A stretch of 9,522 nucleotides of DNA, taken from NCBI GenBank assembly GCA_021739805.1, contig JAIPBB010000212.1, positions 1 to 9,522 on the forward strand, written 5' to 3'. Below are positions 1 through 9,522 of this stretch, piece by piece (position 1 is the stretch's first letter; every line of letters starts with the position of its first letter). The position numbers were made by a program, and so were the translations under genes. The notes under the pieces are model-generated. The model worked only from the letters and a program-made list of their open reading frames with translations, did not search any database and was not told the origin of the DNA. Source of the DNA: Saprospiraceae bacterium. GTDB lineage: Bacteria > Bacteroidota > Bacteroidia > Bacteroidales > JAIPBB01.

Positions 1-124
1 ATATAAATTTAGGTGTCTCTAAAATATAGTTGCTTTTCTAATAATTAATCTATTCTAAATTGATTAAAAATACTATAGAAGTTAAACTATTAGGAAATAA
101 ATTCGTCTAAAGAGTAAATGACTA

Positions 125-151
125 TTTGTTAAAATAATTATCGTAATTTTG
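125..151 (+). promoter_or_regulatory. Candidate Bacteroidota promoter for the adhesin/PorP operon
   Basis: TAATTTTG at 144-151 matches the Bacteroidota -7 consensus TAnnTTTG exactly. A TTTG at 125-128 could be the -33 element, but the 15-nt spacing is shorter than the usual 17-23. Transcription would start near 158 and give a leader of about 15 nt before the ATG at 173, with AAGGTG at 161-166 as a weak ribosome-binding site. The rest of 1-172 is AT-rich and shows no gene. In DNA this AT-rich an 8-mer match can arise by chance, so the call rests on its position. Confidence 0.5.
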
Positions 152-172
152 TTAAAAATAAAGGTGAATTAA

Positions 173-3100
173 ATGGGTAAACAATACTTTCTATATGTTT
201 TTTTTATTCTTTGTTTGAATATTTCAGTAAAATCTCATAACAAAGACACTCTTCACTCGGCCAAACTTGAGTTTATTGAAAATAAAGGACAATGGAACAA
301 TAACGTACTCTACCAAGCGAACTTATCTGGTGGAACAATATTCCTGGAGAAAAATTGCTTTACATTTAGTTTTGAAGACCCAAATGATTTACTACATTTA
401 ATGGAACATAAATTCCCCGGACCAAATAGTAAAGAAAGAGAACCACTTGATACCATAATGTATTTTCATGCATATAAGGTTAATTTTGAAAACAGCAATG
501 AAAATGTTGAGGTTTTGGCAAAATATGCTGCTTCCGATTATAATAATTATTTTATGGGCAAGGATAGAAGCAAATGGAAATCGTTTGTTAAAAAATACAA
601 AGAGGTTTATTATAAGGATATTTGGGAAAATATTGACTTAAAAGTTTATGATGAACATGCTTATTTAAAGTACGATTTGGTCGTTCATCCGGGAGCATCG
701 CCTAAAGATATTGTTCTAAATTATGAAGGAGTTGAAGATTTAAGCCTTAACAATAGAAATTTAATTGTTAAAACTTCCGTAAATAAAATAATTGAAATGG
801 CTCCTTATTGCTACCAGATAATAAATAATGAAGAAAAAGAAGTTGAATGTAGATTTAAAATTAAAGACAACAAAGTTGTTTTCAAATTTCCAAAAGCTTA
901 TAATAAAAATTATGATTTAATAATTGACCCTGTTTTAGTTTTTTCTTCTTATTCAGGTTCTACTGTTGATAACTGGGGATATACTGCAACCTATGATGAC
1001 TCTGGATATGTGTATGCGGGAGGTAATATTAGAGACTTAACAGGCCATTATCCTACAACTCCCGGAGCTTATCAACTAACATTTGCAGGAGGTGCTACTG
1101 ATATTGCAATAACAAAATATGATACAAATGGTCAGTCTTTAATTTATTCAACTTATTTAGGTGGTAATGGCGCTGAAATTCCTCACAGCTTAATTGTTAA
1201 TAATAATAACGAACTTTATATTCTTGGAACATCTAGTTCAACTAATTTTCCTACAACACCAAATGCATATGATACGACATTTAATGGAGGAACTAGCTTT
1301 ACGATGACTGGTATTGTTGATTTTTCAATTGGTTCTGATATTGTTATTTCAAGACTTTCGAGTAATGGTGCTAGTCTATTGTCATCAACATATTATGGAG
1401 GAAACGGCAACGATGGTTTAAATATTAATACTAATCTGCGATTTAATTATGCTGATGAAGCCAGGGGAGAAATAATGTTTGATAATAACAATAATATTTA
1501 TGTAATAAGTAGCACTTATTCAACGAACTTTCCGATTTCCTCAGGTGCTTTTCAATCAACTTATGGTGGTCAGCAGGATGCATGTATTTTCAAACTTGAC
1601 CAGAATCTTTCAACCCAAATATGGAGTTCTTATTTAGGTGGAAGCTCTGCAGATGCCGGTTATAGCATAGCTTTAGATAAAAATGACAATCTTTATGTAT
1701 CAGGGGGGACAACATCTTTGAATTTTCCGGTTACATCGGGAACTCTTCAACCAAATTATGGGGGAGGACGTGCTGATGGATTTATTTCACATATAAGTAA
1801 AAACGGAAATGCGTTGATTCGTTCAACATATTATGGGTCTGATAGATACGACCAGGTTTATTTCGTTAAACTTGATAAACCCGGAAATGTTTATGTATTA
1901 GGGCAATCAGCTGATACCAGCAATATGTTTTTATTTAATTCAACTTGGTTTACAACCGGAGGTGGTCAATTTATTAGTAAATTGAGTAAGCAATTAAACC
2001 AGGTTATTTGGTCAACTAAATGGGGAACAAATGATGACTATCCTGATGTTTCTCCAACTGCTTTTATGGTTGATCTATGCAATTCTATTTATTTATCAGC
2101 ATGGGGAGGTTATACTGATATTGGTTCAGGAGGAGTTACAACAGGTTTACCAATAACTTCAAATGCCTTTCAAACAACAACTGATGGAAGTGATTATTAT
2201 TTCATGGTAATAAATGATAACGCATCATATTTGGTTTATGCAACTTTTTTTGGCGGCTCTTTATCTACAGAACATGTTGATGGTGGAACAAGTCGTTTTG
2301 ATAAAAAGGGTAGAATTTATCAATCAGTTTGTGCAGGTTGCGGAGGTCATAGCGATTTCCCAACTACAACACCTGTCTGGAGTAATACTAATAATTCATT
2401 TAATTGCAATAATGCAGTTATTAAATTTGATTTTAAATTGCCTGTACTTATAGCTGATTTTAGCAGTGATACTGTGAAATGTGCACCTGACCCTGTTCAT
2501 TTTACCAACAAATCATATATGACAGACAGTTCAGGATTTCATTGTTATTGGAATTTTGGAAATGGACAGACATCCACACAGGTTAATCCAATTCATTCTT
2601 ATACACAATCAGGAGTTTACACAGTTACACTTATTGTATCAGACACCGGAGCTTGCAATTTTGCTGATACAATTTCAAAGCAGCTTGTTGTTTTATCCGG
2701 TTCTAAGTATCGCATTGCAGATAAACATATTTGCAAAGGAAATTTTACACAAATTGGACTACTCCCAACTTCAGACCCAAGTTTAACTTACAATTGGTCT
2801 CCCGGATTTACTTTAAGCAATACTCATATTCCTAATCCAATTGCTTCTCCGTTAAGCACAACAGATTATACATTGTATATGTCAAATGGAGTTTGCACTG
2901 ATACAATACTTCAAAAAGTAATAGTTTACGATTTAAAAGTTGATGCCGGAAATGATACAACACTTTGTGTTGGAAATTTGTTGTTAACAGCTCACACTTA
3001 TGATGATACTGTGATGTTTCATTGGTCGGATAATTTAAATTTTACAAATATATTAAACACATCTTTAAACGATAGTAATGCACTGATTTCAATTACTTCT

Positions 3101-4171
3101 CCAAAAATGTTCTATGTGAAACTTTATAATAATTATGGATGCGAGGCAATCGACAGTGTTTATGTGGACTTTAGAATATATTTTTCTGCACCTACTATTC
3201 AAATGCCAAAATGCAATGGAGATGCAAATGGTCAGATTACAATTCATCCATTAGGAGGTGCTGCACCATATCAATACCTATGGAGTAATAGTTTGACTAC
3301 TCAAACCATTACAGGATTGGCTGCCGGAACATATACAGTGACGGTTTATGATGCAGATTCTTGTTTTTCAGAAACAACAGTTATTCTTGGAGAACCGGCA
3401 ATTCTTTCTTCAAATATGTCAAAAACAAATGCACCTTGCCATGATGTATGTATTGGAGAAGCAAATACCAACACTTCTGGTGGGACTATGCAATATTCTT
3501 ACAATTGGAGTAATGGTCAAACCACCAATCCGGCAACAAATTTATGTGATGGAATTTATTTTGTAACTATCACTGATGCAAACCAATGTGTAACTTACGA
3601 TACTGTCGAAATTGTTGACCTTTCTATTGGAATTACAGTTGAAACAACAATGGATGGAAAACTAATTGATTTTGATACAATTTATCAGGGACAAAGCATT
3701 CAATTAAGGACAACCTATTTGGGTCCAACCTATTCATATACCTGGACTCCTCCAGAAGGACTTAGTAACCCAAATATTTACAATCCTTTAGCCTCTCCTA
3801 ATGTAACTACAACTTATTATGTTTTGGTTGAAGATCAGTATGGATGTCAGTATATGGATTCGGTAACCATTTTTGTGATTGATGTTTATTGTGATAAACC
3901 TTATATTTACTTGCCAAATGCATTCACACCCGATGGTGACCATATTAATGATGTGCTGTATTTAAGAAGTAATATGATTTATGATTTTACTTTACAAATA
4001 TTTAACCGTTGGGGGGAACTTGTATTTGAAACGACTGACATTAATAAAGGATGGGATGGAACATATAAAGGTGAAGATTGTAATCCCGGAGTTTTTGCTT
4101 ATCAACTTAATGTTGTATGTCATAATAAGCAAATATTTAAGGATAAAGGAAATATTACTTTAATCAGGTAG
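173..4171 (+). CDS. Secreted multidomain adhesin-like protein with T9SS type B (gliding-motility) C-terminal sorting domain
   Basis: This is a large cell-surface protein exported by the type IX secretion system. A signal peptide (about residues 1-21) is followed by an N-terminal domain opening with FIENKGQWNNNVLYQANL (from 34), of the kind now called DUF7948 and usually found before SBBP repeats. Residues 260-755 hold beta-propeller-like SBBP repeats with recurring STYLGG and NFPTT motifs, ending in a CAGCGG/SDFPTT segment. Next come a PKD domain (about 761-841, with YWNFGNG and HSYTQSGVYTVTL), an Ig-like module (about 842-925), a less clear region, two SprB-type repeats (about 1006-1077 and 1078-1148, each with WSN and GTYTVTV/GIYFVTI-like motifs) and a second Ig-like module (about 1156-1236). 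The last 90 residues are the type B sorting domain: LPNAFTPDGDHIND (1247-1260), NRWGELVFE (1278-1286), GWDG and PGVFAY. The family suggests adhesion or surface scaffolding; no enzymatic domain is visible and the ligand is unknown. The PorP/SprF partner follows 18 nt later. Confidence 0.93.
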   Translation: MGKQYFLYVFFILCLNISVKSHNKDTLHSAKLEFIENKGQWNNNVLYQANLSGGTIFLEKNCFTFSFEDPNDLLHLMEHKFPGPNSKEREPLDTIMYFHAYKVNFENSNENVEVLAKYAASDYNNYFMGKDRSKWKSFVKKYKEVYYKDIWENIDLKVYDEHAYLKYDLVVHPGASPKDIVLNYEGVEDLSLNNRNLIVKTSVNKIIEMAPYCYQIINNEEKEVECRFKIKDNKVVFKFPKAYNKNYDLIIDPVLVFSSYSGSTVDNWGYTATYDDSGYVYAGGNIRDLTGHYPTTPGAYQLTFAGGATDIAITKYDTNGQSLIYSTYLGGNGAEIPHSLIVNNNNELYILGTSSSTNFPTTPNAYDTTFNGGTSFTMTGIVDFSIGSDIVISRLSSNGASLLSSTYYGGNGNDGLNINTNLRFNYADEARGEIMFDNNNNIYVISSTYSTNFPISSGAFQSTYGGQQDACIFKLDQNLSTQIWSSYLGGSSADAGYSIALDKNDNLYVSGGTTSLNFPVTSGTLQPNYGGGRADGFISHISKNGNALIRSTYYGSDRYDQVYFVKLDKPGNVYVLGQSADTSNMFLFNSTWFTTGGGQFISKLSKQLNQVIWSTKWGTNDDYPDVSPTAFMVDLCNSIYLSAWGGYTDIGSGGVTTGLPITSNAFQTTTDGSDYYFMVINDNASYLVYATFFGGSLSTEHVDGGTSRFDKKGRIYQSVCAGCGGHSDFPTTTPVWSNTNNSFNCNNAVIKFDFKLPVLIADFSSDTVKCAPDPVHFTNKSYMTDSSGFHCYWNFGNGQTSTQVNPIHSYTQSGVYTVTLIVSDTGACNFADTISKQLVVLSGSKYRIADKHICKGNFTQIGLLPTSDPSLTYNWSPGFTLSNTHIPNPIASPLSTTDYTLYMSNGVCTDTILQKVIVYDLKVDAGNDTTLCVGNLLLTAHTYDDTVMFHWSDNLNFTNILNTSLNDSNALISITSPKMFYVKLYNNYGCEAIDSVYVDFRIYFSAPTIQMPKCNGDANGQITIHPLGGAAPYQYLWSNSLTTQTITGLAAGTYTVTVYDADSCFSETTVILGEPAILSSNMSKTNAPCHDVCIGEANTNTSGGTMQYSYNWSNGQTTNPATNLCDGIYFVTITDANQCVTYDTVEIVDLSIGITVETTMDGKLIDFDTIYQGQSIQLRTTYLGPTYSYTWTPPEGLSNPNIYNPLASPNVTTTYYVLVEDQYGCQYMDSVTIFVIDVYCDKPYIYLPNAFTPDGDHINDVLYLRSNMIYDFTLQIFNRWGELVFETTDINKGWDGTYKGEDCNPGVFAYQLNVVCHNKQIFKDKGNITLIR

Positions 4172-4178
4172 TTTTTAT

Positions 4179-4184
4179 AAGGAG
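4179..4184 (+). promoter_or_regulatory. Shine-Dalgarno AAGGAG for the PorP/SprF gene
   Basis: AAGGAG lies in the 18-nt gap after the adhesin stop codon. It sits 5 nt before the ATG at 4190 and 8 nt before the in-frame ATG at 4193, so the second ATG is better spaced; the proteins differ only by one extra Met. It is the strongest ribosome-binding site in the window, notable in a phylum that relies little on Shine-Dalgarno pairing. It supports re-initiation on a shared mRNA. Confidence 0.6.
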
Positions 4185-4189
4185 TATTA

Positions 4190-5218
4190 ATGATGGAAAA
4201 AATTAAAAGATATTTTTTTATTATTTGTTTATGTTTTTTTTGTGTGGGGTTTACTTTCGCACAAGATATACACTTTTCCCAATTTTCAACATCACCATTA
4301 AATTTAAATCCTGCACAAACTGGTTTCTTCCAGGCAACTCATCGTTTTATACTAAATAACAAAAGCCAGTGGCGATCAGTAACAGTTCCTTATAGCACTA
4401 TTTCAGCTTCATTTGACATGCCTTTATTAAAAAGGAAATTCAAAGGTGATATGTTTGGAATTGGAGTGGTTTTCAATAGTGATAAAGCAGGCGATTCTGA
4501 ATTTGGTACAACACAGGCAAACCTTTCATTTTCTTATTTAAAGTCGTTAAATCAACGCAATAACCATTTTATTTCCTTTGGTTTACAAGGAGGAATTGGT
4601 CAACGAACTATCAACTATGATGATTTGTTTTTTGATAGCCAGTATAACGGAAATAATTACGACCCAAACTTATTTAACGGCGAGAATTTTACGGTACAAG
4701 ATTTTATTTTCAATGATATTGGATCTGGTGTTCATTGGTTTTATCAAAAGAACAGAAATTTAAATTTTAGTGCAGGATTAGCTGTATTTCATATTAATAG
4801 ACCAAAAATTTCATTATTAAATGATGGTAAAATCAGGCTTAATGAAAAATATATGTTTTATGGTAACAGTCAATTTGAAGTAAGTGATAAAGTTGACCTT
4901 ATGCCGGGATTCCTATTTGCATCGCAGGGAAAATATAAAGAACTAATTATTGGGTCAAATATTAAGTTTGAGCGTAACTCTAATCCCAAAAAATATACAG
5001 CAATGAATTTTGGAGTATATACCCGAACAAAAGATGCTGTTATTTTAATTATTGGAATGGAGTATAAAAGGATTTCTTATAATCTTAGTTATGATATTAA
5101 TTATTCGAAGCTTAAAACTTCCAGTAATTCAATGGGTGGATTGGAAATTTCAATTAATTATTTAATAAATAAATCAAAGACAGCTAAGATTAAAGCTGTT
5201 CCTTGTCCGATTTTTTAG
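4190..5218 (+). CDS. PorP/SprF family type IX secretion outer-membrane protein
   Basis: This is a PorP/SprF-family outer-membrane beta-barrel of 342 aa, a typical length. A signal peptide ends at about GFTFAQ, and the mature protein opens with the family signature DIHFSQFSTSPLNLNPAQTG. The middle has alternating beta-strand character with family-like segments such as FGIGVVFNSDKAGDSEFGTT and ISFGLQGGIGQRTINYDDL, and the C-terminus ends in VPCPIF, resembling the CPRF-type ending of the family. Members close to SprF are needed to export or anchor the type B cargo encoded beside them, as SprF is for SprB in Flavobacterium johnsoniae. Here the cargo gene is immediately upstream, so this protein is inferred to be its dedicated partner. 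It may use the ATG at 4193. The paralogue cannot be assigned as PorP or SprF, so no symbol is given. Confidence 0.93.
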   Translation: MMEKIKRYFFIICLCFFCVGFTFAQDIHFSQFSTSPLNLNPAQTGFFQATHRFILNNKSQWRSVTVPYSTISASFDMPLLKRKFKGDMFGIGVVFNSDKAGDSEFGTTQANLSFSYLKSLNQRNNHFISFGLQGGIGQRTINYDDLFFDSQYNGNNYDPNLFNGENFTVQDFIFNDIGSGVHWFYQKNRNLNFSAGLAVFHINRPKISLLNDGKIRLNEKYMFYGNSQFEVSDKVDLMPGFLFASQGKYKELIIGSNIKFERNSNPKKYTAMNFGVYTRTKDAVILIIGMEYKRISYNLSYDINYSKLKTSSNSMGGLEISINYLINKSKTAKIKAVPCPIF

Positions 5219-5264
5219 GTGTTGTGATGATATTGGTTTGGGAATTGGAAATTAGAAATTAGTA

Positions 5265-5448
5265 GTTAAGTAGTTAGGTGGTTAAGTGGTTAAGTAGTTA
5301 AGTGGTTAAGTGGTTAAGTAGTTAAGTGGTTAAGTGGTTAAGTAGTTAAGTGGTTAAGTAGTTAAGTGGTTAAGTGGTTGAGTGGTTAAGTGGTTAAGTG
5401 GTTAAGTGGTTAAGTAGTTAAGTGGTTAAGTGGTTGAGTGGTTAAGTA
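5265..5448 (+). repeat. Octamer array, 23 copies of GTTAAGTR
   Basis: There are exactly 23 contiguous 8-bp units (184 bp). Most are GTTAAGTG; units 1, 4, 7, 10, 12, 19 and 23 are GTTAAGTA; units 15 and 22 are GTTGAGTG; unit 2 is GTTAGGTG. No insertion or deletion breaks the register. The near-identity of units implies recent slippage or recombination, so copy number may vary between strains, or be misassembled. Confidence 0.95.
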
Positions 5449-5476
5449 ATTAGTTATTAAGATGTTAAGATTGATA

Positions 5477-5546
5477 AACGAGAAACCAGTAACGAGTAAC
5501 GAGTAACGAGAAACGAGCAACGAGAAACGAGCAACGAGAAATGAAG
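5477..5546 (+). repeat. Heptamer array AACGAGN running into a start codon
   Basis: Nine 7-bp units (AACGAGA, AACCAGT, AACGAGT x2, AACGAGA, AACGAGC, AACGAGA, AACGAGC, AACGAGA) are followed by a tenth degenerate unit AATGAAG at 5540-5546 that contains the ATG of the OmpA-like gene. The array has no T except in the GAGT/CAGT units, so the leader would be purine-rich and largely unstructured. No Shine-Dalgarno is present. Confidence 0.92.
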
Positions 5547-7871
5547 TATAAAAACAACATAATAAATTCCCTACTGATAGTTTTTATGCTTTTTTCAGTT
5601 TCTTTAGCACAATCTCAAAAATATGAATCTTGTTCTAGTGTAGAAGAATGTGTTGGTCATGCTGAACAGTTCTTTGAAAATGGAGATTTTTATTCTGCTT
5701 CTGTTTTTTATTTCAATGCACTGCAATTTGATTCAACAAGAATCTCCATTGCCTATAAATACGCAGAAGCAAGCAGGCTATTTAATAATTATAAAGTTGC
5801 TTCAGATTGGTATCACTATGTGCTTGAATCTGATTCGGCTAGTGATTTTTCTTTAGTTAGATTTTGGTATGCAGCTATGTTGAAAAACTGTGGCGATTAT
5901 GATTCTGCAATATCAAACTTCAAAGCATTTACACAGACTTATTCAAAAACGGACTTCTATTCAAAAAAATCCCAGAAAGAAATTCAATCTTGTGAGTTTG
6001 CAATTAAATTGATGAAAGATACAGTTAATGTTAAAATAGAGCATCTTCCAACTTCGGTTAATTCACCTTACTCTGAATTTGGAGCAGTTCAATTAAATAG
6101 TAGTGTTTTATATTTTTCAGCTTTAAGGGCAATTGGTTCAATGGAATACGAATCATTTATTCCAAATGCCTTTTTGTCAAAAATTTATATTTCAAAAAAT
6201 ACAACGGCTGGATGGTCAAAAGGAAAAGAAATTGATAAAGTAATAAACAACAAAACTTCTCATAATGCTAATGTTGCATTTAATGATGCACATACAAAAA
6301 TGTATTTTACAAGATGTAGTTCGGATGAGAATTCACAAATGCAATGTGCAATTTACTTAAGCGTTAAAGAGGCAGGAGAATGGCAAAAACCTGTTAAACT
6401 TAAATCGAAAATTAATCTTGAGAATTATACTTCAACTCAACCTGCTGTTGCTAATATAGATGATTATGAAATACTATATTTTGTTTCCGACAGACCAAAT
6501 GGATATGGAGGAAATGATATTTGGTATTCTGTTTTAAAAGATGGTGTTTACAACGAACCGGTAAATCTTGGAAGTTTAATTAACACCCAGGGCAATGAAA
6601 TAACGCCATTCTACTACAATCATGGAAAGACTTTATATTTTAGCTCTGATTGGCATAACGGTCTTGGTGCTTATGATGTTTTTAAGTCAAAAGGTGGTCT
6701 GAATTCCTGGGAAATTCCTGTTAATTTAGGATTTCCGATTAATTCAAGCTGTAATGATATTTACTTTACAAAAAATGGAATTGATAAAGATGGATATTTT
6801 ACTTCCAATCGCCCAGGCTCTTATCATATAAAAGGCGAAACTTGTTGTAATGATATTTATTATTATGAGTGGGATGAAAAAAAACCGGAAATAGTTAAGA
6901 AAGTTGAAAAAGATACTGTCAAAATTGAAGATAAAGTAAAATTATTATTGCCATTAACATTATATTTTCATAATGATATTCCTGACCCAAAATCTACGAA
7001 TACTACCACAAACGAAAACTATAAAACAACTCTTGCAGATTATTTTCTATTAAAGGAAAAGTATGAGCAAGAATATTCGAAGGGTTTGAAAGGTGAAGAA
7101 AAGGAAAAGGCAGTTTTAGATATTAAGGATTTCTTTGATAATTATATTAGTAAAGGCTTTAGTGATCTGGAGAAATTTTCAGATTTATTATTAACTGACC
7201 TTGAAAAAGGAAGCGATGTAAGGATAAAAATTAAAGGCTATTGCAGCCCACTTAATTCAACTGAGTATAATTTGAATTTGGCTAAAAGAAGAATTGCCAG
7301 TTTGAAAAATTTTATTGCTCAATATGATGAAGGAATTTTTAAAAAATATTTAGACTATACTGCTGAAAACGGAGGAAAACTAACAATCTATGAAGATCCG
7401 ATTGGTGAAGCAAAAGCAAAGGCATTTGTTAGCGACAATCCTAATGATAAAAGAAATTCAATTTATAGCAGGGCTGCAGCTTTTGAAAGGAAAATTCAAA
7501 TTATTCTTTATACTTCAGGTGGTAATTTTGAAGATGATTCATTGTCAATGCAATTTCCCGAAATACAGTTTAACACCATGATTCATGATTTTGGAACTTT
7601 AAGCCAGAATAAAAAACTTGTCTTTAAGTTTCAATTTTCAAATGTTGGAAAAGCTGAGTTAACTTTGTTAAATGTCGAAACATCAAGTGATAATATTGTA
7701 ACCGACTGGTCGAAAGAACCAATTTTGCCCGGAGACGCTAACACAATTAATGTTTTGCTTGATACCGAAGGAATTCTCGGAGAGTTTGAAGAAAAAATTA
7801 TTATTAAATTAAATACTATTTCCGGCATCAAAGAGCTGATTGTTAAAGGGAAAGTTGTGAGTGGTGAGTAG
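5541..7871 (+). CDS. TPR / PD40 beta-propeller / OmpA-like envelope protein with DUF1573-like C-terminus
   Basis: This 776-aa exported protein probably sits in the periplasm or at the outer membrane. A signal peptide (cut near A23/Q24, no lipobox) leads into TPR-like helices (about 32-150, with EQFFENGDFYSASVFYFNAL and NCGDYDSAISNFKAF). A PD40/WD40-like propeller follows (about 175-440, with LYFSALR, ILYFVSDRPNGYGGNDIWY, LYFSSDWHNGLGAYDVF and GYFTSNRPGS). The OmpA-like region (about 470-665) opens with LPLTLYFHNDIPDP and contains IKGYCSPLNSTEYN (from 564) and LAKRRI. Residues 673-775 resemble DUF1573/ASH-like domains (PEIQF, HDFGTL, FQFSNVGKAELTLLNV, then an acidic/PG turn). TPR, propeller and OmpA order recalls PorE-type T9SS proteins that bind peptidoglycan, but no CRD domain is evident between propeller and OmpA region, and the Asp of the classical OmpA peptidoglycan motif is replaced. 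The start is set by the signal peptide. The ATG lies in the last heptad repeat, and the final codons and stop lie in another array. A role with the upstream cargo/PorP pair is inferred from context. Confidence 0.88.
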   Translation: MKYKNNIINSLLIVFMLFSVSLAQSQKYESCSSVEECVGHAEQFFENGDFYSASVFYFNALQFDSTRISIAYKYAEASRLFNNYKVASDWYHYVLESDSASDFSLVRFWYAAMLKNCGDYDSAISNFKAFTQTYSKTDFYSKKSQKEIQSCEFAIKLMKDTVNVKIEHLPTSVNSPYSEFGAVQLNSSVLYFSALRAIGSMEYESFIPNAFLSKIYISKNTTAGWSKGKEIDKVINNKTSHNANVAFNDAHTKMYFTRCSSDENSQMQCAIYLSVKEAGEWQKPVKLKSKINLENYTSTQPAVANIDDYEILYFVSDRPNGYGGNDIWYSVLKDGVYNEPVNLGSLINTQGNEITPFYYNHGKTLYFSSDWHNGLGAYDVFKSKGGLNSWEIPVNLGFPINSSCNDIYFTKNGIDKDGYFTSNRPGSYHIKGETCCNDIYYYEWDEKKPEIVKKVEKDTVKIEDKVKLLLPLTLYFHNDIPDPKSTNTTTNENYKTTLADYFLLKEKYEQEYSKGLKGEEKEKAVLDIKDFFDNYISKGFSDLEKFSDLLLTDLEKGSDVRIKIKGYCSPLNSTEYNLNLAKRRIASLKNFIAQYDEGIFKKYLDYTAENGGKLTIYEDPIGEAKAKAFVSDNPNDKRNSIYSRAAAFERKIQIILYTSGGNFEDDSLSMQFPEIQFNTMIHDFGTLSQNKKLVFKFQFSNVGKAELTLLNVETSSDNIVTDWSKEPILPGDANTINVLLDTEGILGEFEEKIIIKLNTISGIKELIVKGKVVSGE

Positions 7872-7907
7872 AGAGTAGAGAGTAGTGAGTAATGAGTATT
7901 GAGTTAT
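7859..7907 (+). repeat. Heptamer array GAGTANN spanning a stop codon
   Basis: Seven direct 7-bp units (GAGTGGT, GAGTAGA x2, GAGTAGT, GAGTAAT, GAGTATT, GAGTTAT) begin inside the last codons of the OmpA-like gene. They encode most of its terminal Ser-Gly-Glu and include the TAG at 7869-7871. Read in the same phase, the array before that gene is GAGTAAC/GAGAAAC/GAGCAAC, so both belong to one heptamer family in the same orientation. Confidence 0.88.
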
Positions 7908-7912
7908 CGATG

Positions 7913-7940
7913 GAGATTTGAAATTAGAATTTAGATTTGC
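7913..7940 (+). repeat. Degenerate heptads GAAATTA-type
   Basis: Four 7-nt units (GAGATTT, GAAATTA, GAATTTA, GATTTGC) follow the GAGTANN array after a 5-nt break. They resemble the GGAAATT/AGAAATT heptads at 5240-5260. The units are diverged, so this is weaker than the neighbouring arrays. Confidence 0.5.
7932..7939 (+). promoter_or_regulatory. Possible -7 box for the 311-aa protein gene
   Basis: TAGATTTG matches TAnnTTTG exactly and lies 46 nt before the ATG at 7986. No TTG occurs 17-23 nt upstream, so the -33 half is missing. The match is formed by degenerate heptads, so it may be accidental. The gene could instead be read through from the OmpA-like gene 114 nt upstream. Confidence 0.3.
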
Positions 7941-7985
7941 TTCATTTATAAAAACAAAGTAAGATATTAATAGAAAACAAAATAA

Positions 7986-8921
7986 ATGAAATCTACTGTA
8001 CATACAGTATTATTTTTATTGCTGGTGATACCATTGGTGACGCAATCTCAAAACTTAGAACTCTATTGCCTAAGCTTAATTCAGAAGAGCGACTCTACAG
8101 AAAATGGGTTTGTAATTTTCACAGACAATTATTCACAGGATAATTATCCAGATTCATTAGCAATTTATGACAAGTATTTGGCAGACATTGAAGCTAATAA
8201 GAATGGCTATTATGAATTAAGCTTAGACTATCGAATTAGGTTTCTTGAAAACATGAATATCTCTAAAAATGCAATTGTATTTATCTATAATTTTATTTTG
8301 GACACAACATTTACCTATAATGTAAATGAACTTCATCTTGTAGCTCAGTTTGCTCCAAATCATTCATATAATAGTCAATATGACTATGTAGTTGGATTTA
8401 GTATAGCAGAGTTGCCACTCAAGGAATTGGGGGATAATTATTCATACACTCTCATTTACATTGGGGAAAGTAGCTCTTTTCATGAAGGGAATATTCAACC
8501 TTTGCTCTGGGAAAAAATTGAAAGTCAGCTTTTCCCAGCAGACACAAATGGTATTGAAAATGCACATTGGTACAAGCAATACACATCTGGCGAATCATAT
8601 ATTTGCTCTTATAATGGCTTCGACTACTTTCTTCAAAACTTAATTTATAAAGGAAGAATATCAGCAAGACATCTCAATGTTGTTGATTCAACTGGTATAA
8701 CTATTTATAACAAGGTCTATTATGATACAGAACTCACGCCACTTGTTCCACTTACAGAAATAGTAGATAATTATTTCTTTGCTCAATGGACTGGTGAAAT
8801 ATTTAAAAATAAACCGCCCATAATTTTTGGATTTTGTGACGCTCCTTATGGTGGTTCTATAATTAACTTTGTGAGCCTATCTGAACCTTCTATTTATATC
8901 CGATGCTACAATGAAAACTAA
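7986..8921 (+). CDS. Secreted or periplasmic protein of unknown function
   Basis: I do not recognise this 311-aa protein. It starts with a clear signal peptide (positive MKSTVH, hydrophobic LFLLLVIPLV, likely cleavage near TQSQ at 19-22), so it leaves the cytoplasm; no lipobox is present and no later membrane segment is obvious. The mature part is rich in Tyr, Asn and Ser with alternating hydrophobic stretches (HLVAQFAPNHSYNSQYDYVV, YSYTLIYIGESSS, PPIIFGFCDAPYGGSIINF), suggesting a mostly beta or mixed fold. No T9SS sorting domain, PKD, TPR or OmpA motif is seen at either end. The open frame, the signal peptide and its position downstream on the same strand support a real gene. No Shine-Dalgarno precedes the ATG. 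It may be an accessory to the upstream envelope cassette, or simply an orphan gene beside repeat DNA. Confidence 0.75.
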   Translation: MKSTVHTVLFLLLVIPLVTQSQNLELYCLSLIQKSDSTENGFVIFTDNYSQDNYPDSLAIYDKYLADIEANKNGYYELSLDYRIRFLENMNISKNAIVFIYNFILDTTFTYNVNELHLVAQFAPNHSYNSQYDYVVGFSIAELPLKELGDNYSYTLIYIGESSSFHEGNIQPLLWEKIESQLFPADTNGIENAHWYKQYTSGESYICSYNGFDYFLQNLIYKGRISARHLNVVDSTGITIYNKVYYDTELTPLVPLTEIVDNYFFAQWTGEIFKNKPPIIFGFCDAPYGGSIINFVSLSEPSIYIRCYNEN

Positions 8922-8952
8922 AGATATAACAATAAGAAAAAACGAAGCACAA

Positions 8953-8990
8953 TAAAACCTATAAGGAATGCGGGTTTTAGTGTAATTTTT
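8953..8990 (+). terminator. Weak candidate terminator after the 311-aa gene
   Basis: TAAAACC (8953-8959) and GGTTTTA (8973-8979) form a 7-bp stem with a 13-nt loop, followed by GTGTAATTTTT to 8990. The stem has only two G-C pairs and the T run is separated from it, so it is a poor intrinsic terminator. Its position 31 nt after the stop codon is suitable. Confidence 0.3.
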
Positions 8991-9082
8991 AAGTGATAAT
9001 AAGTGTTGGGAATTAGTGCTAAATTGAAACAGAAGTGGAGTATTTTCTCGCACAAAGATAGCCAAAATGATGTTAAGAACAA

Positions 9083-9102
9083 TCATCCTGAGTATATCGA
9101 AA
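9083..9102. repeat. Half of a possible dispersed palindromic repeat
   Basis: TCATCCTGAGTATATCGAAA resembles the left arm and centre of a TCATCCTGAG...TCGAAGGATGA hairpin element that I recall from intergenic regions of Bacteroidota and other genomes. The right arm expected to read AGGATGA is replaced by AATAGAA, so only a degraded half remains. The identification is from memory and one copy. Confidence 0.3.
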
Positions 9103-9172
9103 TAGAATGCGTAGGTAAGTCTGGTTTGGAATTTTATACATTGTAGTTTGGGTTTTATCCATACGGACAAGT

Positions 9173-9207
9173 TTTGTTATTTGGTGCTTGTTATTTGTTA
9201 TTTCCTG
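9173..9207 (-). repeat. Heptad tract, reverse orientation
   Basis: Five 7-nt steps (TTTGTTA, TTTGGTG, CTTGTTA, TTTGTTA, TTTCCTG) keep register. On the minus strand the core reads AACAAAT and AACAAGC, close to the AACGAGT/AACGAGC units before the OmpA-like gene, so it may be a diverged member of the same family inserted in the other direction. Confidence 0.6.
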
Positions 9208-9273
9208 CCAAAACACACAAATATTATTATTACGATAAATAAAGTCAACCCTGACCGTTAAATATTGTTAATT

Positions 9274-9306
9274 TTGGCTTCATTTCTGCTAAATAAGCTA
9301 TTTTTG
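9274..9306 (+). promoter_or_regulatory. Promoter of the Prc-type protease gene
   Basis: TTG at 9274-9276 (part of TTTTGG) and TATTTTTG at 9299-9306 are separated by 22 nt, within the range for Bacteroidota promoters, and TATTTTTG fits TAnnTTTG exactly. Transcription would start near 9313, giving a short leader before the ATG at 9326. A second exact match, TAATTTTG at 9269-9276, overlaps the -33 element and could be an alternative start. Confidence 0.6.
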
Positions 9307-9325
9307 TAGATTAAATTTAGAACTT

Positions 9326-9522
9326 ATGAAAAGTAAATTTGTGAAAATTTTAATAGTATTTGGTGTTTTTGCTCTAATTGCATCTTACACTTTACATATA
9401 AATAGTGATGAAGACAAAGAAAAAGTATTAATTGATATAATCATTAAATCGCTAGATTATGGACATTATCAGGCAGCCGAAATTAATGATGAATTTTCAG
9501 AAAAAGTTTTTAATCTATATCT
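9326..9522 (+). CDS. prc: Carboxy-terminal processing peptidase (Prc/Tsp family), N-terminal fragment
   Basis: Only the first 65 codons are inside the window; the gene is cut by the right edge. The protein starts with a basic, hydrophobic signal sequence or anchor (KFVKILIVFGVFALIASYTL), then a segment typical of the N-terminal domain of tail-specific proteases in Bacteroidota: KVLIDIIIKSLDYGHYQAAE followed by INDEFSEKVFNLY. In this family the later PDZ and Ser/Lys S41 protease domains degrade periplasmic proteins from their C-termini; these lie beyond the window and cannot be checked. The start is supported by the promoter 20 nt upstream. It appears to be a separate unit from the T9SS-related genes. 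The symbol is assigned by family only. Confidence 0.8.
   Translation, partial: MKSKFVKILIVFGVFALIASYTLHINSDEDKEKVLIDIIIKSLDYGHYQAAEINDEFSEKVFNLY

Follow-up and report, generated by a model that had tools for sequence, protein, structure and literature searches.

A compound tract of heptad and octad repeats between porP/sprF and a PorE-like gene in a Saprospiraceae bacterium, and its counterparts in related genomes

Gene context and make-up of the tract

The stretch of DNA analysed here (the window, 9,522 nucleotides of a Saprospiraceae bacterium) carries a gene for a large protein with DUF7948, SBBP, PKD, SprB and CHU_C secretion domains (173-4171), a plus-strand gene for a PorP/SprF type IX secretion membrane protein (4190-5218; PF11751, E 5.8e-40) and a plus-strand gene with PD40 and DUF1573 domains (5541-7871; PF07676, PF07610 and PF22544), which we take to be PorE-like. 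Further downstream, a 311-aa open frame (7986-8921) gave no Pfam match at E 0.001. The 322 bp gap between porP/sprF on the left and the PorE-like gene on the right (5219-5540) is filled by a tandem array, which begins about 20 bp 3' of the stop codon of the PorP/SprF gene. The whole window gave no Rfam match at gathering scores and no promoter was found in a scan of 5100-5700; the only terminator-like site that the scan gave in this interval is on the minus strand (5180-5199) and does not lie in the array.

Read on the plus strand, the tract consists of a left heptad block of about three imperfect copies (GGAAATT, AGAAATT; 5238-5260), an octad block made up of AAGTAGTT, AAGTGGTT, two copies of GAGTGGTT and one of AGGTGGTT (5261-5447), a degenerate stretch that joins the octads to the right heptads and over which the lag-8 run fades, at 5471, in the lag profile (5448-5476), and a right heptad block of GTAACGA, GAAACGA and GCAACGA (5477-5544). 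TRF called period 8 at 5261-5447 (23.4 copies, 90% matches, score 304) and period 7 at 5476-5541 (9.4 copies; period 14 was also called, at 5477-5541), together with weak period-7 rows at 5238-5260 (score 32) and 5243-5262 (score 33). With a run threshold of score 14, the lag scan gave a left lag-7 run at 5238-5268, a lag-8 run at 5261-5471 and a lag-14 run at 5477-5544. The consensus units were AAGTRGTT for the octads (23 copies) and GNAACGA for the right heptads (about nine), with about three heptads on the left. Counted from 5268, there were 22 octads (13 AAGTGGTT, six AAGTAGTT, two GAGTGGTT and one AGGTGGTT), a copy number that comes from one contig and could be off. There was a tendency for the unit types to recur every three units (24 bp; P=0.017 without correction for the eight lags tried).

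The succession of periods 7, 8 and 7 that a preliminary description of this DNA had reported is therefore real, the TRF run and the lag profiles being in agreement. Its statement that the blocks follow one another without a gap holds on the left, where the runs overlap, but not on the right, where five bases separate them. Left heptads are present as described, although the block is short and imperfect, and AGTAGTT (5261-5267), which had been counted as a heptad, reads equally well as a cut-off first copy of the octad. At the other end GATAAACG, given as an octad, is not clearly one because the lag-8 run stops at 5471. Tandem 7-nt units above chance thus occur in the left and right blocks, but the unit length is not 7 throughout, since the main block has period 8 (23.4 copies).

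The right heptads extend into the start codon of the PorE-like gene (5541). A second heptad array on the plus strand (GTGGTGA, GTAGAGA, GTAGTGA, GTAATGA and GTATTGA; 7853-7904, TRF score 62) starts within the coding end of the same gene and supplies its last residues and stop codon.

Heptad and octad arrays in related genomes

Heptad and octad arrays are carried in many gaps by several genomes of this part of the Bacteroidota. The survey covered 1180 gaps (237 kb) in 221 records (2.64 Mb), the window counted in, with a gene defined as an ORF of at least 100 aa; L081-L083 were left out, being covered by L142. At one threshold these gaps held 62 period-7 and 25 period-8 arrays (two and one of them, respectively, in the window), a density that is not representative because the deeply sampled genomes (G001-G005 and G381) were picked for an orthologue or an octad word and their stretches came from low-numbered contigs. 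Dinucleotide shuffles of the gaps gave 0.2 period-7 and 0.0 period-8 arrays (mean of five). The comparison of 62 with 0.2 agrees, for the Bacteroidota sampled, with the preliminary description, in which short heptanucleotide repeats are said to be frequent in the gaps between genes. In the same gaps there were 21 arrays of period 14, 10 of period 16, 23 of period 21 and eight of period 22, and the remaining periods from 2 to 24 were represented by at most four arrays each, the excess being limited to 7, 8 and their multiples, plus some 22. The period-22 arrays (eight, or 11 in the first survey) mostly showed no split into 7+7+8 by eye. Long intergenic arrays of 21-mers were seen at L005 1498-2076, L119 1535-1789 and L052 209-387, and a genome from the random class sample carried a period-12 array of ATTAACYACCTA-like units (L127 17615-17762) with a composition near that of the window octad.

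The balance between the two periods varied between genomes. The ratio of heptad to octad arrays was 31:0 in G001, 4:10 in G004 and 8:9 in G381. In the lag profiles of the gaps, G003 had no peak at either 7 or 8 and G381 peaked at both; G004 peaked at 8, with lesser peaks at 16, 24 and 7, and the peaks of G001 and G002 were at 7, 14, 21 and 28. Lag 8 exceeded lag 7 in 99.9% of bootstrap resamples in G004 and in 0% in G001, a preference seen in few deeply sampled genomes that had been chosen for their arrays or for the orthologue. Fisher's test on the period counts of G001 and G004 gave 3e-7, which is optimistic because words are common to the arrays of one genome.

Periods 7 and 8 recurred across species, and heptad words were hardly common to genomes and were reused within one. 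Between genomes, 0.2% of heptad units were identical (0.2% when shuffled) and 4.9% differed by one mismatch (3.5% when shuffled); within a genome, 4.1% were identical compared with 0.4%. Dispersal of a word within one genome was seen in G001 and G004. Three copies of AGTCAWTR matched 538 times in G001, on both strands and at no fewer than 37 sites among the first 100 matches listed, and had no match in nine other genomes, those of the same family included; the reversed control matched 0 times in G001, once in G002 and 16 times in G004. The word GGATGTT had 56 matches in G001 and none in nine other genomes, and G001 thus has at least two word families. In G004, three copies of AATRTGNT gave 81 matches (control, one) at 33 sites. 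This octad word was common to five of 149 class genomes (control, one of 149), with 26 matches in G150, and a similar octad occurred in a stretch of G404. The identical variable positions of AATRTGNT at many sites in both G004 and G150 suggest exchange or a shared constraint. The octad word of the window was found in one of 395 class genomes (reversed control, five of 395), in one of 11 genomes in the family of G381 and in none of six in that of G001, and its heptad word in none of 119 genomes (reversed control, four). The two heptad arrays of the window contig had no exact 7-mer in common, and within its own genome the words of the window were observed in just two gaps.

A longer mobile carrier of the words was considered and rejected. 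Masked flanks of 21 AGTCAWT sites in G001 matched in four of 210 pairs, the matches being short and probably array remnants, and the unmasked comparison gave 93 match rows, of which the 15 listed resembled array against array.

Origin of the change in period

From the GTDB species genomes, the best 80 of 211 loci at which the PorE-like gene has a relative were taken, and 18 of them were read by eye. The end of porP lay next to the relative in 16 of the 18 (it was not visible in L022 and L028). No array was present in 14, often with few bases between the genes, and the gaps of the other four held unrelated arrays: 12 copies of AAGTAAC in L002, AGTCAAT-like heptads in L001 (below the script threshold but seen by TRF), octads TTAATATG followed by CAATGATA in L009, and 21-mers with ATTTGAAR octads in L028. 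By script, an array of the 7/8 family was found in four of 76 usable gaps (L002, L009, L028 and L048), 27 were shorter than 60 bp and the 45 others had none. Since the gaps of relatives hold unrelated units, arrays seem to have come separately into the orthologous gap. Independent arrival had been named beforehand as the result that would count against a single evolving tract, and the finding of unrelated arrays or none goes part of the way towards it. Among viral contigs, none of the 17 stretches that matched a pattern encoded a relative of the PorE-like gene.

With moderate confidence, we interpret the tract as a compound, satellite-like intergenic array, grown by slippage and probably neutral, in which heptad and octad words of the genome stand side by side. 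Each block would have been seeded in the non-coding gap and would have grown by polymerase slippage of single units or small blocks of units, with point changes accumulating in the units afterwards, and the 7/8/7 pattern would come mainly from neighbouring positions being taken by different words out of the species' stock. The arrays would need no function and may persist because they are located between genes; their growth was probably mostly neutral. Slippage alone does not explain the spread of one word to many gaps. For one word to recur at dozens of sites that have no flanks in common, there must be a spreading step, and the occurrence of AATRTGNT in several class genomes also speaks against the explanation, as does the scarcity of heptads in divergent gaps.

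More tentatively, a genome as a whole may keep to a repeat period, measured out at 7 or 8 nt by a ruler that acts in trans (for example, a replication or repair enzyme), with the sequence free to vary; some lineages would then have changed their period from 7 to 8, and the window tract, as part of a genome with both types like G381, would record the shift. If related genomes do differ in this way, a comparison of their genes for replication and repair may point to the ruler, and the junctions to study are those within mixed tracts.

According to the preliminary description, one base was inserted into a single heptad tract, whose lengthened unit then expanded in place, giving one evolving tract rather than three separate repeats. 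The data support this reading in part, but as the explanation of the window tract we consider it unlikely, although the step itself has parallels. A true intermediate is present at L156 2649-2694, where a one-base insertion has been copied: heptads of the TTGAGTG type carry +T twice, giving a 15-bp unit. Runs of the two periods abut at L012 11663-11709 and L032 8457-8565, where the consensus units are one mismatch apart after one deletion, and are separated by 6 bp in L010. Heptads and octads lay within 10 bp of each other in five of the nine gaps with both periods (window included), compared with 1.2 expected by random placement (P=0.0013), and in three of seven when the window and L048 were left out; this also fits expansion in place. 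L048 is doubtful as a 7/8 case, its period 16 really being heptads plus GT (7+9). Gaps with both periods were, however, no commoner than chance (window excluded, eight observed and 6.7 expected, P=0.34), with none in G004 (1.3 expected) or G381 (1.5 expected); one case in G004 lay below the threshold (L179 16806-16865).

At the borders of the window tract, moreover, similarity between the units was ordinary and the flanking heptads were not like the octads beyond chance. After one deletion they were two to three mismatches away, and 41-83% of random pairs were as close. No 7-mer of the blocks at 5240-5260 and 5482-5544 was an octad minus a base; exact sharing of 7-mers after one deletion was also 0 for L012, L032 and L010. 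AGTAGTT does adjoin AAGTAGTT, and adding it (5261-5267) as a heptad brought the shared 7-mers to 25% (P=0.027), a circular result because AGTAGTT is itself octad sequence. In phase, AGAAATT equals AGTAGTT at five of seven positions (chance 0.033), which is weak. The heptads at 7853-7904 shared 18% of their 7-mers with the octads after one deletion (P=0.038), and GTGGTGA from this array is octad GTGGTTGA minus one T, a suggestive hint at a one-base step. As the borders are unlike and the 7853-7904 heptads share 7-mers with the octads, a one-base step is plausible in the history of the words of this genome, and not as an event visible at the tract borders. In the compound array favoured here, the octad word may accordingly have arisen when a single base was inserted into another heptad word that this genome carries (GTGGTGA to GTGGTTGA), and the adjoining heptads would not be its source.

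Other explanations and known repeats

As proposed for the TAACTGA repeats of Beggiatoaceae, the arrays could act on neighbouring genes as binding sites or regulatory RNA elements, but this is improbable. Their placement and reuse would suit such a role: among 103 arrays in codirectional gaps, a stop codon was at most 30 bp away in 49 and a start codon in 32, and words are reused within a genome. Octads were distributed over gap types as expected, and heptads were rarer in divergent gaps (13 of 116, with 27.9 expected by gap length) and commoner in convergent ones (P=0.003 when expectation follows gap length and 0.058 when it follows gap number), as would be seen if heptads were less well tolerated in promoter regions; placement is therefore not fully free. 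The gap also has a strong predicted RNA fold (z=-10 compared with dinucleotide shuffles), yet it is ordinary against permuted unit columns, 24% of which fold as well, and over 52 heptad and 14 octad arrays the mean fold z against column permutations was about +0.2. The folding is thus explained by periodicity, and RNA structure was rejected as a selected feature. Nor did heptads prefer a coding strand (38 G-rich and 37 C-rich of 78; for octads 17 and 8, P=0.11), and relatives have no array, or one of unrelated units, in the orthologous gap. A heptad array next to a gene under study may be noise of the species and carry no regulatory signal for that gene.

An assembly artefact that joined or collapsed separate arrays is very improbable; the tract is known from one contig and exceeds a typical short read, but its flanks are the end of porP and the PorE-like gene, neighbours in nearly all the loci read, its units vary internally and abutting 7/8 runs are present in other assemblies. 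Writing of the repeats by a reverse transcriptase from an RNA template, in the style of DRT10 or telomerase and with template length setting 7 or 8, is scarcely credible: the sharp unit length and species-specific words would fit, as would the template-dictated tandem repeats of DRT10 (9-nt in the Eco3 system, in the part of PMC12632851 available), but RVT_1 had no match in array-rich G001 or in G381 (both draft genomes) and one in G003, a genome without a 7/8 signal, six of 10 genomes had one, and G001 has more than one word family.

Heptad repeats are known, and the genome-level preference for 7 or 8 and the mixing of periods in one gap look new. No account of octad-dominated genomes or mixed 7/8 tracts was met in the literature searched, in which subscription journals were thinly covered and which included parts of PMC4060949 and PMC6749651. 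In the available part of MacGregor (2015; PMC4679880), heptamer repeats are reported from Beggiatoaceae, Cyanobacteria and five Bacteroidetes, with several heptamers in one gap, two Cyanothece strains differ by 7-nt indels, and a 2007 proposal is relayed according to which the polymerase contacts a stretch of 7 nt. The TAACTGA repeats described there resemble the present arrays in being intergenic heptads with long arrays in some Bacteroidetes, in multi-heptamer gaps, in neighbouring species with shorter repeat-free gaps and in 7-nt indels between strains; they differ in that the window words are others and that octads and a change of period are not described in that part of the paper. The unit TAACTGA does not occur in the window, the units of which are AAGTRGTT, GNAACGA and GTRGTGA-like. 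Among prokaryotic long simple sequence repeats (Mrazek et al. 2007, as relayed in parts of PMC4679880 and PMC4692102), heptanucleotides were the most abundant class in most genomes, and slippage with a polymerase-sized segment was proposed; both the class and the proposal are in line with the heptads seen here. The explanation offered for the preference for 7-base intergenic units is still a polymerase-contact proposal in the portions of the literature consulted.

DRT10 products (PMC12632851, in part) are similar in having short tandem units of defined length with a sequence free to vary between systems, and differ in being an immune cDNA product rather than chromosomal arrays, from an enzyme family that had no match in either G001 or G381. 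The G-rich heptamers of Xanthomonas and Nostoc (PMC4692102, in part) share with the present arrays a genome-specific word, variable positions and many intergenic sites on both strands; they are of G-quadruplex type, whereas the window octads have single or paired G only. Units of opposed sense were also seen within single gaps. At L142 7419-7546 (G381), AAGTAGTT octads lie at the left of the gap and inverted-sense octads (AACTAATC) at the right, before the next gene, and opposed heptads in a similar layout occur at L055 12146-12217 and L145 8338-8409.
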